Assembly (NCBI GenBank): GCA_039028155.1
Contig: JBCCIS010000024.1
Coordinates: forward strand, 1 to 64,000
Direction of reading: 5' to 3'
Length of the DNA: 64,000 nt
Source of the DNA: Pseudomonadota bacterium
GTDB lineage: Bacteria; Pseudomonadota; Alphaproteobacteria; SP197
Within the stretch, counting starts at the first letter, position 1. Every line of letters starts with the position of its first letter. The translations under genes and the position numbers were made by a program. A model generated the notes under the pieces. That model saw only the letters and a program-made list of their open reading frames with translations, was not told where the DNA came from and did not search any database. Shown here piece after piece: positions 1 through 64,000 of the stretch.

Positions 1-417
1 GACGTTGGAAAGACCGCCGTCCTTGGCGATGCGATAAATCATCCGCGAGCCGCCGGTCAGCGCCAGCAGGACGAACCAGTTGATGACCAGCGCCGAGCGC
101 GGGTAGTCCTCGGCGCGGCTGAACAGGAAAAGGATCGGCAGGAAGATCAGGATCGTCAGCGTCACCGCCTTGGCGAGCGCATAGAGATCGGGCAGCGACG
201 CATAGCGCCAGACGCCGCGGTAAACGCCGGTGCGCAGAAAGACCAGGCCCGCGATGGCAGCAAACACCACCACGCCCTCCAACAGGTAGGGCCGCGTCTG
301 GGCGAACATGTCGTCGCCAAGGCGCAGGTAAAGCGCGATGACAAAGGAAAGCCCCGCCATCACCACGTCATGCACCATGGTGATGTGCGAACGCGATGGC
401 CGATAGCGCCGTTTCAT
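1..417 (-). CDS. CapD/WbpM-type membrane nucleotide-sugar dehydratase, N-terminal part (cut by window edge)
   Basis: Only the first 139 residues are in the window; the frame stays open to base 1. The visible part is the membrane domain of the large CapD/FlaA1/WbpM family: a basic start (MKRRYRPSRS), about four hydrophobic segments, and the typical RTGVYRGVWRYAS loop after the second helix. The Rossmann dehydratase domain, which in this family makes 4-keto-6-deoxy UDP-sugars, would begin just past the left edge (the frame ends GGSRMIYRIAKDGGLSNV). The ATG at 417-415 overlaps the stop of the WecA-like gene by 4 bp (ATGA), so the two are translationally coupled. Family assignment rests on the membrane domain only, so substrate is unknown. 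Confidence 0.8.
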   Translation of the reverse strand, partial: MKRRYRPSRSHITMVHDVVMAGLSFVIALYLRLGDDMFAQTRPYLLEGVVVFAAIAGLVFLRTGVYRGVWRYASLPDLYALAKAVTLTILIFLPILFLFSRAEDYPRSALVINWFVLLALTGGSRMIYRIAKDGGLSNV

Positions 418-1436
418 GCGGTTTCCGCCCTGTTCTGGCTGCGAAGATACCACAGGAAACCGGCGACCGTGACCATGCCGACCACCAGCGCGATCCAGGC
501 CAGCCAGCCGCCCATGAGCGACGCATAGGCGCAGGCGACCAGCAGGATGTTCACGAGCGAGACGCGCTTGACGACCCAGGCATGATCACGTCCGCCCATG
601 ATCGCGGCCTGATAGGCGTGGTCGCGATGCGGCCGCCAGAACTTGCCGCCGCGCGCCATGCGCATGACCAGCGTCGTCGTCGCGTCGCCCCAGTAATAGA
701 GCGGCAGCAACAGGGCGGCCATCCAGTGACCCATGGCGGCGGCCTGCCAGATCAACAGGAAACCAAGCAGAAACCCCAGTGTGACGCTGCCGACATCGCC
801 CAGGAAGATCCTGGCGGGGTGCCAGTTCAGGACCAGGAAACCCGCCGCGCCACCGGCCAGGACCGCGGCCAGAGCCGCCTGGCTCCAGTCACCGCCCTGG
901 CGCGACACATGGTCGAGGATCAGGATGGCAAGGCCGCCGGCAATGGCGATCGTCTCGGCGCCGGTCATGCCGTCAATGCCGTCCATGAAGTTGTAGAGGT
1001 TGATGAACCAGATCCAGGCAACCGCCAGGAGCGCCCGTTCGACCCAGATTGGGACCAGGCCGTCAAACAGCAGCACATTCTCCGGCAGCAGGCTGAGGAC
1101 GAAGGCCACGGCCAGGATCTGCGCACCAAATCGCGGTAGCGCCGGCAGATCCTTGATGTCGTCCCACCAGGAAATGGCGGCCAGGACCAGCGCGCCGGCC
1201 AGCACCGGCCACATATGGGCCAGCGTGCCGGTGAACCAGCACAGGATGAACCAGCTTGGCAGGGCGATCGTGACAATCGCGAGCCCGCCGCCTCGTGGTA
1301 CCGGCGCGCCATGGCTGGACCGGTCGTTGGGCCGGTCCATGATGTCGCGTTCGCGCAGCATCTCCAGTACCATGCGGGTCATGGCCCAAGTGGCAAACCC
1401 GGTCAGAAACGCGGCGAGCAGGGTAATCGTCCACAT
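414..1436 (-). CDS. WecA/MraY-family polyprenyl-phosphate sugar-1-phosphate transferase
   Basis: An integral membrane enzyme of 340 residues that would load the first sugar phosphate onto undecaprenyl phosphate to start a lipid-linked glycan. Family motifs are all present: DRPNDR (34-39), the Asp pair in WWDDIKD (92-93), NFMDGIDG (149-156), FLGDVGS (201-207) and the HRDHAYQ loop (270-276) that in WecA/WbpL helps choose the sugar. About ten hydrophobic segments fit the family. It is coupled to the CapD-like gene downstream. The pair CapD plus WecA/WbpL-type transferase is a common O-antigen initiation unit making and loading a 6-deoxy N-acetyl sugar. Start ATG at 1436-1434. Confidence 0.93.
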   Translation of the reverse strand: MWTITLLAAFLTGFATWAMTRMVLEMLRERDIMDRPNDRSSHGAPVPRGGGLAIVTIALPSWFILCWFTGTLAHMWPVLAGALVLAAISWWDDIKDLPALPRFGAQILAVAFVLSLLPENVLLFDGLVPIWVERALLAVAWIWFINLYNFMDGIDGMTGAETIAIAGGLAILILDHVSRQGGDWSQAALAAVLAGGAAGFLVLNWHPARIFLGDVGSVTLGFLLGFLLIWQAAAMGHWMAALLLPLYYWGDATTTLVMRMARGGKFWRPHRDHAYQAAIMGGRDHAWVVKRVSLVNILLVACAYASLMGGWLAWIALVVGMVTVAGFLWYLRSQNRAETA

Positions 1437-1444
1437 GGCGGTGG

Positions 1445-1474
1445 GTTATAGAGAAGTTTGCCGTCGGATGGCAG
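1445..1474 (-). promoter_or_regulatory. possible promoter for the WecA-like/CapD-like pair
   Basis: Reading leftwards, CTGCCA (1474-1469) and TATAAC (1450-1445) are separated by 18 bases and resemble -35 and -10 boxes. The -10 box ends nine bases before the ATG, so the message would have almost no leader; no Shine-Dalgarno sequence is visible there. This is weak pattern evidence only. Confidence 0.25.
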
Positions 1475-1594
1475 CACCGGCCCGCATGGCCCTGTTTGGG
1501 AGCTTGAGAGAGCGGCGGTGCGGTCCAAACGGTTGCCCGCGCGCCTTGGCCGGTGATATGCCGACGCCGCGGAACCGGTGAACAAGGCGTCTTG

Positions 1595-2872
1595 ATGGAG
1601 ATTGTCGACGAAAACAGCTCGGCCGCGTCGCGTTACGCGGCGTCGCTGGCCGCGGTGGCGTTGGGTGCATCGGTGCCGATCCTGATCCTGGGCCGCGCGG
1701 GCATGGCCGTGGCGATCGCCATTGCCATCATTGGCCTGGTGGTCACAAGCGACCGTTCGCGCCTGGTCTACGACGTTACGGCAGCGATCAAGACGCCGCT
1801 GGGCACGGCCGTCGCCGTCACCTTCGCATTGTGGCTGGTCAGCGTCATCGGCTCGCCGGAGGTGGCGCTGTCGGCCAAGATCTGGGCGCGCATGATCGCG
1901 CTTCTGGTCGCGGCCGTGGCGCTGGTCAGTCTGCTGCGCCGCGCGCCGCACTTGCATGACCTCGCGCTCAAGGCGCTGATCGTGACGGCGCTGGCCGGTG
2001 CTGCGGTGGGTTTGGTTACGGTGCTGATGTGGCCGGATCCGCTGCTCTCGCTGCGCGGTCACGGCGCCAACCTTGATCAAGCGAACCTCGCGGTGTCCGT
2101 GTTGAAGTCCTATGGCACGGCGATCGCGTGCGCGATGCCGGTCGTCTTGTGGGCTGGCTGGCGCATGGATGCGCGTTGGCGCGCACCGGCGGTCATCTTT
2201 CAGTTTCTGGCCTTGGCGCTGCTCATCGTGCTCGAGAGCCGCGCCGGACTGGTTGCCGCGGCCGTCGGCGGCGGCATCTTCGCCTGCTGGTTTGTCTGGC
2301 GCATCGGCCGTGCCTGGTTGATCGGCGCGGTTGCCCTGATCATGGCGGCCGGCATTGCCATTGCGTTTGCGACCAACGAGCGGAACAACCAGATCGAGGC
2401 CGCGCTCGACCTGCCGATCTGGTTGGTCGACGCGCACCGCCAGACGATCTGGGATGCTTCTCTGCAGCGCTTTACCGAAGCGCCGATCTTCGGCTGGGGC
2501 ATCGACGTGATCGACAAACTTCCGGGCGCCAACGACATCGTGCCTGGATCCGGTGTCGAGTTCATTCCCTCGCACCCCCATAACTGGGCGATCGAGGTGC
2601 TGGCTGAAACGGGCGTCGTCGGTTTCGCGGCAATGTCTGTTGCGCTGATCGTTCTGGCTGTCGGTGGCATCCGCGCCACACGGCGCGATGGTGCACCGGG
2701 CGCCACGCTTCTGGCGGTGTGCGCCATCTTCTTTCTTGTCTCGCTGATCAGCTATTCGTTCTGGGCGTTCTGGTGGCAGGCGACATTCGTCCTGATGGCA
2801 AGCCTGGCGATCGCGCCGCTGACACCGGGTTTGGTGAGTTCCAGCCGGTCGCCTAAGGTGACGGCGACATGA
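1595..2872 (+). CDS. O-antigen ligase/polymerase family (Wzy_C) membrane protein
   Basis: A polytopic inner-membrane protein (425 residues, about ten to twelve hydrophobic segments) of the WaaL/Wzy superfamily, which joins or polymerises undecaprenyl-linked glycans on the periplasmic side. The diagnostic Wzy_C loop is seen around residues 300-335: a large periplasmic loop with SHPHNWAIEVLAETG, whose His is the family's key residue, followed by the terminal helices. The ATG at 1595 is preferred because an upstream in-frame extension to 1553 is arginine-rich and unlike the family. The stop overlaps the next start by 4 bp, so it is cotranscribed with the sugar-phosphate isomerase. Ligase and polymerase cannot be told apart from sequence. 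Confidence 0.88.
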   Translation: MEIVDENSSAASRYAASLAAVALGASVPILILGRAGMAVAIAIAIIGLVVTSDRSRLVYDVTAAIKTPLGTAVAVTFALWLVSVIGSPEVALSAKIWARMIALLVAAVALVSLLRRAPHLHDLALKALIVTALAGAAVGLVTVLMWPDPLLSLRGHGANLDQANLAVSVLKSYGTAIACAMPVVLWAGWRMDARWRAPAVIFQFLALALLIVLESRAGLVAAAVGGGIFACWFVWRIGRAWLIGAVALIMAAGIAIAFATNERNNQIEAALDLPIWLVDAHRQTIWDASLQRFTEAPIFGWGIDVIDKLPGANDIVPGSGVEFIPSHPHNWAIEVLAETGVVGFAAMSVALIVLAVGGIRATRRDGAPGATLLAVCAIFFLVSLISYSFWAFWWQATFVLMASLAIAPLTPGLVSSSRSPKVTAT

Positions 2873-3897
2873 CGGCAAAACTGGGACATCCGTTGGAGGC
2901 TGGCCGCGAGGTCTTGCGCGAGGCCGCGGCCTGCCTTGGCCGCGCGGCCGATGGGCTGGGCGACGACTTCGTTCAGGCAGCCCAGGCTTTGTCGCGCGAC
3001 GACAGTTTCACCGTCGTTATCGGCGTCGGTAAGTCGGGCCATATCGGCAACAAGCTGGCGGCCGGGTTGACCGGTGTCGGCCACCGCGCCGTCTTCGTGC
3101 ATCCCCAGGAAGCGCTGCATGGCGATCTCGGCATGGCCAGCCACGCGACGCTTGCCATCCTGCTCAGTCACTCCGGCACGACGGAGGAGTTGATGGTCCT
3201 GGCACCGGCGCTGAAGGAGTTCGGTTGCCAGATCGCACTGATTACGGCGGTCAAGGAGTGTCCGCTTGCCGGTTATAGCGACTGGGTCATTGAAACGCTG
3301 GTCGACGAGGAAGCCGGCCTGCATCGTCTAGCCCCGACATCGTCATCGACGACGACACTCTCAATCGGCGACGCCTTGATGATCGCCAGCTTGAACCTGC
3401 GCGGCTTCACCGCCGATGAGTTCCGCCGCTATCACCCCGGCGGCCTGCTGGGGAAGAAACTCAAGAAGGTGCGCGACCTGATGACGCCGATTGAGCGGCT
3501 GGCGTGGTTGGGTCCGGATGACTCCATCTTTGACGTGCTGGAGAAGGTCGCGTTGGGCCGGCGTGGTTTCGGCGTCGTCAGCAACAAGTCACGCGACGAA
3601 GCCGTGCGCGCGGACGAGGTCGGCGTCATTTCCGACGGCGACATCCGCAACGCGGCGCGCGACCGCGACGGTTTTCACAACAAGACCGCCGCGGCCATCA
3701 TGACGTCCAAGCCGACGGCCATCGACGCCGATGCCCTGATGGGCGACGCGTTGCGGCTGATGGAGACCTATCGCTATACGTTCCTTTTGTGCTCCGACAG
3801 CGACGGCACCCTGGTCGGGGCGGTGCAGATCCACGACTTGGTCGCCAGCGATCTGGACGTGACCGCACGGGCAGACCGATTGCCCAACGGCGATTGA
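2869..3897 (+). CDS. kdsD: KpsF/GutQ-family arabinose-5-phosphate isomerase
   Basis: Interconverts ribulose 5-phosphate and arabinose 5-phosphate, the first step to Kdo. At 342 residues it has the usual layout: a SIS domain (about 45-180) with GVGKSGHIGNKLA, the LLSHSGTTEELM phosphate-binding loop and HPGGLLGKKL, then two CBS repeats (about 208-330, beginning DLMTPIERLAWLG and AIMTSKPTAIDAD). Its place inside a surface-polysaccharide locus suggests the KpsF (capsule) role, though it may be the only copy in the genome and so serve LPS too. It overlaps the ligase gene by ATGA and is followed after 3 bases by the NusG paralogue. Confidence 0.92.
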   Translation: MTAKLGHPLEAGREVLREAAACLGRAADGLGDDFVQAAQALSRDDSFTVVIGVGKSGHIGNKLAAGLTGVGHRAVFVHPQEALHGDLGMASHATLAILLSHSGTTEELMVLAPALKEFGCQIALITAVKECPLAGYSDWVIETLVDEEAGLHRLAPTSSSTTTLSIGDALMIASLNLRGFTADEFRRYHPGGLLGKKLKKVRDLMTPIERLAWLGPDDSIFDVLEKVALGRRGFGVVSNKSRDEAVRADEVGVISDGDIRNAARDRDGFHNKTAAAIMTSKPTAIDADALMGDALRLMETYRYTFLLCSDSDGTLVGAVQIHDLVASDLDVTARADRLPNGD

Positions 3898-3900
3898 GCC

Positions 3901-4401
3901 ATGAAACGCTGGTACGTCGCCCATACCAAAGCACAGAGCGAGCGCCGGGCGCTCGACCATCTGACCAATCAAGGGTTCGAAGCGTGGCTGCCGGAGTTCA
4001 ACAAGCGGCGCCGTCACGCACGCCGCACCGACTGGGTGCGCCGCCCGCTGTTCCCGCGCTATCTGTTCGTCCACTTGGATCTGGATGCCGAGCGGTGGCG
4101 CAGCGTGCTCGGCACCGTCGGCATCCAAGCGTTGGTCGGTGGCGCCGAAAAGCCGACGCCGATGGCCGATGCGGTCGTCGAGGCAATCCGCGCCCGGGTT
4201 GATCAGGAAGGGCTGGTGCGTATCAATCCGGCCGAGACGCTGGAGGCCGGCGATGCCGTCAGGATCGCCGACGGACCGTTCGCCGATCTCGAAGGGATCT
4301 TCCTGGACATGGGCGATAACGAGCGGGTCGCGATCATGCTCAGCCTGCTCGGGCGCGAGGTCAAAGTCACCGTCAGCGCGGACCAATTGGAGCGCGCCTG
4401 A
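3901..4401 (+). CDS. NusG-family transcription antiterminator of RfaH/LoaP type
   Basis: A specialised NusG paralogue of 166 residues expected to bind RNA polymerase and keep it processive on long polysaccharide operons. The NGN domain (about 1-100) starts KRWYVAHTKAQSERRALDHL and contains the RfaH-style stretch RRPLFPRYLFVHLDLD; the C-terminal KOW domain (about 112-160) has GDAVRIADGPFADLEGIF. Length is close to E. coli RfaH (162) rather than general NusG (about 180), and it lies away from secE/rplK and inside a glycan locus. It follows the isomerase by 3 bases. Family membership is clear; specificity for the 37-kb operon downstream is inferred from location and from an ops-like site before pseB. 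Confidence 0.9.
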   Translation: MKRWYVAHTKAQSERRALDHLTNQGFEAWLPEFNKRRRHARRTDWVRRPLFPRYLFVHLDLDAERWRSVLGTVGIQALVGGAEKPTPMADAVVEAIRARVDQEGLVRINPAETLEAGDAVRIADGPFADLEGIFLDMGDNERVAIMLSLLGREVKVTVSADQLERA

Positions 4402-4445
4402 CGCCATCGCGGATGGCGCCGGACTCTCCCGCATGCCCGTCGTGT

Positions 4446-4485
4446 TCGACTTGACATCAGTGTTCGATTTATGAACAAGGTGGTG
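4446..4485 (+). promoter_or_regulatory. promoter/operator block upstream of the winged-helix regulator
   Basis: TTGACA (4451-4456) is followed after five bases by the dyad GTTCG-attta-TGAAC (4462-4476). With a 17-base spacer the -10 position is AACAAG (4474-4479), a weak box overlapping the dyad. The same arrangement with the same spacings recurs upstream of pseB at 7580-7608, and 25 of 40 positions are identical when the blocks are aligned. This suggests one DNA-binding protein acts on both, most simply autoregulation by the adjacent gene product. Confidence 0.6.
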
Positions 4486-4540
4486 AAACGGACCGGCGAT
4501 GTGGTGCCGGTTCGCCCATGAAACGGATGGGCCGCAAGCG

Positions 4541-5179
4541 GTGACAACCCGGCGCGAAGCAAGCGAAGACGAGGCAATCCGCCAGATTCTGGATCGTATC
4601 GACGGTGACCAGAACGTGTCGCAGCGCGACCTGGCCGATGAGCTGGGCGTCGCGCTGGGCATGGTCAACGCTTACATCAAGCGCTGCGTCCACAAGGGGC
4701 TCGTCAAGATCCAGCAGGTGCCGCGCCGGCGCTATCGTTACTACCTGACGCCTCAGGGTTTCGCCGAAAAGAGCCGGCTGACCGCACAGTACCTGTCGGA
4801 TTCGTTCGGCGCGCTGCGCCGCGGTTTGAGCAGCTTCGACCGTCTTTATGGCGATCTGGCCGAAGCCGGGCATTGCCGCGTCATCCTGTGCGGCGACGAC
4901 GAACTGGTCGAGGTCGGTATCCTCTCCAGCCTTTCGACGCCGGTCGAGATTGTCGGCGTTTTCAATCCGCTTGGGACCAGTCACACCGTGCGTGGCGTCC
5001 CGGCGATTGACCCGTCCGATCCGCCGGAGGCAGACCGTTGGGTCCTGGCCGTCGCCAAGAACGGCGAGGAGGCTTTCGCCAAGCTTGAGGAAATCGTCCC
5101 GGCCGATCGGATCATCATGCCGGACGTCCTGCACCTCTATATGTTGCGCAGCTCGTCAGCCGACCGTGGCGCCGCCTGA
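4541..5179 (+). CDS. MarR-type winged-helix regulator, exopolysaccharide-associated
   Basis: A predicted DNA-binding regulator of 212 residues. The N-terminal winged helix (about 10-80) has a clear helix-turn-helix (SQRDLADELGVALGMVNAYI) and wing (QQVPRRRYRYYLTPQGF). The C-terminal half (about 115-200) reads like a small Rossmann-type domain (CRVILCGDDELVEVGI, then VEIVGVFNPLG and VRGVPAI), similar in style to the nucleotide/CoA-binding part of PglD-like proteins, and may sense a metabolite. The GTG at 4541 gives a natural N-terminus (MTTRREASEDEA); an ATG at 4499 would add 14 residues. Position between an RfaH paralogue and the glycan operon, and the shared promoter dyads, point to control of that operon. 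Confidence 0.8.
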   Translation: MTTRREASEDEAIRQILDRIDGDQNVSQRDLADELGVALGMVNAYIKRCVHKGLVKIQQVPRRRYRYYLTPQGFAEKSRLTAQYLSDSFGALRRGLSSFDRLYGDLAEAGHCRVILCGDDELVEVGILSSLSTPVEIVGVFNPLGTSHTVRGVPAIDPSDPPEADRWVLAVAKNGEEAFAKLEEIVPADRIIMPDVLHLYMLRSSSADRGAA

Positions 5180-5182
5180 TTG

Positions 5183-6562
5183 TTATTGGCTGGCCGCGTA
5201 GGCGGCGAAGGCCACCGATGTCGGCGGCCCCAATCGTTCCAGCAGAAAGAACGACCAAACCGGCGCTGTCGCCAGTCGGCCCGACGCGAAGTCTGGCGCC
5301 AGCGGCGCGCGGTAGTCGAACGACGGCACGAACTCATCCAGGCGCACGGTCGATTCAAGCGCGGCGATCTGAAAGTTGGTCGCCTGGCGGTCCGGTCGGA
5401 CGGCGATCACATAGGTGAAGAAGCCATGGCTCACGAGCTCGTCGAACAACAGGAACCCGGCATCGCCTGACACCATGTCGGACGGCAGATCGTTGATGTG
5501 GACCGTGCGGTAGGCCACGCCGCCATGGTCGGCAGGCGGCGCATGGCTGAGGCCGCCGGGCGCGAGCGCTGCCTGATCCTCCAAGCCTCTATTGTTCGTC
5601 TCGACCGTGACCGGCGCCATGTCGACGACGAGCGGCAGGTCGGGCGGCAGGTGCTCCTGCAGCCATGCGCGCGCCTGAAGCCGGGTGTCGTCCTGGGCCA
5701 TGAGCCACGCCATCCACCCGGCGGTGGCCAGCGGATAGAGCAGGGCGATGGCAGCCAGGCCCACGACAAGTCTTGAGAGCGCGCGGCGTCGGCCGAGCCA
5801 ACGCGCCAGTCTTGCCGCGCCGCCGCCGGCGCCCAGCGCCAGCAGCGGTAGCAGGGGAACCAGGGCCGCTTCGTCGCCCAAGCACCAGGCGGCAACGATG
5901 AGACCGATGGCGAAAGCGGCGGCCAACAAGGCGGCCGTCACCGGCCGTGTGAGGACAAACGACAACACGCCGACGACACCGGCAACCGCCAACACCGGGT
6001 CGGCGCGCAGCACAGCGCCGACATAGTCGCCAACCGTCATGGGCCCACCAGCGGCCATGCCGCGGTCAAAGCTGACGGACGGCATCAGCCAGAAGACCAC
6101 GATGACGAGAGCGACGACCAGCGCCAGGACCAAAGGTATGAGGCCCGCCGCGGTCGGCCTGCCAAGCCAGCGATGGGCGCGCCAGATCACGAGCCATAAG
6201 GCGAAACCCGTCGCCGACCAGCCAAGCGCGGTGTGGCCAAGCAAGGCCGCATACCATGACGTGGCAAGCAACGCGGCGGCGACCAGGCCGGCGACAGGGC
6301 TGTCGAACAGATCAAGGGCCAGGCGCCAGGCCAGCCAAACCGTCGCGGTGGAAAGCAGCAGGCTCAACAGACGCCCGGCGACAAGCACGCCATTATCCGG
6401 CGGCACCCCGACAACGCCGGCCATTTCGCCGGGTATCAAGGGGAACGGCAGGCCATAGTCCAAGCCGATCAGCCGCAAGGCGACGGCGATCAGCAGGATA
6501 GGCGCGACAAACCAGACACCGGTCCGGCTGACAGGATGCTCCATGGCATACCCTGGAAACAC
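5183..6562 (-). CDS. PMT/ArnT-like (GT39 type) membrane glycosyltransferase or relative
   Basis: A membrane protein of up to 459 residues with roughly ten hydrophobic segments in the first 330 and a hydrophilic C-terminal domain (about 335-459). The start (GVWFVAPILLIAVALRLIGL followed by GLPFPLIPGE) resembles the first helix and loop of polyprenyl-phosphate-sugar transferases such as ArnT, and ASWYAALLGHTALGWS resembles the 'S.p.ail.Gr.a.p' segment of that fold. The usual acidic pair in the first loop is reduced to one Glu here, so catalytic activity is uncertain. A second ATG at 6544 could be the true start. It is transcribed against the regulator (4 bp away) and divergently from the next methyltransferase. 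It may decorate lipid A, glycan or protein outside the membrane. Confidence 0.6.
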   Translation of the reverse strand: MFPGYAMEHPVSRTGVWFVAPILLIAVALRLIGLDYGLPFPLIPGEMAGVVGVPPDNGVLVAGRLLSLLLSTATVWLAWRLALDLFDSPVAGLVAAALLATSWYAALLGHTALGWSATGFALWLVIWRAHRWLGRPTAAGLIPLVLALVVALVIVVFWLMPSVSFDRGMAAGGPMTVGDYVGAVLRADPVLAVAGVVGVLSFVLTRPVTAALLAAAFAIGLIVAAWCLGDEAALVPLLPLLALGAGGGAARLARWLGRRRALSRLVVGLAAIALLYPLATAGWMAWLMAQDDTRLQARAWLQEHLPPDLPLVVDMAPVTVETNNRGLEDQAALAPGGLSHAPPADHGGVAYRTVHINDLPSDMVSGDAGFLLFDELVSHGFFTYVIAVRPDRQATNFQIAALESTVRLDEFVPSFDYRAPLAPDFASGRLATAPVWSFFLLERLGPPTSVAFAAYAASQ

Positions 6563-6640
6563 TTCGGCTGTGTCTGTTTACCATCGCGACGCCTGACGAC
6601 GAATAGGGTTTGCTTTCCCTGCGTCATCGGATCGCTCGAC

Positions 6641-6671
6641 ATCCCCCTTGCGTCATGGCATGCGGGGGGAT
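6641..6671 (+). promoter_or_regulatory. inverted repeat in the divergent region before the methyltransferase
   Basis: ATCCCCC (6641-6647) and GGGGGAT (6665-6671) form a perfect 7-bp stem with a 17-base loop, 40 bases before the favoured start of the methyltransferase. It could be an operator or a leader hairpin; no T-tract follows, so it is not a terminator. Confidence 0.3.
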
Positions 6672-6711
6672 CTGGAAGCGCGGCATCGCCAGTGGGGGAC
6701 GACGGCACGTG

Positions 6712-7458
6712 ATGATCTTGTGGCGCAGCTTGGATCTGCCGCGGCGTGCAATGCGCCGGCTGAAGGGCGACAAGCGCGATTACCGGCACTTTCTCTTCGA
6801 AGACCTGAAGGCGCGGCTTGGCGAGCGGCGCGTCGCGAACGTGCTGGAGATCGGCCCGATGGAGGCCGACGACACCAAGCGCTTGCTGACCCTGGTGCCC
6901 GATCGCCTGACACTGGCGGAAATGCCGCAGTGGACGGAGCACCTGGACAAGAACCTGGCTGCCAAGGGCATCGCCGACCAGGTCGAGATCCGCGTCGGGA
7001 ATGTCATGTATGACACCATGTTCGATGACGTCGTGCCGTTCGATCTCATCTGGTGTACCGGCGTCCTCTATCATAACCCCGAGCAGCTTCGCATGCTGGC
7101 GCGGCTCTACGACTGGCTGGCGCCCGACGGCCTCTTGGTCATGGAGACGGCGACCGCGCGGCGCGGCCTCTTGCGCAGCCAGAACTGCGTCGAGATCTGG
7201 CACGATCAGCCCAAGGCGGCGATGACACGCGCGCACCTCAGCATGAACGTGACCCATGTGCCGTCGCGCAAGGCGGTCGGCGCCTGGCTCGCCATGGTTG
7301 GTTTCGACGAGATCGCCTTGTCGTCCTGTCATGCCCGTCAATCGTACAGTCTGGCGCAGAACCGGGTCGCCTACATCGCCCGGCGCGCCGCCGCGACGGA
7401 GCCGGAGAGCTACTACGTTCACTCCGGGCGAACCTTCCCGATCGGCCGTGCGTTGTGA
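6712..7458 (+). CDS. class I SAM-dependent methyltransferase
   Basis: A 248-residue predicted methyltransferase. Motif I reads VANVLEIGPMEADDTKRLL, motif II region LTLAEMPQW, and the acidic motif IV region FDLIWCTGVLYHNPEQL, followed by LAPDGLLVMETAT. The ATG at 6712 is preferred because GGGGGAC lies 11 bases upstream and an in-frame extension back to 6610 (TTG) is not protein-like. Substrate is unknown; location beside the glycan operon suggests a sugar or lipid-linked glycan. It is likely transcribed on its own, because a probable terminator and the separate pseB promoter follow. Confidence 0.8.
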   Translation: MILWRSLDLPRRAMRRLKGDKRDYRHFLFEDLKARLGERRVANVLEIGPMEADDTKRLLTLVPDRLTLAEMPQWTEHLDKNLAAKGIADQVEIRVGNVMYDTMFDDVVPFDLIWCTGVLYHNPEQLRMLARLYDWLAPDGLLVMETATARRGLLRSQNCVEIWHDQPKAAMTRAHLSMNVTHVPSRKAVGAWLAMVGFDEIALSSCHARQSYSLAQNRVAYIARRAAATEPESYYVHSGRTFPIGRAL

Positions 7459-7511
7459 CAGGCCAACACCGGTCCTATGCACGACGCTTGCAACGGGGTC
7501 TTTTGAGGTGA

Positions 7512-7528
7512 ATGCTGCACTGCAGCAT
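7512..7528. promoter_or_regulatory. 17-bp perfect dyad upstream of the pse operon
   Basis: ATGCTGC-act-GCAGCAT is a perfect inverted repeat with a 3-base centre, lying 50 to 70 bases upstream of the predicted -35 box. It could be a protein-binding site acting on the operon promoter. No partner protein can be named. Confidence 0.35.
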
Positions 7529-7537
7529 ATTGATTTG

Positions 7538-7560
7538 TGGCCGAAATCGGCCAGTTTTCA
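7538..7560 (+). terminator. probable intrinsic terminator after the methyltransferase
   Basis: TGGCCGA (7538-7544) and TCGGCCA (7547-7553) form a GC-rich stem with a very short loop, followed by GTTTTC. It lies 80 bases after the methyltransferase stop and just before the promoter of the pse operon, where a boundary would be expected. The T-tract is short, so efficiency is doubtful. Confidence 0.45.
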
Positions 7561-7564
7561 TAGT

Positions 7565-7608
7565 GTTCAAGAAATGAACTTGACGGCGGCGTTCATTAAC
7601 TGAACATT
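7565..7608 (+). promoter_or_regulatory. promoter with two GTTCA-N5-TGAAC operators, start of the glycan operon
   Basis: Two perfect dyads, GTTCA-agaaa-TGAAC (7565-7579) and GTTCA-ttaac-TGAAC (7591-7605), are 26 bp apart start to start. Between them, TTGACG (7580-7585) is a good -35 box; a 17-base spacer puts the -10 at AACATT (7603-7608), inside the second dyad's edge. The layout copies that upstream of the winged-helix regulator gene (4451-4479). A protein bound to the downstream dyad would sit between the two promoter boxes and block polymerase, so repression is the simplest reading. Confidence 0.65.
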
Positions 7609-7653
7609 GTGGCCAGGCTGGTGGCGCCAAGCGGCAAAAAATGCTGTGCACCC

Positions 7654-7671
7654 GGCCTGCGGTAGCATGCC
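7654..7671 (+). promoter_or_regulatory. ops-like element in the operon leader (candidate RfaH-type recruitment site)
   Basis: The 12-mer TGCGGTAGCATG (7658-7669) differs from the E. coli ops element GGCGGTAGNNTG only at its first base. It can fold as the ops hairpin does: TGC-GGTA-GCA, extended by GGC (7654-7656) and GCC (7669-7671) across one mismatch. It lies about 50 bases after the predicted start of transcription and 39 before pseB, where a pausing RNA polymerase would load an RfaH-type factor. The gene for such a factor is at 3901-4401. Confidence 0.5.
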
Positions 7672-7707
7672 GAAAGCCCAGATTTTCCTCACCAACAGCC
7701 CTTCTCC

Positions 7708-8736
7708 ATGACCTCTCGACGTTTCGATACGCCGACGCCGGATCTGAACGGCGCCTCCATCCTGGTCACCGGCGGGACCGGCTCCTTTGGTCGCGCGTTC
7801 GTCAAGACGGTGCTTGAGCGCTATGAGCCCGCGCGGTTGGCGGTGCTGTCGCGCGACGAACTCAAGCAGTTCGAGATGCAGCAGGATCCCGCCATCAGCC
7901 AGAAGACCTGCATGCGATTCTTCATCGGCGATGTGCGCGACGTCGGTCGCCTTGAAAGCGCGATGCGGGATGTGGATATCGTGATCCACGCGGCCGCGCT
8001 GAAGCAGATCACGACCGCCGAGTACAATCCGTTCGAGTGCGTGCACACGAACGTCATGGGCGCGGAGAACATTGTCCAGGCTGCCATCCGCATGGGAGTC
8101 AAAAAGGTCGTCGCGCTTTCCACCGACAAGGCGGCCAACCCGATCAATCTCTATGGCGCCAGCAAGCTCGCGTCCGACAAGATCTTTGTTGCAGGGAACA
8201 ACATGGCGGGGTCGGTCGGTACACGGTTTGCCGTGGTGCGCTATGGCAATGTTCTGGGATCGCGCGGCAGCGTCGTGCCTGTGTTCCGCAATCTTCTTGC
8301 CGATGGCGCGACGGAACTGCCGGTAACGGACGCGCGCATGACGCGGTTCTGGATCACCCTGCAGCAAGGCGTCGACTTCGTTCTTTCCTCGCTCGCCATG
8401 ATGACCGGCGGTGAGATTTTCGTGCCCAAGATCCCGTCGACGACCCTGATCGATCTGGCCCGCGCGCTGGCGCCAGATGCCGCCCACAAGGTGATCGGCA
8501 TTCGCCCCGGCGAGAAGCTGCACGAAATCATGATCACCGAAGATGACTCACGCTCCACCGTCGAACTGGACGATCGTTATGTCATCGAGCCGGTGTTCAG
8601 CTGGTGGGATACCGATCCCTATCTGGATAACGGCGCTTCCCGTGTCGAGGACGGCTTCGTGTACGCCAGCAACCGCAACGGTGAAACGCTGGACGCAGAA
8701 GGTCTGATCGGCCTCCTGAACGAAGCGGGCGTATGA
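7708..8736 (+). CDS. pseB: UDP-GlcNAc 4,6-dehydratase (inverting)
   Basis: First step of pseudaminic-acid synthesis: dehydrates and C5-epimerises UDP-GlcNAc. At 342 residues it is a soluble extended SDR, lacking the membrane domain of the CapD form. Seen are the NAD-binding GGTGSFG (near residue 22), HAAALKQITTAEYNPFEC, the signature TDKAANPINLYGASKLASDK with catalytic Tyr and Lys, and RYGNVLGSRGSVVP. The ATG at 7708 has no clear Shine-Dalgarno; it follows a roughly 95-base leader with an ops-like hairpin. It is the first gene of the long operon and overlaps pseC by ATGA. Confidence 0.95.
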   Translation: MTSRRFDTPTPDLNGASILVTGGTGSFGRAFVKTVLERYEPARLAVLSRDELKQFEMQQDPAISQKTCMRFFIGDVRDVGRLESAMRDVDIVIHAAALKQITTAEYNPFECVHTNVMGAENIVQAAIRMGVKKVVALSTDKAANPINLYGASKLASDKIFVAGNNMAGSVGTRFAVVRYGNVLGSRGSVVPVFRNLLADGATELPVTDARMTRFWITLQQGVDFVLSSLAMMTGGEIFVPKIPSTTLIDLARALAPDAAHKVIGIRPGEKLHEIMITEDDSRSTVELDDRYVIEPVFSWWDTDPYLDNGASRVEDGFVYASNRNGETLDAEGLIGLLNEAGV

Positions 8737-9935
8737 GCGCCGAACCACCCTTCCTCCCCTACGGCCGCCACACCATCGAGGCCGACGATATCGCCGCTGT
8801 CAGCGCGGTCCTGAAAAGCGACTTCCTGACCACCGGCCCGGCGGTTGATGCCTTCGAAACCGCCTTTGCGGCCGCCACCGGAGCGCGTCATGCGGTCGCG
8901 CTGAGCAGCGGTACCGCCGCCCTCCACCTGGCGACGCTGGCCTTGGGGCTTGGTCCGGGCGATGCGGTGGTCGTGCCGTCGATCACGTTTGTCGCAACGG
9001 CCAATGTCGCCGAATTGGTTGGCGCCGACGTGTTGTTCGCCGATGTCGATGCTGACACTGGTCTCATGACGCCGGCGACGCTGGAAGCGGCCCTGGCGCG
9101 CCGTGGCGATGCAGCACCGCGTGCGGTTTATCCCGTTCACTTGAACGGCCAGTCGGCAGACATGGCTGGGATCAAAGAGGTCGCTGATCGTCATGGTCTC
9201 AGAATTGTCGAGGATGCGTGCCACGCCCTTGGCGGCACGGCGCATGACCGTCCGGTCGGCGGCTGCGTCAACAGCGACATGGCGATGTTCTCACTGCATC
9301 CGGTGAAGACGATTGCGATGGGTGAGGGTGGCGTCCTGACGACCAACGATGACGACCTCGCCGCTTCGCTGCGCGGCTTGCGGAACCATGGTCTGGTTCG
9401 TGACGCCGCGCTGTTTGAGAACGGTGCCATGGCGTTCGATGCAGAGGGCGACGCTAATCCCTGGTACTACGAGCTGCACGCGCCGGCCTTCAACTACCGT
9501 GCCAGCGACATTCACTGCGCGTTGGGAACCAGCCAGCTGTCGAAGCTCGAGCGGTTTGTCGGCGCGCGGCACAAATTGGCGGATATCTACGATGAGGCCC
9601 TTACACCGCTTGCACCTCAGGTCCGGCCGGTGTCCCGGGTTTGCTATGGCTCAAGCGGCTGGCACCTCTATGCGGTGCTGATCGATTTCGATGGCATCGG
9701 TAAGGAGCGCGCGGCGGTGATGCATCAGCTCCGGCAAAGCGGCATCGGTACGCAAGTTCACTACATTCCCGTCCACCGCCAGCCCTATTACCGTGAGCGC
9801 CACGGCAACCTCGATCTGCCCGGCGCCGATGCCTATTACGGACGCTGCTTGTCGCTGCCACTCTACCCGACGATGACGAATGCGGATGTCGCACGCGTTG
9901 TCGCGGCATTGCGTGAGGCGACGGGACGACATTGA
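8733..9935 (+). CDS. pseC: UDP-4-amino-4,6-dideoxy-N-acetyl-beta-L-altrosamine transaminase
   Basis: PLP-dependent aminotransferase of the DegT/DnrJ/EryC1/StrS family (400 residues) that aminates C4 of the PseB product. The N-terminus YGRHTIEADDIAAVSAVLKS is typical of PseC; SSGTAALHLATLALG binds PLP phosphate; DACHALGG carries the PLP-ring Asp; Lys about 192 in SLHPVKTIAMGEGG forms the Schiff base. Order pseB-pseC matches other pse loci. The start overlaps pseB and its stop overlaps the TTG start of the cytidylyltransferase gene. Confidence 0.94.
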   Translation: MSAEPPFLPYGRHTIEADDIAAVSAVLKSDFLTTGPAVDAFETAFAAATGARHAVALSSGTAALHLATLALGLGPGDAVVVPSITFVATANVAELVGADVLFADVDADTGLMTPATLEAALARRGDAAPRAVYPVHLNGQSADMAGIKEVADRHGLRIVEDACHALGGTAHDRPVGGCVNSDMAMFSLHPVKTIAMGEGGVLTTNDDDLAASLRGLRNHGLVRDAALFENGAMAFDAEGDANPWYYELHAPAFNYRASDIHCALGTSQLSKLERFVGARHKLADIYDEALTPLAPQVRPVSRVCYGSSGWHLYAVLIDFDGIGKERAAVMHQLRQSGIGTQVHYIPVHRQPYYRERHGNLDLPGADAYYGRCLSLPLYPTMTNADVARVVAALREATGRH

Positions 9936-10657
9936 GATCCGTATGCATTGTGCAAGCGCGTTTCGGGTCGACAAGGTTGCCGGGAAAGGTTCTGGCTTCG
10001 CTTGGCGAACGAACGGTGCTTGCCGAGGTGTTGCACCGCTGTCGATCGATACCGGGCATCGACGATGTCTGTTGCGCGGTACCGGAAGGTCATCGTGATG
10101 ATGATGTCGCCGACGAAGTCGATCACTCAGGTGTGCATCTCGTTCGCGGGTCGCACGATGATGTACTCGCGCGCTATGCCAAGGCGGCCATTGAAACCGA
10201 AGCCGACATCGTGATGCGCGTGACGAGCGATTGTCCGTTGATCGATCCCTACCTCTGCGGTGACGTCTTGTCATTGCGTCAAACGGAGAATGCCGACGTT
10301 GCGGCCAACGACTTCGAGCCGGCGTTTCCGCATGGTCTCGACTGCGAGGTCTTCACCGCGGATGCGCTGCACCGCGCCGATGCAGCGGCGACGGAGATGT
10401 CCGATCGCGAACACGTTGCCCCATGGATCAGGCGCGAGTTGTCCTTTAGGCGCGCTTCGCTCGTGGGACCGGGCGGCGAGATGGCGCGGCAGCGATGGAC
10501 GCTCGACTGGCCGGAGGACTTGGACTTCATGCGCGAACTGTTTGCGCTGGGCGAGACGCCGCTGCGGTGGCAAGAGACGTTCGGCTTGATCAAGCAGCAC
10601 CCGCACCTAGACGCCATCAACCAAAATAGGTTTGTCGAGCGCGTGGCGGACGCATGA
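9932..10657 (+). CDS. pseF: SpsF-type cytidylyltransferase, probable CMP-pseudaminate synthetase
   Basis: A 241-residue nucleotidyltransferase that probably activates pseudaminic acid with CTP. It shows the SpsF/KdsB-like start CIVQARFGSTRLPGKVLASLG, DVLARYAKAAIETEADIVMR, the metal-binding TSDCPLIDP and the late RWTLDWPEDLDFM. This is the type paired with SpsE and SpsG in spore-coat loci, rather than the NeuA-like PseF of Campylobacter. It starts at a TTG whose last two bases are part of the pseC stop (TTGA). A paralogue lies at 15121-15858. Role is from family and position among pse genes. Confidence 0.8.
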   Translation: MRSVCIVQARFGSTRLPGKVLASLGERTVLAEVLHRCRSIPGIDDVCCAVPEGHRDDDVADEVDHSGVHLVRGSHDDVLARYAKAAIETEADIVMRVTSDCPLIDPYLCGDVLSLRQTENADVAANDFEPAFPHGLDCEVFTADALHRADAAATEMSDREHVAPWIRRELSFRRASLVGPGGEMARQRWTLDWPEDLDFMRELFALGETPLRWQETFGLIKQHPHLDAINQNRFVERVADA

Positions 10658-12363
10658 GCCTGCGGTCGAATCTTGTTGCGCCAATCTCTCGGCTGGCTCG
10701 CGACGGCGTCAATGTCGCTCGCAGCTGGTCGCCGTCGCGGCGTGCCCAGGTGCGCGAGTACACGACACGTCGTCGCGTCGGGTTGGCGATACTCCATGAC
10801 CTGAGTTCGCGTGACACACCCGATCCGGTGTTCACGAATGTGCTCGTCGATGGCCAATGGGACAACGCGAATTTCTGGACCCGGTACGCATTCCTGCGTC
10901 GCGCCCTTGGTCTGGCAAAGGTGAACGAGGTCGGCGTCGTTGGCGAATTCAGCCGCGATCCCGTTGCCGAAGCATTCACCGCGTTTGGTATCGACGACGT
11001 GCGAGACTTCGGGCGGCATGTCAGACATCGTCGGCGCTTTCGCCGGCAAGCCGAAGACCTGCTGTCGCGCACAAGCCGGCCGGAAGAGATCCTGGCCTGG
11101 CAGTTGCCGAACGGCTTTCCGGCGACAATCGTCTATGACGGTGTTTTGAAGCGGCAGCGCCGCGGTGTCGTCGATCTCAACGATCCCATGTTGGTCGACT
11201 ACGTCGCCGAAGCGCTTTCGGCCGTCCAGCATGCCGACGACCTTTTAGAAGACTGCCGGGCCGACTTGCTGGTGACGAGCCATGCGGTCGACTTCGCCCA
11301 CACCGCACTCATTTGGGCGGCGGTTACCCGTGGCGCGAAGGTCATCGTGCTCTATGGCGACTACGGCAGTGCCCGCTTCATCCGGATCGACGGGCAAGAT
11401 CAGGTGTTCAGCTATCCAGGGCGACCGAACCGGGGGGACTGGGAGTCACTGTCGCCCGTGCAGTATGCGTCGCTTGCCGAAAACGGCATGGCCTACCTAC
11501 GTCAGCGCTTCGGTGGTGACACCGGCGATGTGGGCGCCGTGTATGCCTATCAGCGCCGGAGCGAACGGGTCAGCCGGCGCGATATCGCGGCGCATTACGG
11601 TTGGGATCCGCAGAAGCCGATCATCGCCGTCTATGCCTCCAATTGGTTTGACTATCCCCACTTCACCGACAGCATGCCGTATCGCGACTTCGTCGATTGG
11701 ATGGCGATCACCATCGACGCGGCAACCGCCAATAGCGACGCCAACTGGTTGTTCAAGGCCCATCCGTGCGACGAGTGGTACGGCAAGATCAACGGCGTGA
11801 CGTTGGCCGACATGCTGGCCGATAACGACCAGGACCACATCGCCTTGATGGAAACATCATGGACAGGCCACGACGTCCTGGAGGCGATCGATGGACTTGT
11901 CACCTGTCACGGAACGGCCGGTATCGAAGCGGCGGCCGTTGGCACGCCGGTGCTTGTGGCCTATCCCGGTTGGTACAGCGACGCCGACTTCGCCGTTACC
12001 TGCCGCAGTCCCGAGGCATATGCGGCAACACTTGAGACGGCCTGGTGGACAGCGTCGGACATGGCCGCGTGCTCCAGACAGGCCCGCGCCTTCGCGGGCT
12101 GGTATTTTTGCGTGCCAGACTGGCAGGGCAGCTACGTCTTTCCCGACGACGCCAACCAGAACGCGATCTGGCGGGGGTTGCCGAATTTCCTGAACGAACA
12201 CCGCGACGCCATCGACAAGGAGATCGCCATGCTCCGCGAATGGACCGTTGCGGCGGACCCCTACTATCACGTCTTCAAGATGAGCCGCGCGCTCGGTTAT
12301 CGGTCCCCCGAACGTGAAAGGGGACTTGTCGAGGGCATTGCCGAAACGGGAGCCGCGGCGTGA
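10654..12363 (+). CDS. GT-B-like capsule-type glycosyltransferase, candidate pseudaminyltransferase
   Basis: A 569-residue protein that I cannot assign with certainty. The C-terminal half shows the pattern of capsule-type GT-B enzymes: KPIIAVYASNWFDYPH opening the second Rossmann fold (about 312), the HP motif in WLFKAHPCDEWYG (about 370) and CHGTAGIEAAAVGTPVL (about 420) as the nucleotide-binding loop. The N-terminal 60 residues are basic. It is inserted between pseF and pseG with 4-bp overlaps on both sides, so it is a natural candidate for the transferase using CMP-pseudaminate; no Maf-type transferase is present. Proteins at 18230 and 29343 share the HP and late Glu motifs and sit beside other sugar-activation genes. 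Confidence 0.6.
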   Translation: MSLRSNLVAPISRLARDGVNVARSWSPSRRAQVREYTTRRRVGLAILHDLSSRDTPDPVFTNVLVDGQWDNANFWTRYAFLRRALGLAKVNEVGVVGEFSRDPVAEAFTAFGIDDVRDFGRHVRHRRRFRRQAEDLLSRTSRPEEILAWQLPNGFPATIVYDGVLKRQRRGVVDLNDPMLVDYVAEALSAVQHADDLLEDCRADLLVTSHAVDFAHTALIWAAVTRGAKVIVLYGDYGSARFIRIDGQDQVFSYPGRPNRGDWESLSPVQYASLAENGMAYLRQRFGGDTGDVGAVYAYQRRSERVSRRDIAAHYGWDPQKPIIAVYASNWFDYPHFTDSMPYRDFVDWMAITIDAATANSDANWLFKAHPCDEWYGKINGVTLADMLADNDQDHIALMETSWTGHDVLEAIDGLVTCHGTAGIEAAAVGTPVLVAYPGWYSDADFAVTCRSPEAYAATLETAWWTASDMAACSRQARAFAGWYFCVPDWQGSYVFPDDANQNAIWRGLPNFLNEHRDAIDKEIAMLREWTVAADPYYHVFKMSRALGYRSPERERGLVEGIAETGAAA

Positions 12364-13415
12364 GCGACATCGTGAGCTTGCGTTGCGATGGCGGTCCGCA
12401 GATGGGGTTGGGCCACGTCTATCGATGCCTGGGCTTGGCTGAGGCGCTAACTGATTTCGGCTGGCGTCCGGTGTTCGCCTCAGAACATCCGACCGACAGT
12501 GTCGCGTCCATCATCGGCGGGCATTTCGAGTTGATTGACGTCACCGGCGACGAGCGCGAACAAGCGGCAGAGGTCGCCAAAGCAAGCGACGGTCACGTGG
12601 CGATGGCGGTGGTGGATCACCCGGCGCTCGGTGGCGACTATCTCGGTCACTGCCGGCCGTTTGCTGATCATCTGCTCGCCATCGATGACACGGCGCAGCG
12701 CCGGTTTCTGGATTGCGACACCTTGCTCAATCCCAATCTTGGCGCGGAACGTCTGAACTATGACGGGTTGGTGCCGCAGAGTTGTCAGCAGTTATTGGGT
12801 GGCGCCTACGCGCCCTTGCGGTCTGCGTTCGCGCATCAGCGGGAGGCCTCGTGTGCAAGGCGACGGGGGACCGACAGCGTGCAGAAGGTTCTTGTCGCTT
12901 TCGGCGGGACCGATCCTGTCAACGCCACGCATTTGGCGTTGAAGGCTCTTGCGCTGTCCGAGACCGATGCCGCGATCGACGTCATTCTCTCATCGGCGGC
13001 GCCACATCTTGGCGACTTGCAGGAGCAGGCGGCCGGGCACGTCCGGTTCCACATCGACGTTCCGGATCCCGCGCCGCTGTTGGCGGCGGCTGATGTCGCC
13101 ATTGGTGCCGGCGGCGTCTCCGCCCTTGAGCGGTGCGTCCTCGGGCTGCCGACAGTCCTTGTCGTGATCGCGGAGAACCAGCGCGGTCTGGCCAATGCGC
13201 TTGGCGAGAGCAACGCCGCTGTTGTGGCCGGTGATATCGAGACGCTCAATGCTGCCGATCTGGCGGACGTCCTGAAACCGTTGTTGGCAGACCCCGAAGC
13301 ACGCGGTGTCATCGCCGGCAACGCCGCCGCGCTCTGCAATGGCCGTGGCGGTCACGAGGTCGTATCGGCAACGATTGGCACACATCGATTGGGCATGGCC
13401 GCGGGAGAGAACTGA
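12360..13415 (+). CDS. pseG: UDP-2,4-diacetamido-2,4,6-trideoxy-beta-L-altropyranose hydrolase
   Basis: Removes UDP from the fourth pathway intermediate to give the free sugar for PseI. It is a 351-residue GT-B-fold hydrolase with the characteristic start LRCDGGPQMGLGHVYRCLGL, in which the GxGHxxR motif includes the catalytic His; LAIDDTAQRRFLDCDTLLNP; KVLVAFGGTDPVN; and GAGGVSALERCVLGLPT near the C-terminus. It overlaps its neighbours by 4 bp and 1 bp. PseH, the acetyltransferase needed before this step, is not adjacent; the GNAT at 20650 may supply it. Confidence 0.92.
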   Translation: MSDIVSLRCDGGPQMGLGHVYRCLGLAEALTDFGWRPVFASEHPTDSVASIIGGHFELIDVTGDEREQAAEVAKASDGHVAMAVVDHPALGGDYLGHCRPFADHLLAIDDTAQRRFLDCDTLLNPNLGAERLNYDGLVPQSCQQLLGGAYAPLRSAFAHQREASCARRRGTDSVQKVLVAFGGTDPVNATHLALKALALSETDAAIDVILSSAAPHLGDLQEQAAGHVRFHIDVPDPAPLLAAADVAIGAGGVSALERCVLGLPTVLVVIAENQRGLANALGESNAAVVAGDIETLNAADLADVLKPLLADPEARGVIAGNAAALCNGRGGHEVVSATIGTHRLGMAAGEN

Positions 13416-14494
13416 TGCGCGATGTCACCATTGCCGGCCGCCCTATCGGGCCTGCGCACCCGCCCTATGTGATCGCCGAAATGTCCGGCAACCACAACGG
13501 CGACATCTCGCGCGCCTTTGCGATCATGGAGGCGTGCAAGGAGGCCGGCGCGGATGCCGTCAAATTGCAGACCTATACGGCCGACACGATCACGATCGAC
13601 CATGACGGACCCGGCTTCACCATGGAAGGCGGGTTGTGGGACGGACGGACGCTCTATGATCTCTATACCGAAGCCCACACACCCTGGGACTGGCACGAGG
13701 ATCTGTTCGCCAAGGGCCGAGAGCTCGGCATTACTGTCTTCTCCTCGCCATTCGATCCGACGGCGATCGATCTGTTGGCCAGCCTTGACGCGCCAGCTTA
13801 CAAAATCGCGTCGTTCGAGATCGTTGATCTGCCGCTGATTGAGTATGCCGCGAAGACCGGCAAGCCGCTTGTCATCTCATCCGGCATGGCGTCGCTCGGC
13901 GACATGGCTGATGCGGTCGCCGCTGCCCGTGGCGCTGGCACAGGCGGCGTGGTGCTGTTGCACTGCGTCAGCGGCTATCCGACGCCTTTCGGTGACATGA
14001 ACCTGAAGACCATCCCGAACTTGGCGGCCGCATTCGATGTGGTTCCAGGCCTTTCAGATCACTCCATGGGCGTTGCCGCGTCGGTCGCTGCGGTCGCGCT
14101 TGGCGCCTGCGTGATCGAAAAGCACGTGACATTGCGGCGCGCCGATGGCGGACCCGACGCCGACTTTTCCCTGGAACCTGACGAACTCGCCGACCTCGTT
14201 CAAAGCGTCAACGCGGCGCACGACGCGCTCGGCGACGTTGTCTACGGTCCAGTTGCCAGCGAGGCAACAGAGCTCGACGTCAGGCGATCGCTCTATGCGG
14301 TCACGGATATCGAGGCCGGCAACCTGCTGACCGGCGAAAACGTTCGCTCGATCAGGCCGGGCTTTGGACTTGCGCCGAAACACCTCCCCCGCGTTCTCGA
14401 TAGGCGCGCGCGCCGGTACATCGCCAAGGGCACGCCGTTGACCTGGGATCTGATTGACGACACCGAAACTGCGGGCGGAAACGACAATGACTGA
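13415..14494 (+). CDS. pseI: pseudaminic acid synthase (NeuB family)
   Basis: Condenses the PseG product with phosphoenolpyruvate to make pseudaminic acid. The 359-residue protein has a TIM-barrel NeuB domain (about 15-265; YVIAEMSGNHNGDISRAF, AVKLQTYTADTITID, YKIASFEIVDLPLI, VISSGMASLGDM, GLSDHSMG, VIEKHVTLRR) and a C-terminal SAF domain (about 290-345; YAVTDIEAGNLLTGENVRSI). YTADTIT after KLQT and the length favour PseI over NeuB. The ATG shares one base with the pseG stop (TGATG). Confidence 0.94.
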   Translation: MRDVTIAGRPIGPAHPPYVIAEMSGNHNGDISRAFAIMEACKEAGADAVKLQTYTADTITIDHDGPGFTMEGGLWDGRTLYDLYTEAHTPWDWHEDLFAKGRELGITVFSSPFDPTAIDLLASLDAPAYKIASFEIVDLPLIEYAAKTGKPLVISSGMASLGDMADAVAAARGAGTGGVVLLHCVSGYPTPFGDMNLKTIPNLAAAFDVVPGLSDHSMGVAASVAAVALGACVIEKHVTLRRADGGPDADFSLEPDELADLVQSVNAAHDALGDVVYGPVASEATELDVRRSLYAVTDIEAGNLLTGENVRSIRPGFGLAPKHLPRVLDRRARRYIAKGTPLTWDLIDDTETAGGNDND

Positions 14495-15119
14495 TGAGAC
14501 TTCGCCCCAGCTTTCGGCGTGGCGCGGCGATTTCGGCGCGGCGTATCGGCAGCGCAACCCGGTCGAGGAGACGGCGGTTGTCGCACGGGCGCGCATGTGG
14601 TCGCGCATCCTGCGGGCCACCGACGCGCAGCCGCCGCAGGAAGTCCTGGAAGCCGGCGCCAATGTTGGTATCAACCTGCATGCCCTCAAGCGGGTTTGTC
14701 CGGCACGTTTGATGGCCGTCGAACCCAACGATGCCGCGCGCAACGTGCTTGCCGAATCCGGCGTTCTCGATCGGTCAGACGTTCACGAGGGAACGCTTCA
14801 ATCACTGCCGCTGGGGGACGCCGCCGCCGACCTTGTGTTCACGAGCGGTGTGTTGATTCACGTCGCGCCTGACGATCTGCCGGCGGCCTTCAGCGAGATT
14901 GTCCGCGTCGCAAGGCGCTATATCGTGCTTGTTGAGTACTTTTCCGATCAGCCCGAGGAGATCGAGTATCGCGGCCAGAAGGGTCTGTTGTTCAGGCGCG
15001 ATTTCGGCGGCGCTCTGCTCGACGCTCATCCCTCGCTCACGTGCCTGGACTATGGGTTCTTTTGGCGCCGCTTGACCGGCCTGGGCAATCTGACCTGGTG
15101 GTTGTTCAGAAAACCCTGA
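14487..15119 (+). CDS. pseudaminic-acid-locus SAM-dependent methyltransferase
   Basis: A 210-residue class I methyltransferase of the type repeatedly found beside pse genes. Motif I is EVLEAGANVGINLHAL, motif II LMAVEPNDAARNVL, motif IV DLVFTSGVLIHVAPDDLP, and YFSDQPEEIEYRGQKGLLF is typical of this subgroup. The ATG at 14487 overlaps pseI by 8 bp; an upstream TTG at 14454 is unlikely. The substrate may be pseudaminic acid or the growing glycan, which I infer from position only. Confidence 0.82.
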   Translation: MTDETSPQLSAWRGDFGAAYRQRNPVEETAVVARARMWSRILRATDAQPPQEVLEAGANVGINLHALKRVCPARLMAVEPNDAARNVLAESGVLDRSDVHEGTLQSLPLGDAAADLVFTSGVLIHVAPDDLPAAFSEIVRVARRYIVLVEYFSDQPEEIEYRGQKGLLFRRDFGGALLDAHPSLTCLDYGFFWRRLTGLGNLTWWLFRKP

Positions 15120-15120
15120 C

Positions 15121-15858
15121 ATGCAGAACATCGTCGCGGTGATCGAGGCGCGGATGTCGTCGACCAGACTGCCGGGTAAGGTCCTGGCGGAAGTCGAAGG
15201 CCGGCCGATGCTTGAACTGATGATAGAGCGGGTCCGACGTGTGCCGTCGCTCGATGGCATTGTGATCGCGACGACGGAGAATGATGCCGACCAGCCGATT
15301 GTCGACTTCGCTGAGCGTCTGGGGGTCGGCTGTTGGCGCGGTAGCGAGGACGACGTCATGCGGCGCGTGCTGGATGCCGCGACGGCCTATGACGCGGACG
15401 TCATTGTCGAGCTTACCGGTGACTGCCCGGTGATTGATCCCGCCATCATCGAAACGACGATCGCCGCGTTCCAGGCAGCGGACGTGGTCTATGCGGCGAA
15501 CGATCTGGAACAGACATGGCCCATCGGCATGAACGTCGAAGTCTTCACGACGGCGGCGTTGAAGGACGCCGAGCGGCGGACCAGTGACGCCGAAGAGCGC
15601 GAACATGTGAGCCCCTACATCTATCGCAATCCCGAGCGTTACCCGCAGATCAATGTCGCGGCACCGCCCGATGAGACGCGACCCGGCCTTCGCCTGACGC
15701 TCGACACGCCCGAAGATCTGATTGTCTTGTGCGCGATCTTTGAAGCCTTGGGCACAGACCCCGCGGACTTTTCGCTCCGCGATGTGCTGGTCTTCCTGGA
15801 TGCCAACCCGCAGATCGCCGCGGTTAATGCCAACGTGGTCCATCGCTATGTCGTCTGA
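15121..15858 (+). CDS. second SpsF-type cytidylyltransferase
   Basis: A 245-residue paralogue of the pseF product with the same blocks: IVAVIEARMSSTRLPGKVL, DVMRRVLDAATAYDADVIVE, LTGDCPVIDP and LRLTLDTPEDLIVLCAIFEA. It should make a CMP-sugar acid or related activated sugar. It opens a second module with a Gfo/Idh-type dehydrogenase and a DegT aminotransferase, so its substrate is probably different from that of the first copy. It begins one base after the methyltransferase stop and overlaps the oxidoreductase gene by 11 bp. Confidence 0.82.
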   Translation: MQNIVAVIEARMSSTRLPGKVLAEVEGRPMLELMIERVRRVPSLDGIVIATTENDADQPIVDFAERLGVGCWRGSEDDVMRRVLDAATAYDADVIVELTGDCPVIDPAIIETTIAAFQAADVVYAANDLEQTWPIGMNVEVFTTAALKDAERRTSDAEEREHVSPYIYRNPERYPQINVAAPPDETRPGLRLTLDTPEDLIVLCAIFEALGTDPADFSLRDVLVFLDANPQIAAVNANVVHRYVV

Positions 15859-16840
15859 GTGCAGCGTTCTTCTCGTTGGGTGTGGCCAGGTTGCGGGCAG
15901 ATACAATACCGGACCGAATGACGAGACGGTACTGACGTATGCGTTGGCGTGTCACCGCAGTCCGTCCGTCCGTCTGGTCGCGTGTGTCGATCCTGATGAA
16001 GTTGTGCGTCGAGAGTTTACCGCGACATGGCAGGTGCCCCATGCCTATGAGTCGCTGTCGTCGGCGCTCGATGCGGACACCTATGACATCGCGGTTGTCG
16101 CGAGCCCGACACCGACGCATGCAACGGTGCTGGAAGGCCTGCTTGCCTCGCCTGTTACCGCCGTTATCGGCGAGAAACCCTTGGGTGGTCAGACCGAACG
16201 AGCAAGGTCGCTTGTCGATGCCTTCGACAAAGCAGGCAAACCCCTAGCGGTCGCCTTCGTGCGCCGGTGGGATCCGGCGATGGTGGCGTTAAAGCAGGAA
16301 ATCGCGAGCGGAAACTGGGGCGGTTTGCGCACTGGCGTCGGGTTCTATGGTCGCGGTGTCGTCAACAACGGCAGTCACATGATCGACCTCGTTCATTATC
16401 TGACCGGCGGTTCGCTCAGCATCCTGGCGGTAACGGGACGCCTTGACGATGGGGTTCAGGACGACCCTACCGTTGATGCCGTCCTTGCCGTCAACGATGA
16501 GGCAAGTATTCACCTTGCCGCGACAGATGGTCGCGACTATGCGTTCTTCGAGCTGACACTCGTCTTTGAGCGCGGCGTGGTCGTCGTCGAAGACTCCGGC
16601 TTTTCCATACGGCGCAGACCTGTTGTCGAATCCGGGCGGTTCCCTGGTGCCAGGTCCGTCGATGCCGGGGAATACGAACCGGCCCGCTATGGCGAGGCGT
16701 TTGTTGCGATGATGGAGAATGTGGTCGAAACAGTGGCGCACGGTGCACCGCTCGCCGGCGATGGCCGGTCGGCTCTCGAAGCGATTACCATGGCCGATGC
16801 TCTGCGTCACCGCGCCGCCGAACTTGAGAGCGTTGCATGA
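15848..16840 (+). CDS. Gfo/Idh/MocA-family oxidoreductase
   Basis: A 330-residue NAD(P)-dependent sugar dehydrogenase. The N-terminal Rossmann fold has VLLVGCGQVAGRY, then VACVDPDEV, DIAVVASPTPTHATVLEGLL, and the family's EKPLGG with the conserved Lys; the C-terminal part has NNGSHMIDLVHYLTGG, containing the His used in catalysis. The ATG at 15848 overlaps the cytidylyltransferase gene by 11 bp and gives MSSECSVLLVG. Together with the next gene it could oxidise and then aminate a sugar carbon, as WlbA/WlbE do in another pathway; the substrate is unknown. Confidence 0.85.
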   Translation: MSSECSVLLVGCGQVAGRYNTGPNDETVLTYALACHRSPSVRLVACVDPDEVVRREFTATWQVPHAYESLSSALDADTYDIAVVASPTPTHATVLEGLLASPVTAVIGEKPLGGQTERARSLVDAFDKAGKPLAVAFVRRWDPAMVALKQEIASGNWGGLRTGVGFYGRGVVNNGSHMIDLVHYLTGGSLSILAVTGRLDDGVQDDPTVDAVLAVNDEASIHLAATDGRDYAFFELTLVFERGVVVVEDSGFSIRRRPVVESGRFPGARSVDAGEYEPARYGEAFVAMMENVVETVAHGAPLAGDGRSALEAITMADALRHRAAELESVA

Positions 16841-18123
16841 GTAACCTGGCTTTGTTCGGTGGCGCGCCGGTCATCGATTACGCGTTCAAACCCTATCGCA
16901 CGATCGGCGAGGAGGAGCGCGAGGCCGTCGACCGGGTCATGAGGACCGGCGAGCTCTCCGGTTTCATCGGCGCATGGTGCGACGCTTTCAACGGCGGTCC
17001 TCAGATTCAGGCGTTCGAAGCCGCGTGGTGCGAAACGTTCGGCGTTCGCCATGCCGTCTCCTTGAACTCGAACACATCCGGCTTGTTCGCCGCGATGGGT
17101 GCTGTTGGTGTCAGCCCGGGAGACGAGGTGATCGTGCCGCCCTATACCATGTCGGCAACGGTCATGGCGCCGCTGATCTATGGCGGCATTCCGGTCTTTG
17201 TCGATATCGAGCCTGAGACCTATTGCCTCGATGTCGATCTGGTGCGCCAGGCCGTTACGTCGCGCACCCGGGCCATTCTCGTCGTCAACCTGTTCGGCCA
17301 CCCCGCCGCGCTCCACGACCTTCGCGCCCTCGCCGACGAGCGGGGCATCGCCCTGATTGAGGACAACGCCCAGGCGCCGTTGGCGACCGAGCGGAACACG
17401 TTGACCGGCACCGTCGGCCATATCGGTGTGTTCAGTCTGAACTATCACAAACACTTCCACACCGGCGAAGGCGGTGTCTGCACGACAGATGACGATGATC
17501 TCGCGCAGCGCCTTCGCCTGATCCGCAACCACGGTGAGAATGTGGTCGACCCGTTGTCCATCGACGATGCGACGAACCTGGTCGGCTTCAACTATCGACT
17601 AACCGAGTTGGGCGCGGCGGTTGGTCTGGAGCAACTCAAGAAGGCCGACGCGCTGGTCGCAGGCCGTGAGGCCGTTTCGTTGCGCCTGAGTGACGGTGTA
17701 CGCGGCCTGCCCGGCTTAACGCCGCCGATGATCCGCGATGACTGCCGCCATGTCTTCTATCATTGGGGCGCCCGCTATGACGAGAGCGCCACGGGCGTTT
17801 CCCGGGAGACGGTGGCGCGCGCCCTGGAGGCCGAAGGTGTTCCCGTTTGGCAAGGTTATGTCACGCCACTCTACATGCTGCCGGTGTTTCAACGCCGCCA
17901 CGCCATCGGCCGCGACGGCTTTCCGTTCACCCTGACCGATCGAGAGTACGGTCGTGGTCTGTGTCCGGTCGCCGAACGTTGTCACGACAGTGAGTTGTTG
18001 GAGTTTCCAGTTTGTCTCTTCGATATGTCGGAGCCCGAGATCGATGCCGTCATCGATGCCTTTCATAAGGTGTTCGAGAATCTGGGCGAACTGTCGAATC
18101 GGGCCGAAGAGCTGGAGAGTTGA
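16837..18123 (+). CDS. DegT/DnrJ/EryC1/StrS-family sugar aminotransferase
   Basis: A PLP-dependent aminotransferase (428 residues) likely to aminate a keto-sugar made by the preceding dehydrogenase. SLNSNTSGLFAAMGAVGVSP is the phosphate-binding region; EDNAQAPLA carries the PLP-ring Asp; Lys about 205 in SLNYHKHFHTGEGGVCTT is the Schiff-base residue; RNHGENV and FNYRLTELGAAVG are family hallmarks. It overlaps the Gfo/Idh gene by ATGA. It is clearly not a copy of pseC: the Lys loop and C-terminus differ. Product unknown. Confidence 0.87.
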   Translation: MSNLALFGGAPVIDYAFKPYRTIGEEEREAVDRVMRTGELSGFIGAWCDAFNGGPQIQAFEAAWCETFGVRHAVSLNSNTSGLFAAMGAVGVSPGDEVIVPPYTMSATVMAPLIYGGIPVFVDIEPETYCLDVDLVRQAVTSRTRAILVVNLFGHPAALHDLRALADERGIALIEDNAQAPLATERNTLTGTVGHIGVFSLNYHKHFHTGEGGVCTTDDDDLAQRLRLIRNHGENVVDPLSIDDATNLVGFNYRLTELGAAVGLEQLKKADALVAGREAVSLRLSDGVRGLPGLTPPMIRDDCRHVFYHWGARYDESATGVSRETVARALEAEGVPVWQGYVTPLYMLPVFQRRHAIGRDGFPFTLTDREYGRGLCPVAERCHDSELLEFPVCLFDMSEPEIDAVIDAFHKVFENLGELSNRAEELES

Positions 18124-18233
18124 TGCGGCCGTCCGTGATACCCGATGACCTGGGCGACGCTGCCGCGGGTTCTTGGCAAGTCGCGGGCAGTCTGCCGCGT
18201 CTTGCCAACCATGCACCGGAGCCGCGCGATTGA
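18123..18233 (+). CDS. possible 36-residue coupled peptide
   Basis: An ATG at 18123 overlaps the aminotransferase stop by one base (TGATG), and the frame runs 36 codons to a TGA at 18231 that overlaps the TTG start of the next gene (TTGA). The product begins MRPSVIPDDLGDAAAGS and ends HAPEPRD; it has no recognisable motif. The precise fit between neighbours is what one would expect from a translated relay frame that couples the two genes, but it could also be the remnant of a longer N-terminus of the next protein. No family is recognised. Confidence 0.4.
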   Translation: MRPSVIPDDLGDAAAGSWQVAGSLPRLANHAPEPRD

Positions 18234-19189
18234 CGGCGACGCTGATCTTTTGTCGTGATCCCGCTGCGGCAATCCAGGTCGCCGGCCTGTTCGCTGATCG
18301 TGAGGCGCAGCACGTGATCGGTAAGGCCCTTGATTGCCCAGACGCGCTTGATGAGGTTGTGTGTGTCGCTGAGCCGCCGGCGTCAGACATGCTTGCGCGT
18401 GAAGGTTTAGCCGTGAAGAGCTGGAACGCGTTTTTCGGCGACAATGACGCAGCGACGGTCCTCGGTCGCAACGGCGTTGCCCAGGTCGTTACCGGTACCA
18501 GTGACGTCGACGAAACTCGTGATGTCGCGCTTTGGCAGGCCGCTGCAAGGATTGGGGCAATGTCACTTTGTTTGCTGGACCGCGCCGATGAAGCGACGGC
18601 ACGGTTCACCGACGACAGGGGTTCGATGTGCTTTCCCGATGTGATCGCCGTGGCCGATGATACGATGCGGAATGCCGCAATCGATGATGGGTTGCCGGCG
18701 AACAAGCTCCTCGTCGCGGGCAATCTGCGTCAAGCGCATACGGTTCATGCAGCGCGCGTTCTGGGAAAGACCGACAGAGATCTGGTGCGACGAGAATGGA
18801 GCGCCACCGATGAAACGTTCTGTGTTCTGTTCGCGAGCGAGTGCGGCAGAGAGGCAGCGTCCTTGGGTCGACCTCAACGGTTTGACGAGATAACGGCCCT
18901 CGAAACGCTATTGGATTGGTCGAAGACCGAACACTTCCGTGATGACGTCGCTGATGGACGTGAGACACGTTTGATCGTGCGGCCCCATCCGCGCGATCGT
19001 GCCGACAAGTATGAGGCGTGGATCGGCAAGTCTGTTGTCGGTGACGATGTCGGACGCCCCGCTATCGGCTCCTTGTTGGCTGCTGATTTGGTTGCTGGCC
19101 TCGAAACCTCTTTGCTTGAGGAGGCTGTTTGGGTGGGAACGCCATCGCTATGTCTTCTAACGCCTGCAGTCGGAAGTCCGAGTCCATGA
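18230..19189 (+). CDS. GT-B-like protein, candidate transferase for the second CMP-sugar
   Basis: A 319-residue protein not confidently recognised. It has a Rossmann-like N-terminal half (LTATLIFCRDPAAAIQVAGL; DVIAVADDTMRNAAIDDGLP, VAGNLRQAH) and a C-terminal part with VRPHPRDRADKY, then GLETSLLEEAVWVGTPSL. The HP motif and the late Glu-containing loop are those of capsule-type GT-B transferases. The TTG at 18230 is favoured because it overlaps the stop of the short frame before it; no better start is seen. It belongs to the module cytidylyltransferase, dehydrogenase, aminotransferase, and may transfer that sugar. Confidence 0.55.
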   Translation: MTATLIFCRDPAAAIQVAGLFADREAQHVIGKALDCPDALDEVVCVAEPPASDMLAREGLAVKSWNAFFGDNDAATVLGRNGVAQVVTGTSDVDETRDVALWQAAARIGAMSLCLLDRADEATARFTDDRGSMCFPDVIAVADDTMRNAAIDDGLPANKLLVAGNLRQAHTVHAARVLGKTDRDLVRREWSATDETFCVLFASECGREAASLGRPQRFDEITALETLLDWSKTEHFRDDVADGRETRLIVRPHPRDRADKYEAWIGKSVVGDDVGRPAIGSLLAADLVAGLETSLLEEAVWVGTPSLCLLTPAVGSPSP

Positions 19190-19890
19190 GCATGACGCGA
19201 TACCTCAAGCGGACCTTTCCGCTGACCTGTGACTTCTCCGTCGCCACGCGCCATTTCCTGCAGCGTCTGGGCAAGCGCCATGCGCCGCAGGACTGGGCCG
19301 GCGACATGCCGGCGATGTCCGATCGCGCGGGTCTCAGTGACCTGCCGGCGGCGATGTTTTTGCGATTGATCCTTGAGAACGGCTATCGGGAAGTCACCGA
19401 AATAGGAACCTACACCGGTGAGCGTATCTCGACATTGAAACGGCTTGTGCCAGACATCACTGCCCACGGCATGGATATTGGTCCGCGTTTCGATACGCCA
19501 TTCGAAAGCCACGGCGTCGACTTTCAGCGTTTCAACACAGCGTTTTTTGAAGGCCCGATGGACAAGGGTCTGATGATCTGTGTCCAGACGTTGGTGTGTT
19601 TCACCGAAGCCGAAGTTGATGCGCTGTTCGCCGCGTGCGCGAAGGGTGGGGTCGACTTGGCCTTCTTCGAAGTTCAGCCTCTCTTCAGTGTTGGCGACGC
19701 CGCGCCGATTGACCGGATCAAGACCGGCGGTACGGGCTGGTATCACAATTACGAAGAGATCATGAGACGACATGGCTTTACCGATCGGCTGACCGGTGCC
19801 GACAAGGTTTGGTCGCACACCAGCCACACCAAGACGCTGGAGCAGTACCGCCCCTATTACGCCACCGCGCCGGCCGGCTCGGGCAGTTGA
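19186..19890 (+). CDS. methyltransferase-like protein
   Basis: A 234-residue protein with a class I methyltransferase-like core: VTEIGTYTGERISTLKRL resembles motif I, AHGMDIGPRFDTPFES motif II, and GLMICVQTLVCFTEAEVDAL motif IV. The glycine pattern of motif I is imperfect, so SAM binding is not certain. The ATG at 19186 overlaps the preceding stop (ATGA). It is followed 10 bases later by a WbqC-family gene. Likely a glycan- or intermediate-modifying enzyme, by context only. Confidence 0.6.
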   Translation: MSMTRYLKRTFPLTCDFSVATRHFLQRLGKRHAPQDWAGDMPAMSDRAGLSDLPAAMFLRLILENGYREVTEIGTYTGERISTLKRLVPDITAHGMDIGPRFDTPFESHGVDFQRFNTAFFEGPMDKGLMICVQTLVCFTEAEVDALFAACAKGGVDLAFFEVQPLFSVGDAAPIDRIKTGGTGWYHNYEEIMRRHGFTDRLTGADKVWSHTSHTKTLEQYRPYYATAPAGSGS

Positions 19891-19900
19891 GCGCACACGC

Positions 19901-20653
19901 GTGATTCTTTCCGCCCATCAGCCGGTCTATCTGCCGGGCGTCATCTTCTTCAACAAGCTCGCCTTGTCTGACGGGTTCGTCTTTTTGTCGGATGTCACGC
20001 TTGCACGCGGCCGCAGCTGGCAGACCCGCAACCGTATTCGCCAGGGCAATGATGCGGGTTTCCTCTCTGTGCCGGTCAAGCGGAAGGGCAAGTCGGATCA
20101 GAAGATCTTTGAAACACGGATTGACAGTGAACAGAACTGGCAGCATCGGCATGTCGCCAGTCTGCGCCATGCCTATGGCAAGCGGCCTTACTTTACGACC
20201 TACTTCGACGACCTCGCAGCGATTATCGAGCGGCCATGGGACTATCTGAGTGATCTCAACCGCGCGCTCATCTGTCATCTGGCCGAGTGCTTCGGTCTGT
20301 CGCCGCAATGGCATGACAGCCGCGACTTTGATGTGCCGGATGGCAAGAACGAAAGGCTGATCGCGTTGGCTCAGCAGACCGGCGCCACGTCCTATGTCTC
20401 GAACGTGGGTTCGATGACTTATGTCGACGAAGCCGCTTTTACGGCCGCCGGCATTGAGCATCTGTGGCAGCTCTTTGAACACCCGACATGGGATCAGGGC
20501 GCGCCCTTTATCGAGAACCTCAGTGCCGTTGATTTGCTGTTCAACGCCGGCCCCGATTCCCAGGCACTTATCCGGTCTTGCGGCACATTCCGTGCTGAGC
20601 GACCTGAATTGTCGTCTGTCGACAATGAAGCCGCGTCGCAGATGGCGTCATGA
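19901..20653 (+). CDS. WbqC-family protein
   Basis: A 250-residue member of the WbqC family, common in O-antigen and nonulosonate loci and of unproven biochemical role. The family hallmark is the start ILSAHQPVYLPGVIFFNKLA, followed by DVTLARGRSWQTRNRI, NDAGFLSVPVKRKGK and VSNVGSMTYVDEAAF. The GTG at 19901 places the hallmark at the N-terminus as in relatives. It lies between the methyltransferase-like gene and a GNAT gene that it overlaps by ATGA. Confidence 0.88.
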   Translation: MILSAHQPVYLPGVIFFNKLALSDGFVFLSDVTLARGRSWQTRNRIRQGNDAGFLSVPVKRKGKSDQKIFETRIDSEQNWQHRHVASLRHAYGKRPYFTTYFDDLAAIIERPWDYLSDLNRALICHLAECFGLSPQWHDSRDFDVPDGKNERLIALAQQTGATSYVSNVGSMTYVDEAAFTAAGIEHLWQLFEHPTWDQGAPFIENLSAVDLLFNAGPDSQALIRSCGTFRAERPELSSVDNEAASQMAS

Positions 20654-21171
20654 CTGTCGCTCTGTCGACCGCGCGCTTGAGCCTGGAGCCGTTTTCGGAT
20701 CGCTTCCTGACGGATACGTATGTTGCATGGTTGAACGACGAGGAAACAGTGCGTTACAGCGAGCAGCGACATCGTAGCCATAGTGTGGAGAGTTGCAGGA
20801 CTTTCGTGGTTGCCGCCACAAGCCCGCCAAACCTCATGTGGGCTATCGTGCGCAAGGAGATGGACGACCACATCGGTAACGTGACGGCCAGTGTGGATGA
20901 ACGAAACGGCGTTGCCGATTTGGGGATGATGATTGGTTCGGCCAATTGCCGAGGACGAGGCTATGGCGTGGAGGCCTGGGCGTGCGCCAAGTCCTATCTG
21001 CTCGGTGAGCGAAACCTGCGCCGTGTCGAAGCCGGCGCGATGTCTGAGAACGCCGCCATGCTCGCCGTTTTTCAGTCGACAGGCATGACCGAGGAGGGCA
21101 GGCGTAAGGGTCACTTTCTCCTTGATGGACGGCCGGTGGACATGGTGCTGGTCGCGCAGGATAGGAGCTAG
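20650..21171 (+). CDS. GNAT-family N-acetyltransferase, possible PseH equivalent
   Basis: A 173-residue RimJ/RimL-like acetyltransferase. Seen are RLSLEPFSDRFLTDTYVAWLN, IGNVTASVDERNGVADLGMM and the acetyl-CoA-binding loop CRGRGYGVEAWACAKSYLL, then RVEAGAMSENAAMLAVFQSTGM. The pse set here lacks an adjacent PseH, the 4-N-acetyltransferase, so this gene could fill that role; it could equally acylate the amine made by the aminotransferase at 16837. It overlaps the WbqC gene by 4 bp. Confidence 0.82.
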   Translation: MTVALSTARLSLEPFSDRFLTDTYVAWLNDEETVRYSEQRHRSHSVESCRTFVVAATSPPNLMWAIVRKEMDDHIGNVTASVDERNGVADLGMMIGSANCRGRGYGVEAWACAKSYLLGERNLRRVEAGAMSENAAMLAVFQSTGMTEEGRRKGHFLLDGRPVDMVLVAQDRS

Positions 21172-21178
21172 GCTCGTC

Positions 21179-22117
21179 GTGTTAGCAACGTCGGTTCGGC
21201 ACGCCGTCAGTGACGCGCTCTGGCGGCGAAGCCTGAAGAAGCACCATAGCAACATGGGCTGGCGTCAGGCGCCACGCTACGTGCACTATCTCGACCGCTG
21301 CCGCGCCGCGATTGGAACAGGCGCGCAAACAAACGACGCGTTCCGCTCGGAAGTCGCTGAGTTTGCAAAGCATGGGGTGACATCGTTTCGCTCGTCGCAG
21401 ACCGAGTCGTTGGCCAAAGGCATTGCGCAACGGATTGCCGAGAACGAAGCAGCCGGCCGCGATACATGGATTACCCAAAAGTCTGACGACAATATCGACG
21501 CTTATGCTGGCGATGTTTGGATGGACTTTCCCGAAGTGCGTGACCTGTTGCGCGGCCCGATCGGCTCGTTTCTCGCAAGCTATTACGCAACGCACGTCAA
21601 GTACTACTTTGGAAGCTGTTACCGTTCCAAGCGCCGCAGCAACCTGCCTGCCGGATCACAGCTCTGGCACAGCGACTCCGGGCCTGGCATCTGCACCAAC
21701 GTCATGGTCTACCTGACCGATGTCGGGGCGCATGACGGTCCGCTGCAAGTTCTTCCCTGGCATGCTTCGCTGCCGATTTTCTTGCGTCAGCCTGGTGCTA
21801 TGCGGTCCCGCCTTTCGGATTCCGAACAACCGCTCGACAAAATCGCCCAGCGCGAAATCCTTTGTCGGTACCACGAGGAGCAGATCAACGCCGGGCTGTC
21901 CGATCAGGTTCGCACGATGACGGGGCCGGCGGGGACTGTCATCCCGTTCTTCAACAACAGCCTGCATCGCGGCGGCTTTCCCGATACCGGCCATTCGCGC
22001 ATCGCCATCGTGTTCCACTGCTACCCGTCGCATCGACCGACGAACTGGGCGCACTACGACACAGCCGGGCTGACGAAGCGCGGATCCTATCCCAGTGATC
22101 CGGCTGAAGATTTCTAG
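21179..22117 (+). CDS. phytanoyl-CoA dioxygenase-like (2-oxoglutarate/Fe(II)) enzyme
   Basis: A 312-residue predicted non-haem iron oxygenase. The iron ligands appear as His-x-Asp in GSQLWHSDSGPG (about residue 162) and the distal His in FNNSLHRGGFPDTGHS (about 263), followed by the Arg that holds 2-oxoglutarate in RIAIVFHCYPSHR. The GTG at 21179 follows AGGAG by 12 bases. In this locus it may hydroxylate a sugar, lipid or amino-acid substituent. Substrate unknown. Confidence 0.78.
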   Translation: MLATSVRHAVSDALWRRSLKKHHSNMGWRQAPRYVHYLDRCRAAIGTGAQTNDAFRSEVAEFAKHGVTSFRSSQTESLAKGIAQRIAENEAAGRDTWITQKSDDNIDAYAGDVWMDFPEVRDLLRGPIGSFLASYYATHVKYYFGSCYRSKRRSNLPAGSQLWHSDSGPGICTNVMVYLTDVGAHDGPLQVLPWHASLPIFLRQPGAMRSRLSDSEQPLDKIAQREILCRYHEEQINAGLSDQVRTMTGPAGTVIPFFNNSLHRGGFPDTGHSRIAIVFHCYPSHRPTNWAHYDTAGLTKRGSYPSDPAEDF

Positions 22118-22126
22118 GGGCAACGC

Positions 22127-22924
22127 GTGAGCCGTTCACAGCCTTCGCTGTTTCGTCTGCTGGCGAGTGCCATCGTGCACCCGACGAAACCGCAGATGAT
22201 GGTGCGGCCACTGCGCGCGATACTGCGGGCTCCCGTCTTCTTCGATGTCTCCGCGTTTTTCATTCAGGCGCGTGATCTCCTGCGACCCAACCGAACCGGG
22301 GACCACTACACCGCCGATGATCCGCACCACCGCAAAGTCCACGACTACAACGCGGGTGTGACGGAAGCGAAACGCATACACCGGACCCGGCGCACCGAGG
22401 AGTACTATCAGGTCCTGAACCTGCCGGCGCGGGATCTGTCGAACGAAAAGGTGTTGTCGATCGGTCCGCGAAACGTGCTCGAACTCTATGTTGCCTGGCT
22501 CTATGGGTTTTCGTGGTCGAACATCACCGGCGTCGACCTCTATTCGACCAATCCGAAGATTGTCGAAATGAACATGGAGAAGATGACCTTCGAGGATAAC
22601 CTGTTTGACGCCGCCGCCATGTCATCGACTCTGGCCTATGCCGAAGACACGAAGGCGGCGTTGAGCGAAGTGTATCGCGTGTTGAAGCCCGGTGGCCGGT
22701 TCGTGTTCGGGCAGACCCACGTACCCGGTCAGTTGGAGTGGCCAGGTAATCGGTTCGATGGCGACGACATCAAGGCGATGCTCGATGACATCGGGTTTCG
22801 CGTGTTCTTCTATGAGCCGCATCCGAAGATCAACTCGCTCGGCCAACCGCAGACGTCGCACATGTTCGGCGTTGTCAAAGCGACCGGCGAAGAAGCCGGG
22901 CAAGACCTTGCCTCGCGGATCTAG
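22127..22924 (+). CDS. class I SAM-dependent methyltransferase
   Basis: A 265-residue methyltransferase of the type found in glycan loci. Motif I is KVLSIGPRNVLELYVAWLYG, motif II ITGVDLYSTNPKIVEMNM, motif IV DAAAMSSTLAYAEDTKAAL and motif VI YRVLKPGGRFVFGQT. The first 90 residues form a basic, helix-rich extension. The GTG at 22127 has AGGGG five bases upstream. Substrate unknown. Confidence 0.8.
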   Translation: MSRSQPSLFRLLASAIVHPTKPQMMVRPLRAILRAPVFFDVSAFFIQARDLLRPNRTGDHYTADDPHHRKVHDYNAGVTEAKRIHRTRRTEEYYQVLNLPARDLSNEKVLSIGPRNVLELYVAWLYGFSWSNITGVDLYSTNPKIVEMNMEKMTFEDNLFDAAAMSSTLAYAEDTKAALSEVYRVLKPGGRFVFGQTHVPGQLEWPGNRFDGDDIKAMLDDIGFRVFFYEPHPKINSLGQPQTSHMFGVVKATGEEAGQDLASRI

Positions 22925-22970
22925 GGAAACAATTGGCGGTCGTATCAATAATCTCTGAAAGGCGCACCTA

Positions 22971-24839
22971 GTGGCGGATGTGCCTTTTACGGGTGAGCAT
23001 CGCGGCAAGCACATGCGCTTGCCGCTTCGCGCAGGTTTCTCCTTGATGACCTCGGCCGAGAAGAGGCGGTTCGCTCTTCTTGCCGTCTTTGCCGCGGCGG
23101 CCAGCTGTATCGATACGATTTCTCTTGCCGCTGTCGTTCCCTTTGTCAGCGTTATCGTCGATCCGTCGACACTGGAAACCAACCAGTATATTGCGATGGC
23201 CTATGACGCGGTCGGGCGACCGGCTACGCCCGACTTTCTTTTCGGACTCCTCGTGGCGATTGTCGGCCTACTCGTCGCCTCGTCATGTCTTTCTTTCCTT
23301 GTGCAGGCTCAGGCCAATCGTTTCGCGGCGGGCTGCCAGGAGCGTTTCGGCAGGGACTTTCTGAAGACGTGCCTGGGTGCGCCCTATGTCTGGTATCTGC
23401 GCAAGAACGTTCTGGTCCTCGCGCGCATGTTCCACAACCACGTCGTCGTTTGGGGTCGCGACTTCGTTCTCCAGCTGCTGACGTTCTGTTCTCAGGCGTT
23501 CACGATCTTTTTGCCGATTTTGCTTCTGCTTGTCATGGCGCCACTTGCCGGGACGCTGGGTCTTGCGGTGGTGGCGATCATTGCGGCGATGCTTCTCTTC
23601 TTTATTCGCCGCCATACCGTGACGCTGCAATACGAAAAACGCTCGGCAGACGAGCGCAGTACGCTGCTGGTCAACCAGGCGCTCGCCGGCATCAAGGATA
23701 TCAAGCTCAGCTCGCGTGAACCGACATTCGTTGCCATGTTCGGTCACTTCTTCCATGTGCTTTGCCGGACCCACGCCAAGATCGCGAACTGGAACCTGCT
23801 GCCCAATGCCATTGTTCTTTTGTTGGGACAGCTCGTTCTGGTCGGCCTGGCCTATGGCCTTTGGCGCGCCGGCCTGACGAGTGGCGAGATCACCTCGCAA
23901 ATGGCGCTGGTGCTCCTGGTCAGCTCCCGCATCGTACCGGCGGTCAACCGGATTGGCGGGTCTGTCGCCGGCTTGTGGGGTGTCGCGCCGTGGATCGAGG
24001 GTCTGATCGAGACATTGTCGGAGATCGAGACGGACAAGGACGACGGCCGGGCGCCGCAACCGGCCGGCAAGGCCTGGCAACGGATCGCCCTGGACCATGT
24101 CACGTTCCGCTTTCCGGCCGCCGAGCGGACGGCCCTGGTCGACCTTTCCATCGAGATCGAGCAAGGCAAGTCCTATGCGATCGTCGGCCCGTCGGGTGCC
24201 GGCAAGAGCACGGCTGTTGATCTCCTGCTCGGCCTCCTGACGCCCATGGCCGGCCGCATCACCGTCGACGGTACCGACATCGACGATTTCGGCATGCGTA
24301 ACTGGCAGGCCGGCATCGGTTATGTGCCGCAGTCGCCTTACATGACCGACGGCTCGTTGCGCGAGAACATCGCCTTCGGTGTCCCGCCGAGCCAGATCGA
24401 TGACGACCGCGTGCGGGCATGTCTGGAAATGGTCGATCTGATCCCGCTTCTCGGCGAGCTGGAAGACGGGCTGGAAACCCGGCTGGGTGACCGGGGTGTC
24501 CGGCTATCCGGCGGCCAGCGCCAGCGCGTGGCGATCGCCAGAGCGCTTTACGACGCGCCTGATCTGCTGGTTCTCGATGAGGCGACCAGCGCGCTCGACA
24601 ACATCAGCGAGAACGAGGTCCGGAACGCGATCGCCAGGCTGCATGGCCACGTCACGACGGTCATCATCGCGCATCGCCTGAGCACGGTGCGCCAATGCGA
24701 CAAGCTGTTCGTCCTGGAGCAAGGGCGACTGGTGGCCGAAGGCGCATACGATGAGCTGCAGCGGACGTCACCGCTGTTCCGGTCACTGGCGCTTCACGAA
24801 CGGGATGGTGACGTGGCCCATCTGGCGACTCAAGGCTGA
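22971..24839 (+). CDS. PglK/MsbA-type ABC transporter (fused membrane and ATPase domains), probable lipid-linked glycan flippase
   Basis: A 622-residue half-transporter that would act as a homodimer in the inner membrane. Six hydrophobic segments in residues 25-310 form the exporter domain; the ATPase domain has Walker A GPSGAGKST (about 405), Q-loop YVPQSPYMTDGSLRENIAFG, signature LSGGQRQRVAIARAL (about 511) and Walker B LLVLDEATSALD (about 533). No Wzx-type flippase is in the window, and ABC exporters of this kind (PglK) flip undecaprenyl-linked oligosaccharides, so that is the likely job. The GTG at 22971 is preceded by GAAAGG. Confidence 0.9.
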   Translation: MADVPFTGEHRGKHMRLPLRAGFSLMTSAEKRRFALLAVFAAAASCIDTISLAAVVPFVSVIVDPSTLETNQYIAMAYDAVGRPATPDFLFGLLVAIVGLLVASSCLSFLVQAQANRFAAGCQERFGRDFLKTCLGAPYVWYLRKNVLVLARMFHNHVVVWGRDFVLQLLTFCSQAFTIFLPILLLLVMAPLAGTLGLAVVAIIAAMLLFFIRRHTVTLQYEKRSADERSTLLVNQALAGIKDIKLSSREPTFVAMFGHFFHVLCRTHAKIANWNLLPNAIVLLLGQLVLVGLAYGLWRAGLTSGEITSQMALVLLVSSRIVPAVNRIGGSVAGLWGVAPWIEGLIETLSEIETDKDDGRAPQPAGKAWQRIALDHVTFRFPAAERTALVDLSIEIEQGKSYAIVGPSGAGKSTAVDLLLGLLTPMAGRITVDGTDIDDFGMRNWQAGIGYVPQSPYMTDGSLRENIAFGVPPSQIDDDRVRACLEMVDLIPLLGELEDGLETRLGDRGVRLSGGQRQRVAIARALYDAPDLLVLDEATSALDNISENEVRNAIARLHGHVTTVIIAHRLSTVRQCDKLFVLEQGRLVAEGAYDELQRTSPLFRSLALHERDGDVAHLATQG

Positions 24840-24842
24840 GCG

Positions 24843-25580
24843 ATGTTCGACGTTCTGCTTCGTAAGGCTCGCACGCTGCTTCGTGACCCCGAGCTTGCGA
24901 TCAAGGGCAAGTTCGCCGCCGGTGACCACGCGCGCGCCAATGCCTATCTGGAACGTGAGGGTGTTCAAGCCTATCTCCAGCGCGGTCGCGGCGACGAGAT
25001 CGCGCCCCATCCGGTTGACCTCGCGCGGCTTCACGCGCTGGTGCGCAAGAAGAAGCCGCTCGCTGTCATGGAGTTTGGCATTGGGTTCAGCACCATCGTT
25101 TTCGCCCACGCGCTGATGCTCAATCAGCGCGAAACCGGTGCGGAAGGTCATCTTTGGTCGGTCGATTCAAGCCAGGAATGGATCGACAATACGCAAGAAA
25201 AGCTGCCGGACGACTTGCGTCCGTTCATCACGCTTTGCTTCAGCACGGTCAGCATCGCGGAGTTCGAGGGCGAGCTGTGCCATCTTTATGACGAGCTGCC
25301 CAATGTCGTGCCGGATGTTCTGCTGGTCGATGGCCCGTCACCGGCCGACGTAGGCGGTGACATCAGGGGCCTTGCTTTCGCGACGGCTGACGGCGAAGGC
25401 GTGCGCTCTCCCATGTCGGCGGATGTTCTGTTCTTGGAGAGCACGCTGCCCGATGGGTTTGTCATGCATGTCGACGGGCGCTACGCCAACATGCACTTCC
25501 TGCGAAGGCACCTTAAACGGCGCTATCGCTTCTCTTGGAATCGTGTCCATCGGTTCTCAACATTTCGCCTTGTCCGATAA
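24843..25580 (+). CDS. class I methyltransferase-like protein
   Basis: A 245-residue protein with a Rossmann methyltransferase-like core: AVMEFGIGFSTIVFAHAL for motif I, HLWSVDSSQEWIDNTQ for motif II and DVLLVDGPSPADVG for motif IV. The last reads like O-methyltransferases or sugar-linked relatives that use an Asp there. The N-terminal 60 residues are basic and helical. It starts 3 bases after the ABC transporter stop. SAM use and substrate are not proven. Confidence 0.65.
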   Translation: MFDVLLRKARTLLRDPELAIKGKFAAGDHARANAYLEREGVQAYLQRGRGDEIAPHPVDLARLHALVRKKKPLAVMEFGIGFSTIVFAHALMLNQRETGAEGHLWSVDSSQEWIDNTQEKLPDDLRPFITLCFSTVSIAEFEGELCHLYDELPNVVPDVLLVDGPSPADVGGDIRGLAFATADGEGVRSPMSADVLFLESTLPDGFVMHVDGRYANMHFLRRHLKRRYRFSWNRVHRFSTFRLVR

Positions 25581-25637
25581 GGAGCGATTGCGAGCAATGA
25601 CATCATCGACAGCGATATCGGCGTGGTGAAGGCAGGC

Positions 25638-26657
25638 ATGGCGACCTTTAACGGTTTCGATTCTGCCATGCTGATCGCGGAGATCGCGCAAGCCCACGAC
25701 GGTTCGCTGGGCACGGCGCACGCCTATGTCGACGCGGCCGCCGATGCCGGCGCCGATGCCATCAAGTTTCAGATGCACATCGCCGAAGCCGAGTCGACCA
25801 AGGACGAGCCCTGGCGCACGCGGTTTTCCTATCAGGACGAAACGCGTTTTGACTACTGGCGGCGCATGGAGTTCACCCGCGAGCAGTGGCAGGGGCTGCG
25901 CGACCACGCGGGCGAACGCGGCCTGCTGTTCGTCGTCTCGCCATTCTCGCATAGCGCCATCGATCTGATGGTCGACATCGGGGTCGACATCCTCAAGATT
26001 GCCAGCGGCGAGGCGCTGGCAATAACGAGCCTGCTGCCCAATGACGTGTCGTTGCCGATCATCGCGTCGACCGGCATGAGCCAGTGGCGCGAGATAGACG
26101 CGACGATCGAGGCGTTGCGGGCGAGCACAGGCGCCTTCGCGCTCCTGCAATGCACGTCGCAGTATCCAACACCCTATGACCGGGTTGGCCTCAACGTCAT
26201 GGAGGACATGCGGGAACGCTATGACTGTCCGGTCGGGTTGTCTGATCACTCCGGCACGCCGTATCCCGCTCTCGCCGCGTTGGCCCGCGGCTTTGGTTTG
26301 ATCGAAGTCCACGTCACGTTCGACCGACGCATGTTCGGCCCGGATGTCTCGTCGTCGCTCACACTGGATGAGTTCGCGCTCGTCGCCCAAGCCCGCGATG
26401 CGTTCCGCGCAATGGACCAGGCGCCCGTTGACAAGGATGCGATGGCCGGCACCCTGCAGGATCTGCGCGGCATGTTCTCCAAGAGCCTGGCCGTCACGCA
26501 GCCGCTTAAGGCCGGCGATATCCTGGAACGCGATACCCTGACGTTCAAAAAGCCGGGCACGGGCATTCCCGCGTCCGAACGCGATAACGTCGTGGGACGG
26601 CGACTGAAAAACGCTGTCGAACCCGACAGTGTTCTCACGTGGTCGGATGTGGAGTGA
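25638..26657 (+). CDS. neuB: second NeuB-family nonulosonate synthase
   Basis: PEP-condensing synthase making a nine-carbon sugar acid, presumably N-acetylneuraminate or a legionaminate-like compound. The barrel domain shows LIAEIAQAHDGSLGTAHAYV, AIKFQMHIAEAESTKDE, DILKIASGEALAI, IIASTGMSQW, LLQCTSQYPTPYDRVG and GLSDHSG; a SAF domain closes the protein (LAVTQPLKAGDILERDTLTF). It differs from pseI in the KFQMHIAE block. ATG 25638 is chosen because AAGGCAGG precedes it; GTG 25623 or 25626 are alternatives. The neuC- and neuA-like genes follow. The 57-base gap upstream holds nothing recognised. Confidence 0.88.
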   Translation: MATFNGFDSAMLIAEIAQAHDGSLGTAHAYVDAAADAGADAIKFQMHIAEAESTKDEPWRTRFSYQDETRFDYWRRMEFTREQWQGLRDHAGERGLLFVVSPFSHSAIDLMVDIGVDILKIASGEALAITSLLPNDVSLPIIASTGMSQWREIDATIEALRASTGAFALLQCTSQYPTPYDRVGLNVMEDMRERYDCPVGLSDHSGTPYPALAALARGFGLIEVHVTFDRRMFGPDVSSSLTLDEFALVAQARDAFRAMDQAPVDKDAMAGTLQDLRGMFSKSLAVTQPLKAGDILERDTLTFKKPGTGIPASERDNVVGRRLKNAVEPDSVLTWSDVE

Positions 26658-26658
26658 T

Positions 26659-27816
26659 ATGGTGAGTACGCCGCGAAAGATCTGTATCGTCGTCAACAGC
26701 AGGGCGAACTACGGACGTATCAAGTCCGTGATGCGCGCCATTCAGCAGCGTGACGATCTGGAACTCCTGACCGTTGTCGGCGCCTCGGCGCTGTTGCACC
26801 GCTTTGGCAATGTGCGCGAGATCATGGAACAGGACGGTTTCGATGCCGGTGCGACCGTCTATTCAATCATCGAGGGTGAGAACCCGACGACCATGGCGAA
26901 GTCCACGGGCGTCGCGATCATCGAGCTCTCGTCAATCTTCGAGAATCATCAGCCCGATATCGCGCTGACCGTCGCCGACCGGTTCGAGACGATCGCAACG
27001 GCCATTGCGGCGAGCTACATGAACATTCCGGTTGCCCACACGCAAGGCGGCGAGGTGACCGGTTCGATTGACGAAGGCGTGCGCCACGCTGTGACCAAGC
27101 TCTCCCATCTCCACTTCGCGGCGACGGAACTCGCGCGCGACAACGTCGTGCGCATGGGCGAGGATCCCGCCTCGGTCTATCTGACCGGCTGCCCGTCGAT
27201 CGATGCTATCGCCGAGATCGACTTCGCGCTGTCCGACGACTTCTTCAAGCGATACATGGGCGTCGGCCCGGATCTCGATTCCAGGGAACCCTATCTGGTC
27301 GTCCTGCAACACCCGGTAACCACGGAGTATGGGCAGGGCCTGGCGCAGATACGCGAGACACTGAGCGCCGTGGTCGCGACCGGCATGCAGACGGTCTGGC
27401 TGTGGCCCAATGTCGACGCCGGCTCCGATGAGGTCTCAAAAGGTCTTCGCATGTTCCGCGAGGATAACCCGCAGGCACCCATCCACTTTTACCGAAACTT
27501 CGAGGTCGAGGACTACGCGCGTCTGATCAACGGCGCACAATGCCTGGTCGGTAACTCGAGCTCGGCCTTGCGCGAGGGTTCGTTCCTTGGCGTACCCGCG
27601 GTCAATATAGGCTCACGTCAGAATGGACGGGAGCGCGGCGCAAACGTTGTCGACGCATCGTATGATCGTGACGCGATAGGTGGCGCGGTCCGCCGGCAGC
27701 TCGATCACGGGCGCTACGAACGGTCGACCTTGTTCGGCGACGGCTCGGCGGGTGAGCAGATCAGCGCGATTCTGGCCGAGGCCGAGGTCAACGTGCAAAA
27801 GCGTCTGGCTTACTGA
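26659..27816 (+). CDS. neuC: hydrolysing UDP-N-acetylglucosamine 2-epimerase (NeuC/LegG type)
   Basis: Releases UDP while inverting C2 to give a ManNAc-type sugar, the substrate of the preceding NeuB-like enzyme. The 385-residue protein begins ICIVVNSRANYGRIKSVMRA, with the family's Arg-x-x-Tyr region, and has LTVADRFETIATAIAASYM, IPVAHTQGGEVTGSIDEGVR followed by HAVTKLSHLHFAAT, and LVGNSSSALREGSFLGVP near the end. The ATG at 26659 has GGAG five bases upstream; earlier in-frame starts overlap neuB. Whether it uses UDP-GlcNAc or a 4-amino 6-deoxy sugar (legionaminate route) is not resolved. Confidence 0.9.
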   Translation: MVSTPRKICIVVNSRANYGRIKSVMRAIQQRDDLELLTVVGASALLHRFGNVREIMEQDGFDAGATVYSIIEGENPTTMAKSTGVAIIELSSIFENHQPDIALTVADRFETIATAIAASYMNIPVAHTQGGEVTGSIDEGVRHAVTKLSHLHFAATELARDNVVRMGEDPASVYLTGCPSIDAIAEIDFALSDDFFKRYMGVGPDLDSREPYLVVLQHPVTTEYGQGLAQIRETLSAVVATGMQTVWLWPNVDAGSDEVSKGLRMFREDNPQAPIHFYRNFEVEDYARLINGAQCLVGNSSSALREGSFLGVPAVNIGSRQNGRERGANVVDASYDRDAIGGAVRRQLDHGRYERSTLFGDGSAGEQISAILAEAEVNVQKRLAY

Positions 27817-27838
27817 GATGGCAATGTCGGAGGCAGCC

Positions 27839-28621
27839 ATGGACCAACAGCGTCAGGAACACCTCAGCTTCCTCCGCGAGCGTGTCTTTCAGACAACGAC
27901 CAAGTGGCCACAGTTCGAGCTGCTGCTCGGCGACATCGTCACCATGGCCAACGAATGTCGGCCCGGCGACACGGTGGTCGGTCTCGAGCGGACGCTTCTC
28001 TATGGCGGTATCAGTCTTCTGGCGCCTGTGTTCAGCGATCAGACCTACATCAGTGTCGATTGCAGCCCGTCGTCGGCCGACGAGCGGGGCGCCTACAACA
28101 ACTGGATGGTCGATGATGATCGTTGCATACGGCGTAGTTACGATCGTCGCGGCGATCCCACGGCAACTGGTCTGGAGGCTGAAACGGCCGACTTGGTTCT
28201 GGTGCCGAACCTCGTTCATCATGTTCGCGATCAGCGTGGTTTTTTTGCCGAGATGGCGCGCATCCTGAAGCCCTCTGGCCAGCTCTACATTTTCGAGCCG
28301 CTGGTGCGCGAACTCCATCAAAAGCCCGATGACTACGTTCGTTACACGCCGTCCGGCGTCGAAGCGATGTGCGCCGATGTTGGGTTGACCGTGAATCGTG
28401 TGAACGATCGCGGCGGTCCGTTCGAGGTGATTTCATACTGTTGGACCCAGGCGCTGGAGTACATTCCCGAAGACGAGCGCGGGCCGTGGCGCGATTGGTT
28501 CTACGACCAGCATTTCGCGGAGTTGCTCGACATGGACCGCAAGTACCCCAATAACCTTGTGCGCCAGCATACGAGCTTCCCGATGACGTGGTCGGTCCTG
28601 GCGAGCAAGTCGACCGATTGA
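27839..28621 (+). CDS. class I SAM-dependent methyltransferase
   Basis: A 260-residue methyltransferase between neuC and neuA. The core reads DTVVGLERTLLYGGISLLAP, YISVDCSPSSADERGAYNN, ADLVLVPNLVHHVRDQRGFF and MARILKPSGQLYIFEPLV. The motif I glycines are altered, but motifs IV and VI are good. The ATG at 27839 has CGGAGG five bases before it; ATGs at 27818 and 27824 are alternatives. Its stop shares one base with the neuA start (TGATG). It may methylate the nonulosonate, which I infer from position. Confidence 0.75.
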   Translation: MDQQRQEHLSFLRERVFQTTTKWPQFELLLGDIVTMANECRPGDTVVGLERTLLYGGISLLAPVFSDQTYISVDCSPSSADERGAYNNWMVDDDRCIRRSYDRRGDPTATGLEAETADLVLVPNLVHHVRDQRGFFAEMARILKPSGQLYIFEPLVRELHQKPDDYVRYTPSGVEAMCADVGLTVNRVNDRGGPFEVISYCWTQALEYIPEDERGPWRDWFYDQHFAELLDMDRKYPNNLVRQHTSFPMTWSVLASKSTD

Positions 28622-29346
28622 TGTGGCGCGATAAGTCGGTCTTTGCGGTCGTTCCTGCGCGTGGCGGCAGCAAGGGTGTTGCGCGCAAGAACCTCGTCCA
28701 GCTGGCCGGAAAGTCGCTGATCGCCCACGCCGCAAGTTTTGTCGCCAATCTGCCCTGGCTTGATGTCGCGATCATCTCGACTGATGAACCCGAGATGCGC
28801 GACGAAGCCGCGCGCTTCGGTCTGCGATCGCCCTTTCTGCGGCCCGCCGACCTCGCCGGTGATGCCGCTGAGGCCATTGATGTCTGGCGTCACGCCTGGC
28901 TTGCCACCGAAGCCGACCAGAACCGGCAGTTTGACCTCGGTATTTACTTGGAACCGACCAGTCCACTGCGCTCCGCCAACGACGTCGAACGATGCCTGGA
29001 TGCCGTCACCGAGGGCGGTTACGAAACGGCAGCCACGGTGACGCAGACGCCGCCATCGCACTCTTATCAGAAGAGTCTTGCGATCGACGGAGAGGGGCGC
29101 CTCGAGTTTTGTGCCCCCGCTTCCGAACGTCTCAACAGGCGCCAACTTGTGCCGCCGACCTGGCACCGCAATGGGCTGTGCTACGCGGCGCAGCGTCTGG
29201 CGATTATTGAGGGCGACGATATCATCGCAGACCGATGTGCCGGTGTCGTTGTCGAACGGCGCACCGTCAACATCGACGAGGCATTCGACTTCCGCATCGC
29301 CGAAGTGATTCTGCAGGACGAAGCGAAGACAGCCGGCGTTTCGTGA
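28621..29346 (+). CDS. neuA: CMP-nonulosonate synthetase (NeuA/LegF type)
   Basis: A 241-residue cytidylyltransferase that activates the NeuB product with CTP. Signature motifs are VVPARGGSKGVARKNLVQLA (nucleotide binding), ISTDEPEMRDEAARFG, YLEPTSPLRSANDVERCLD, the LVPPTWHRNGLCYAAQRLAI block and DEAFDFRIAEVIL. It is of the classical NeuA kind and unlike the two SpsF-type enzymes in this operon, so three different CMP-sugars could be made. The stop overlaps the next start by GTGA. Confidence 0.9.
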   Translation: MWRDKSVFAVVPARGGSKGVARKNLVQLAGKSLIAHAASFVANLPWLDVAIISTDEPEMRDEAARFGLRSPFLRPADLAGDAAEAIDVWRHAWLATEADQNRQFDLGIYLEPTSPLRSANDVERCLDAVTEGGYETAATVTQTPPSHSYQKSLAIDGEGRLEFCAPASERLNRRQLVPPTWHRNGLCYAAQRLAIIEGDDIIADRCAGVVVERRTVNIDEAFDFRIAEVILQDEAKTAGVS

Positions 29347-30713
29347 AGGTTCTTATCTTTATCGATGCGGATCTTGTGGTCCGCCACTTCGTCATGAACG
29401 GCGCCTTCTGGGATCTGGCGGCCCAACATGACGTCACCTTCGTGTTTCCCGAACCCGGCCATGTGCGCATGGGTCCGGTGCGGCCGGAAACGCTGGACCT
29501 TTGTGGCGCTCACTACGACGAGATGCCGATTGACGCCAAGCGTGTGCGGTTGTGGAGCGAGCTCTTCACCATCGACCGCCTGCGGCTCCGGCCCGGTCGT
29601 CAGTTCAAGGCGATCCGGCAGATCTATCGTGGCGCGCAATCGTGGAAAGGCCGGCTGCTTTATCAGACGCTCGCGCTGCCTGGCTTGCGTCAGGTCTTTA
29701 CGTGGTGGCAGTACCGCCGTCTGGCGGCCAACCCTAACTGCGCGATGGAAGCTCTGTTCGATCGCTATCGTCCCGACCTCGTTGTGCACCCGACGGTGTT
29801 GAACGGCCTCTTCATCAACGACCTCGTTCAGCTCTGCGGTCAGCGCGATATCCCACATGTCCAGATCATGAACTCGTGGGACAACCCGTCCAGCAAGCAG
29901 GCGATCGTCGGTCAGCCCGATCTGCTGCTGGTCTGGGGCGAGCAGACCGAACAACACGCCATCGACTATATGGGCATGCCCAAGGATCGCCTACGCCGCT
30001 TCGGTGCGGCCCAGTTCGAGGTCTATAACGAACCGCCACGCTTGGATCGCGCGGCCTTCTGCCGGATCCACAATATCGAACCCGACCAGCGCATTCTGCT
30101 CTACGCCGGATCCAGTAAGGACACCGATGAGTTCGGTCATCTGACCGCGATCGAAGACATGATCGAGCGTGGCGACTTGCCGGGAACGACCGTCGTCTAT
30201 CGGCCCCATCCCTGGGGCGATGGCGGCCGTGGCGGCCACCGCATCGTCGATCACAACTGGAAACACGTACGGCTGGAGCATTCGATGCTCGGCTATCTCG
30301 AGCAGGTCAAGGCGGGCAACACGGAGAAATCGCTGCCGGACTATCGCGACACCCGCGACCTGCTGTGCAACATCGACGCGCTGGTGTCGCCGCTCTCGAC
30401 CATCATTGTCGAAGCGGCGCGGTTGGGCCACGCCGTCCTGTGTTTTCTGCCCGAAGACGAGGTCGAGGAGGCGCTACACCTGCGCATCGCGATGCCCAGC
30501 GTTCACTTCGACGCAATGTATGCGATGCCCGGGGTCATGGTCGCGCGCAGCCGCGAGGCCATGTTGCGTTCGCTGCCCGAGCTGCTCGACAACGCCCGTG
30601 ACCCCGCGATGATGCAGGCGCTGGAACGGGCAACCCACACGGTCGTCGAGCCCTTCGATGAACCGTGGGGCAAACGTTTCGTGCGCTTGGCCGAAGGCAT
30701 GGTGGCCGCGTGA
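29343..30713 (+). CDS. GT-B-like capsule-type glycosyltransferase, candidate nonulosonate transferase
   Basis: A 456-residue protein resembling surface-carbohydrate GT-B enzymes. Seen are VKVLIFIDADLVVRHFVMNG at the N-terminus, IPHVQIMNSWDNPSSKQA, RILLYAGSSKDTDEFGH opening the second domain, VVYRPHPWGDGGRG with the HP motif, and ALVSPLSTIIVEAARLGHAV with the late Glu loop. It directly follows neuA with a 4-bp overlap, so it may transfer the CMP-activated sugar. The GTG at 29343 is chosen for that overlap. Function is inferred. Confidence 0.62.
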   Translation: MKVLIFIDADLVVRHFVMNGAFWDLAAQHDVTFVFPEPGHVRMGPVRPETLDLCGAHYDEMPIDAKRVRLWSELFTIDRLRLRPGRQFKAIRQIYRGAQSWKGRLLYQTLALPGLRQVFTWWQYRRLAANPNCAMEALFDRYRPDLVVHPTVLNGLFINDLVQLCGQRDIPHVQIMNSWDNPSSKQAIVGQPDLLLVWGEQTEQHAIDYMGMPKDRLRRFGAAQFEVYNEPPRLDRAAFCRIHNIEPDQRILLYAGSSKDTDEFGHLTAIEDMIERGDLPGTTVVYRPHPWGDGGRGGHRIVDHNWKHVRLEHSMLGYLEQVKAGNTEKSLPDYRDTRDLLCNIDALVSPLSTIIVEAARLGHAVLCFLPEDEVEEALHLRIAMPSVHFDAMYAMPGVMVARSREAMLRSLPELLDNARDPAMMQALERATHTVVEPFDEPWGKRFVRLAEGMVAA

Positions 30714-31687
30714 CCTCACGCGTTACGGGTGCCACCTGCGCCATTACCGGCGGTGCCGGCCTGATTGGCTCTTTCCTCGCCGACCAACTTGTCGATGCCG
30801 GTGCCGAGGTCATTGTTGTCGATGACTTCTCAAAGGGCGCGCGCGCGAACATCGCGCACCTCGATGGCAAGGTCGACGTGCGCGAAGTTGATCTGGAGGT
30901 CATGGGATCGGCGCGCGAGGCGCTGGCCGGAGCCGCGTACGTCTTCCATCTGGCAAGCCGCGCCTATGGCGTCGGTCACGGCGCCGGGCGTCATGGCGAG
31001 ATCCTGCGCCACAACGAACGGATCACCGACAATGTGCTGGCCGCGGTCGTCGTGCACAGGCCGGCCCATCTGCTCGTCACCTCATCGTCCTGCGTCTACC
31101 CCGATGATGGTCCCGACACGGTATCGGAACTGCCGCTTTTCTCCGGCGAACCGGAGGCCGCCAACCGGGGTTATGGCTGGGCCAAAAGGTTCCTTGAGCA
31201 AAAGGCGATCCTGGCCTCCGAAGAGACCGGCGTGCCGCTTACCATCGTCCGGCCTTTCAACATCTATGGCGAGCGCTATGCCTGGGTCGGCGAGTCCAGT
31301 CAGGCGATCCCGATGCTGGTCAAGAAGGTGATGGACGGCAACGACCCCGTCATAATTTGGGGCTCGGGCGAACAACGCCGCACCTATCTGCACGCCGCCG
31401 ATTGCGCGCTTATCATGCGGCGTCTGGTGGAGCGCGACTATACGGATGGGCCGGTAAACATCGGCCTTGAAGAAACCGTGTCGGTGCGCGAACTCGTTGA
31501 AACGGTTTGCCGTCTGGCGGGCAGGCAACCGGAGCTGACCTGCGACCGGTCGAAACCGGAGGGTCGGTTCGTCAAGAGCAGCGATCCCACGCGGCTCTTC
31601 GAAGCGGTGCCGGATTTCGCGCCGACCGTCGGCCTCGACGACGGCCTCAATCGCATGATCGGCTGGTATCGGTCGACCTTTTCATGA
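30710..31687 (+). CDS. NAD-dependent nucleotide-sugar epimerase/dehydratase
   Basis: An extended SDR of 325 residues. The NAD-binding motif is ITGGAGLIGSFLADQLVDAG, with the acidic VVDDFSKGARANI; catalytic residues appear in VTSSSCVYPDDGPDT and YGWAKRFLEQKA (Tyr-x3-Lys); RPFNIYGERYAWVGESSQAI and HAADCALIMRRLVE follow. The family covers UDP-glucose and UDP-glucuronate 4-epimerases and related enzymes; the substrate cannot be fixed. It could also reduce or epimerise the GDP-4-keto sugar from the GMD at 37459. GTG start overlaps the previous stop (GTGA). Confidence 0.85.
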   Translation: MTSRVTGATCAITGGAGLIGSFLADQLVDAGAEVIVVDDFSKGARANIAHLDGKVDVREVDLEVMGSAREALAGAAYVFHLASRAYGVGHGAGRHGEILRHNERITDNVLAAVVVHRPAHLLVTSSSCVYPDDGPDTVSELPLFSGEPEAANRGYGWAKRFLEQKAILASEETGVPLTIVRPFNIYGERYAWVGESSQAIPMLVKKVMDGNDPVIIWGSGEQRRTYLHAADCALIMRRLVERDYTDGPVNIGLEETVSVRELVETVCRLAGRQPELTCDRSKPEGRFVKSSDPTRLFEAVPDFAPTVGLDDGLNRMIGWYRSTFS

Positions 31688-32859
31688 ATCTCGTGCCGGA
31701 CGGCGCCGCCGGCCGCCTGGGGCGCGGCACGGCGGCCATTCAACTCTTCACCAAGGGCGCCTTCGATCAGCGCCTGATCGGTGCGGGCGATGGCCGTGTT
31801 CCCCGTGATTTTTTCTATGGGTTTCTGGGATTGATCGCGCGCGGTTATGACGCGCGCTGGCAGCAGACCGACGGCGCCTATGCGGGCGCTGGCGCGTCGG
31901 CCGATCACCTGCGCGAGCGTGTGGTCAGCCGGCTGACAGGCTTGAGCCGGCGCCACCGTGTGCTCAAGGAAATGACCGAGGACTGGCGCCAGTCAAAGGC
32001 TGCTGTCAGCTTCACCGATCATTTCAGCCTGACCCTCGGCGACTATCTGGGCCGCCAGCCGAAGCGCCCTTTTGCCGCCGGCCTCTTTCATGGTCTTTCG
32101 GATATCCAGAATCGGCTACCGGCGCTCGGCCAGATGACCGGTGACCGCTATATCCGGCGCGCGCTGGCCGGCCTCGATCACGTTGGGTTCTTCGGGCCAG
32201 CCGACCGCGACGAAGCGGTGCGGCGGTACGGGCTGGAACAAGAGAAGACCAGCATCTACCCGTTCGGCATCGACGCGGATTTCTGGTCGCCGGGCGACGG
32301 CGATGCGACACCTGAACCGAACGTGCTGTCGGTCGGTTCGGATCCCAGCCGCGACTTCGCGACTCTTGCCGCCGCACCAATCGACGCGCCGGTGCGCATC
32401 ATCACCCGGCTCAAGGTCGACGTGCCGGCCGGCCGCGATGTCGAGGTTACCAGCGGCCACTATTTCGAAAGCCCGCTCGACGACGTCGGCCTGCGCGACC
32501 TCTACCGCAAGGCGACCGTGGTTGTCGTCACGCTGAAGGACGTATTCCAGCCGACAGGCTACAGCGTCTGCCTCCAGGCGATGGCCTGCGGACGTCCCGT
32601 GGTCCTCTCCGATATCAAGGGTCTGTGGGCGCCGGGGCTTTACAAGGACGGCGAGCATTGCCTGCTGGTGCCGCCGGGCGATCCACGTGCCATGGCTGCG
32701 TCGGTCAACCGTTTGCTCGGCGATACCGGCTTGCGTGAACGACTGGGCAAGGCTGCGCGTCAGGTGACGCTCGACCACTTTCCACTTTCGCGCATGGATG
32801 ATGGCCTCGAGGCACTGGTGCTGCGCGCGCCCGGCATGGAACGTCCGTGCCGGGGCTGA
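31684..32859 (+). CDS. GT4-like glycosyltransferase
   Basis: A 391-residue GT-B enzyme. The donor-binding half shows TSIYPFGIDADFWSPGDGDA, NVLSVGSDPSRDF, DLYRKATVVVVTLKDVFQPT and GYSVCLQAMACGRPVVLSDI, whose Gln/Glu region corresponds to the EX7E motif of GT4 (with Gln at the first position), then YKDGEHCLLVPPGDP. It overlaps both neighbours (ATGA at the start, 13 bp at the end). Sugar donor unknown. Confidence 0.82.
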   Translation: MNLVPDGAAGRLGRGTAAIQLFTKGAFDQRLIGAGDGRVPRDFFYGFLGLIARGYDARWQQTDGAYAGAGASADHLRERVVSRLTGLSRRHRVLKEMTEDWRQSKAAVSFTDHFSLTLGDYLGRQPKRPFAAGLFHGLSDIQNRLPALGQMTGDRYIRRALAGLDHVGFFGPADRDEAVRRYGLEQEKTSIYPFGIDADFWSPGDGDATPEPNVLSVGSDPSRDFATLAAAPIDAPVRIITRLKVDVPAGRDVEVTSGHYFESPLDDVGLRDLYRKATVVVVTLKDVFQPTGYSVCLQAMACGRPVVLSDIKGLWAPGLYKDGEHCLLVPPGDPRAMAASVNRLLGDTGLRERLGKAARQVTLDHFPLSRMDDGLEALVLRAPGMERPCRG

Positions 32860-33875
32860 CCGTCGCCATCGGCTACCACGTGCAGGACGGGCCGTGGGGC
32901 GGCGGCAACAGGTTCGCCAAGGCGCTTGGCGCGGCGTTGGAAGCGCGTGGCGACCGGGTCGTCCACGACCTCAAGGACCCGGCGATCGACGCCATTCTGC
33001 TGACCGACCCGCGCGCGCGAAGCGCCAACGTCTCGTTTGCCGCCGGCAAGGTGCTGCGCTATCTGGCGCGCCGGCCGGAGGCGATCGTCTTCCACCGGAT
33101 CAACGAATGCGACGAGCGCAAGGGCACGCGCGACATGAACCGGCGGCTCAAGCGCGCCAACTATGCCGCCGACCACACGATCTTCATCGCCTCCTGGCTT
33201 CAGGACCTGGATGTCTGGCGGCGCGAGACACCGTCATCGGTGGTGCTCAATGGCGGCGACACCGCGATCTTCAACAGTCGAGGTGCGGAACAGTGGGATC
33301 ATCGTGGGCCGCTCCGGCTCGTCACCCATCATTGGGGCGGCAATCGCATGAAGGGTTTCGACGTCTATGAAGAGGTCGATCGCCTGATCGGCACGCCGAC
33401 GTGGAAGGACCATCTGGACCTCACCTACATCGGCAACCTGCCGCGCGGGTTCTCCTTCAAGAACGCGCGTCACCTGCCGCCGATGGACGGCGACATGCTG
33501 GCCGATGAAATCCGCGGCCATCACGTCTACCTGACCGCCTCGATCAACGAGCCCGCCGGCATGCATCATATAGAAGGCGCGTTGTGCGGCCTGCCCCTGC
33601 TGTATCGCGACTCCGGCGCGTTGCCTGAGTACTGCACCGGCTTTGGCGAGGTGTTCGAGGACGTACGCACGTTCCACCATGCACTCGGCCGCATGATTCA
33701 GGCATATGATGACCATCGGGCGTCGATGCACGACTACGACCATACCGCCGAGCGCATGTGCCGGGATTACTTGGCGGTGATCGACCATCAGATGGCCGAG
33801 CGCGACAAGGTGGTCGCCGAACGCCGGCTGTGGCGCCAGCCCGGTGTCGCCATCGCCAACCGGGTGTCGGGCTAG
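32847..33875 (+). CDS. GT-B-like glycosyltransferase
   Basis: A 342-residue probable glycosyltransferase beginning LTVAIGYHVQDGPWGGGNRF. The middle has FHRINECDERKGTRDMN, then FIASWLQDLDVWRRE and SVVLNGGDTAIFN; the C-terminal half has RLVTHHWGGNRMKGFDVYEE and ASINEPAGMHHIEGALCGLP, the Glu-containing donor loop of GT4-like enzymes. The GTG at 32847 overlaps the previous gene by 13 bp. Donor and acceptor unknown. Confidence 0.72.
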   Translation: MPGLTVAIGYHVQDGPWGGGNRFAKALGAALEARGDRVVHDLKDPAIDAILLTDPRARSANVSFAAGKVLRYLARRPEAIVFHRINECDERKGTRDMNRRLKRANYAADHTIFIASWLQDLDVWRRETPSSVVLNGGDTAIFNSRGAEQWDHRGPLRLVTHHWGGNRMKGFDVYEEVDRLIGTPTWKDHLDLTYIGNLPRGFSFKNARHLPPMDGDMLADEIRGHHVYLTASINEPAGMHHIEGALCGLPLLYRDSGALPEYCTGFGEVFEDVRTFHHALGRMIQAYDDHRASMHDYDHTAERMCRDYLAVIDHQMAERDKVVAERRLWRQPGVAIANRVSG

Positions 33876-33878
33876 ACC

Positions 33879-35771
33879 ATGTGCGGTATCGCCGGCCTAA
33901 TCGACTGGCAGACCCATTTGGGGCCTGACGCGGCGCGGCGCGCGGTCGAGGCGATGACGGCGCGCCTGGTTCATCGCGGACCCGACGCCGACGGCCTGTG
34001 GCATGAGGCCGACGGCATCGCGACGCTCGGCCATCGCCGGCTGTCGATCATCGACCTTAGCGAGACGGGCGCGCAGCCCATGGTGTCCGGCGATGGCGAC
34101 CTCGTCATCACCTACAACGGCGAGCTCTATAACTACCGCGACATCGCGGACGACCTGCGGGCCGAGGGTGTGGTGCTGCGCGGCGCATCCGATACGGAGG
34201 TCCTGCTGGAGGCCGTCTCGTCATGGGGTCTTGAGGCGGCCTTGGAGCGGTCGGTGGGCATGTTTGCCTTTGCGCTGTGGTCGCGCTCGCGGCGCGAGCT
34301 GGTCCTGGTGCGCGACCGGCTTGGCAAGAAGCCGCTCTACTGGTCATCCCATGGCGGCCGGCTTGCGTTTGCGTCGGAGCTGACGGCACTGCTCACCCTC
34401 GACACCATGCCGCGCGACATCGACCGCGATGCGCTGGCGCTTTACATGCGCCACGCCTGCGTGCCGGCGCCGCGGACCATCCTTTCCGGCATCAACAAGC
34501 TGATGCCCGGCCACACCATGACCTTCCGCGATGGCGAACAGAAGAGTGACTGTTACTGGGATCTGCGCGACATCGCCCGGCAGGGCGCGCACCAGCCGCT
34601 TGACGTCACGCCGGACGAGGCAGTCAAGACGCTCGACGGTCTGGTCGGTGACGCCGTCGCCAAACGCATGATCGCCGACGTACCGCTTGGCGCGTTTCTG
34701 TCGGGGGGAATCGATTCCTCGCTGATGGTCGCCACCATGCAGGCGAGAAGCAGCGCGCCGATCAAGACGTTCACCATCGCCTTCGACGAAGAGGGTTGGG
34801 ACGAGGGTGGCTACGCGCGCGATGTTGCCGAGCGCCTCGGCACCGATCACCAGGAGCTGCGCCTGGCGCCGGATACCGGCCTTGCCATGGTCGATGACAT
34901 CGCCGCGTTCTACGACGAACCGTTTGCCGACGCGTCCCAACTGGCGACCTGGCTGGTCAGTCGCCTGGCGCGCGAGGACGTGATCGTCGCGCTGTCCGGT
35001 GATGGTGGCGATGAGCTGTTCGCCGGCTACTCGCGCTATGGCTGGGCGACGGCGGCCCATCGCCGTTTCCAGCGGGTACCGCAGGGCGCGCGCCGCGCCG
35101 CTGCGGCGCTGCTGGCCGATGCGCCGCTGCCCGGCAGTTGGGGCGATCGGCTGCGCCATCACGCCGGCATGGCGGATGCCGGCGACACCGACGAGCTTTA
35201 CCGCCGCCTCGTCAGCGCTTGGCGCGAACCCTGTGGTGTCGTTGCCGATGCCAAGGAGCCGCAGGGTATGTTATGGGACCGCAGTTTGATGGGCGACGTT
35301 CCCGATCCAATCGCCCGCATGCAGCTGCTGGACGCCATGACCTTCCTGCCCGACGACATCCTGACAAAACTCGACCGCGCCTCGATGGCGGTCAGCCTGG
35401 AGGCGCGCACCCCGCTGCTCGACCATCGGATCGCCGAGTTCGCCTTTGCGCTGCCGCGTCACGTGATGCGGCTCGACGGCGAGGGCAAGTGGCCGTTGCG
35501 CCAGCTGCTCTATCGCCATCTGCCCAAGGACTTGTTCGACCGGCCCAAGCGCGGGTTCTCCGTGCCGGTTGGCGCCTGGTTGCGCGGACCGCTGAAAGCA
35601 TGGGCCGAACGACTGATCGATCGGCGCCGTCTCGACGAGGCCGGCCTGCTCAACGCAGGTGCGATCGAGGGCGCCTGGCGTCGGCACCAGGCTGGGCGCA
35701 GCGGCTGGGCGAACGCGCTTTGGGCGGTGCTGATGTTTGAAGCGTGGCGTGACAGCCACGGGTTCGCGTGA
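33879..35771 (+). CDS. asnB: AsnB-like glutamine amidotransferase/asparagine synthase, first copy
   Basis: A 630-residue glutamine-dependent amide-forming enzyme. The N-terminal Ntn glutaminase domain starts MCGIAGLIDWQ with catalytic Cys2 and contains HRGPDADGLW and YNGELYNYRDIADDL; the synthase domain has the ATP loop FLSGGIDSSLMVATM (about 273) and ALSGDGGDELFAGYSRYG, then TFLPDDILTKLDRASMAVSL. In polysaccharide loci such enzymes often convert a sugar carboxylate to an amide rather than make asparagine. A paralogue lies at 42279. It starts 3 bases after the glycosyltransferase stop. Confidence 0.9.
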   Translation: MCGIAGLIDWQTHLGPDAARRAVEAMTARLVHRGPDADGLWHEADGIATLGHRRLSIIDLSETGAQPMVSGDGDLVITYNGELYNYRDIADDLRAEGVVLRGASDTEVLLEAVSSWGLEAALERSVGMFAFALWSRSRRELVLVRDRLGKKPLYWSSHGGRLAFASELTALLTLDTMPRDIDRDALALYMRHACVPAPRTILSGINKLMPGHTMTFRDGEQKSDCYWDLRDIARQGAHQPLDVTPDEAVKTLDGLVGDAVAKRMIADVPLGAFLSGGIDSSLMVATMQARSSAPIKTFTIAFDEEGWDEGGYARDVAERLGTDHQELRLAPDTGLAMVDDIAAFYDEPFADASQLATWLVSRLAREDVIVALSGDGGDELFAGYSRYGWATAAHRRFQRVPQGARRAAAALLADAPLPGSWGDRLRHHAGMADAGDTDELYRRLVSAWREPCGVVADAKEPQGMLWDRSLMGDVPDPIARMQLLDAMTFLPDDILTKLDRASMAVSLEARTPLLDHRIAEFAFALPRHVMRLDGEGKWPLRQLLYRHLPKDLFDRPKRGFSVPVGAWLRGPLKAWAERLIDRRRLDEAGLLNAGAIEGAWRRHQAGRSGWANALWAVLMFEAWRDSHGFA

Positions 35772-35784
35772 GGGAAATCTGAGC

Positions 35785-36588
35785 ATGCGCAAGGACGTGA
35801 TCGCCAGCGCCGACTTTTCCGGTCTTGCCGAACCGGACTTCGTCGAGCGCTATTGGACGGAGGTTTGGCAGCGCCAGGGAACTATCGACGGCGCCGTCGC
35901 GAAGATCCCGACGAAGCCCGAATTCCGAGTTATGACGCCCTATCTGGACGCGTTGCCAAAGGGCGCACGCATCGTCGACGGCGGCTGCGGTTTGGGCGAC
36001 TGGGTGGTGTGCTTGAAGCAGCGCGGCTTCGATGTTCTGGGCATAGACATCAGCCGCGACACTGTGGCCATTCTGGAGGAGCGCTTCCCCGACGTCGCGT
36101 TCGAGGTCGGCGATATCCGCGAGACCGGTCTGCCCGACGCAAGTGTCGACGTCTACTTTTCCTGGGGTGTCTTTGAACATTTCGAGGAAGGGTTGGGTCG
36201 CTGCATCGACGAGGCGCTTCGGATCCTCAAACCCGGCGGCCATCTCTTTATCACCGTGCCGTTCGACAACATCCGCATGTCACTGAGAGCCTCGTTCGGC
36301 AGCCCCGGCGCCTATCGCGAAGCACGCGATGACGAGCGCTTCTATCAATGGCGCTTGACCCGCGAGGAACTGGCGCGCGAGCTCTCCCACGGCGGGTTCG
36401 AGGTGCTGGACGTCATGCCCATGCACAAGCGTCAGGGCATGTTGCGATCGTTACATCATGAATTCGGCCTGCCGTATGGCTGGCTATTGACCCGGGGCCT
36501 TGCGTTCGGGCTGGCGCCCGTCGTGCCGGGCCGCGTCGTCGCCCACATGTTGATGGCCGTGGCGCGCCGCCCAGATACAGATGGGTGA
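35785..36588 (+). CDS. class I SAM-dependent methyltransferase
   Basis: A 267-residue methyltransferase with a good core: RIVDGGCGLGDWVVCLKQRG (motif I), VLGIDISRDTVAILEERFPD (II), GDIRETGLPDASVDVYFSWG (III-IV), and RILKPGGHLFITVPFDN (VI). The C-terminal end carries a hydrophobic stretch (about 225-255) that may associate with the membrane. ATG 35785 follows GAGGGAAA by 7 bases. It is one of eight methyltransferase-like genes in this operon. Confidence 0.85.
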   Translation: MRKDVIASADFSGLAEPDFVERYWTEVWQRQGTIDGAVAKIPTKPEFRVMTPYLDALPKGARIVDGGCGLGDWVVCLKQRGFDVLGIDISRDTVAILEERFPDVAFEVGDIRETGLPDASVDVYFSWGVFEHFEEGLGRCIDEALRILKPGGHLFITVPFDNIRMSLRASFGSPGAYREARDDERFYQWRLTREELARELSHGGFEVLDVMPMHKRQGMLRSLHHEFGLPYGWLLTRGLAFGLAPVVPGRVVAHMLMAVARRPDTDG

Positions 36589-36607
36589 AATCTGTGGTGA
36601 TGGCGCC

Positions 36608-37390
36608 ATGTCGCTTAGCGCGCGGCTCGCCTATCTACTCTTTAACGCTGGACGCAACATTGCCGACGCGTTCGTCCCGCTCAGGGTCGAGCGCTGGCGC
36701 TTGCCGCCCGCGGAGATCGGTCGGGCGCGTCACCGTCTGACGTCGCCGTCGCGCATCGTCTCCGAACACGCGCTGTCCACCGTCTTGCGCGACTGGGCGC
36801 CCAATCGTCCGGTAACCATCATCGATATCGGATGCGGAAGCGGTGGTGCGCGCGAGATGTTCGCCGCTGCCGGGCTCCACGGAACGTATATCGGTGTCGA
36901 CATCGACGACCGCTTTCAGGCCGATGGCTGGCCGATGTTCGAAAGCCGGTTTGTTCAGGCCGACGCCCATGACGCTGAGCTGCCGATGGCCGATCTGATC
37001 TTCTCGTTCTCTGCTCTCGAGCACATCCCGAACGATGGCCGGCTGATCGAGAGGCTGCGCGGATTCGTCAAGCCGGGCGGGCTTCAACTTCACATCCTGC
37101 CGGCTGGATGGGCGCTCGCCGCCTATCTCTGGCACGGCTACCGCCAGTATCCCCGCGCGGCGTTGCGCCGGCGCTTCGACTCATCGACCACCCGCGTGAT
37201 TGCCGCCGGCGGCGTGCCAAGCCTGTTGCTGCATGTCTTCGCCATTGCCGTCCCGGAGATTCTGCTTCGCTTCAACCTTCGCCGGCGCTGGCCCAAGGCC
37301 TTCGGCCGTGCCCTGGCCGCCGGCCTGGGCGCCGACCGGTGGCTGCCGGTTGCGCCGACCGGCTATGTCGTCGTCGAGCGCGCCACTTGA
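36608..37390 (+). CDS. class I SAM-dependent methyltransferase, possibly membrane-associated
   Basis: A 260-residue methyltransferase. Motif I is TIIDIGCGSGGAREMFAAAG, motif II TYIGVDIDDRFQADG, motif IV MADLIFSFSALEHIPNDG and motif VI FVKPGGLQLHILPAGWALAA. A C-terminal hydrophobic segment (about 195-220, LLLHVFAIAVPEILLRF) may touch the membrane. An ATG at 36581 would overlap the previous gene by 8 bp and add nine residues; neither start has a strong Shine-Dalgarno. Confidence 0.82.
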   Translation: MSLSARLAYLLFNAGRNIADAFVPLRVERWRLPPAEIGRARHRLTSPSRIVSEHALSTVLRDWAPNRPVTIIDIGCGSGGAREMFAAAGLHGTYIGVDIDDRFQADGWPMFESRFVQADAHDAELPMADLIFSFSALEHIPNDGRLIERLRGFVKPGGLQLHILPAGWALAAYLWHGYRQYPRAALRRRFDSSTTRVIAAGGVPSLLLHVFAIAVPEILLRFNLRRRWPKAFGRALAAGLGADRWLPVAPTGYVVVERAT

Positions 37391-37404
37391 GTACAGGTTT
37401 TGCG

Positions 37405-37434
37405 TGCGGCCGCGATCCGCTCTAAAAGGCCGCA
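37405..37434 (+). repeat. inverted repeat in the largest gap of the operon
   Basis: TGCGGCC (37405-37411) and GGCCGCA (37428-37434) form a perfect 7-bp stem with a 16-base loop in the 68-base gap before the GMD gene. No T-tract follows, so it is unlikely to terminate by itself; it may pause polymerase or protect the message end. Confidence 0.35.
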
Positions 37435-37458
37435 TCGCATCCGCACTTCGCAGCATTC

Positions 37459-38427
37459 ATGACACAACGGACCGCCCTTATCTTCGGCATCAGCGGCCAG
37501 GACGGTGCCTATCTGACGCAGCACCTGATCAACCATGGCTACGCCGTGCACGGTGCCTCGCGCGATGCCGCCAATCGCGGGTTTGACGGGCTCGCCACGT
37601 TGGGTGTCAGAGATTGCGTCACGCTACATTCGGTCTCGACTCTGGATCGCGAACAGCTCGGGCAGCTCGTGGCGGAGGTGGCGCCCGACGAGATCTATAA
37701 CCTGGGCGGTCAGAGTTCGGTCGGCCTGTCGTTCGATCAGCCATTAGAGACGTTCCATAGCAACGTCACCGGTACCGCGAACCTGCTCGAGACCATTCGG
37801 CTGTCGAAACCGGACACCCGTTTCTACAACGCCTGTTCAGGCGAGTGTTTCGGCGATCTCGGCGAAGGTGAAGCTGCCGACGAAGCGACGGCGTTTCGAC
37901 CGGTCAGCCCCTATGCCGCCGCCAAGGCGACGGCGTTTTGGATGGTCTTGTGCTACCGCGAATCCTATGGGCTGCATGCCTCGTCCGGCATTCTTTTCAA
38001 TCATGAGTCACCGTTGCGGCCCGCCCGTTTCGTGACCCGCAAGATTGTCGCCGCCGCGGCGCGCATCGCCGCCGGGTCAGAGGAAACGCTGACGCTTGGC
38101 GATACCACGATCCACCGCGATTGGGGCTGGGCGCCGGAATACATGGAAGCGGTGCGGCGCATGGTGCAGCTCGACGATCCCGAAGACTTTGTCATAGCAA
38201 CCGGCGTCTCGCACAGCCTCCAGGCGTTTGTCGCAACCGCGTTCGACCATTTCGGCCTCAACTGGGCCGACCATGTGAAAACCGACCCATCGTTCTTTCG
38301 GCCATCCGAGATCCGTCAGAACGCCGGCAATGCAGCCAAGGCGGCGCGGCTCCTGGACTGGCAGGCCACGGTTACCATGCCGGAGGTCGTCGCGCGCATG
38401 GCAGAGGCCGAAGCGACGGGTCATTGA
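37459..38427 (+). CDS. gmd: GDP-mannose 4,6-dehydratase
   Basis: Converts GDP-mannose to GDP-4-keto-6-deoxymannose, precursor of rhamnose, fucose, perosamine and related sugars. The 322-residue extended SDR has LIFGISGQDGAYLTQHLINH, YNLGGQSSVGLSFDQPLETF, NACSGECFGDLGEGE with the Ser/Thr and Glu of the active site, SPYAAAKATAFWMVLCYRES (Tyr-x3-Lys) and SSGILFNHESPLRPARFVTR, which is diagnostic of GMD. It is somewhat shorter than typical GMD (about 345-370). No obvious fcl or rmd partner is adjacent. The preceding 68-base gap is the longest in the operon. Confidence 0.92.
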   Translation: MTQRTALIFGISGQDGAYLTQHLINHGYAVHGASRDAANRGFDGLATLGVRDCVTLHSVSTLDREQLGQLVAEVAPDEIYNLGGQSSVGLSFDQPLETFHSNVTGTANLLETIRLSKPDTRFYNACSGECFGDLGEGEAADEATAFRPVSPYAAAKATAFWMVLCYRESYGLHASSGILFNHESPLRPARFVTRKIVAAAARIAAGSEETLTLGDTTIHRDWGWAPEYMEAVRRMVQLDDPEDFVIATGVSHSLQAFVATAFDHFGLNWADHVKTDPSFFRPSEIRQNAGNAAKAARLLDWQATVTMPEVVARMAEAEATGH

Positions 38428-39545
38428 GCGAACTGCGCCAACTCGCCGCCCGTAACCTGAGAGCCGGACGCTGCGCCTGGCGGCGCGGGCTCCATCTTTG
38501 CGGCCTCTACCGGCCACAGCTGGCGCCGGTCAACATCGTCGTCGAACGCGCCGACTGGGTGCTCAAACGGTTCGGCGAAGAGATCGTCGAGCACGTCAAC
38601 AGCAACCATCCTGGCGCCGCCGCCGTCACCACGGCGCCGGATCTGATGGTCGGCACGACCGTACACTTCGCGTCGCAGTACATGTGGCTGACCTGGGGAC
38701 CGCATATGTCGCGGTCGAATCGTTTTGTTGTTTCCTTCTTTCACGGCAAGCGTGAAGACGGTGACGATATCGACCGCCACATCGATCTCTTCCTGGAATC
38801 CGTGGCCCGGCTGTCGCGTATCGTCACGGCTGCCAGCATCATCGAACAGCGGCTGGTCTCTTGGGGCGTCGATCCCCAGCGTATCGTGCGCATTCCCCTC
38901 GGTGTCGACACACAGGTCTTTCGGTTTCCCGATACCCAGCAACGGACAGCGGCGCGCCGGCGCTTCAAGGTACCGGACGGCGCGCTGTGCATCGGTTCGT
39001 TTCAGAAAGACGGTGTCGGCTGGGGCGAGGGCAACGAACCGAAGCTCATCAAGGGCCCCGATCTGTTTGTCGAGGCGGTTGCGCGTATCGCTCGCGAAAG
39101 GCCGGTCCATGTTCTCCTGACTGGCCCGGCGCGCGGCTACGTCAAACAGGGACTGGCGTCCCACGGCATTTCCTTCCACCACGAATACCTGAAGGACCAG
39201 CGCGAACTCACCGCCTGCTATCACGCGCTCGACCTTTATCTCGTCACGTCTCGCGAGGAGGGCGGACCCCTGGCGCTGCTGGAAAGCATGGCGACCGGCG
39301 TGCCGGTGGTTTCGACGCCGGTGGGCATGTCGCCCGATGTGATCGACGACGGCAGAACTGGCGGCCTCGCCGACGTTGACGCCGACAAGATCGGCGAGCG
39401 CGCTGTTAACCTTCTGGCAGACGCCGATGCGCTCACCGTGCTGAAGGACAACGCACGCGAACGGGTGCTCGCCTGTGACTGGCGCGAGGTCGCACGTCAA
39501 CACCATGACCTCGTCTACAGACCCTTGATCGGTGAGTTGTCGTGA
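38424..39545 (+). CDS. GT4-family glycosyltransferase
   Basis: A 373-residue retaining GT-B enzyme. The second domain shows RIPLGVDTQVFRFPDTQQRT, IGSFQKDGVGWGEGNEPKLI, GPDLFVEAVARIARERPVH, HALDLYLVTSREEGGPLALL with the EX7E motif (EEGGPLALLE) and ATGVPVVSTPVGMSPDVI. The TTG at 38424 overlaps the gmd stop (TTGA), the same rare arrangement seen at 9932 and 18230. The neighbour relation to gmd suggests use of a GDP-deoxysugar, without proof. Confidence 0.88.
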   Translation: MSELRQLAARNLRAGRCAWRRGLHLCGLYRPQLAPVNIVVERADWVLKRFGEEIVEHVNSNHPGAAAVTTAPDLMVGTTVHFASQYMWLTWGPHMSRSNRFVVSFFHGKREDGDDIDRHIDLFLESVARLSRIVTAASIIEQRLVSWGVDPQRIVRIPLGVDTQVFRFPDTQQRTAARRRFKVPDGALCIGSFQKDGVGWGEGNEPKLIKGPDLFVEAVARIARERPVHVLLTGPARGYVKQGLASHGISFHHEYLKDQRELTACYHALDLYLVTSREEGGPLALLESMATGVPVVSTPVGMSPDVIDDGRTGGLADVDADKIGERAVNLLADADALTVLKDNARERVLACDWREVARQHHDLVYRPLIGELS

Positions 39546-40639
39546 CCGCGTTGCGCGATCCGCTCACCAAACGCCTGGCGCGCGGCGCCTATCGCTTGGG
39601 CCTCGGTCTCGAGATATTGACGCGTTCGGGTGAGCACAGTGGCGCGCCGCGCGTGTTCTATGGCGGTACGCGGCCCGGCGACAGTGGCGGCGCGCTGGTC
39701 AAGATGCAGCGCCTGGTCGAGTACTTCCCGGAAGACCGTCAGCGCTACAATCTCGTTTACCTGATGAGCAACACGCCTTACCTGCCGCCCTTCGCGCTCG
39801 AAACGCTGAAACGCCGCGGCGTGCCCATCGTCTTGAACCAGAACGGCGTCTTTTATGGCGGCTGGTTCGCCGGCGACTGGCAGGCGAAGAACCGCGAGAT
39901 GGCGGTCGCCTATCACGCTGCCGACCATGTCTTCTGGCAAAGCGCGTTCTGCCGCCGGTCGGCCGACCGTTTCCTGGGCGAGCGCGATGGCGCGGGCGAG
40001 GTGCTGTTCAACGCCGTCGACACCAATCACTTCACGCCCGCCGCCGAACGTCCCGAACGCCCGCTGACGTTTTTGGTCGCGGGAAAGATCGATCAGCATC
40101 TGTTCTATCGCATCGACTCAAGTCTAAGGGGTTTTGCCGAAGTGCGTCGTCGTGGGCTGGATGCCGCCATGATCATCGCGGGCATGCTGGACAATCGAGC
40201 CGAAGAGATGACGCGCGCGCTTATCACCGACTTGGGTCTCGGCGACCGTGTGACGCTGACCGGCGCCTATCGTCAGGCGGACGCGCCGTCGGTCTATCGC
40301 CAGGCAGATATCTACGTCATGACGAAACACAACGATCCCTGCCCGAACACGGTGCTGGAGGCGATGGCGTCCGGCTTGCCGGTGATCTATTCGGCCACAG
40401 GCGGTGTGCCGGAGTTGGTTGGCGATGAAGCCGGCTTTGGGCTGGCATGCGCGGAAAGCTGGGACGAACCGCACTGGCCTGATTCCGATGCGCTGGCCGA
40501 CGCAATGCTACGGACCGCCGAAACCCGTGAAACCATGGCAGCTGCCGCGCGCGAACGGGCGATCGCGCTCTTCGGCATCGAACACTGGATCGGGCGTCAT
40601 CGCACGGTCTTCGAATCACTGTTGGAGAATCGTGCATGA
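39542..40639 (+). CDS. GT4-family glycosyltransferase
   Basis: A 365-residue GT-B enzyme. It has YGGTRPGDSGGALVKMQRLV near the N-terminus, VLFNAVDTNHFTPAAERPER, LTFLVAGKIDQHLFYRIDSS, DIYVMTKHNDPCPNTVLEAM with an EX7E-like motif (NDPCPNTVLE, Asn in the first position) and SGLPVIYSATGGVPELVGDE. The GTG start overlaps the previous stop by GTGA. Donor unknown. Confidence 0.87.
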   Translation: MTALRDPLTKRLARGAYRLGLGLEILTRSGEHSGAPRVFYGGTRPGDSGGALVKMQRLVEYFPEDRQRYNLVYLMSNTPYLPPFALETLKRRGVPIVLNQNGVFYGGWFAGDWQAKNREMAVAYHAADHVFWQSAFCRRSADRFLGERDGAGEVLFNAVDTNHFTPAAERPERPLTFLVAGKIDQHLFYRIDSSLRGFAEVRRRGLDAAMIIAGMLDNRAEEMTRALITDLGLGDRVTLTGAYRQADAPSVYRQADIYVMTKHNDPCPNTVLEAMASGLPVIYSATGGVPELVGDEAGFGLACAESWDEPHWPDSDALADAMLRTAETRETMAAAARERAIALFGIEHWIGRHRTVFESLLENRA

Positions 40640-41409
40640 GCCCGGCAACCAAACGTCTCGTTCTGGGTATCGCTGGCGTTTTGGCGTTGCCGTTGCGCTT
40701 GATACCGGCCCGACTGCGTCGGGGTTTCCTGTTTGGCGCGATGACCATGGAATCGCGCCTGGGCGCGCCGGCCGACAGCCTCAAGCGTCTCTATGGTCTA
40801 AGCGACGACCTCGAACGCCTCATCGCCGACCGCGCCATGGCGTTGGGCGATGGCGTTCATCCCAAACACCGGCTGACCAACTACCACGACTTCTTCGTTA
40901 CGCGCATCGACGACGGCAAGCGCGTGTTGGATATTGGTTGCGGTTATGGTGCGGTCGCGCGTTCGATCGCCCGGGCGCGGCCAGCCTCGACGGTCACCGG
41001 CATCGACATCGAGGCACCGCTGATCGAACAGGCCAAGGCCGCGGACAATCCCGCCAACCTGACTTTCGTCCTGGGTGACGCGCTCAAAGACCTGCCGGAC
41101 GGCCATTGCGACATTATTGTCCTGTCGAACGTGCTCGAGCATCTTGAGCATCGCGTCGACTTTCTGAAGGGCATACGAACCCGGCTCACGCCCGAGCGTG
41201 TCCTGATCCGCGTGCCGCTTTATGAACGCTCCTGGCATGTACCCATGCGCGAGGAGCTCGGCATCACCTATTTCTCCGACCGCACGCACTTCGTCGAACA
41301 TCGCCTCAAAGAGTTCGAGGATGAGTTGACGGCGGCCGGGTTCGACATCGTCGAGTGCCAGACATTCTGGGGCGAGATCTGGGCCGACTGCCGGCCAGCC
41401 CAGGATTGA
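40636..41409 (+). CDS. class I SAM-dependent methyltransferase
   Basis: A 257-residue methyltransferase with motif I RVLDIGCGYGAVARSIARAR, motif II TVTGIDIEAPLIEQAKAADN, motif IV CDIIVLSNVLEHLEHRVDFL and a later RVPLYERSWHVPMREELGIT. The basic, hydrophobic first 40 residues (LVLGIAGVLALPLRLIPARL) could anchor it to the membrane. It overlaps the glycosyltransferase gene by ATGA. Confidence 0.87.
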   Translation: MSPATKRLVLGIAGVLALPLRLIPARLRRGFLFGAMTMESRLGAPADSLKRLYGLSDDLERLIADRAMALGDGVHPKHRLTNYHDFFVTRIDDGKRVLDIGCGYGAVARSIARARPASTVTGIDIEAPLIEQAKAADNPANLTFVLGDALKDLPDGHCDIIVLSNVLEHLEHRVDFLKGIRTRLTPERVLIRVPLYERSWHVPMREELGITYFSDRTHFVEHRLKEFEDELTAAGFDIVECQTFWGEIWADCRPAQD

Positions 41410-41423
41410 CGATCGTGTGAGCG

Positions 41424-42269
41424 ATGCCTGACGTCAGCGTTGTCCTGCCGTGTTTCAACGCGCATGCGTTTCTTGATCGCGCGCTGGACAGTGTGCGGGC
41501 GCAGACGGTTACCGATCTCGAGATCCTGATTGTCGACGACGGATCGACCGATCCCGACACCATCGCTTATCTGGACGCGCTTGATCCGTCCGTTCGCGTC
41601 GTCCGACAGGAAAACCGCGGTCTTGCCGGCGCGCGCAACCGGGCGTTCGAAGAGGCAAAGGGGCGTTTTGTCCTGCCATTGGATTGCGATGACTGGATCG
41701 CGCCGGATTTCGTTGCCAAGGCGCTCGATGCGGTCGGCGATAGCGACGACGCGTTTGCCTTCGCCTGGCTCGATGTCTTCGGCGATTTCTCGGCGGTGCT
41801 TCAGAAGAACTGGAACCTCTATGAGCAGCTTTTCTTCAACCAACTGCCCTATTGCATGTTGATACCAAAGGCGCTGTGGACGCGGGTCGGCGGTTACGAC
41901 GAGACCATGCGCTGGGGCTACGAGGACTGGGACTTCAACATCCGCCTGGGCCTCGCCGGCGCCCAAGGCCATGTCATGGCCGAGCCGCTGTTCCACTACT
42001 ACGCCAGCGGCAGCGGCATGTTGCAGACCCTGTCGAACCGGCGTTACGCGGAACTGTGGGCGGGTATACAGGCGAAACACCGGGAGACCTATCGGTTGGG
42101 GTCCCTGCTGAAGATGAAGAAGGCATGGGCGGGGCGGCCGTCGACCTATCCGCCGACGCTCCTGCTCTTGTGGTGGCTTGCCTTTCGCGTCCTGCCGCGC
42201 CCGCTCTTCCAGGCGCTGTTCGACCGCCTTCTGCGTCACTCTCACGTGCGGCGCACGGCCGCCGCCTGA
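41424..42269 (+). CDS. GT2-family glycosyltransferase
   Basis: A 281-residue inverting GT-A enzyme. The N-terminus VSVVLPCFNAHAFLDRALDS, EILIVDDGSTDPDT, ENRGLAGARNRAFEEAKG and LPLDCDDWIAPDFVAKALDA (with the DxD-type metal site as Asp-Cys-Asp-Asp) are classic; GYEDWDFNIRLGLAG holds the catalytic base region (ED). A hydrophobic C-terminal helix (about 245-260) may associate with the membrane. Start ATG 41424; GTG 41416 (out of frame) is not used. Confidence 0.9.
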   Translation: MPDVSVVLPCFNAHAFLDRALDSVRAQTVTDLEILIVDDGSTDPDTIAYLDALDPSVRVVRQENRGLAGARNRAFEEAKGRFVLPLDCDDWIAPDFVAKALDAVGDSDDAFAFAWLDVFGDFSAVLQKNWNLYEQLFFNQLPYCMLIPKALWTRVGGYDETMRWGYEDWDFNIRLGLAGAQGHVMAEPLFHYYASGSGMLQTLSNRRYAELWAGIQAKHRETYRLGSLLKMKKAWAGRPSTYPPTLLLLWWLAFRVLPRPLFQALFDRLLRHSHVRRTAAA

Positions 42270-42278
42270 CGCCCCGCC

Positions 42279-44162
42279 ATGTGCGGCATTGCCGGCCAAA
42301 TCAATCTTGGTGGTCTCGACCGCGGGACAATCGCGCCCCGGCTCGACCTGGCGGTGGCGCGCCTGAAGGCGCGCGGCCCCGACGCCAACGGCACGTGGTT
42401 CGACCGTTGCGCCGCGCTCGGCCATACCCGCCTCGCCATCATCGATCTCAGCGAGGCCGGCGCCCAGCCGATGACCGAGGACGGTCTCGCGCTGGTCTAT
42501 AACGGCGAGATCTATAATCACGCCGAACTCCGGCAGGAACTCGAAACGCTCGGCCACCGGTTTCGTGGCCAGTCTGATACAGAGGTGCTGTTGAAGGCGT
42601 GGCGCCAGTGGGGCGCTGCCGTGCTGCCGCGGTTGAACGGCATGTTCGCGTTCGCGCTATGGGACGGCAGCGAGCTCGTCCTGGCCCGCGACCGCTTTGG
42701 CAAGAAGCCGCTACTCTATGCCGGTGATGGCCGGCGTCTGACGTTCGCTTCCGATCTCGTCGCGCTCGAAAGCCTCGAGGCGACGCAACGCCCTGTCGAT
42801 CCAGCCGCCTTGCGGCTCTTCTTCGCGCTGCGCTATCTGCCGGAACCCTGGTCGATCGCCCAGGGCGTGCGTCATCTGGCACCCGGTCACCTCGCACGGT
42901 TTTCGCAAGACGGCCTCAGGGTCGAAAGCTGGGTCACGCCGCCCCCGGCTGGCCCTTACGCCGACGAAACGGAGGCCGCACGGGACCTCGCCGACCGTTT
43001 CGATGCCGCCGTTGCCGCGCGTTTGGTCGCCGACGTACCTGTTGGTGCCTATCTCTCCGGCGGCGTCGACTCCGGTCTCGTCACGGCTGCCATGGTGCGT
43101 CACGCGCGCGATGTCAGAAGCTTCACGGTAGGCTTCGCCGGCGTTCCCAGCTATTACGAGGAACGTCCGGCCGCGCGACGTGTCGCCGATCATCTGGGTC
43201 TTGATCATACGGAGATCGAGGTCAGCCCGGACGATGCGCTTGCCGCGATCGAACCGATGTTCGACGGCCTGGACGAGCCGTTCGCCGATTCCTCCGCGCT
43301 GCCGTCCTATATCCTGGCGCGTGAAACCCGCCGGCACGTGACCGTCGCACTCTCCGGTGACGGCGGCGACGAGGTGTTCGGCGGCTATCGCATGTATCAG
43401 GGCGAGTTCTGGGCCGGGCGTTATGGCGCCTTGCCCGGTTGGCTGCGCGAGGGTCTGATCGAACCGGTCGTTGGCGCTCTGCCGGACGGTAAGGGATCAC
43501 GGCTGACCGATCAGGCGCGGCGCCTGAAGCGTTTTATCGACCACGGCGCCAAGCCGGCGATCGCGCGACGCGCCGGCCTTGCGCGTTTGCTCGATGAAGG
43601 CGAACTGGACGTGTTGATGGCCGTACCCAGCGAAGCGCCGACGGTCGAACAGCTATTCGCCATCGCGAGGCGCGACGCGCCGGCCGACGATCCGTTGACT
43701 GCGCTTTTGATTGGCGATCAGGTGCTGGGCCTGCCCGGCGACATGCTGGCCAAAGTCGATCGCACCTCGATGGCGGTGAGCCTCGAGGTGCGGTCGCCGT
43801 TTCTCGATCCCCATGTCGTCGCCTCGGCGAACGCCATGCCGGGTCCCTGGAAACTCAAACCTGGCCAAGGCAAGGCGATCCTCAAAAAGGCTTTCTCGGA
43901 CTGGCTGCCGGACGATGTCTTCAGCCTGCCGAAGAAGGGTTTCGAGTTGCCGATCGATCGCTGGCTGACCGGACCGCTGGACGATCTCACGCGCCGGGCC
44001 GTAGACCGAGGTCGGTTGGAGCGCCAGGGACTGATCAAGCCGGACCTGCCGGCGCGCTGGTATGACGATCTGAAGTCCGGCCGCCGCGATACCGCATGGC
44101 ACCTTTGGGCGATGATCAGCTTCGCCGCCTGGTCGGATCGGCGCGAGGCCGGCTGGTCATGA
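42279..44162 (+). CDS. asnB: AsnB-like glutamine amidotransferase/asparagine synthase, second copy
   Basis: A 627-residue paralogue of the gene at 33879, same architecture: MCGIAGQINLGG with Cys2, ARGPDANGTW, YNGEIYNHAELRQELETLGH, the ATP loop YLSGGVDSGLVTAAMV (about 257), ALSGDGGDEVFGGYRMYQ and LPGDMLAKVDRTSMAVSLEV. The two copies are clearly diverged (for example GGVDSG against GGIDSS), so they are unlikely to be a recent duplication and may amidate different carboxylated sugars. It overlaps the last operon gene by ATGA. Confidence 0.9.
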   Translation: MCGIAGQINLGGLDRGTIAPRLDLAVARLKARGPDANGTWFDRCAALGHTRLAIIDLSEAGAQPMTEDGLALVYNGEIYNHAELRQELETLGHRFRGQSDTEVLLKAWRQWGAAVLPRLNGMFAFALWDGSELVLARDRFGKKPLLYAGDGRRLTFASDLVALESLEATQRPVDPAALRLFFALRYLPEPWSIAQGVRHLAPGHLARFSQDGLRVESWVTPPPAGPYADETEAARDLADRFDAAVAARLVADVPVGAYLSGGVDSGLVTAAMVRHARDVRSFTVGFAGVPSYYEERPAARRVADHLGLDHTEIEVSPDDALAAIEPMFDGLDEPFADSSALPSYILARETRRHVTVALSGDGGDEVFGGYRMYQGEFWAGRYGALPGWLREGLIEPVVGALPDGKGSRLTDQARRLKRFIDHGAKPAIARRAGLARLLDEGELDVLMAVPSEAPTVEQLFAIARRDAPADDPLTALLIGDQVLGLPGDMLAKVDRTSMAVSLEVRSPFLDPHVVASANAMPGPWKLKPGQGKAILKKAFSDWLPDDVFSLPKKGFELPIDRWLTGPLDDLTRRAVDRGRLERQGLIKPDLPARWYDDLKSGRRDTAWHLWAMISFAAWSDRREAGWS

Positions 44163-45289
44163 AGATCTGTCAGCTCTGCGCGGTCGACTTCACGATGTAC
44201 CGGTTCCTGTTGCCTCTGTGCCTCGCCATGCAGGAGGCCGGTCACGAGGTCGTCGCCGTGTGCTCGCCGGGACCGTTGCTCGACCGTGTTGAAGCCGCCG
44301 GCATTCGCTGCCGTCCGGTCGTCATCGAGCGAAGCATGAGTCCGTTTGCGCAGAGACGCTCGGCGGCAGCGCTGAAACGCCTCTTCAAGGATGAATCGTT
44401 CGATCTCGTCCACGTCCATACACCGGTCGCCAGTCTGGTCGGGCGCTACGCCGCATGGCGCGCCGGCGTTCCGCATATCGTCTACACGGCGCACGGTTTC
44501 TACTTTCACGAAAACATGGCGTGGCCGAAGCGCAGTCTGATCATCGCACTGGAGTGGCTCGCGGGCCGCGTGACCGACGTGTTGTTGACCCAGTCTGAGG
44601 AGGACGCCGAGACCGCGCTTCGCCTGAAGCTGACCCGTGCCCGCATCGTCGAGGCGATCGGCAACGGCGTCGACACGGCAAGGTTCTCGCCCGGCGATGG
44701 CGACGTGCGCCGACGCCTTCGCGACGACCTCGACACGCCGGAGGACGCCGTCGTCGTCATGATGACGGGCCGGTTGGTCGCCGAGAAAGGCTACCCCGAA
44801 CTGTTTCACGCCATGGCCGGTGTCGATGCGCATCTGTGGGTCGCGGGCGACCGACTGGCGAGCGATCACGCCGATGCCATCGATGACGCGTTGGATCGTG
44901 TCGCGGCCGACCCGATGTTGGCCCCGCGCGTTCATTTGCTGGGTCAGCGCGACGATGTTCCCGATTTGCTGCGTGCCGCCGATATCTTCACGCTGCCGTC
45001 TCATCGCGAAGGCATGCCGCGCTCGATCATCGAAGCCATGATGACCGGCCTGCCGGTCGTCGCGACCGATGTCAGGGGCAGCCGTGAGGAAGTCGTCGAC
45101 GGCGAGACCGGACTGCTGGTGCCGGTCAAGGATGCGCGGTCACTGCAGAACGCCCTTGCGCGCTTTGCCGACGACCCGGCGCTTCGCGCGCGCATGGGTG
45201 AGGCCGGCCGGGAACGGGCCTTAACGCTCTATGACGAACAGCAGGTCATCGAGCGTCAACTCGAGCTGTTGGGATTGAAGACGAGCTAA
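44159..45289 (+). CDS. GT4-family glycosyltransferase (PglA-like), last gene of the operon
   Basis: A 376-residue retaining glycosyltransferase similar in style to PglA-type N-acetylgalactosaminyltransferases. It begins MKICQLCAVDFTMYRFLLPL, has VHTPVASLVGRYAAWRAGVP, YTAHGFYFHENMAWPKRSLI, EAIGNGVDTARFSPGD, MMTGRLVAEKGYPELFHAMA and SHREGMPRSIIEAMMTGLPV containing the EX7E motif (EGMPRSIIE). It overlaps asnB by 4 bp. Twenty-five bases after its stop begins a strong intrinsic terminator. Confidence 0.92.
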   Translation: MKICQLCAVDFTMYRFLLPLCLAMQEAGHEVVAVCSPGPLLDRVEAAGIRCRPVVIERSMSPFAQRRSAAALKRLFKDESFDLVHVHTPVASLVGRYAAWRAGVPHIVYTAHGFYFHENMAWPKRSLIIALEWLAGRVTDVLLTQSEEDAETALRLKLTRARIVEAIGNGVDTARFSPGDGDVRRRLRDDLDTPEDAVVVMMTGRLVAEKGYPELFHAMAGVDAHLWVAGDRLASDHADAIDDALDRVAADPMLAPRVHLLGQRDDVPDLLRAADIFTLPSHREGMPRSIIEAMMTGLPVVATDVRGSREEVVDGETGLLVPVKDARSLQNALARFADDPALRARMGEAGRERALTLYDEQQVIERQLELLGLKTS

Positions 45290-45296
45290 CCGGCGA

Positions 45297-47006
45297 CTAC
45301 GCGGTCTCGCTATCGCCGGCGGATTTCTTTTTCCGCCGGCTTTTCTTTTCTTTCGGCAGGACGGTGATCGCCCATTTGATGGTGGTGGATTCGCCGTTCA
45401 AGCCACCGCTAACAACGATCTGGCTGGTGCGGCGCATGGTACTGCCGCCCAGATAGATCGAATCGGCGACGGAGACCACGCCGCCCTGGGCGCGGAACCG
45501 CCAGCCTTCGCCCGAGCCCAGGCGCATCAGGACGCTGGCGCCGTCGCGGATCGCGGCGGCCTGGACATCCGGGTGCAGGTGAAAGCGCAGGGTGAACTGT
45601 TCGCCGCCCGGCCCTTCGGCGATGTCCTCGCCGCGCAGATCGGTGCCGTCGGCATTCATGAAAAGGCGCCGGCGATGCATCAGCCGGCTGTTCGCGCGGT
45701 AGCCGTCGTGGCTCATGGTAAGCCACGTCGCGCCTTCCTGTTCGTCTCGTTCGATCGCGATCTCTTTGGGCGCGCGGCCCAACGTGCCATCGGCGCGGAA
45801 CTCGACGGCGTTATTGTCGTCGATGCCAAGGGTCGAATGCGCCGCCGTCGCACGGCACGCCGCCCGCCACTCGGTGTTCGGGCCGCGATAGGCGCCGACA
45901 TTCACGATCATCCGTTCGCGCCCAATGCTCATCTCAAAGCTCAGGGGCCCGGCCTGGGCCTCGCCGGCAAAGTCGGCCGGCGGCGGCGTACCAGAATCGA
46001 CCAGCAACAAGGTGCGCCGGGCGACGATCCGTTCGTAACCGGTCTGGAGCGCGCGCGACGTCGGTTTGCCGGTCGCCTGACCCAGCGCGAGCACGTTGTC
46101 GATCAACTCGGCCTGCTCCTCCGACGATCCGTTGAAGAGCGCCAGCCCGCCATCGCCATGACGGTAAAAGCGCAGCATGGGCGCGGTGCGGTCGATCGCC
46201 AGTTGCAGCCAATCCGGCGTCGGTTTCTTGGCCGCGATCAGGGCGAAGCGGATCTCCACGAGGTCCCGCATCAACTGGAACTGCACGCTCGGGTTCCGTT
46301 CGGCCTGGCCGCCGTCGGGCAGCGACTGCCGGTCAAGCTCGTGCTCCAGCAGACGCAGGCCCTGGGGCAGACGTCGTTCGGCGCCCGGCAGGGTCATGCC
46401 GGCGTAAAGCAGCGCCTTGACCGCGGCGATCCGGCCGATGCCCTCGGGCCCGTGGCCGACGACGCGGGCCAGGTGGCGGGTCTGTTCGGCCAGGCTCTGC
46501 AGAAAGCGGCGGCGGAACAGGATGTCGGAGCCGTTCAGCAGAAAACCGCCATGGGTCAACCAGGCCGCCAGGCGCCGGCCCAGAATGTCCGGGCGCCAGC
46601 AGAAGCGTTCCCAGCTGCCGCATTCGGCCATCCAATTGGCGCAGGCGTGTCGCGCCGCGCCACGTGCCTCGCCGCCCAGTTCCCGCAGATCGCGCAGCCA
46701 TTGGAAGCCGTGCAGCTCGGCGACCCAACCGTCCCATGCTTCCGGCGGGTACCACTCGACACTGCCCGGCTTGCCGTCAAACTGCAGGGTCTGGCCGGCA
46801 AACCGCCAGGTGCCCTGCATGATCAGGCGAGCGCGTTCGGCATCGCCGGGCCAGGGATCGGTCGGTGCCTGGGCGAGCCGCTCGGGCTGGCGTCCGCCCA
46901 GGGTGAAGCGGTAGAGCGGACTGGCGAACGCAATCGCGCGCAGTGAATCGATTGGTCCACGCATAGCGCGCCGACGGCGCCGCGCGATCTCGCCTCCGCT
47001 GGCCAT
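45297..47006 (-). CDS. heparinase II/III-family protein
   Basis: A 569-residue protein with an alpha-toroid N-terminal domain and a C-terminal Hepar_II_III beta-domain (about 330-540). Typical are WVAELHGFQWLRDL, NWMAECGSWERFCWRPDILG, SLPDGGQAERNPSVQFQLMR, RFYRHGDGGLALFNGSSEEQ and AAHSTLGIDDNNAVEF. Alphaproteobacteria usually carry this gene after rsmB and rpe, in the order seen here; its substrate there is unknown. The C-terminus is unusually basic (KEKKSRRKKKSAGD) because it overlaps the terminator of the convergent operon. ATG 47006 is used; a Met 15 codons later is another option. Confidence 0.88.
   Translation of the reverse strand: MASGGEIARRRRRAMRGPIDSLRAIAFASPLYRFTLGGRQPERLAQAPTDPWPGDAERARLIMQGTWRFAGQTLQFDGKPGSVEWYPPEAWDGWVAELHGFQWLRDLRELGGEARGAARHACANWMAECGSWERFCWRPDILGRRLAAWLTHGGFLLNGSDILFRRRFLQSLAEQTRHLARVVGHGPEGIGRIAAVKALLYAGMTLPGAERRLPQGLRLLEHELDRQSLPDGGQAERNPSVQFQLMRDLVEIRFALIAAKKPTPDWLQLAIDRTAPMLRFYRHGDGGLALFNGSSEEQAELIDNVLALGQATGKPTSRALQTGYERIVARRTLLLVDSGTPPPADFAGEAQAGPLSFEMSIGRERMIVNVGAYRGPNTEWRAACRATAAHSTLGIDDNNAVEFRADGTLGRAPKEIAIERDEQEGATWLTMSHDGYRANSRLMHRRRLFMNADGTDLRGEDIAEGPGGEQFTLRFHLHPDVQAAAIRDGASVLMRLGSGEGWRFRAQGGVVSVADSIYLGGSTMRRTSQIVVSGGLNGESTTIKWAITVLPKEKKSRRKKKSAGDSETA
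45315..45353 (+). terminator. intrinsic terminator of the glycan operon, inside the antisense end of the heparinase gene
   Basis: GCCGGCGGA (45315-45323) and TCCGCCGGC (45332-45340) form a perfect 9-bp GC-rich stem with an 8-base loop, followed on the plus strand by TTTTCTTTTCTTT (45341-45353). It lies 25 bases beyond the stop of the last glycosyltransferase. On the minus strand the same bases encode the lysine/arginine-rich tail of the heparinase-like protein. There is no T-tract on that strand, so it acts in one direction. Confidence 0.85.
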
Positions 47007-47015
47007 CGGGACGGC

Positions 47016-47675
47016 TTAGCCGCGCAATGTGGCGATATTGGTCGCGTAGGCCGCCGCGTCGCCGGTGAAGACGGCGCTGCCGGCAACCAGCACGTCGGCG
47101 CCGGCGGCAATGACCTGGGGTGCGGTCTGAGGCGTGATACCGCCGTCGACCTCCAGGTCGATGTCGCGGCCGGTCGCATCAATCTTTGCACGCAGCGCCA
47201 TGATCTTGTCGAGCGTCGAGGGGATGAAGCTTTGACCGCCGAAGCCGGGATTGACGCTCATAACCAGCACCAGGTCGACAAGATCGAGCACGTGGTCAAC
47301 CGCGTCGGCCGGCGTTGCCGGATTGAGCGAGATGCCGGCCTTCTTGCCGAGTGCCTTGATGCGCTGAAGCGAACGGTGCACGTGCGGGCCGGCTTCTGGA
47401 TGCACAGTCAGAATGTCCGCCCCCGCATCGGCAAAGGCGTCGAGCATCGGGTCGACGGGGCTGATCATCAAATGGACATCGAATGTCTTGGCGCTATGCG
47501 GGCGCAGCTTGGCAATCACTGGCGGGCCGATGGTGAGGTTGGGCACGAAGTGACCGTCCATCACGTCGACGTGGATGTAGTCCGCGCCGGCCTGATCGAT
47601 GGCCCGGATCTCCTCGCCCATCGCGGCAAAGTCGGCCGCCAGGATGGAAGGCGCGATGCGAATAGCTTGTGGCAT
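47016..47675 (-). CDS. rpe: ribulose-phosphate 3-epimerase
   Basis: Interconverts ribulose 5-phosphate and xylulose 5-phosphate. The 219-residue TIM barrel has [40 protein letters not shown] (metal His and Asp), [24 protein letters not shown] and LEVDGGI with the second catalytic Asp. ATG 47675 matches family starts; an upstream in-frame extension overlaps rsmB and is not protein-like. It lies between rsmB and the heparinase-like gene, all on the same strand. Confidence 0.96.
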
Positions 47676-47692
47676 GACGATGAGGTAACAGG

Positions 47693-48979
47693 TTAGCGAA
47701 TCCGCCGCAAGCGAACGGCATAGAAGCCATCCAGCCCGCCGCGTTCGGGCCAATGGCAAGGCAGGGTGCGCAGCGCACCCGTGCCATCGATAAGGTCAGG
47801 ATCGCCGCCGGTTTCGGCCGGTGTGACGGGCACAATCTCGACATCGTCACAGCGCGCCAAGAGTGCTTCGGTCTGCGCCGCGCTCTCGTCTTCCTGCAGG
47901 GAGCAGACCGCGTAGACCACCAGACCGCCGGGCCTGACCATGCAGATCGCATTGTCGATCAGGCGTCTTTGCAGGTCGGCCAGGCGTACGACGTCATCCG
48001 GGCGTTTGGTCCGGGCGATATCGGGATGGCGCCGGATGGTGCCGGTGCCGCTGCATGGCGCATCGATTAGAACTGCATCGGCGGGCATTTCCGGTTGCCA
48101 CGTCGTGGCGTCGGCGCTGATGGGTGTCGCGGTCAGCGAAAGCCGCTTCAGGTTCTCCTCCAGGCGCGCCTGGCGGCGGTCGGAGAGATCGACCGCGGTC
48201 ACCTTGCCGCCGGCCGCGACGAGCTGGGCCGTCTTGCCGCCGGGCGCGGCGCACAAGTCGATTACCGACTGGCCGGCGACATCGCCGAGCAGGCGGGCCG
48301 GCATTGCTGCCGCGGCGTCCTGCACCCACCAGCGGCCCTCGGCGAAGCCCGGCAGGTCGGTGACGTCGCCGCCCGCCTTGAGACGCAGGGATCCTGTCGG
48401 CAGGCGCTCGGCCTCCAGGCGGCGGGCCCATTCATCGCCGTCGCTGACAACCGTCAGGTCAAGCGGCGCGCGGGTCAGATGGGCCGCCCCGATCGCGCGT
48501 GCCGTCGCCTCGCCATAGGCAGTCGTCCAACTATCGAAGAGCCATTCGGGTGTGTTGAGCAGGATTGCATCCTGGGCCTCTATCTTGGTTGGGCCTTCGC
48601 GCTGAAGTCGGCGCAGCACGGCGTTGACCAGCTTGGCGAAGGGCGGACAGACATCTTTCGCCAGATCGACGGAGGTCGAGATCGCGGCGTGCGGCGCCAG
48701 ATCCAGAAACAGGAGCTGCGCCACGCCGATGCGCAGCACCTGGCGTGCCATCAACGCGCGCTTGGGCAGGCGACGCTCCAGGCAGGAGCGGATGAGGTCA
48801 TCGATCTGGCCCAGACGTCGCAAGGTTTCTGATGCGACGGCGCGGGCCAGCGCCCGATCGCGCAGTTCGAGTTTGCCGAAGACCTTGTCTGTCTCGAGCA
48901 CATCGTCGAGCGGGCGGCGGTGATCGAGCACGGACCCGACAGCGCCAAGTGCCACCGCCCGGGCATTCTCAGGCGTCAC
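47693..48979 (-). CDS. rsmB: 16S rRNA (cytosine-967 C5)-methyltransferase
   Basis: A 428-residue RNA methyltransferase of the RsmB family. Residues 1-135 are the NusB-like RNA-binding domain ([40 protein letters not shown]); the SAM domain has [20 protein letters not shown] (about 240), the catalytic-Cys motifs [15 protein letters not shown] and [11 protein letters not shown]. It leads the block rsmB, rpe, heparinase. The 130 bases between its start and htpX hold no gene that I can support. Confidence 0.95.
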
Positions 48980-49109
48980 GCGCCGCCCTGACGCACGGCG
49001 AGGTGACAGTGCTCACGACACAAGACCTCTTGCCAATGATCTCGGCCGCCACCGCCGGATGTCGTCCATTTGGTCATGGCGCCATAGTGCCGTGACGGTG
49101 AGGTGCCGG

Positions 49110-49958
49110 CTAGCCCCACGGCCCCGCGGCGCCGGCCATGGCGCGCAAGCGCGCGACGCGCTCGGCGGTGCGCGGGTGGGTACTGAACAGGCTATCGACG
49201 CTGTGCGCGTGCAGCGGATTGACGATGAACATATGGGCGGTCGCCGGGTTGTCCTCGGCCTCGCGGTTGTCGATGCGCGAGCCACGCTCGAGCTTTTCGA
49301 GCGCCGAAGCCAGCCATAGCGGATGGCCGCAGATCTCCGCGCCGATCTTGTCGGCTTCGTACTCACGGGTCCGGCTGATCGCCATCTGCACCAGGCCGGC
49401 TGCCATCGGCGCCAGGATCATCATCAAGAGCACGCCGACGATGCCGAGCGGATTGTTGCGGCTGCCGCCGAAGAACATGGCGAAGGAGGCAAGCATGGTC
49501 AGCGCGCCGGCAATGGTCGCCGTGATTGTCATGATCAGGGTATCGCGGTTCTTCACATGCGCGAGTTCGTGCGCCATGACACCGGCGATTTCCTCCGACG
49601 TCATGGCCTTCAACAGCCCGGTCGTCGCCGCGACGGCGGCGTTCTCCGGGTTGCGTCCGGTGGCGAACGCGTTGGGCTGCGGCGTGTCGATAATATAGAC
49701 CTTGGGCATCGGCAGCTCGGCGCGCTGGGCCAGCTGTTCGACGATGCCATAGAATTCCGGCGCGTTCTGGCGGTTGACCTCGCGCGCCTTGTACATCCTG
49801 AGCACCATGGAGCCGGAGTTCCACCAGGCGAATAGGTTCATGCCGCAGGCGACAACCAGCGCGATCAGCATGCCGGCCTCGCCGGCCAGCAGGAAACCCG
49901 CGCCGATGAAGAGCGCGGTCATCGCCGCCATCAACATGAAGGTCTTGATTTGGTTCAT
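49110..49958 (-). CDS. htpX: membrane zinc protease HtpX
   Basis: A 282-residue inner-membrane M48 metalloprotease involved in quality control of membrane proteins. Two hydrophobic segments are near the N-terminus (about 5-45) and two around 140-190. The zinc site is HELAH in [18 protein letters not shown] with the third ligand in [32 protein letters not shown] is also typical. The ATG at 49958 gives [17 protein letters not shown]; an upstream in-frame extension of 23 residues is unlikely. Confidence 0.95.
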
Positions 49959-50094
49959 GTTCTCTACCGTTCCTATGCCCCTTTTTTCTTGGACATGCAT
50001 GTGGGGATGGCGGTGCCCGCCGGTCAAGATGCTGGGCCGCCGATTGGACCCAAGGCCCTCAATCCACTACCCTGAGGCGGAAGGGTGAGAAGCG

Positions 50095-50448
50095 ATGCCC
50101 GAGGTCATGGAGAGCGAAAAGGCCCGCAAACGCCGCGAAGAAGCAGCCATGCTGCGCCGTGCGGCGCGATCGACGACGCCCAGGGCCTATCAGACTCCCG
50201 CAGCCAACCGGCCGAAGACGTTCGATCACGACCCGACAATCGATGCGCAAGAGACCTATACCAACTTGTTCGGCGCGTTTACGAGCGGTACCACGCTGCG
50301 CGAGCATATCGCCAACGCGATGGTGTTGGGCGCCAATCTGTTCGCGTATCTTCTGCTCGCCACCATATTGAGCCTGGCGCAGTGCTCCCTGTGGTATGAA
50401 CCCGGCATGTACTCCGATCCCGATCGCGTTCAGACAATCGGCCGATAA
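50095..50448 (+). CDS. small predicted membrane protein, function unknown
   Basis: A 117-residue protein not recognised. The first 50 residues are basic and polar ([18 protein letters not shown]); one hydrophobic segment lies at about 76-96 ([20 protein letters not shown]), and a short tail ends [11 protein letters not shown]. It is divergent from htpX and 2 bases upstream of the DUF1674 gene. It may be a conserved hypothetical of the group, but I cannot name a family. Confidence 0.65.
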
Positions 50449-50450
50449 GC

Positions 50451-50615
50451 ATGAGTGACGAAAAGAAAACACCTGACGAGACGGGCAAGAAGCCCGCGAC
50501 CCAACGTTTGGGACCGGACGGCAAGCCGCTGCCCGAGGAGGTCGGCGGACCCAAGGGTCCGGAGCCCACGCGTTATGGCGACTGGGAGGTCAACGGTCGG
50601 GTCTCCGACTTCTGA
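50451..50615 (+). CDS. DUF1674 protein (succinate dehydrogenase assembly factor 4-like)
   Basis: A 54-residue protein with the complete DUF1674 signature at its C-terminus: [20 protein letters not shown] followed by RVSDF. Relatives include mitochondrial SDHAF4, which aids maturation of the succinate dehydrogenase flavoprotein. In alphaproteobacteria the gene is often near htpX and rsmB, as here. It starts two bases after the preceding stop and ends six bases before the Sel1 lipoprotein gene. Its tiny size makes it easy to miss. Confidence 0.9.
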
Positions 50616-50620
50616 CCGGC

Positions 50621-51553
50621 ATGAACAATGTCGGGCGCTTGTGCCGCCAGGGTTTGCTGGCAGCGACACTGCTGCTTGGCGCATGCGCTGATCGTCTTTC
50701 CGATGCCTCGCTGCCGGACAACCCGGATGTGCAGGAGACCGTGCGCCTGGCGCGTGAAGGCGACCCGATCGCCCAGACGGTCATGGGCAACCTCTATGAG
50801 ACCAATGTGTTCGGTGCGCCAGACTATCGGCGCGCGGCAGCCTGGTACATGGAAGCGGCGCGCCAGGACGATGCGCTGGCCCGGTACTTCCTGGGCAACC
50901 TCTATGAGCGCGGCCTGGGCGTCGACCGGGACTACGCGACGGCGGCGGCGCTCTATAAGTCGGCCGCCGATGGCGGCAACACGAGCGCCGCTTTCAAGCT
51001 CGGCTACTTCCACGAAAAAGGCCTGGGTGTCGTCCAAGACTTTGCGGCGGCCCGGCGCTGGTATGACGTGGCCGAGCAGGGCTGGACCGGCCAGCGGGTT
51101 CAACCGTTGCAGCCGGAATATCTGGTGGTGGCACCGGCCGCCGGTCCGAGTGAGCCGGAGACCGTGACGCTGGTGCCGGTTGCCAGCCTGGCCTCGCTGC
51201 CGGTCACCTTCCAGCCGGCAGACAGCGCGACACCGGCGGACCTCGCCAGCACCGCCACCGCGGAGGCGGCGCCAGCACCCGCGGCTGCGCCGGGTTTCTA
51301 TCTTCACCTGGCGTCACAACGCGAGCAGAACGATGCGATCGCAGCCTGGCAGGAAGCGCAAAGCCGGTTTCCCGATCTGCTCGACGGCCTGACCGTGGCG
51401 CTCGCCAAGCTCGATCTGGGCGGCGGTTCCGGCGTCTATTATCAGGTGCTGGCCGGACCGATCGCTGCGGAGGAAGACGCCGACATCATCTGTGCGCGCC
51501 TTCAACCGCAGGATCAGTACTGCGACCCCATTCCGCTGACCGACCTACCTTAA
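50621..51553 (+). CDS. lipoprotein with Sel1 repeats and a SPOR-like C-terminal domain
   Basis: A 310-residue predicted lipoprotein. A signal peptide ends at the lipobox LLGAC (Cys22). Sel1-like repeats span about 35-155 (DPIAQTVMGNLYETNVFG, DALARYFLGNLYERGLG, TSAAFKLGYFHEKGLG). A low-complexity Ala/Pro linker (about 200-245) leads to a SPOR-like domain (about 247-300; GFYLHLASQREQNDAI, YYQVLAGPIAAEEDA), which in other proteins binds denuded peptidoglycan. It likely works in the cell envelope. It overlaps the convergent flavin-binding gene by 4 bp at their stops. Confidence 0.82.
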   Translation: MNNVGRLCRQGLLAATLLLGACADRLSDASLPDNPDVQETVRLAREGDPIAQTVMGNLYETNVFGAPDYRRAAAWYMEAARQDDALARYFLGNLYERGLGVDRDYATAAALYKSAADGGNTSAAFKLGYFHEKGLGVVQDFAAARRWYDVAEQGWTGQRVQPLQPEYLVVAPAAGPSEPETVTLVPVASLASLPVTFQPADSATPADLASTATAEAAPAPAAAPGFYLHLASQREQNDAIAAWQEAQSRFPDLLDGLTVALAKLDLGGGSGVYYQVLAGPIAAEEDADIICARLQPQDQYCDPIPLTDLP

Positions 51554-52203
51554 CCGAACGAAATCTTGGTCAGATGGTCCGGTTGTGGGACGCCTTCCTT
51601 CAGGCGATCGTCGTCGATCGGTGGGTCGATCACCGTGCGCACCGGCACGACGCCCGCCCAGATGTCGAGGGCGTAATCCTCCTCGTCATCGGACGGGCCG
51701 CCGACCCGGATCTTGGCCGAGGCTTCGTCGATCTCCATACCAACCACGGTGGTTGCCTTGAGCTCTTGGTCCATCACCGGCCTTAAGGTTGGCCAGCGCC
51801 CGGGAGTGATGTGATCGACAAAGGCCTCGAGTGAGGCGAGCTTGGCGGCCTTGTCCTCCACGATATGGGCGTGGCCGAACAAGGTCGCCGAGCGGTAGTT
51901 GATGCTGGAATGCATGCCCGACCGCGCCAACACCAGCCCATCGAGATGGAAGATGTTGACGCAGACCGGGATGCCCGTCTTCACCGTGCGCAACATGCGG
52001 CTTGCCGACGAGCCGTGCCAATAGAGATGATCGCCTTCGCGCCACATGCTGGTCGGCGTCACGTAGGGTTCGTCGTCGATGATGTAGCCGACCGTGCCCA
52101 TGATCGCGGCATCGATAACCGTGTAAAGCGTGTCGCGGTCATAGTGGGCACGTTCATGCAGGCGCTTGACCCGCGTCTTCTTGCTGGGGGTGAAGTCGTT
52201 CAT
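51550..52203 (-). CDS. pyridoxamine 5'-phosphate oxidase-like flavin-binding protein
   Basis: A 217-residue split-barrel protein of the PNPOx-like group. Seen are RGDT-like VKRLHERAHYDRDTLYTVID, PYVTPTSMWREGDHLYWHGS, CVNIFHLDGLVLARSG, NYRSATLFGHAHIVED and HITPGRWPTLRPV. Such proteins bind flavin and often lie in MocR-type regulons. It is 4 bp downstream of a methyltransferase gene on the same strand; the pair is preceded, 220 bases upstream, by a near-copy of the MocR operator. Substrate unknown. Confidence 0.85.
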   Translation of the reverse strand: MNDFTPSKKTRVKRLHERAHYDRDTLYTVIDAAIMGTVGYIIDDEPYVTPTSMWREGDHLYWHGSSASRMLRTVKTGIPVCVNIFHLDGLVLARSGMHSSINYRSATLFGHAHIVEDKAAKLASLEAFVDHITPGRWPTLRPVMDQELKATTVVGMEIDEASAKIRVGGPSDDEEDYALDIWAGVVPVRTVIDPPIDDDRLKEGVPQPDHLTKISFG

Positions 52204-52207
52204 GCGT

Positions 52208-52948
52208 TTATCCAGGTTTGCGGCCGGAGAAGATCGCGTGGCCGGCTCTTAGCCAATGCACGTCGACATCAACGAGGCCCGCTTCCTTCAGCCAGGTGAG
52301 TTGATCGAACAGCGTCGAGGGCTGGTCGACCGGGTCGGGTTCCGGCACGCCATAGTGGTTCCACTCATCCTCGCGGAAGAAGTCGAGCATCTTCTCGTTG
52401 CCATCGAGGGCCAGGGACCTCTCGCGGACACCGTCGTCCCAATGGCGTGCCCACAGGACCTTGGTCTCCTCCGTGCGCGGTTCGACGAGGTCGCAGATGA
52501 CAAAGACGCCACCCGGCGCGAGCGCCGCGGCAATGTCCTTGGAGAGTTGCGCCTTGCCCGCGTCATCCAGGTGGTGGATCGCCAGCGACGACACCACCGC
52601 ATGGAACGGCTGATCGAACTGGCGCCAACTCGTGTCGGCGATGTCGAACAGTTTGGTCGTGTGCTGATCGCCATGTTGACCGAGCTTCTTGGCGGTCGAC
52701 GCCAGCATGGCTTCCGATCCGTCATAGGCGTGGACCGTGGCGTCAGGAAAACGGGCCGCCAGGGCTTTGGCCAGCAGGCCTTCGCCGCTGCACAGCTCTA
52801 ACATGTGCACCGGGGCGCCTGGCTCCGGGATCACACTGACGACGGTGTCGATCTGCACATCACGTTCCGGCACGAAGTAGGCGCCGTAATCGATGAAGTG
52901 CTGGGAATCGTCTTCGGACCAAACGGTTCCGTCTTTTGTCTCGGCCAT
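52208..52948 (-). CDS. class I SAM-dependent methyltransferase
   Basis: A 246-residue methyltransferase. Motif I is HMLELCSGEGLLAKALAARF, motif II TVHAYDGSEAMLASTAKKLG, motif IV PFHAVVSSLAIHHLDDAGKA and motif VI ALAPGGVFVICDLVEP. It shares a transcript with the flavin-binding protein gene. GGAGAT precedes the ATG at a 6-7 base spacing. Possibly under the PLP-dependent MocR regulator encoded at 55419. Confidence 0.85.
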   Translation of the reverse strand: MAETKDGTVWSEDDSQHFIDYGAYFVPERDVQIDTVVSVIPEPGAPVHMLELCSGEGLLAKALAARFPDATVHAYDGSEAMLASTAKKLGQHGDQHTTKLFDIADTSWRQFDQPFHAVVSSLAIHHLDDAGKAQLSKDIAAALAPGGVFVICDLVEPRTEETKVLWARHWDDGVRERSLALDGNEKMLDFFREDEWNHYGVPEPDPVDQPSTLFDQLTWLKEAGLVDVDVHWLRAGHAIFSGRKPG

Positions 52949-53130
52949 GATTTTATCTCCAATGCGTTCGTCTGTCGGTTTCGGATGAATCCAGCCGGCA
53001 GACGAGCCAACGCCCCGTCAAGCCAGCTGCGGGCAGATCGCCCAACGGGTTCGTCGTACGGCTCAGCGCCGTCGTCGCATCATACGATGTTAGGTGGGTT
53101 CAGATCGTACTTCGCCAGGTCATGGTTACT

Positions 53131-53153
53131 CTCCGTTTAGGGTTGGAACGGAG
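53131..53153 (-). promoter_or_regulatory. hairpin that could mask a Shine-Dalgarno sequence in the leader of the methyltransferase transcript
   Basis: CTCCGTT (53131-53137) and AACGGAG (53147-53153) form a perfect 7-bp stem with a 9-base loop. On the minus strand the downstream arm reads AACGGAG and precedes an ATG (53122-53120) by 8 bases, but that frame is only seven codons. A seven-codon frame also begins at 53160. The whole leader to 52948 is 265 bases with no larger gene. Confidence 0.35.
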
Positions 53154-53167
53154 GCATCATGCCGTCT

Positions 53168-53216
53168 ATTGGTCCCGCCTCAAGGTCCACTTTGGGCAAA
53201 GTAAGGGGGCCAATCA
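53168..53216. promoter_or_regulatory. MocR-type operator, copy A
   Basis: This 49-bp block is a near-copy of the block at 55342-55391 (same orientation; about 38 of 49 positions match with one single-base gap). Shared parts include ATTGG at the left, GCCTCAAGGTCCA in the middle, and AAGTAA and CCAATCA at the right. ATTGG and CCAAT are mutually inverted. It lies upstream of the methyltransferase/flavoprotein pair and ends in the stop codon of the amidase gene. Confidence 0.6.
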
Positions 53217-54611
53217 GAGGGTGGGGTGGCGACCATAGAGAGGATGGGCGGTTTCGAAGGCCTGCGCGGCGCGGAGCACGAGGGCGTCCTCATAGCGCCG
53301 GCCGACGATCTGCAGGCCAATGGGCAGGCCGCCGGTGCTGAAGCCGCAGGGTACGGTGACCGCCGGCTGCTTGGTCGCGTTGAACGGGCCGACCAGGACT
53401 TCGTAGTTATCCGTTTCCATGCCCCAGTCGGGCGGATGGTCGTGGCCATTGGGGAAGGGCAGGACGGTGCAGGCCGGCGTCAGCAAGAGGTCGAAACGGC
53501 GGTGGAAGTCGATCATCACCCGCGCCATCTCGCCGCGCTGGCGGTCGGCGTCCAGCAGGTCGCCCGCCGGCAGGCCGCGGCCCGCCTCAGCCGATTCGAG
53601 CATCTCGTGACCCAGCCGCGCCTGTTGCTCGGCCGGCATGGCATCGACCGATGCGGCGGCCAATCCGTGCCAGAGGACATCGAACCATGGCGTTGGATCT
53701 TCGATCGGCGGGTCCTCCTCGACCACGGTCGCGCCGAGCTCCTGGAAGATCGCAATCGCCTGGCGGCACGCCGCGGCGATCTCAGGCTCGACCGGCGCAA
53801 AACCCAGATTGCCGCTATAGGCGATCCGAAGCCCGGCGACGCCGGCGTCCAGGCCGGCGACATAGTCGCAGCCATTGTCGGGTAGGGCGTGCCAGTCGGT
53901 GGGGTCGTAGCGCGCGATCAGGTTCATGGTCATGGCGGTGTCGCGCACGGTGCGTGACACCGGACCGCTGGCCGAGAGCTGGCCGAAATCATTGCCGTGA
54001 TCCTGGGGTACGCGCCCGAAGGTCGCCTTGATGCCGACCAGGCTGCAGAAGGCGGCGGGCGTGCGGATCGAGCCGCCGCCGTCGCTGCCGATCGAGACCG
54101 GCCCGCAGCCGGCGGCGACCGCCGCGACGCTGCCGCCCGACGAGCCGCCGGGCGTGCGCCCGGTATCCCAGGGGTTCACCGTCAGACCCGTAAGCGGGCT
54201 GTTGGTGATACCGGAATTGCCGAACTCCGGTGTCGTCGTCTTGCCGATCAGGACCGCGCCGCCGTCGCGGAGCCTGGCGACCAAAGGCGCGTCGCGCTCC
54301 CACGGTCCCGCCGGATCGACCGCCAGGCTGCCGCACAAGGTCGGCCAGCCCTTGGTCTCGATCAGATCCTTGATCGAGATCGGCACGCCGTCGAGCGGCG
54401 AAAGGGGCGAGCCCGCCGCCCAGCGTGCTTCCGATGCCTTGGCCGCCTTAAGCGCCGACTTATCGTCGCGAAGACAGAACGCGTTGATCACCGGGTCGAC
54501 CTGATCGATCCGGTCGAGTACGGCGCGCGTTGCCTCCACCGGTGACAGGGTTCGCGCGTCGAACCCCGCAGCCAGATCGGCGGCGCTTTGCCAAATGATG
54601 TCGTCGCTCAT
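53214..54611 (-). CDS. amidase-signature family enzyme
   Basis: A 465-residue amide hydrolase. The Ser-cisSer-Lys triad is visible: Lys in PLDGVPISIKDLIETKGWP, Ser in TPGGSSGGSVAAVAAGCGPV, and the nucleophile in SIGSDGGGSIRTPAAFCSLV. Length and order of blocks fit the AS family (aliphatic amidases, aryl acylamidases, GatA relatives); it is not GatA by context. It overlaps the GNAT gene by 4 bp and is probably driven from the promoter near 55340, which holds copy B of the MocR operator. Substrate unknown. Confidence 0.92.
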   Translation of the reverse strand: MSDDIIWQSAADLAAGFDARTLSPVEATRAVLDRIDQVDPVINAFCLRDDKSALKAAKASEARWAAGSPLSPLDGVPISIKDLIETKGWPTLCGSLAVDPAGPWERDAPLVARLRDGGAVLIGKTTTPEFGNSGITNSPLTGLTVNPWDTGRTPGGSSGGSVAAVAAGCGPVSIGSDGGGSIRTPAAFCSLVGIKATFGRVPQDHGNDFGQLSASGPVSRTVRDTAMTMNLIARYDPTDWHALPDNGCDYVAGLDAGVAGLRIAYSGNLGFAPVEPEIAAACRQAIAIFQELGATVVEEDPPIEDPTPWFDVLWHGLAAASVDAMPAEQQARLGHEMLESAEAGRGLPAGDLLDADRQRGEMARVMIDFHRRFDLLLTPACTVLPFPNGHDHPPDWGMETDNYEVLVGPFNATKQPAVTVPCGFSTGGLPIGLQIVGRRYEDALVLRAAQAFETAHPLYGRHPTL

Positions 54612-55321
54612 GTCCGAAGGGACTGTGTCATCGCTCCCAGCGACTGTTTCTGGTTGCCCGCGTCATCGAAGTTGGCGGGGTCAAGCCAGGACTCGAAACA
54701 ACCGCGCACGGCCGGCCACTCTTCGTCGAGCAGCGAAAACCACGCGCTGTCGCGGTTTCGCCCGTCCACGATCATGTGGCGGAAGAATACGCCTTCGAAC
54801 GCAAAGCCCAAGCGCAAAGCGGCGTTGCGCGACTTTTTGTTGAGCGCGTTGCACTTCCACTCAAGGCGGCGATAGCCGAGGTCGTCGAACGCCTGGCGCA
54901 TGAGAAGATAGAGCGCTTCGGTCGCCGCCGGCGTGCGCTGCAGGAACGGGGCGAACCAGATATGGCCGATCTCGATCGAGGCACTTGCCGGTGCGATGTT
55001 GAGGTAGCTGACGATGCCGGCCAGTCGGTCCGGGTTCAGCATGCGGACCGCGAAGAAGATCGGATCGAACGCGGCCGCCGAGCCGGTCAGCCAGCGGCCG
55101 TAGTCCGCTTCGTCGGCGAACGGGCCATAGGGCAGGTAGGTCCAGATCGCCGCGGCGTCGGCGCCCTCATGGCCGGCGCGATAGAGGCCGTCGCTATGGC
55201 GTTGGGGATCGATCGGCTCAAGCCGCACGCGCGTGCCGTCGATCGGCGTACGGGCGGGGATCAGGCGGACCGCATGCGGAACTGCCTCGCCATGCTCCCG
55301 GCGCGGTGGAAGTTCTATCAT
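54608..55321 (-). CDS. RimJ/RimL-like GNAT acetyltransferase
   Basis: A 237-residue acetyltransferase. The core has VRLEPIDPQRHSDGLYRAGH, IFFAVRMLNPDRLAGIVSYL, SIEIGHIWFAPFLQRTPAAT and AFDDLGYRRLEWKCNALNKK followed by SRNAALRLGFAFEGVFF. This is the family of many amino-sugar or protein N-acetyltransferases. ATG 55321 is chosen because a longer frame back to 55426 would run through the operator block at 55342-55391. It is translationally coupled to the amidase and divergent from the MocR gene. Confidence 0.87.
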   Translation of the reverse strand: MIELPPRREHGEAVPHAVRLIPARTPIDGTRVRLEPIDPQRHSDGLYRAGHEGADAAAIWTYLPYGPFADEADYGRWLTGSAAAFDPIFFAVRMLNPDRLAGIVSYLNIAPASASIEIGHIWFAPFLQRTPAATEALYLLMRQAFDDLGYRRLEWKCNALNKKSRNAALRLGFAFEGVFFRHMIVDGRNRDSAWFSLLDEEWPAVRGCFESWLDPANFDDAGNQKQSLGAMTQSLRT

Positions 55322-55341
55322 GGGTGTCAGACTGTCGGTCA

Positions 55342-55391
55342 ATTGGACTTGCCTCAAGGTCCATTTTTTGGCGAAGTAAAGGAGCCAATCA
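55342..55391. promoter_or_regulatory. MocR-type operator, copy B, in the divergent promoter region
   Basis: A 50-bp block between the GNAT start (55321, minus) and the MocR start (55419, plus). It holds ATTGG (55342-55346), GCCTCAAGGTCCA (55351-55363) and CCAATCA (55385-55391), all conserved in copy A at 53168-53216. TGGAC (55344-55348) and GTCCA (55359-55363) are inverted. The position fits self-regulation of the MocR gene plus control of the GNAT-amidase pair. Confidence 0.65.
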
Positions 55392-55418
55392 AGGAACCCC
55401 TTCAAGGGTCGCGATGCC

Positions 55419-56903
55419 ATGGCCAAGTCAGTCCCCGCCGATCCCGTCCTTCCGCTTGCCTTCGACCGGAGCCTCCCGGAACCACTGCACCGGCAACTCT
55501 ATGACCAGCTGTGCGCGCTGATTCTGGCCGGGCGCCTGTCGCCGGGTGTGCGCCTGCCGTCGACGCGCGCGCTGGCGGCCGATCACGGCGTGTCGCGCAA
55601 CACCGTGGTCAGCGCCTACGACCAGTTGCTGGCCGAAGGCTACGTGACGGGCACGGTGGGCTCGGGCACCTACGTGTCGACGATTCTGCCCGACGAACTT
55701 TTGTCGGCGCGTGCGACGGAACCGGCCGGGCAGGCAGCCACGCCGGGCGAACCGTCGGCGCGTGGCGCGCGGCTGCTGGCGATGGCGCCGGGCCGCGACC
55801 GGCGTCATCAGGCGTTCCTGGCCGGGGTGCCCGATCTCGAGCACTTTCCCTTCGATCAGTGGGCCAGGCTCTTGAGCCTGGCGTGGCGGCGGCCCGACCG
55901 CACGTTACTGGTCGGCGGCGACGCCGGCGGTTACGCGCCGCTGCGCCGCGCCATCGCCGGCTATCTGTGGACCGCGCGCGCCGTGCGCTGCGCGCCCGAG
56001 CAGGTCATCATCGTGGCGGGCGTCCAACAGGGCATCCGCCTGACCGCGGACGCGCTGCTTGACCACGGCGATCAGGTTTGGATCGAAGACCCCAGCTATC
56101 CCGGCGTTCGCGGCGCGTTGGCCGGCGCTGGCGCAGCGACGATCGCCGTGACGATCGACGATCAGGGCATCGATGTCGCCGCCGGCGAACGGTTGGCGCC
56201 TGGCGCCCGCCTCGTCTGCGTGACGCCGTCGCATCACTATCCGTTGGGCACGACCATGTCGCTGGGCCGCCGGCTGGAACTGCTGGACTGGGCGGAACGC
56301 AATGACGCCTGGATTCTGGAAGACGATTATGACAGCGAGTTCCGCTATGCCGGACGCCCGCTCGCCTCGCTGCAGGGCCTCGACCGCGCCGGCCGGGTCA
56401 TCTATGCCGGCAGCTTTTCTAAGGTGATGTTTCCCTCACTGCGTCTGGGCTACCTCGTGGTGCCGCCGGGCCTGGTCGAGGTCGTACGACGGGTGCGCGC
56501 GGCGGTCGACGACCATCCGCCGTCGATTGCCCAGCCGGCGCTGGCGCGGTTCATCGACGACGGCCTGTTCGCGGCGCATGTCCGGCGCATGCGCCGGCTC
56601 TACGCGGCGCGCCAGGAATGCCTGCTGGCCGCCGCCAAGCGCCAATGGTCAGGCCTGTTGGAGGTACAGCCGGATGATGCCGGCATGCATCTCGTCGCCT
56701 GGCTTAGCAACCCCGTGCGCCGGCGCATGAGCGACCGCGAGGCCGCTGCTCTCGCCTTCGAGCACAACGTCACGACCCAGCCGCTCTCCGGCTTTGCGTC
56801 GCGCGCCGATCTGCGCCACGGCCTGGCGCTCGGTTATGCGGCCATACCTGAAGACGAGATTGAAGCCGGCGCGGCTCGACTGGCCGAAGCGTTGTCTGGT
56901 TAG
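55419..56903 (+). CDS. MocR/PdxR-type PLP-dependent transcriptional regulator
   Basis: A 494-residue GntR-family regulator fused to an aminotransferase-fold domain. The winged helix (about 15-85) has LHRQLYDQLCALILAGRLSP, GVRLPSTRALAADHGVSRNT and YVTGTVGSGTYVS; the PLP domain (about 125-490) has DPSYPGVRGALAGAG, CVTPSHHYPLGTTMSLGRRL, EDDYDSEFRYAG and Lys about 335 in YAGSFSKVMFPSLRLGYLVV for the Schiff base. Relatives sense PLP or amino compounds. Copies of a probable operator lie before its own gene and before the methyltransferase/flavoprotein pair. Its stop overlaps that of the convergent Ldh gene. Confidence 0.94.
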   Translation: MAKSVPADPVLPLAFDRSLPEPLHRQLYDQLCALILAGRLSPGVRLPSTRALAADHGVSRNTVVSAYDQLLAEGYVTGTVGSGTYVSTILPDELLSARATEPAGQAATPGEPSARGARLLAMAPGRDRRHQAFLAGVPDLEHFPFDQWARLLSLAWRRPDRTLLVGGDAGGYAPLRRAIAGYLWTARAVRCAPEQVIIVAGVQQGIRLTADALLDHGDQVWIEDPSYPGVRGALAGAGAATIAVTIDDQGIDVAAGERLAPGARLVCVTPSHHYPLGTTMSLGRRLELLDWAERNDAWILEDDYDSEFRYAGRPLASLQGLDRAGRVIYAGSFSKVMFPSLRLGYLVVPPGLVEVVRRVRAAVDDHPPSIAQPALARFIDDGLFAAHVRRMRRLYAARQECLLAAAKRQWSGLLEVQPDDAGMHLVAWLSNPVRRRMSDREAAALAFEHNVTTQPLSGFASRADLRHGLALGYAAIPEDEIEAGAARLAEALSG

Positions 56904-57922
56904 GTGAGATAGGCGTCTGCGTGAATGCCAACACCCTCTGCCGCCTTGGCGATGCCGTCCCACACGCCGTCGGCGACCGGCACGCCGGCCTTGCGGCGTT
57001 CGGCTCTCAGCCGGCGTTCCGGCTCGCCCGGGATCATGACCTCGTCGACGCCCGGCATGCCGGGCACGGCTTTGACCTTGGCAAGGATGTCGGCGGCGTC
57101 GCGGTCGTACCCGCCGCCCGGTCGGACATGGGCGATGTCGATACCGATCATCAGCCAGTTGTATTCCAGCGGGTTTGACAGCAGCGCATAGCCGACGAGT
57201 TCGGCGATCAACGCCATGCCATAGCCCTTCGGCCCAGCGGCCGGCAGGATGGCGCCGCCGGCATAGAACGCATCGACATCGGAAGTTGGCTGGCCGTCGC
57301 GGTCGAGAATGTGGCCGGGCGGCGCCGCCTTTCCCTCGGCACGCGCCACCGCCAGCTTGCCCTGCGCGGTTGCCGAGGTCGCGAAATCGACGACGACGTT
57401 GCCGTGCTGGCCGCCCGGCATGGCGAAGGCGTAGGGGTTGGTGCCGAGCAGGCCCCGGGCGCCGCCGAACGGTGCAACCGCCGGCCATTCCTGATGGCCG
57501 CCGCCGCCCAGGATGATCGCCACCATGCCGTGCTCGGCGAGCGAGTCGGCATAGGCGCCGATGCGGCCGGTGTGACCGCAATTGGTAATGGCCGCCGCCG
57601 CGATGCCCGATCCGCTCACGGTGGCCGGCAATTGCTCGGCCGCCAGCTCCATGGCGGCGATACCGAAACCGCCGGCGCCGTTGACGCGCAACACGTTGCC
57701 CTCCTGGCCGTGCAGCACGGGCTCGGCATGGGCATCGATAAAGCCCGATGCGATGAGTTCGAGGTAAGACGGAATGCGGTTGACGCCATGGGAGTCGACG
57801 CCGCGCATGTTGCACTCGACCAAATGGGTGGCGACCGTCACGGCGACCGCGTGGCTGGCGCCGGCGGCGCGCAGCGTGTCCTCGGCCAGGTGTCGCAAAC
57901 GGTCGGCGGCAACAATGGGCAT
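56900..57922 (-). CDS. Ldh-family (malate/L-lactate/ureidoglycolate type) NAD(P)-dependent dehydrogenase
   Basis: A 340-residue oxidoreductase of the type-2 malate/lactate dehydrogenase family (YlbC, AllD, ComC and relatives). Seen are AVTVATHLVECNMRGVDSHG with catalytic His, RIPSYLELIASGFIDAHAEP, ITNCGHTGRIGAYADSLAEH, GTNPYAFAMPGG, VVDFATSATAQGKLAVARAE and PKGYGMALIAELV. ATG 57922 follows AGGAAG by about 9 bases; a longer frame to 58036 would cover promoter sequence. It is divergent from the ureohydrolase, and a strong inverted repeat lies between them. Substrate open. Confidence 0.9.
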   Translation of the reverse strand: MPIVAADRLRHLAEDTLRAAGASHAVAVTVATHLVECNMRGVDSHGVNRIPSYLELIASGFIDAHAEPVLHGQEGNVLRVNGAGGFGIAAMELAAEQLPATVSGSGIAAAAITNCGHTGRIGAYADSLAEHGMVAIILGGGGHQEWPAVAPFGGARGLLGTNPYAFAMPGGQHGNVVVDFATSATAQGKLAVARAEGKAAPPGHILDRDGQPTSDVDAFYAGGAILPAAGPKGYGMALIAELVGYALLSNPLEYNWLMIGIDIAHVRPGGGYDRDAADILAKVKAVPGMPGVDEVMIPGEPERRLRAERRKAGVPVADGVWDGIAKAAEGVGIHADAYLT

Positions 57923-58063
57923 GGCGAGACACTTCCTGTGGCGATGAGCGGGTCGGCGAACGCGGACGCCATGATGATGCCCCGCCAATGTCGTCCGTGC
58001 TACCGATCGATGATGTCTCGCCGACAGATTGGCCACGTCGCTGGGGACGATTGAAGCAGATCA

Positions 58064-58099
58064 CAGTCTATCTGAATCGCTCGCCAGCCAGATAGACTG
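58064..58099. promoter_or_regulatory. perfect 11-bp inverted repeat between Ldh and ureohydrolase genes
   Basis: CAGTCTATCTG (58064-58074) and CAGATAGACTG (58089-58099) are exact inverses separated by 14 bases, with 25 bp between half-site starts. It sits 142 bases before the Ldh start and 75 before the ureohydrolase start, a good place for a dimeric regulator acting on both promoters. It is not followed by a T-tract on either strand, so it is not a terminator. Confidence 0.6.
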
Positions 58100-58129
58100 C
58101 GTAAATCTGCTCTACCTATTGATCAATCG

Positions 58130-58152
58130 CGATCCGACCTAGAGTCGGATCG
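58130..58152 (+). promoter_or_regulatory. 9-bp stem-loop just upstream of the ureohydrolase ribosome-binding site
   Basis: CGATCCGAC (58130-58138) and GTCGGATCG (58144-58152) pair perfectly around CTAGA. The GGGGGAGG Shine-Dalgarno (near 58160-58167) follows within about 8 bases. It may be an operator near the transcription start or a 5' mRNA hairpin that affects stability or ribosome access. Confidence 0.5.
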
Positions 58153-58173
58153 ACATGGCGGGGGAGGATCAAC

Positions 58174-59142
58174 ATGACGAACGAACGGGGTGACTTCGCA
58201 TTCAGGGCACCATCGCTCTACGGCACGGCTGACGACTTCACCTATGCCGGCGCGATGTCGTTTTTGCGCCGCCGTTACACCCGCGACTTGGCCGGTGTCG
58301 ATGTGGTGGTGTCCGGCATTCCCTATGACCTCGGCACATCGAACCGGCCCGGCAGCCGTTTCGGGCCGCGCGCCATCCGCCAGGCCTCGACCCACATGTC
58401 CTGGGGGCCGCAATGGCCTTATGACTTTGATCCCATGCATCGTCTTGCCGTTATCGACTGGGGCGATCATGCCTTCGACATCGGCTACCCCGACCGCATG
58501 ATGTCTTCGGTCGAAACCAACACCCGTGGTTTTTTCGAAGCCGGGTGTTTCCCCATGACCATGGGTGGCGACCACTTCGTGACCTACCCGCTGCTGCGCG
58601 CCGCCGCCAAACACCACGGCAAGGGCCTGTCGCTGATCCACTTCGACGCCCACACCGACACGTCGCGCACCGACAACCTGAACCACGGTTCCATGTTCTA
58701 TCACGCGACCAAGGACGGGCTGATCGACCCCGCGCGCTCGATCCACATGGGGATCCGCATGCATGTCAGCTACAAGGATGGCTTCAACGTCATCGACGGC
58801 TGGCAGATGCAGCGGCGTTCCGTTGACGACATCGGCGCGCAGATCCGTGACGTCGTCGGCGACAACAAGGCCTATGTCACCTTCGACATCGACTTTCTGG
58901 ATCCCGCCTATGCGCCGGGCACCGGTACGCCCGTGGTCGGCGGGCCGACGACGACCGTGGCGCTCGACGTGCTGCGCCAGCTCAAGGGCCTCGACCTTAT
59001 CGGCATGGACCTTGTGGAGGTTGCGCCGGAGTACGATGTCGGAGAGGTCACGTCGCTGGCCGGCGCCTCGATCATGTACCAGATGCTGCACGTTCTAGCC
59101 GTCGACCGACCGGTCATGATCGAGACGGACGACGGCGGCTAA
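58174..59142 (+). CDS. speB: agmatinase/arginase-family ureohydrolase
   Basis: A 322-residue binuclear manganese hydrolase of the agmatinase, guanidinobutyrase and related group. Metal ligands appear in PMTMGGDHFVTYPLL (His), LIHFDAHTDTSRTD (Asp, His, Asp) and VTFDIDFLDPAYAPGTGTPV (Asp, Asp). SGIPYDLGTSNRPGSRFGPR near the N-terminus is the conserved family block. The strong GGGGGAGG precedes ATG 58174. Agmatinase is one possibility; the exact guanidino substrate is not fixed. It is divergent from the Ldh-family gene and may share its regulator. Confidence 0.9.
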   Translation: MTNERGDFAFRAPSLYGTADDFTYAGAMSFLRRRYTRDLAGVDVVVSGIPYDLGTSNRPGSRFGPRAIRQASTHMSWGPQWPYDFDPMHRLAVIDWGDHAFDIGYPDRMMSSVETNTRGFFEAGCFPMTMGGDHFVTYPLLRAAAKHHGKGLSLIHFDAHTDTSRTDNLNHGSMFYHATKDGLIDPARSIHMGIRMHVSYKDGFNVIDGWQMQRRSVDDIGAQIRDVVGDNKAYVTFDIDFLDPAYAPGTGTPVVGGPTTTVALDVLRQLKGLDLIGMDLVEVAPEYDVGEVTSLAGASIMYQMLHVLAVDRPVMIETDDGG

Positions 59143-59215
59143 GGGCCAAAGAAATATAGCAATCATTTGCTTTTTAAATTAGCTTTCCGGCCCCGTCTTT
59201 CGCAGGAGGCAATCC

Positions 59216-59902
59216 ATGACGCACACAGCCTTGGTCACCGGCGGCAACCGCGGCATCGGGCTGGAAACCTGCCGCCAGCTTGCCGCAGCGGGCCATAAGG
59301 TCTTTCTCGGTTCTCGCGATCCCCAATCGGGCGAGGCGGCGGCCCAGGACTTGCGCGATCAGGATCTGGACGTCACAGCGGTCGCGCTGGATGTGGCCGA
59401 TGATCAATCGGTCGAGGCTTGCGCCGCGGCGCTCAAGCCCCAGGGCGCCGAGGTCGACATGCTGATCAATAACGCCGGCTTTCTTGCCGAGGGCGAGCTT
59501 CTGTCGGGCCCCGACGCCATGGTGGAAGCCATCGACGTCAACCTGATGGGGCCGCTCAGAACGGCGCGTGCCTTCATGCCGGGCATGGCCAAGCGCGGCT
59601 GGGGCCGGGTGGTCAACGTGTCCTCGAACTGGGGTTCGTTTGCCGCCGGTCTGGAAGGACCGCCGGCCTACGCCATCACGAAAGCAGCCTTGAATGCGCT
59701 GACCGTCCGCCTTGCCCGCGAGGCCGGCGACGGCGTCAAGGTCAATAGCATCGATCCGGGCTGGGTTCAGACCCGCATGGGTGGCGCAGGCGCGATCCGC
59801 ACGGTCGAACAAGGCGCTGATACGGCGGTCTGGCTTGCCACGCTGCCTGATGACGGTCCGACCGGCGGCTTCTTTTTCGACCGTGAACCGACCGACTGGT
59901 AA
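59216..59902 (+). CDS. short-chain dehydrogenase/reductase
   Basis: A 228-residue classical SDR. Present are the nucleotide-binding GGNRGIGLETCRQLAAAG, NNAG in LINNAGFLAEGELLSG, Ser in VVNVSSNWGSFAAG and the Tyr-x3-Lys in PAYAITKAALNALTVRLARE. It is similar in style to carbonyl-reductase SDRs. A good GGAGG lies upstream of the ATG. The 73-base gap before it contains an AT-rich stretch that may hold a promoter. Substrate unknown. Confidence 0.92.
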   Translation: MTHTALVTGGNRGIGLETCRQLAAAGHKVFLGSRDPQSGEAAAQDLRDQDLDVTAVALDVADDQSVEACAAALKPQGAEVDMLINNAGFLAEGELLSGPDAMVEAIDVNLMGPLRTARAFMPGMAKRGWGRVVNVSSNWGSFAAGLEGPPAYAITKAALNALTVRLAREAGDGVKVNSIDPGWVQTRMGGAGAIRTVEQGADTAVWLATLPDDGPTGGFFFDREPTDW

Positions 59903-59956
59903 CAGCCAAACTGTGCTAGGATCGCCTCCCGAACTGACCCAAGTGGAGGGACCGCC

Positions 59957-60535
59957 GTGAAGAAGGTGAGCTTCTCGCACATGGCCGACGGCACGGCCGA
60001 GGACTATCGCATCATTGCCGAGGCCACCGCCAAGTCGAGCGGACCGGTGGCCGACGACCTCCTGGCGCTCTTGCAGGTCAACGAGCGCGTCGACTTCGGA
60101 TTCAATGTGACGCGCCTGGAGCACGCGCTGCAGTCGGCGACCCACGCCTTCCAGGACAATCAGGACGAAGACATGGTCGTCGCGGCATTGATGCACGACA
60201 TCGCCGACACCATCGCGCCCTTCAACCACGCGGAGACGGCCGCCGCGATCCTGAGGCCCTATGTCTCGGAGCGCGCCGCCTGGGTCGTCGAACACCACGG
60301 GCTATTCCAGACCTATTACTACAATCACTTCTTCGGCCGCGATCGCAATGTGCGCGACCGCCTCAGGGGCCATCCACACTTTCAGGCTTGCGTCGACTTC
60401 TGCGAGAAGTACGACCAGAACGCCTTCGACCCAAACTTCGAGTCGATGCCAATTGAAGCTTTCGAGCCGATGGTTCGCCGCGTGTTCGCCCGCACGCCCG
60501 ACTTCTTCGCCGACGCCAACAGCAGCGCGGCTTAG
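59957..60535 (+). CDS. HD-domain hydrolase-like protein
   Basis: A 192-residue protein with an HD-type metal site: HALQSATHAFQDNQDEDMVV, then AALMHDIADTIAPFNHAETA (the HD pair), and VVEHHGLFQTYYYNHFF. This arrangement is found in phosphohydrolases and in small HD proteins of metabolic clusters, some beside phosphonate-degradation genes. GTG 59957 follows GGAGGG. No phosphonate gene is seen here, so the substrate is unknown. Confidence 0.82.
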   Translation: MKKVSFSHMADGTAEDYRIIAEATAKSSGPVADDLLALLQVNERVDFGFNVTRLEHALQSATHAFQDNQDEDMVVAALMHDIADTIAPFNHAETAAAILRPYVSERAAWVVEHHGLFQTYYYNHFFGRDRNVRDRLRGHPHFQACVDFCEKYDQNAFDPNFESMPIEAFEPMVRRVFARTPDFFADANSSAA

Positions 60536-60551
60536 ATCGGACCCGCGGCTG

Positions 60552-61367
60552 TTACTTGCACATCTTGCCGTAGATGTACCAGGTATCGACGTCGTAGACG
60601 TAAAACCCGGCAGGCAAACCGGACTGCCCGCAGTCGCTGCCGCCGTCCCACCAACCGTAGTCGGTGAACGGCTCGTAGCTTGAGTCGTTCGGGCAGTAAT
60701 AGGTCTCGATCAAGTCGCAGTAGGGGCTGTGTTCCCCCTTCTTCGGCTGGGTATCGCTGTCGCTCGCCGTGGAACCGTCACCGCCCGATGTGGCGCTACC
60801 GTCCGCAACATAGCGGTAGATGAAGTACATCGCGTTGTCGCCGGCCCACAGGGCTAACTTGGTGTAGGGCGTGTCTTTTTTGACCACAGCCTGCAGGGTA
60901 ACCCTGGCTTCGACAGATGGTGTGTCCCACAAACGAATGTAGCCGTCCCGAAGCATCTCGATGTTTTCGTTGTAGTCGTAGGTTGTCGGGACATCTGGAT
61001 GTTCGGGCAGTAGTCCCCCTGCCGCCTGAACACTGGCGTCGGTCCACTTGTGCCCGCAAGGTGGCTCGCCAAAGATCTTTCGGATGTCGATCGTGAATAT
61101 CTCACCTTCCTGGAGCGTGGTGACATCGCGATCGAAAACGAACTGAACGCGGTAGTTTCCGATGCAGTCATCGGAGTTGTAGCGCACGGCAAACTGCACG
61201 TCGTAGACGTTGTCGCCGTCGGCCGCCCAACTCGCCGGTCTGGCGGGGTCGCCGTCGACGGGAAAGACCTTCTCCAGAACAAACGTGCCTTCGGCCCGTG
61301 CGTCATGGGCGAACGATGCCATGACCACGAGAAGAGCGACGGAAAGAAGCTTCGACAAGTTAGACAA
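60552..61367 (-). CDS. secreted protein of unknown function, cysteine-containing
   Basis: Not recognised. A 271-residue protein with an N-terminal signal peptide (LLSVALLVVMASFAHDARA, cleavage expected after ARA) and a mature part with six cysteines, notably PYCDLIETYYCPNDSSYEPF, DYGWWDGGSDCGQSG and the very C-terminal MCK. TTG 61367 is preferred as start because GGGGAC lies a few bases upstream and it puts the signal peptide at the N-terminus; a GTG at 61433 would add 22 residues. A Gly/Ser-rich linker (about 208-222) divides a beta-rich domain from the cysteine-rich tail. Periplasmic or outside the cell. Confidence 0.6.
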   Translation of the reverse strand: MSNLSKLLSVALLVVMASFAHDARAEGTFVLEKVFPVDGDPARPASWAADGDNVYDVQFAVRYNSDDCIGNYRVQFVFDRDVTTLQEGEIFTIDIRKIFGEPPCGHKWTDASVQAAGGLLPEHPDVPTTYDYNENIEMLRDGYIRLWDTPSVEARVTLQAVVKKDTPYTKLALWAGDNAMYFIYRYVADGSATSGGDGSTASDSDTQPKKGEHSPYCDLIETYYCPNDSSYEPFTDYGWWDGGSDCGQSGLPAGFYVYDVDTWYIYGKMCK

Positions 61368-61450
61368 AACCGCGTCCCCGGTTTTCGTACGATAGAACGT
61401 TTCGCTGAGTTGCTGCGACGGTGCCAACGCCACCGAACGTGCGATGACGC

Positions 61451-63391
61451 TCAGCGGTTCTGGCGGTTGTCGACGAGGTCGTCGACGACGCCGGGATCAG
61501 CCAGTGTCGACGTGTCGCCCAGATTGCCGAAGTCATTCTCGGCGATCTTGCGCAAGATCCGTCGCATGATTTTGCCTGACCGGGTTTTGGGCAGGCCAGG
61601 CGCCCACTGCAGCCAGTCGGGCGAGGCGATCGGGCCGATCTCCTTTCTGACCCACTGGACCAGTTCCTTGTGCAGCTCGTCGCTGGGATCTTCGCCGAGG
61701 TTCAAGGTGACATAGGCGTAGATGCCCTGACCCTTGATGTCGTGCGGCGCGCCGACAACGGCGGCCTCGGCGACCTTGGGATGGGCGACCAGCGCGCTTT
61801 CGACTTCGGCCGTCCCCATACGGTGGCCGGAAACGTTCAACACATCGTCGACCCGCCCCGTAATCCAATAGAAACCGTCATCGTCGCGGCGCGCACCGTC
61901 GCCGGTAAAGTAGCGGCCGGGATAGGTCGAGAAGTAGGTTTGTATGAACCGTTCGTGGTCGCCGTAGACCGTGCGCATCTGACCGGGCCAGGAATCCAGC
62001 ATCACCAGATTGCCTTCACAGGCGCCGACCTGGGCCTCGCCGTCGTTGTTCACGATCGCCGGCTTGACGCCGAAGAACGGCCGGGTCGCCGAACCCGGCT
62101 TCAACTTGGTCGCGCCCGGCAACGGTGTAATCAGGATGCCGCCGGTCTCGGTCTGCCACCACGTGTCGACGATCGGGCAGCGGCCATCGCCGACGACGCG
62201 GTAGTACCATTCCCATGCCTCCGGATTGATCGGTTCGCCGACGCTGCCGAGAAGGCGCAGGGTCTGGCGGCTGGTCTTCGTGACGGGATCGTCGCCTTCG
62301 CGCATCAGCGCGCGGATCGCCGTCGGCGCGGTGTAGTAGATGTTGACCTTGTGCTTGTCGATGACCTGCCAGTGACGCGAGGCGTCCGGATAGTTCGGCA
62401 CGCCTTCGAACATCAAGGTCGTCGCGCCGTTGGCAAGCGGACCATAGACGATGTAGCTGTGACCGGTGACCCAGCCGACGTCGGCCGTGCACCAGTAGAT
62501 ATCACCGTCGTGATAATCGAAAACGTACTGATGCGTCATCGACGCGTAGACGATGTAACCGCCCGTGGTGTGCAGGACACCTTTCGGTTTGCCGGTCGAG
62601 CCCGAGGTATAGAGGATGAAGAGCGGATCTTCGGCACCCATCACTTCGGCCGGGCACTCGTGCTCGACGCTTTCGCGCATGTCGTGCCACCAGTGGTCGC
62701 GGCCGTCCTGCATAGCGACATCGGCGCCGGTCCGCCGGACCACCAGAGACGCCGTGACCGAGGGGCAGGTCTTCAGCGCCTCGTCCATGTTGACCTTCAG
62801 CGGCACCTTGCGCCCGCCGCGCAGACCTTCGTCCGCTGTAATGACGATGTTGGAATCGCAATCCTGGATGCGGTTGGCGAGCGAGTCCGGCGAAAAACCG
62901 CCAAACACCACGGAATGGATGGCACCGATCCGCGTGCAGGCCAGCATGGCGTATGCGGCTTCGGGGATCATCGGCATATAGATCGTGATCCTGTCACCCC
63001 TCTTGGCGCCCAGCTCTTTGAGCGCGTTCGCCATGCGGCAGGTCTCCTCGAACACATCGCGATAGGAGAGGTAAAGCGCGTCTTCGTTCGGGTCGTCAGG
63101 CTCCCAGATGATCGCGGTCTGATTGGCCCGGTTGGCCAGGTGCCGGTCGAGGCAGTTGGCCGAAACGTTCAGCTTGCCATCTTCGAACCACTTGATGGAG
63201 ACATCGCCGTCATAGCTGGTGTTCTTGACCTTGGTAAAAGGCTCGATCCAGTGGACGCGCTCGCCGTGCTCGCCCCAGAACCCCTCGGGGTCGTCGATCG
63301 ATCGCTGGTACATCTCCAGATATTTGTCGTTATCGACCCAGGCGCGGCTGGCCCAATCCCCGGTCACCGGATAGACGTTGTCGTCGGTCAT
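61451..63391 (-). CDS. acs: acetyl-CoA synthetase
   Basis: A 646-residue AMP-forming acyl-CoA synthetase activating acetate. Family motifs: [20 protein letters not shown] (phosphate-binding A3), [37 protein letters not shown] (A5), [20 protein letters not shown] and [19 protein letters not shown] (A8), and [20 protein letters not shown] with the acetylation-target Lys (A10). The N-terminal Acs_N domain is present ([20 protein letters not shown]). Length matches Acs (about 650). Confidence 0.97.
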
Positions 63392-63534
63392 GCGGCAATC
63401 CTCCCTTATGCGGCACGTATAGCGGCCGTTTCTGCGATTTGTAAGCGCATTGTTGCTACATTGGGCGGCGCGGGCAAGAATCCGCAGCCCTCTCCCCTAC
63501 CCCTGGCGCCCGATCTGGGCAGGAGTTTCTCGCG

Positions 63535-64000
63535 ATGCAGCTGCACTTGAGTACCTGGCAGGAGGTCGAGACCTACCTGAAGCGTTCGACCGGTATCATC
63601 CTGCCAATCGGCTCGACCGAGCAGCATGGCCCCAACGGCCTGATCGGCACCGACGCGATCTGCCCCGAAGTGGTCGCCAAAGGCCTGGGTGAAGCGGCCG
63701 ACGCCATGGTTGCGCCGACCATCTCCGTCGGCATCGCCCAGCATCACTTGGGTTTCTCGGGCTCCATGTGCCTTCGCCCCTCGACCCTGATCGCCGTTAT
63801 GCGCGATTCCGTCATGTCGCTCGCCAAGCACGGCTTCGACCGGTTCTTCTTCCTGAACGGTCACGGCGGCAACATCGCGACCATCCACGCCGGGTTCGCC
63901 GAGATCTATTCCGACATCAGCCTCGAAGCGTGGGACAACAAGCGGCCGATCCGCCTGACGTCGCGCAACTGGTGGGACGGCAAGGGCGTCGGCCAACTGG
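63535..64000 (+). CDS. creatininase-family amidohydrolase, N-terminal part (cut by window edge)
   Basis: The first 155 residues of a creatinine-amidohydrolase family protein; the frame is open at the right edge. Metal-binding motifs are seen in ILPIGSTEQHGPNGLIGTDA (Glu, His, Asp) and FFLNGHGGNIATIHAGF. AGGAG lies upstream of the ATG. The family includes creatininases and enzymes of cofactor and amide metabolism; the start alone does not tell which. It is divergent from acs across 143 bases in which I recognise nothing. Confidence 0.88.
   Translation, partial: MQLHLSTWQEVETYLKRSTGIILPIGSTEQHGPNGLIGTDAICPEVVAKGLGEAADAMVAPTISVGIAQHHLGFSGSMCLRPSTLIAVMRDSVMSLAKHGFDRFFFLNGHGGNIATIHAGFAEIYSDISLEAWDNKRPIRLTSRNWWDGKGVGQL

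Follow-up and report, generated by a model that had tools for sequence, protein, structure and literature searches.

Closest Described Systems

According to Wang et al. (2020, PMC7593976), E. coli RfaH is the only RfaH-type protein whose recruitment is understood in detail; the authors also place an HTH regulator next to the members of RfaH cluster CL4, with no operator described in the text consulted. A NusG paralogue and a second small regulator also occur together at polysaccharide operons in the UpxY/UpxZ system of Bacteroides (PMC7593976). Among regulators, TIGR04176 (MarR_EPS) is the NCBIfam entry for the "MarR family EPS-associated transcriptional regulator", and Rex repressors combine a winged helix with a Rossmann domain.

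The locus analysed here, contained in a window (the whole stretch of DNA that was analysed) of 64,000 nucleotides, resembles each of these systems in part. As in E. coli, a long envelope-glycan operon has an exact ops core, GCGGTAGCnTGC, in its leader, and an RfaH-type paralogue is present; in contrast to E. coli, the window has the gene for a paired, putatively operator-binding repressor adjoining the RfaH gene, and a conserved CACCYG extension upstream of the ops core. UpxZ interferes with the expression of other upx operons, whereas the partner in the window is predicted to bind promoter DNA. The window regulator shares with MarR_EPS proteins a homologous winged helix, a glycan-cluster context, and a GTTCA-N5-TGAAC dyad upstream of its gene, but it falls below the family cut-off, has twice the length, and contains a Rossmann-like domain.

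The sequence-only reading of this DNA had held that no operator was described for an EPS-associated MarR protein, and we found no description of an operator or ligand of the TIGR04176 family, of the motif, or of an RfaH-MarR pairing in the literature searched, which left out most subscription journals. Repressor-operator pairs and RfaH/ops are each known; a family-wide operator and the joint use of the two appear undescribed. The reading that we favour, with a probability of roughly 0.85 and in the absence of binding, transcript, or ligand data, is that the 212-residue regulator has the dyad as its operator and represses its own promoter and that of the pse operon, with RfaH and ops as a second step.

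Inferred Promoters and Dyads in the Window

The following features make up the two inferred promoters (the dyads have no strand):

4451–4456, plus strand: -35-like TTGACA of the regulator promoter (from the sequence; same offset in nine family members)
4462–4476: predicted operator dyad of the regulator promoter, GTTCGATTTATGAAC, i.e., arms GTTCG and TGAAC around ATTTA (from the sequence and relatives)
7565–7579: the more upstream of two predicted operator dyads at the pse promoter, GTTCAAGAAATGAAC, i.e., arms GTTCA and TGAAC around AGAAA (from the sequence and relatives)
7580–7585, plus strand: -35-like TTGACG, directly between both pse dyads (from the sequence; same place in seven relatives, kept in the regulator-less relative G007)
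7591–7605: the more downstream of the two predicted operator dyads at the pse promoter, GTTCATTAACTGAAC, i.e., arms GTTCA and TGAAC around TTAAC (from the sequence and relatives)

The three dyads and the two similar 40-bp blocks had been described before any comparison with relatives, and the description was accurate: the dyads lie where they had been placed, 25 of 40 positions are identical between the regulator and pse blocks, and the TTGAC[A/G]-N5-dyad spacing is common to both promoters. The dyad had also been said to lie exactly between -35 and -10. This does not hold entirely: if a 17-bp spacer is assumed, the right arm of the dyad extends into the start of the expected -10, namely AACAAG (4474–4479) and AACATT (7603–7608), both poor matches to a -10. 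Both promoters are inferred, and their -10 boxes are weak.

The window alone contains 17 matches to the dyad pattern (with at most one mismatch) versus 6.7 expected, a modest excess, and GTTCR-N5-YGAAC occurs 14 times in the complete 5.3-Mb assembly versus 13 for the reversed control, i.e., near background. The bare 15-mer has no significance on its own genome-wide, and statistics from a single genome or from the window were set aside as uninformative proof of the dyad. Since the signal of the window and of the genome is only modest or at background, relatives were needed to settle the question.

Conservation of the Dyad Upstream of Regulator Orthologues

In a first set of 61 genomes, 19 contained a regulator match, and the dyad was found upstream of 16 of these 19, down to 34–36% identity; the three matches without it include two weak, partial ones. 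A search for the GTTC/GAAC dyad upstream of orthologous loci, which had been proposed as a check, gave the expected outcome in the best 80 loci of the genome-contig collection: GTTC-N7-GAAC lies within 300 bp upstream of the regulator in 75 of 80, versus 0 of 80 for the reversed control. In the other five (L058, L061, L069, L078, and L097) the dyad is 588–768 bp upstream, where it stands before the adjacent upstream gene, rfaH-like each time. The first set and the best 80 loci overlap in several genomes, and the two samples are not fully independent.

Over the same loci, 129 dyads fall in the 26 kb upstream of the orthologues versus 33 in 1,222 kb elsewhere, a 181-fold enrichment. Moreover, the aligned upstream DNA of the 75 diverged loci is barely conserved outside the dyad; the strongest flanking columns are an A right after it (about 1.0 bit) and T-A-G-T just before it (0.2–0.7 bit), and nearly all the other upstream columns remain below 0.3 bit.

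Among the family members, the dyad precedes the regulator in all ten genomes holding it, which contradicts the refutation named beforehand, i.e., its absence from close relatives keeping both genes. In the 385 sampled genomes of the class, paired dyads are present in 48 of the 94 with the regulator versus 1 of the 291 without it (Fisher 1.4e-33, a value that is only indicative because the genomes are related). The sole regulator-less genome with a pair, G055, has it before a MATE-like transporter gene, probably by chance or for another regulator. From these sequence comparisons, the dyad is judged not to be a chance element.

Four regulator promoters (L065, L087, L093, and L098) have three successive dyads spaced by 21–33 bp, suggesting cooperative binding.

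The Regulator Protein and Its HTH Family

The regulator gene and its C-terminal portion are located as follows:

4541–5179, plus strand: regulator gene, 212 aa from a GTG start; a MarR/PadR-type winged helix and a long helix followed by a Rossmann-like C-terminal domain (AlphaFold2, fold matches)
4862–5152, plus strand: C-terminal domain of Rossmann/CoA-binding-like type, which may sense a ligand (AlphaFold2, pLDDT 90; fold matches)

The GTG at 4541, and not the upstream ATG, agrees with the point where conservation begins. Matches to this protein were retrieved from 94 of the 385 sampled alphaproteobacterial genomes and also from records labelled Gammaproteobacteria and Nitrospira. It scored 65 bits (E 5.5e-18) against TIGR04176, whose cut-off is 88, and is also related to PF13412 by profile match; all 59 aligned relatives match the TIGR04176 winged helix. 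The former assignment to the EPS-associated MarR proteins holds for the winged helix, which is homologous, and has to be qualified for the protein as a whole, given the score below the cut-off and the extra Rossmann-like domain.

The AlphaFold2 model built on the 59 aligned sequences (pLDDT 89) shows a winged helix and a long helix followed by a Rossmann-like domain. Residues 1–98 match PadR and MarR structures with VIA-align Z values of 12–13, and the C-terminal domain modelled alone resembles the succinyl-CoA synthetase alpha subunit (Z 9.4), WbaP (Z 8.0), and Rex (Z 7.8); the latter resemblances have modest Z values and name no ligand. When the C-terminal model was compared with PDB folds, Foldseek produced no match with an E value under 0.001, a PDB sequence search with the regulator and with its C-terminal domain retrieved nothing reliable, and for this domain Pfam offered nothing beyond weak hints of CoA_binding, PglD_N, and Gfo/Idh. 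The O-methyltransferase matches of the full model, having low TM-scores and large rmsd, were discarded and probably reflect the common combination of a winged helix and a Rossmann fold. Compared with Rex, the HTH of the window protein is MarR/PadR-like and the dinucleotide-binding motif GxGxxG is not conserved in its C-terminal domain. The predicted window operator also differs from the known Rex site.

The same GTTCA-N5-TGAAC dyad lies upstream of 11 of the 13 short, above-cut-off TIGR04176 members with readable upstream DNA. Furthermore, in seven loci of alphaproteobacterial genomes (L206–L211 and L213) the same HTH is fused in frame to a likely sulfate adenylyltransferase/APS kinase, bifunctional and of about 700 aa (the enzyme part was recognised from the sequence and not by a family search), and one or two GTTCA-N4-TGAAC dyads lie upstream of the fused genes, whose product may regulate its own gene. 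Because the short TIGR04176 proteins and the fused ones share it, the half site GTTCA is regarded as a property of the HTH domain. The link between operator and locus proposed at the outset is thus retained insofar as the dyad is that of the regulator; it is not peculiar to the locus, being a signature of the whole HTH family.

The pse Operon and Other Targets

Downstream of the second promoter lie:

7708–8736, plus strand: pseB, first gene of the glycan operon (TIGR03589, 512.8 bits versus a cut-off of 407.75)
7708–45289, plus strand: same-strand glycan operon of about 37 kb (ORF map, family matches)

This operon includes pseB, pseC, pseG, pseI, cytidylyltransferase genes, and an MsbA/PglK-like ABC exporter gene, together with others. 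It also embeds two paralogous XrtA/PEP-CTERM-type asparagine synthase-like amidotransferase genes (33879–35771 and 42279–44162).

The pair of dyads spaced by 26 bp, with TTGAC between them, was found in seven relatives from three genera (G001, G002, G003, G009, G012, G013, and G015). In all of them except G003, where an ABC-transporter gene follows, the next gene is pseB, with 64–92% identity (67% over 46 aa in G012, whose contig ends inside the gene). The claim that the dyad is common to the regulator and the pse operon is therefore borne out by the same pair before pseB in six relatives. Where the pair and the regulator are on the same contig, they are separated by about 418 kb in G003 and about 234 kb in G015, so the pse-type pair does not derive from a local duplication.

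At other distal pairs the following gene codes for a LegC-like aminotransferase, NeuD, an RmlD-like protein, or an ABC exporter. The link to polysaccharide genes expected of a TIGR04176-type protein is thus met both by the pse operon in the window and by the glycan genes at distal targets. Three further pairs, spaced by 30–35 bp and without ops, precede monovalent cation:proton antiporter-like genes (L179 at 8746, L182 at 9007, and L183 at 2912), that of L179 matching the CPA2 family; such antiporter genes are a recurrent non-glycan target of the dyad.

The RfaH Paralogue and the ops Element

Two further features belong to the same region:

3901–4401, plus strand: gene for an RfaH-type NusG paralogue of 166 aa, directly upstream of the regulator (TIGR01955, 128.3 bits)
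7649–7670, plus strand: extended ops element in the pse leader, CACCCGGCCTGCGGTAGCATGC, with its core GCGGTAGCATGC at 7659–7670

Both the adjoining RfaH/NusG paralogue and the ops element of the pse leader had gone unnoticed in the sequence-only reading. RfaH (TIGR01955) is the best NusG-type model for the 3901–4401 product, yet the score is below the cut-off of 144.5. The core in the pse leader is the exact classical ops sequence, located about 45–55 nt downstream of the second pse dyad, and the same extended ops follows most distal glycan dyads at about 30–100 nt. In three genera of the family, ops occurs together with the pair and TTGAC.

Of the best 80 loci, 70 have an rfaH-like gene at most 10 kb from the regulator; it adjoins the regulator in 57 (downstream in 36, upstream in 21) and is further away in 13. 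Of the 94 genomes with the regulator, 20 have the dyad-ops module, versus 6 of the 291 without it; the reversed control has no such bias, with 3 of 94 versus 16 of 291. The CACC extension is missing from the matches in regulator-less genomes (L234, L241, L242, L246, L251, and L252), which seem to be chance hits. Within the family, a dyad followed by ops was detected in 9 of 10 members with the regulator versus 0 of 6 without it (Fisher 9e-4). No dyad-ops module was found in the G006 assembly, which is about 90% complete and contains both the regulator and the RfaH gene, and the search did not retrieve a close RfaH orthologue from G003, where dyads and ops are present.

Upstream of rfaH and on the same strand, the genes for an O-antigen ligase-like (Wzy_C) protein and a KpsF-type sugar-phosphate isomerase (1553–3897) run into it, so that rfaH may be cotranscribed with these genes instead of being expressed from the dyad promoter. 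The regulator promoter of the window is separate from rfaH, whereas in many relatives rfaH and the regulator appear to form one dyad-controlled unit.

Inferred Repression and Alternative Explanations

Our preference for repression rests on site position, i.e., on the overlap between dyads and promoter positions. In 34 of the 80 loci, versus 1.8 expected at random positions, TTGAC either adjoins the dyad or stops about 6 bp short of it, the window promoters having the TTGAC-N6-dyad form, and in many other loci a TATAGT-like -10 stands directly before the dyad. Such positions are those of a repressor. The regulator might instead bind the same dyads and activate transcription, or switch between repression and activation, an alternative that we consider unlikely. 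Many promoters do have two or three dyads, some of them further upstream (L065, L087, and L099), and the pse pair flanks the -35; however, at most promoters the dyad occupies the -35/-10 spacer or directly follows TTGAC or a TATAGT-like -10, where a bound protein would exclude the polymerase.

The regulator-less relative G007 bears on the same point. Its near-closed genome (two contigs) has an RfaH orthologue and no regulator match; at one locus (L280, G007:C1:2658838) it keeps CACCCGGCCTGCGGTAGC and TTGAC, and the two dyads are still 26 bp apart with mutated half sites, GATCGGGAACCGAGC and CTTCATGCCATGGAC. The gene following them is not pseB within the 1.5 kb read. Operators that decayed while TTGAC and ops were kept are easier to explain, by inference, with the loss of a repressor than with that of an activator. 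As far as the sequence of one case can tell, the dyads follow the regulator and ops follows RfaH, as the model predicts.

A different factor, such as LexA, could also bind the dyads, although we regard this as very improbable. The SOS box of alphaproteobacterial LexA is the direct repeat GTTC-N7-GTTC, having the same GTTC word and the same 7-bp gap. The element conserved in the window and in relatives is instead inverted (GTTC-N7-GAAC), so that the direct-repeat test is not met and the SOS box was rejected; moreover, the dyad tracks the regulator gene across genomes, standing directly before it at wide protein divergence, and regulators sharing the HTH and differing in their C-terminal parts have the same half site.

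That the similarity of the two blocks is a coincidence or a local duplication without function, as the modest window excess and a genome-wide bare pattern equal to its control might suggest, is hardly credible in view of a conservation mainly limited to the dyad and its immediate flanks over 75 diverged loci, the recurrence of the pair in other genera, at pseB loci that are unlinked, and the co-occurrence with the regulator.

Proposed Model and Its Meaning

The operator reading, with its extension to the pse operon, which had been put forward from the window alone, is supported by the comparison with relatives; binding and transcript starts are only predicted. The sequence and the comparison supply the dyads, their tight linkage to the regulator family, their promoter-overlapping position, the shared glycan target, ops, and the RfaH neighbour, whereas it is inferred that the regulator physically binds the dyads, that it represses, and that RfaH is recruited.

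According to this model, a regulator dimer probably binds the 15-bp GTTCA-N5-TGAAC dyad. At the regulator's own promoter the bound dimer would block RNA polymerase, resulting in negative autoregulation, and at the pse promoter the two dyads flanking the -35 would allow the same block. Once initiation had occurred, the RfaH-type paralogue would load onto the polymerase at ops and keep transcription going through the 37-kb operon. A relief of repression through a cofactor or a sugar nucleotide bound by the Rossmann-like domain is speculation.

A broader scheme can be offered only tentatively, and we think it rather less probable than not: a Proteobacteria-wide "two-key" glycan cassette, in which a MarR_EPS-type repressor would sense a sugar nucleotide or a nucleotide cofactor through a Rossmann-like domain, control its own gene and, in many lineages, rfaH, and gate initiation, while RfaH at ops would gate elongation.

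If the operator reading is correct, a widespread and uncharacterised regulator family would gain a precise DNA site and, in turn, a predictable regulon; RfaH paralogues outside the enterics would be supplied with natural ops sites; and a repressor of initiation and an elongation factor would be paired at the same operons.
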